From: Candidatus Hydrogenedentes bacterium CG07_land_8_20_14_0_80_42_17
GTDB taxonomy: Bacteria; UBA8481
Reading direction: 5' to 3'
Length of the DNA stretch: 7,244 nucleotides
Assembly (NCBI GenBank): GCA_002780065.1
Contig: PEWQ01000005.1
Location: forward strand, 1-7,244
Shown here: positions 1 to 7,244 of the stretch, in pieces
Numbering within the stretch: the first letter of the stretch is position 1
Layout: each line of letters begins with the position of its first letter
Notes under the pieces: generated by a model
What the model saw: the letters and a program-made list of their open reading frames with translations, nothing else
Databases searched by the model: none
Told to the model about the DNA's origin: nothing
Translations under genes and position numbers: made by a program

Positions 1-63
1 TTGCTACGCATGCTTATCAAGCACGTGCGAGGCGTCATTGACGCGTAGCGCACGTGCCTCCAT
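1..63. repeat. GC-rich palindromic (REP-like) element, copy at the left edge
   Basis: The palindrome GCACGTGC occurs at 21-28 and again at 50-57, so the two can pair. Between them GCGTCA (32-37) and TGACGC (39-44) form an inner inverted repeat, giving one long stem-loop from 21 to 57. The flanks match the element at 2731-2855: GCTTATC followed by AGCACG near 12-24, and GTGCCTCC followed by a CAT-like end near 54-63. It lies downstream of ndk and may continue beyond the window. This is seen directly; its role (REP-like, mRNA 3' end or mobile relic) is inference. Confidence 0.6.
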
Positions 64-72
64 GACGAGTTA

Positions 73-175
73 TAATATTTGAAATTGCAAATTGGAAATT
101 GGAAATTGAAAATTGCAAATTGGAAAGTGCAAATTGAAAATTTTATTTTTCCAATTTTCATTTTTCAATTATTTC
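73..175. repeat. AT-rich array of short AAATTG-type repeats with an inverted arm
   Basis: From about 79 to 140 the sequence is a run of near-identical 7-10 base units of the type AAATTG(G/C)A and AATTGAAA. The region 150-170 carries the complementary pattern (TTCCAATTTTC, TTTTCAATT). AATTGAAAA at 132-140 pairs exactly with TTTTCAATT at 162-170. The phased A/T tracts could bend DNA, and the arms could form a weak hairpin downstream of ndk. Similar low-complexity tracts occur between genes in many environmental bacterial genomes; no function is assigned. Confidence 0.6.
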
Positions 176-177
176 GC

Positions 178-223
178 ACGTTCTTCGCCGCGATGACTCT
201 GCGAGTCCGCTCTTCGCAATGAC
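178..223 (-). repeat. Diverged GTCATTGCGA-type intergenic repeat with hairpin
   Basis: On the minus strand this reads GTCATTGCGAAGAGCGGACT and then continues with CGCAGAGTCATCGCGGCGAA. The start resembles the widespread intergenic element that begins GTCATTGCGAG. Inside it GACTC (195-199) and GAGTC (203-207) form a perfect stem around a 3-nt loop, extended by GCG/CGC. It lies about 50 bp past the ndk stop codon. No U-tract follows the stem, so I do not call it a terminator. Confidence 0.4.
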
Positions 224-272
224 AAATGTAAACACTTTTTGTACAACCCTAAGCATGAAAGAAAAAAGCTTA

Positions 273-737
273 TTATTCAACAAGCTCTTCCGGCCTAAAC
301 CAGAGTGCTATCTCACGCTTTCCGCTTTCCGGTGAATCGGATATATGGACCGCATTTTCGAATTCTTTGGTTTTGGAATTTATCCTACCATACTTGCCTC
401 TTATCGTGTTGAACTCTGCATCCTCGGGATTCGTGTTTCCGGCAAGTTTACGAAGAACTTTTATTGCATTAGGCCCTTGATAAACCATTGCAACAACTCT
501 TGGAGTATATTTTTCGCCCATAATGAACTCGATTAAAGAATTGAAAAAAGGTTTTCCCTTGTGCTCTGCGTAGTGTGTCTCCGCTAATTTTTTAGAAACC
601 TTTACAACTTTTGCTCCTACCATCTTCAATCCGGTGCTGTCCAGCATTGTTATGATATTTCCTGTCAGTGATTTAGAGACTGCATCGGGTTTGATAAGCA
701 CCAGAGCTTGTTCCTCTTTCGTTGCCGCATTTGACAT
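273..737 (-). CDS. ndk: Nucleoside diphosphate kinase
   Basis: Transfers the gamma-phosphate from ATP to NDPs through a phospho-histidine, balancing NTP and dNTP pools in the cytoplasm. The 154-residue product shows the family landmarks in order: LVLIKPDAV near the N-terminus (Lys16), the TIRG segment with Arg113, and NAVHISDSPESGKREIALWF with the catalytic His131. It is about 10-15 residues longer than typical bacterial Ndk. The extra residues are a short N-terminal tail and a small insertion before the active-site His (RINSKTKEF, about 118-126). The ATG start is fixed by a strong ribosome-binding site, AGGAGG (complement of 746-751), with 8 nt to the start. It lies 58 bp downstream of the ATPase gene. 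That gap shows no clear terminator or promoter, so read-through from the transport operon is possible but unproven. Confidence 0.96.
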   Translation of the reverse strand: MSNAATKEEQALVLIKPDAVSKSLTGNIITMLDSTGLKMVGAKVVKVSKKLAETHYAEHKGKPFFNSLIEFIMGEKYTPRVVAMVYQGPNAIKVLRKLAGNTNPEDAEFNTIRGKYGRINSKTKEFENAVHISDSPESGKREIALWFRPEELVE

Positions 738-745
738 CTGAAGTT

Positions 746-751
746 CCTCCT
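746..751 (-). promoter_or_regulatory. Strong Shine-Dalgarno site of ndk
   Basis: AGGAGG on the minus strand lies 8 nt before the ATG at 737-735 and fixes the start of ndk. It is among the strongest ribosome-binding sites in the window and contrasts with the weak or absent sites of the permease and the first gene of the operon. Confidence 0.8.
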
Positions 752-795
752 GAATGATTTAATTTCCGTAGAGCATATAGGAACTGATACTAATT

Positions 796-1881
796 TCAAT
801 AAACATTCCATACGATGATGTTCGGAGTCCAGATGCCGACTCGGATCTTTTTTCCTGCGAATAATCCGTATCTGCCCGTTATCGCCGCAGGAAATTTCAT
901 CTCCAGATCGAATCTGTTTTTGCTTCCATCGGCTTTAAATCGACCGATGCAAATATCAGGTAAAAAGTAAAGCTCGGTAAGCTCTCCGTTGAAAACATTT
1001 GCCGCAAGTTCTTCTCTTATCGGAATGTCTTCTCGAATGATTTTTATATCCTGAGGTCTTATGCAAACGGTGACGATTTTATTGTGTGCGGCGCAGGGGA
1101 GAACAAAATTCATTCCGCACTCGCTTTTGGCAACTGCTTTCGGCTGGAATACTTCTACTCCGCATCGAAAGATATTATTGTATCCGAGAAAAGACGCGAC
1201 GGTTTCGCTTTCAGGTCTTTCAAGGATTTCGTTTGGTCTTCCGCTTTGAACAAGCCTTCCTGCAATCATGACAGTGACTGCGTCACCCAGAGTGTATGCC
1301 TCGTCGAGATTGTGGGTTACATGAAGAACCGGAATTTCGAGCGACGTCACGATGCGTTTCAGATCAAACCATAATGCTCTGCGTCCTCCTTCATCTATCG
1401 CAGAGAAAGGCTCGTCAAGAAGCAACGCTAGAGGTTTCGACGCTAGTGTTCTCGCAAGCGCAACCTTCTGCCTTTCGCCTCCTGATAATTCTATTACGCT
1501 TCTTTGCTTCAAGTGGGAGATGCCCAGCATACTGTAAAGTTCTTCGGCGATTTTTTTCCTTTCCGAAGATTCGAATCTTGATGCTCCGAAAAGAATATTT
1601 TTCTCTACGCTAAGATGCGGAAAAAGAAATTGATGTTGAGGAATATATCCGATCTTTCGGGTTTCAATAGAATCTTCGGAAATATCATTTTGGTTGAGCA
1701 CGATTCTTCCAGACTCGGATTTTATAATTCCAAGTATTGTTCGAAGCAGAGTAGTTTTTCCACAGCCGGTGGGACCGAGCAGAATGCGATATTCTTTTGC
1801 TTTGCATTCCAGAGAAATATTCTCCAGAGAAAAAGAATCGAGTGCAAGTTTCAAATTCGAAATGGAGAGCGCATTCTTCAT
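796..1881 (-). CDS. modC: Molybdate/tungstate-type ABC transporter ATPase
   Basis: Energises oxyanion import by hydrolysing ATP at the inner face of the membrane with the permease encoded just upstream. With the ATG at 1881 the product is 361 residues. The Walker A motif GPTGCGKT is at about 36-43, the Q-loop Gln at about 82 (YIPQHQ), and the ABC signature LSGGE at about 132-136. Walker B LLLDEP has its Asp and catalytic Glu at about 156-157. The D-loop SAID and the H-loop His190 (HVTHN) follow. The C-terminal 110 residues contain CIRPQDIKI (273-281), typical of the TOBE-like domain of ModC/WtpC/PotA-type ATPases. All catalytic residues are intact. The frame can be extended to a TTG at 1914, but ATG 1881 follows the permease stop by one base (TAA-T-ATG), the usual arrangement for coupled subunits. 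Molybdate versus tungstate cannot be told from sequence; tupC or wtpC remain possible names. Confidence 0.88.
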   Translation of the reverse strand: MKNALSISNLKLALDSFSLENISLECKAKEYRILLGPTGCGKTTLLRTILGIIKSESGRIVLNQNDISEDSIETRKIGYIPQHQFLFPHLSVEKNILFGASRFESSERKKIAEELYSMLGISHLKQRSVIELSGGERQKVALARTLASKPLALLLDEPFSAIDEGGRRALWFDLKRIVTSLEIPVLHVTHNLDEAYTLGDAVTVMIAGRLVQSGRPNEILERPESETVASFLGYNNIFRCGVEVFQPKAVAKSECGMNFVLPCAAHNKIVTVCIRPQDIKIIREDIPIREELAANVFNGELTELYFLPDICIGRFKADGSKNRFDLEMKFPAAITGRYGLFAGKKIRVGIWTPNIIVWNVY

Positions 1882-1882
1882 A

Positions 1883-2713
1883 TTACGAAACCTGTTTGAG
1901 TTTAGCAGAACCAAGAGCTCGCATCGAGATGAGCATTATGAATGCGATAATCACAGCGAGAAGAATCAGAGCCATCATGCTTGAAATGTCCGCAACGCCG
2001 TAACTGAGATATATCGCAACCGGAATTGTAGATGTCTTTAGCGGCATAGCTCCGGCCAGAGTTACAGTAGCGCCGAATTCGCCGAGCGCGCGCGCCCAGA
2101 CCATAATGAATGCAGACCCGATTCCGCTCTTTGCCATCGGCAGAGAGACTTTGAAGAAGGCGCCTGCTTCTGAAACACCCAGAGTGCGCGCTATTGTTTC
2201 GTATTCGGGATCAATCTCCATAAAAATGGATTTAATCATTCTGATAGCGAGCCCAATTATGACAACGAATTGAGCGAGAATAATTCCTTTCACCTCGAAT
2301 ACGAACGGGCCGAATAGTTCTTCTATAAATTCTCCGGGCGCGGTTTTGAAGAAGAGCAGAAGCATTGCGCCTAAAGCTATCGGCGAAATGACGAGAGGCA
2401 GATCGAGAATTGTATCGATTACAATTTTACCAGGAATCTTTTTTCTTGCGAGAAGCCAAGAGACGGGTAAGGCGGTTATGATTGCGAGAAATGAAGCTAT
2501 GGTCGCAGTCATTAAAGAAAGTTTTACCGCAAAAAAGACATCTCCCATGCGCATAGGCTTTGTCATCGAGTAGGTCAGAAATTCGAAGAGGGCTGAGGCA
2601 AGCGGGGCGGCGATTACAAAGATAAGCAGAGCGGCTACGGAAACAGATATCGTATGAAAAAGAGATGTGAGGAATCTGGAGTTTTTTGAAAAAATAAAAG
2701 TCTTTCTGTTCAT
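1883..2713 (-). CDS. modB: Molybdate/tungstate-type ABC transporter permease
   Basis: Inner-membrane channel subunit (276 residues) that receives the oxyanion from the binding lipoprotein. It has about six hydrophobic segments, roughly at 17-45, 60-88, 103-123, 143-163, 198-215 and 244-266. The cytoplasmic coupling loop of binding-protein-dependent permeases (EAA motif) is clear at about 171-192, with IARTLGVSEAGAFFKVSLP. It is followed by the ModB-typical segment WARALGEFGATVTLAGAM. The LDLPLVISPIALGAM stretch near 103-117 also fits the family. No convincing Shine-Dalgarno precedes the ATG at 2713, and a repeat cluster separates it from the modA-like gene. Its translation may therefore be weak or depend on mRNA structure. 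The stop codon is followed after one base by the ATPase start. Confidence 0.9.
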   Translation of the reverse strand: MNRKTFIFSKNSRFLTSLFHTISVSVAALLIFVIAAPLASALFEFLTYSMTKPMRMGDVFFAVKLSLMTATIASFLAIITALPVSWLLARKKIPGKIVIDTILDLPLVISPIALGAMLLLFFKTAPGEFIEELFGPFVFEVKGIILAQFVVIIGLAIRMIKSIFMEIDPEYETIARTLGVSEAGAFFKVSLPMAKSGIGSAFIMVWARALGEFGATVTLAGAMPLKTSTIPVAIYLSYGVADISSMMALILLAVIIAFIMLISMRALGSAKLKQVS

Positions 2714-2730
2714 CTTTGCACATCTACTCG

Positions 2731-2855
2731 CATGGAGGCACCAGGCGCACTTGCCTGTGCAAGCAACGCTTGCTTATCCAGCACGCACAGGCGCACTTGC
2801 CTGTGCAAGCAACGCTTGCTTATCCGGCACGCACGAGGGCGCGCGTGCCTCCAGA
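2731..2855. repeat. Palindromic repeat element with a 46-bp tandem duplication, between modA-like and modB-like genes
   Basis: Two 46-bp copies lie head to tail at 2743-2788 and 2789-2834 and differ at one base (A at 2780, G at 2826). Each contains two overlapping small hairpins: CTTGC-CTGT-GCAAG, and AAGCAA-CGC-TTGCTT (2761-2775 in the first copy). The whole block is bounded by inverted ends, TGGAGGCAC near 2733-2741 and GTGCCTCCA near 2845-2853. It fills most of the 166-bp gap between the two transporter genes and is related to the element at 1-63. In RNA it would be strongly structured, suited to 3'-end protection of the upstream mRNA or attenuation. That role is inferred. Confidence 0.75.
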
Positions 2856-2879
2856 TGCGGTTTGCTACCTTTTCTCAAG

Positions 2880-3791
2880 TTATTTTCTTTTCTTCAAAAG
2901 TTCAAAAAACTTTTCCGGCAGTTTGTATTCGCCGCCAATCGAGGCAGTTGGTGCAAACTTTTTCGCTACTTCAAGATCAGCAATATATCCCCATTTTTGG
3001 TAGATTTGTTGACCGACCGGCCCTGTGACATAATTAATAAATTCTTTTGCGAGCTCGGTGTCTCGAACTGTGACTGGAATTGAAATTGGAACATAGGACA
3101 ATCTTGGAATTCGTTCCGACGGTATTTGAATGAATTGCATCTTGTCAGGGTTCCAACTTTCGAAGACTTTCCAGCCAAGAATTGCATCGCATTGCCTCAT
3201 TGCCGCAAGGTTCGCACTCTTTTCGCAACTTTCGCCGAAGGTGACGATGTTTGGCATTACTCGTTCGAGAAGGTGATTGTATTCAAGAAGTTCGATTCCA
3301 TAGAGCCCAAGGCATACTGTTTCAGGATTGCCAACTCCGACTTTGACGCCGGGTTTTGCGAGATCTTCAAGAGTATGAATTTGTTTTGGGTTTCCCTTAG
3401 GAACAATTATTGCCGGTATAAGATAACATACAATTGTATCCGAATGAGGAATGAGAAGCTTTTTGTTCTCTCCGATAATTATGTAATCAGGACTGCCTGG
3501 AAGGTAAATATCGCCCTTTCTGCTCAATTCGCATTGAGAGAGAAGAGTTCCGGAACCGCCGAATGTCATTGTTATTTTGACTCCGCGCTCTTTTTCAAAA
3601 GCTGAGGCAATCTCTTCCATAGCCGGCTTATTTGCGGCTCCGCAGAGAATGAAGAGCTCTTTTACTTCTGCCGGATTGGATGAAGGTAAAGTTTTTGAAC
3701 CTCCACATGCCGCAGCAAAAAAAGCTATCAAGAGTGAAAAGAATATTGTTCGATATGTTGCTATAAAAAAACCTCCAAAAATATTTTTCAT
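2880..3791 (-). CDS. modA: Molybdate/tungstate-type substrate-binding lipoprotein (ModA-like)
   Basis: Periplasmic receptor of the importer, 303 residues. The N-terminus has a hydrophobic segment (about 16-28) ending AAAC, so Cys29 is the probable lipidation site and the protein is anchored to a membrane. Family landmarks follow in order: LCGAANKPAMEEIASAFE (49-66), FGGSGTLLSQ (77-86), and GDIYLPGSPDYI (93-104), the counterpart of the 'ADVFLSA' stretch of ModA. Next are VGNPETVCLGLYG (153-165), CDAILGW (201-207), and a late Tyr in SYVPISIP (232-239). These positions line the oxyanion pocket in characterised ModA proteins. The ATG overlaps the porin stop (TAATG), so the two are translationally coupled. 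The ligand is inferred from the family and from the MocA-like gene in the same operon; tungstate or another tetrahedral oxyanion is not excluded. Confidence 0.85.
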   Translation of the reverse strand: MKNIFGGFFIATYRTIFFSLLIAFFAAACGGSKTLPSSNPAEVKELFILCGAANKPAMEEIASAFEKERGVKITMTFGGSGTLLSQCELSRKGDIYLPGSPDYIIIGENKKLLIPHSDTIVCYLIPAIIVPKGNPKQIHTLEDLAKPGVKVGVGNPETVCLGLYGIELLEYNHLLERVMPNIVTFGESCEKSANLAAMRQCDAILGWKVFESWNPDKMQFIQIPSERIPRLSYVPISIPVTVRDTELAKEFINYVTGPVGQQIYQKWGYIADLEVAKKFAPTASIGGEYKLPEKFFELLKKRK

Positions 3792-4990
3792 TAGAATTTT
3801 ACTCCGATTGTGCTTTCAATTCGATTGCGCTCACTGATATTCCGAGCGCTGATACGAGAGCTATGAAATCCTGAGACTCCCAATGTAGTATTCGACCATG
3901 GTGAGTAGCTTATGCGCGCAGTCCAACCTTGAATGTCGGTGTTGCCGAGAGATGAATTGAATTCGCTTTCAGTGAACTGACCGAGTGCAGCGTCGGATTC
4001 GATACTTCGCCATCCACCGCCAATTTCCCATGTGCCGGCTTTATCAATTCGACCGAGTTGAAGATTTGCGGTCCATCCTCTGTTCTCTTTTTGATTATTG
4101 AATGTGTTTGGAGTGGCGGAGAGATTTTGGATATATCCGCCGCTTACGCGAAGCGGCAATGCATCTCCAACGGTCAACTCATACCAACCGGAGAGATCGA
4201 ATATTGAGTAACCGTTCGGTTGCAGATGCTGATTTGCCGGGAAATTGGTTTTCGATTGTGCAGTAGCATCGATGCTATATGGTCTAACGAAATGATATTG
4301 CCCTGCTGTCAGGCTCCACTTCATTCCGCGCTCTGTGCTCAGCGTATGAACAAAACCAATTTGACCGCCCAACATATAGGGATCATCAGGTGCGGAGTTG
4401 TCTTCCATAAAAAACTGCCCGCCGGTTATACTCCATTCAAATTTGTCGCGCTTCAACTTGAGTGTTTCAGCTATACCTTCAGGCGTGACATCGCGATCCC
4501 AAACGAGAGAAGTGGTTCTGAATGGTTGAGGTATCTTGCCTCCCACGATGTGAATATCGCGCCAAAAGCTGAATGGGACAACATCAAGATATGCAAGGTC
4601 GATACCTATTGTTTTTCCAACTGCCGCATTGTCAAAAGACTGAAATGTTCCAGTTGGATTAGCAGAAGTTCCTGTTGCAAATCGAAGACCAACCGTGACA
4701 CTGGGATTAATTATTTTTGTGAAGCCTAATCGCATTGCAAAGCGGCCACGCTCTCGATCACTGGTGCCTGCGGCTCCTGTTCCAGTGTCGTCAAAAAATG
4801 CATCATAACGAATACGAATATCACCATTCCACTTAAAACCTTCGAAGAAGCGGGCTGATTGTATTATTCCAGTTTCATACTGTTGCAAATTGAGTATAGA
4901 ACTAGGAATACCACCTGCATTCTCTTCATTCGCAAATGCCGAACTTGCTGTAACAAAGAACAGTAATGCAATTATTAAAAACCGATTCAT
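3791..4990 (-). CDS. Outer-membrane porin of the Porin_5 ('putative porin') type
   Basis: A 399-residue beta-barrel protein, likely the outer-membrane entry pore for the oxyanion taken up by the downstream ABC genes. Residues 1-20 form a signal peptide (hydrophobic core, cleavage after AFA before NEEN). After it come the barrel-entry segment WNGDIRIRYDAFF (54-66), an Arg-rich strand RERGRFAMRLGF (79-90), and GKIPQPFRTTSLVWDRDVTP with EGIA (151-174). I recognise these from putative porins of Gram-negative environmental bacteria. The rest alternates short amphipathic strands and loops rich in Gly, Asn, Ser and Thr. The last residue is Phe (GVKF), the usual C-terminal barrel-assembly signal. The start is fixed by AAGGAG (complement of 4997-5002), 6 nt before the ATG. 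It sits 17 bp after the regulator-like gene and overlaps the lipoprotein start. Molybdate specificity is inferred only from operon position. Confidence 0.8.
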   Translation of the reverse strand: MNRFLIIALLFFVTASSAFANEENAGGIPSSILNLQQYETGIIQSARFFEGFKWNGDIRIRYDAFFDDTGTGAAGTSDRERGRFAMRLGFTKIINPSVTVGLRFATGTSANPTGTFQSFDNAAVGKTIGIDLAYLDVVPFSFWRDIHIVGGKIPQPFRTTSLVWDRDVTPEGIAETLKLKRDKFEWSITGGQFFMEDNSAPDDPYMLGGQIGFVHTLSTERGMKWSLTAGQYHFVRPYSIDATAQSKTNFPANQHLQPNGYSIFDLSGWYELTVGDALPLRVSGGYIQNLSATPNTFNNQKENRGWTANLQLGRIDKAGTWEIGGGWRSIESDAALGQFTESEFNSSLGNTDIQGWTARISYSPWSNTTLGVSGFHSSRISARNISERNRIESTIGVKF

Positions 4991-4996
4991 TTATCT

Positions 4997-5002
4997 CTCC
5001 TT
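4997..5002 (-). promoter_or_regulatory. Shine-Dalgarno site of the porin gene
   Basis: AAGGAG within a purine-rich run (AAGGAAGGAGAG) lies in the 17-bp gap between the regulator-like gene and the porin ATG. It supports the 4990 start. It also shows that the porin has its own strong translation signal while the gene before it has none. Confidence 0.7.
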
Positions 5003-5007
5003 CCTTT

Positions 5008-5700
5008 TCATTTTACTTTCACTACTCCTTGATCTTTAACTTCAATATCAACACAATCTTTACTGTGATGCCGAATAAACGATGCAAGCCCCCAACGAGA
5101 ATCCATACTGAGAAGTTCAGGAATAATATTTGCAGAAAGAAGTACAGGATGTCCGCGTCGCGATTTGTAAATCGGTGAGACTATAGCCGGTTTCTTGGCA
5201 GTGGTTTCGAAATATGTGAATAGAGCTTGAATTGTAGATAGTTTAATGTTGGGGCGAGTTGCAAAGGTAATCAAGACAGAATCAAAATTTCCTTCTATAA
5301 AGCGTAGCGCTCGTTTCAAAGAAGAGGCAAATCCCGGATTATTGTTCGTTACAGGCATGATTGTGGTATTCTCAGGCAATCCAGAGAACTTCGTTATTTT
5401 TTGAAAATCGCAGATTAGTATTATCTGACCTATATGTAAGCGATTGAGAATACGAATTAGGCGCTTGGCATTGATTATTAAGCGAGTTCTACGTTTATTG
5501 CCGCTCGCCGCCAAAATAACTGCACAATGCATGGAAGATCGACTATTTAAATTGATTATACGGTAGAAATTATTATATCCGACCAGAATGCTTTCAGGCC
5601 GACCGTGATTTGTCACGATAACAGTTCCATTCTTGACAAGATATTTTGAGAGTTCAGGCAGTTGCTTACGCACATCAGCTATGTTCAGAGCAAGATTCAT
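5008..5700 (-). CDS. Phd/YefM-like DNA-binding domain fused to a degenerate MocA/MobA-like nucleotidyltransferase domain
   Basis: A 230-residue protein heading the oxyanion-uptake operon. Residues 1-53 match the Phd/YefM antitoxin fold: MNLALNIADVRKQLPELSKY, then TVIVTNHGRPESILVGYNNFYRI. Residues about 57-230 follow the MocA/MobA-like order: CAVILAASG (59-67), a NNNPGFASSLKRAL segment (120-133), a 'DQP' region, RRGHPVLLS (181-189), and a C-terminal IEVKDQGVVKVK. The catalytic signatures are damaged. The LAAGxSxRMGxxK loop reads LAASGNKRRTRLI, without the MG and the Lys, and the metal-binding Asp of GDQP is replaced (ATRP, Thr148). The protein also stops before the usual 'DIDTPEDY' end. It therefore looks like a pseudoenzyme sensor coupled to a DNA-binding domain; this is inference. 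No toxin gene adjoins it. I chose ATG 5700 over ATG 5721 because the latter lies inside the promoter and the Phd domain begins exactly at the former. Confidence 0.75.
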   Translation of the reverse strand: MNLALNIADVRKQLPELSKYLVKNGTVIVTNHGRPESILVGYNNFYRIINLNSRSSMHCAVILAASGNKRRTRLIINAKRLIRILNRLHIGQIILICDFQKITKFSGLPENTTIMPVTNNNPGFASSLKRALRFIEGNFDSVLITFATRPNIKLSTIQALFTYFETTAKKPAIVSPIYKSRRGHPVLLSANIIPELLSMDSRWGLASFIRHHSKDCVDIEVKDQGVVKVK

Positions 5701-5708
5701 ATTAACAA

Positions 5709-5737
5709 ATAATATGTACATAATTACTGAGTGTCAA
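5709..5737 (-). promoter_or_regulatory. Near-consensus sigma-70-type promoter of the molybdate-type operon
   Basis: On the minus strand TTGACA (complement of 5732-5737) is followed after exactly 17 bp by TATTAT (complement of 5709-5714). That is a perfect -35 and a five-of-six -10. Transcription would start near 5702, about two bases before the ATG at 5700. The mRNA would then be leaderless or nearly so, which fits the absence of a Shine-Dalgarno site. Read-through could cover all five downstream transport genes. Confidence 0.75.
5713..5722. promoter_or_regulatory. TGTACA-core palindrome in the promoter spacer, candidate Phd/YefM-type operator
   Basis: TATGTACATA is a perfect 10-bp palindrome lying between the -10 and -35 boxes, touching the -10. 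Operators of E. coli YefM-YoeB are palindromes with a TGTACA core placed at the promoter. The adjacent gene has a Phd/YefM-like N-terminus. Binding here would block RNA polymerase, so autorepression is the natural inference. Only one such palindrome is present, and a 6-bp core can arise by chance. Confidence 0.5.
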
Positions 5738-5745
5738 GTATTATT

Positions 5746-5781
5746 TTCTAGAATTTATCCAGAACTGGAATTTATCCAGAA
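5746..5781. promoter_or_regulatory. Two tandem 19-bp inverted repeats upstream of the -35 box, candidate operator or activator sites
   Basis: The sites TTCTAGAATTTATCCAGAA (5746-5764) and AACTGGAATTTATCCAGAA (5763-5781) share 16 of 19 bases and overlap by two, giving a 17-bp period. Each has dyad symmetry of the form TTCTRGA-N5-TCYAGAA, the second site with two mismatches at its outer edge. Relative to the predicted transcription start they span about -44 to -79, the zone used by activators. They do not match the ModE consensus as I know it. The binder is unknown: either the fused protein itself or a regulator encoded elsewhere. Confidence 0.55.
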
Positions 5782-5790
5782 GTCGATAAT

Positions 5791-5865
5791 ATGAAAAAAG
5801 AATATAGAATCGGACCGTGCAAGCCGCAGGCCGACGAAGATACAGAGATTTTATTAAATATATGA
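5791..5865 (+). pseudogene. Possible N-terminal remnant of a radical-SAM protein gene
   Basis: A 24-codon plus-strand reading frame begins MKKEYRIGPCKPQADEDTEI and ends LLNI before a stop. The RIGPC(K/R)P segment resembles the very start of radical-SAM proteins that normally continue into a TRNCPWN-type cluster motif, which is absent here. No ribosome-binding site precedes it and the next gene ends 35 bp further on. If real it is a decayed fragment left beside the operon. It could also be chance similarity. Confidence 0.2.
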
Positions 5866-5899
5866 GTTATGCTTTGTGGCTCTGCGCCTCCGTCCTTAT

Positions 5900-7244
5900 T
5901 TACTCCAGATTCAGTCTTGTGGCTCTTATTTCTCTGCCATTGCGAATATTTAAAGCAATCAGCCCTTTACCTTCCTGCCATTCGCTTTGAACAATAAAAT
6001 ACTTTCCCGTTGCCTCAATTATTATTCTCTTTGAGCTGGATTGTTCGGAAACTCTGAATGAAGTTACATCTGGGTTATGCCCGAAGAATGGAACAGCCAG
6101 CTCTTTCAAAACTTTCATGTAGGCAAGCCCGCTGGATAATGCGCTCACTCTATCGCTCCATTCTATGCATGGAAGCAATTTGGGAGGCACGTGTGATATA
6201 CCCAAAAAGAGTGCGTATAAGCAATTATTTTTTTTACCTTCAAATGCAAATCCGGCCCAACCGCGTTTGCCTTTTGAAAAAGACGCTAATGCATCAGACC
6301 CTTCAAGAGAAATCTTTATTCCTCCCCATAAATCCTCTTCCAAAAGCCATGTTTCTATTTTTACTTTATTTCCTTCACGAACTGCAAATCTCCATTTTTC
6401 TCCCGCCGGCAATTCGATTCCTGTGAAGGCTCCCGCGGCAGATTCGATTGCCGCGCATCTTTGAAATTCGAGAGGCAGTCCTGACTCAACATATTCCTCT
6501 TTTGAATCAGGTGCATTTCGAAGTAAATAAGAATCGAAGCAGAACGGTTTTGTCGAACTGCCAATAGCGGCATTTTCCTGAATATGAAAATGCAGATGCG
6601 GCCGCGGAGCGCGTCCTGATGAACCGCATCTCGCTATTATGTCTCCGCGTTTGACATACATTCCCGGCGAAACTAAAAGCGAAAATTGTTTGAGGTGTGC
6701 ATAAAGCGAATACCCGAAATTATGACGAATGACAATATGATTTCCAAAATTGTTTTCCGTGTTCGTAGTTCCAGGCTCATTATCTGGAATTGATGCTTCA
6801 GCAACGGCAACATTACCGTCTTCTGCGGCTACGACCGGCGCGTCGAAACAGAAATAATCGGTAAGTTCTAATTTTGAAGAACCGGTTTTTTCTCGTCTGA
6901 ATGGAAACCCATCTTTGTCGAGCACCTCAAAATCGAATCCGTGTTTCCAGATATTCTTATGAGTAGGATATCCGTTGAATCCTTGAGTGACGCTCCATTC
7001 TCCAAGAAAAGGTAGTCGCAGTCCGAGTGATTTCATTTCGATTCGTGAAAAGAGTTCTGCACGGTAAACGATCGCTTCAGGAGAACCCTCGGGCAATTCG
7101 TTTCGCTTCGGTCGGGTATTTCCTTCTCTTAAAGAAATTGCGGCGAGCCATGCGATTGCGCTGATATTGAACGGCCATGAGAATACGGGCAGACCTAATG
7201 GAGTCATCAATTTGCAAAATATCAGCGAAACGAACGCGCATATT
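5900..7244 (-). CDS. Probable urea-transporter/M23 metallopeptidase fusion protein (5' end outside the window)
   Basis: The frame is open from the window edge to the stop at 5900. The first visible residues run through a hydrophobic stretch that includes TPLGLPVFSWPFNISAIAWL, matching the end of the urea-transporter (UT) family membrane domain ('LGLPvLTlPF' pattern). Counting from the TTG codon at 7210, residues about 62-215 form an M23 (LytM/DD-endopeptidase) domain. It has KHGFDFE (His90, Asp93), APVVAAEDGNV (124-133), GNHIVIRH (156-163), YAHL (His172), and HLHFHI with His205 and His207. These supply the Zn-binding and catalytic residues that cleave peptidoglycan cross-bridges. The first ligand pair is H-x-x-D rather than the usual H-x-x-x-D. 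Residues about 240-436 are a beta-rich region I do not recognise. An internal start at TTG 7210 or ATG 7207 would leave a truncated membrane segment, so a partial gene is the better reading. The UT part is inferred from about 35 residues. Confidence 0.75.
   Translation of the reverse strand, partial: ICAFVSLIFCKLMTPLGLPVFSWPFNISAIAWLAAISLREGNTRPKRNELPEGSPEAIVYRAELFSRIEMKSLGLRLPFLGEWSVTQGFNGYPTHKNIWKHGFDFEVLDKDGFPFRREKTGSSKLELTDYFCFDAPVVAAEDGNVAVAEASIPDNEPGTTNTENNFGNHIVIRHNFGYSLYAHLKQFSLLVSPGMYVKRGDIIARCGSSGRAPRPHLHFHIQENAAIGSSTKPFCFDSYLLRNAPDSKEEYVESGLPLEFQRCAAIESAAGAFTGIELPAGEKWRFAVREGNKVKIETWLLEEDLWGGIKISLEGSDALASFSKGKRGWAGFAFEGKKNNCLYALFLGISHVPPKLLPCIEWSDRVSALSSGLAYMKVLKELAVPFFGHNPDVTSFRVSEQSSSKRIIIEATGKYFIVQSEWQEGKGLIALNIRNGREIRATRLNLE

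Follow-up and report, generated by a model that had tools for sequence, protein, structure and literature searches.

One-component regulators derived from enzymes, e.g., MocR/GabR, NadR, and BirA, join a DNA-binding domain to one that resembles an enzyme of the pathway under their control. In the MocA family, the elements that bind and activate the NTP are the RMGxxK loop and the aspartates of the GDxP and DIDTP motifs. TGTACA is the core of the palindromes to which YefM and Axe, of the Phd/YefM antitoxins (PF02604; YefM-YoeB, Axe-Txe, Phd-Doc), bind (PMC7730913, PMC4803016), and in axe-txe the long repeat is placed between the -35 and -10 elements (PMC7730913). In the present study, we analyzed a single stretch of DNA (the window), which is an entire contig of 7.2 kb from a metagenome-assembled genome of 2.39 Mb (87% complete). 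The gene P0001 (5008-5700, minus strand) seems to combine a Phd/YefM-like DNA-binding domain (residues 5-50) with a degenerate MocA-like domain of the NTP_transf_3 type (about residues 56-230), as judged from profile matches, alignment, AF2 modeling, and fold comparison. It shares the plan of MocR/GabR, NadR, and BirA, and differs from them in its antitoxin-type DNA-binding domain and in its enzyme family. The reading we prefer, to which we give about an even chance, is that P0001 is an autorepressor whose dead MocA domain reads the status of the molybdenum cofactor (Moco). Our literature searches found no published account of a Phd/YefM-MocA fusion, and a MocA pseudo-enzyme coupled to a DNA-binding domain of the antitoxin type is apparently unreported in the literature searched, while enzyme-derived one-component regulators are already known.

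The surroundings of P0001 are those of a molybdate-type uptake operon. On the minus strand the genes run in the order M23 peptidase, P0001, porin, ModA-type binding protein, permease, ATPase, and NDK. The porin and ModABC-type transporter that the earlier note had placed downstream were both recovered, as a Porin_5 outer-membrane porin (3791-4990; Pfam match), a ModA-type substrate-binding lipoprotein (2880-3791; Pfam and TIGR01256, 75.9 bits over a cut-off of 62.5), a ModB/WtpB-like permease (1883-2713), and a ModC/WtpC-like ATPase (796-1881), the last two by NCBIfam comparison. The permease stays under the modB equivalog cut-off (155.4 vs 182.6), as does the ATPase under those of modC (185.7 vs 285) and WtpC (258.7 vs 440), so that these two genes do not distinguish molybdate from tungstate; molybdate is indicated as the substrate because the ModA-type protein exceeds its cut-off, and tungstate is possible on these scores. 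The genes are tightly spaced: the 17-bp gap between P0001 and the porin contains the Shine-Dalgarno sequence of the porin, AAGGAGAG, the ModA-type gene overlaps the porin stop by 1 nt, and the permease and ATPase genes lie 1 nt apart. Co-transcription of the whole operon, from P0001 through the transporter, is likely, with less than certainty for a single transcript because a 166-bp gap with structured repeats splits the binding-protein and permease genes. This gap folds strongly (z -3.2), and no terminator was predicted in it on the operon strand. Between the same two genes, at 2742-2850, lies a pair of direct repeats, each 46 bp long and containing many inverted repeats, a region that could be a REP-like element stabilizing the upstream mRNA. 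Apart from P0001, the genome encodes a MocA whose loop is intact, and since this gene adjoins those for the FAD and 2Fe-2S subunits of a xanthine-dehydrogenase-type enzyme, the organism appears to make Moco enzymes.

P0001 also adjoins molybdate transport genes in the manner of the ModE regulators, and it would do the same job; unlike ModE, it matches neither HTH_1 nor Mop/TOBE in Pfam, and the domains are unrelated. An Rfam scan of the window gave no family over its gathering score and hence no Moco riboswitch match in the operon leader.

Turning to the protein itself, the match of residues 5-50 to PhdYeFM_antitox (E 5.4e-6) reaches 26.5 bits, and 27.5 bits when residues 1-56 are taken alone, just under the PF02604 cut-off of 29.8; an antitoxin of the same genome that is linked to a PIN toxin likewise falls below it (21.7 bits). 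For the proposed fusion of a Phd/YefM domain to a MocA-like one, Pfam confirmed the second half outright and gave a match slightly below threshold for the first half, and we retain the assignment. For the first 56 residues, a search of the PDB by sequence returned nothing significant, and the AF2 confidence for this part is low (pLDDT 52-68) because the alignment had no Phd sequences. Like the Phd/YefM antitoxins, P0001 has, besides this domain, a TGTACA-core palindrome within its promoter and probable autoregulation; unlike them, it has neither a toxin gene nor a toxin-binding C-terminus, the MocA-like domain standing in place of the latter, and its palindrome is single rather than paired. 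The remark that no toxin gene is adjacent held true, the neighbors being the M23 peptidase and the porin. Every other antitoxin that was found in this genome adjoins a toxin, and P0001 alone has none. A RelB-like antitoxin (L074) was considered as a further Phd gene and excluded, and a PADLOC run gave no match.

The MocA-like domain is the better defined of the two. Residues 79-213 match NTP_transf_3 with 40.6 bits (E 4e-10, cut-off 27), and the match spans profile positions 28-158 only, leaving out the N-terminal part that holds the loop. The closest curated families are the DVU_1551 NTP transferase and MocA, both far below their equivalog cut-offs, with 59.6 bits for TIGR03310, 23.2 for TIGR03202, and 62.4 for NF045665 vs 186 (186.45), 235, and 315, respectively. 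On an alignment with 30 MocA-type homologues, the nucleotide loop LxAGxSxRMGxxK is absent and reads LAASGNKR (with S for G66, N for S68, and R for the loop K, and with a deletion of MG from RMG), and the aspartate of GD(Q/H)P is replaced by T148. These are the two losses reported earlier; to them we add a third, the DIDT(P) motif with the second aspartate, which is missing because P0001 ends early. Kept, on the other hand, are R70, G123, S127, P150, P176, Y178, and R182-G183-H184-P185, together with the SSLK and RRGHPV elements. Most other near-invariant positions are retained as well, so the losses, instead of being scattered, cluster at the catalytic motifs (the NTP loop and the two aspartates). 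The 30 homologues had been fetched by an RGH pattern, which makes RGHP conservation among them true by construction, whereas its retention in P0001 is not so; GHP is also present in a homologue set not selected by that pattern. P0001 therefore resembles the MocA/PucB cytidylyltransferases and the DVU_1551 family in homology over about 150 residues, in SSLK and RGHPV, and in its predicted fold, and departs from them in the lost loop and aspartates and in the Phd domain placed in front. The structure prediction that had been suggested as a check gave a MocA fold, with pLDDT 85-97 over about residues 71-230 (74-79 at 51-70) in an AF2 model built with homologues, and the model superposes on the MocA-related structures 3d5n (Z 20.4) and Rv0371c (2we9; Z 20.2). 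We have high confidence that the fold predicted by this model is kept; the domain, in the best reading of the alignment, is catalytically dead.

The evidence for regulation comes from the DNA in front of the gene. The promoter-like site that scores best in the window (11 of 12; 5709-5737, minus strand) is sigma-70-like, with a -35 element TTGACA (5737-5732), a 17-nt spacer, and a -10 element TATTAT (5714-5709). Its spacer holds a candidate operator, the palindrome TATGTACATA, centered on TGTACA (5713-5722), which overlaps the -10 element by 2 nt. This 10-mer has exactly two copies in the 2.39-Mb genome, and the second lies 10 bp upstream of the start of the Phd-like antitoxin gene paired with the PIN toxin (the pair at L073, 1661-2335). 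Sites of the form ATGTACAT number nine in the genome, the other seven all within long ORFs. The third Phd/YefM gene, which has a YoeB-like toxin partner, carries a GTAC-centered palindrome, TGCGTACGCA (L072, 1756-1765), 34 bp upstream; the same 10-mer recurs in L078 at 332. Altogether, three of the five 10-bp GTAC palindromes in the 133 kb of this genome that we examined precede the three Phd/YefM genes, in a set of loci partly picked for Phd/YefM genes or GTAC sites. In 2000 shuffles of 5701-5899, the TATGTACATA 10-mer arose once and TGTACA 46 times, for a motif that had been spotted by eye with the YefM literature in mind, the genome-wide count coming afterwards. The paired palindromes 12 bp apart of the yefM-yoeB type (long and short repeat) were not found in the P0001 region, which has one TGTACA only. 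The regulator role claimed for P0001 gains support from this YefM-type operator core in its own promoter, in a 10-mer shared within this genome only with another Phd-like antitoxin gene. It is the chief new sign that the Phd part still binds DNA at that promoter, and we consider it quite probable that P0001 binds the candidate operator. Cross-regulation between the PIN toxin-antitoxin pair and the molybdate operon is possible on the strength of the common 10-mer.

Taken as a mechanism, the preferred autorepressor would work as follows. P0001 would be a one-component transcription regulator whose DNA-binding domain was captured from a Phd/YefM antitoxin and whose MocA-like domain is catalytically dead. 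Its dimer would bind the GTAC-centered palindrome within its own promoter, between the -35 and -10 elements, and block RNA polymerase, which would place P0001 itself, the porin, and the molybdate-type ABC transporter downstream under autorepression. The MocA-like domain, its nucleotide and metal side lost and SSLK and RGHPV kept, would bind molybdopterin or Moco, or alternatively a Moco-carrying protein such as XdhC or the intact MocA of the genome. This binding would signal to the repressor whether further molybdate is required, and repression would be relieved or strengthened. DNA binding and repression we infer from the sequence; the identity of the ligand and the direction in which it acts are speculative. 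Sensing of a nucleotide or a metal by the MocA part, as first suggested, is argued against by the loss of the NTP loop and of both metal-binding aspartates, and because these triphosphate- and metal-binding elements are gone, the pterin cofactor or its carrier is favored over NTP or metal and is the most likely ligand. That P0001 stands for a new class of regulator, in which a toxin-antitoxin domain was recruited to a pseudo-enzyme of the Moco pathway so as to read Moco, either finished or as a precursor, rather than molybdate, and to set molybdate import, is a tentative proposal that we hold to be rather unlikely as yet. If the model is right, an antitoxin domain would have become a metabolic regulator of the ordinary kind and a dead cofactor transferase would have become a sensor, and molybdenum regulation would have one more route in addition to ModE and the Moco riboswitch. 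The defined candidate operator makes the model testable in vitro.

The alternative that survives best, although we would give it only about one chance in four, is a DNA-binding autorepressor whose MocA-like domain is not a sensor and serves instead as a dimerization or protein-contact module (e.g., for XdhC or MoeA), or persists as a passive remnant of a former operon mocA, with the operon held at a constant low level. The operator evidence touches the Phd part only, the nucleotide and metal sites are gone, and the ligand is solely conjectural, all of which suits this alternative; yet the fold appears intact and the near-invariant non-catalytic residues RGHP, Y178, P176, and G123 are retained, which is not what one would expect of a passive remnant.

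Somewhat more improbable, in our opinion, is a decaying gene, in which an orphan Phd antitoxin happened to be joined in frame to a copy of mocA and which is now degenerating, or else an uncommon error in the assembly of the metagenome contig. The distribution of the architecture agrees with such an origin: no second copy turned up in about 400 genomes (386 relatives' genomes, 2 of its own phylum, and two small phyla of genomes with related transporters or MocA, besides plasmids, viral contigs, and genome contigs) or in 48 further loci, so that the search for the same arrangement beside modABC elsewhere came back empty. Every MocA-type homologue found is stand-alone (N-terminal extensions checked by eye), and the nucleotide loop is present in each one complete enough to judge, L165 being too partial. 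Among the neighborhoods of related ModA-type genes in eight genomes, most retain the permease and ATPase genes, and no relative of P0001 is nearby. With the architecture a singleton in the collections searched, no sign of selection on the combination was seen, which also weighs against the preferred reading. The lost catalytic motifs and the source, a 7.2-kb contig of an incomplete assembled genome, also agree with decay or misassembly, as does a codon score that is the lowest of the window's genes (0.074, the others 0.13-0.26, leave-one-out). Against it, that score is still the highest among the six frames and is similar in both halves of the gene, and the ORF is intact over 230 codons (ATG at 5700). 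The consensus promoter with its operator, the tight spacing to a porin with a ribosome-binding site, and the clustering of the losses on catalytic motifs likewise speak against decay. As for the start, 5700 is the better choice because the alternative ATG at 5721 sits upstream of the -10 box; since the ATG at 5700 comes 8 nt past this box and has no Shine-Dalgarno sequence, translation of P0001 may start on a leaderless, or nearly leaderless, mRNA.

A non-regulatory cofactor handler, namely a MocA-like chaperone or Moco carrier with the Phd-like part for oligomerization, would fit the operon with molybdate uptake genes and the MocA-family homology, but it leaves no role for the Phd operator core found only at P0001 and at the promoter of a true antitoxin, and we regard it as very improbable.

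Two further repeats were observed in the window. Downstream of NDK, at 77-170, there are AT-rich low-complexity tandem repeats of 7 bp (AAATTGC). Just upstream of the -35 element of P0001, at 5748-5781, two tandem 17-bp repeats read TTCTGGATAAATTC(T/C)AG on the minus strand, each being an inverted repeat CTGGA-N5-TCCAG or one mismatch off. As a regulon marker the 17-bp repeat was set aside, there being no other copy at up to 2 mismatches and the 3-mismatch matches not clearly exceeding a reversed control. The pair is unique in the genome, a chance origin is unlikely by shuffles of 5701-5899, and the repeats may form a second site for P0001 or the site of another regulator.
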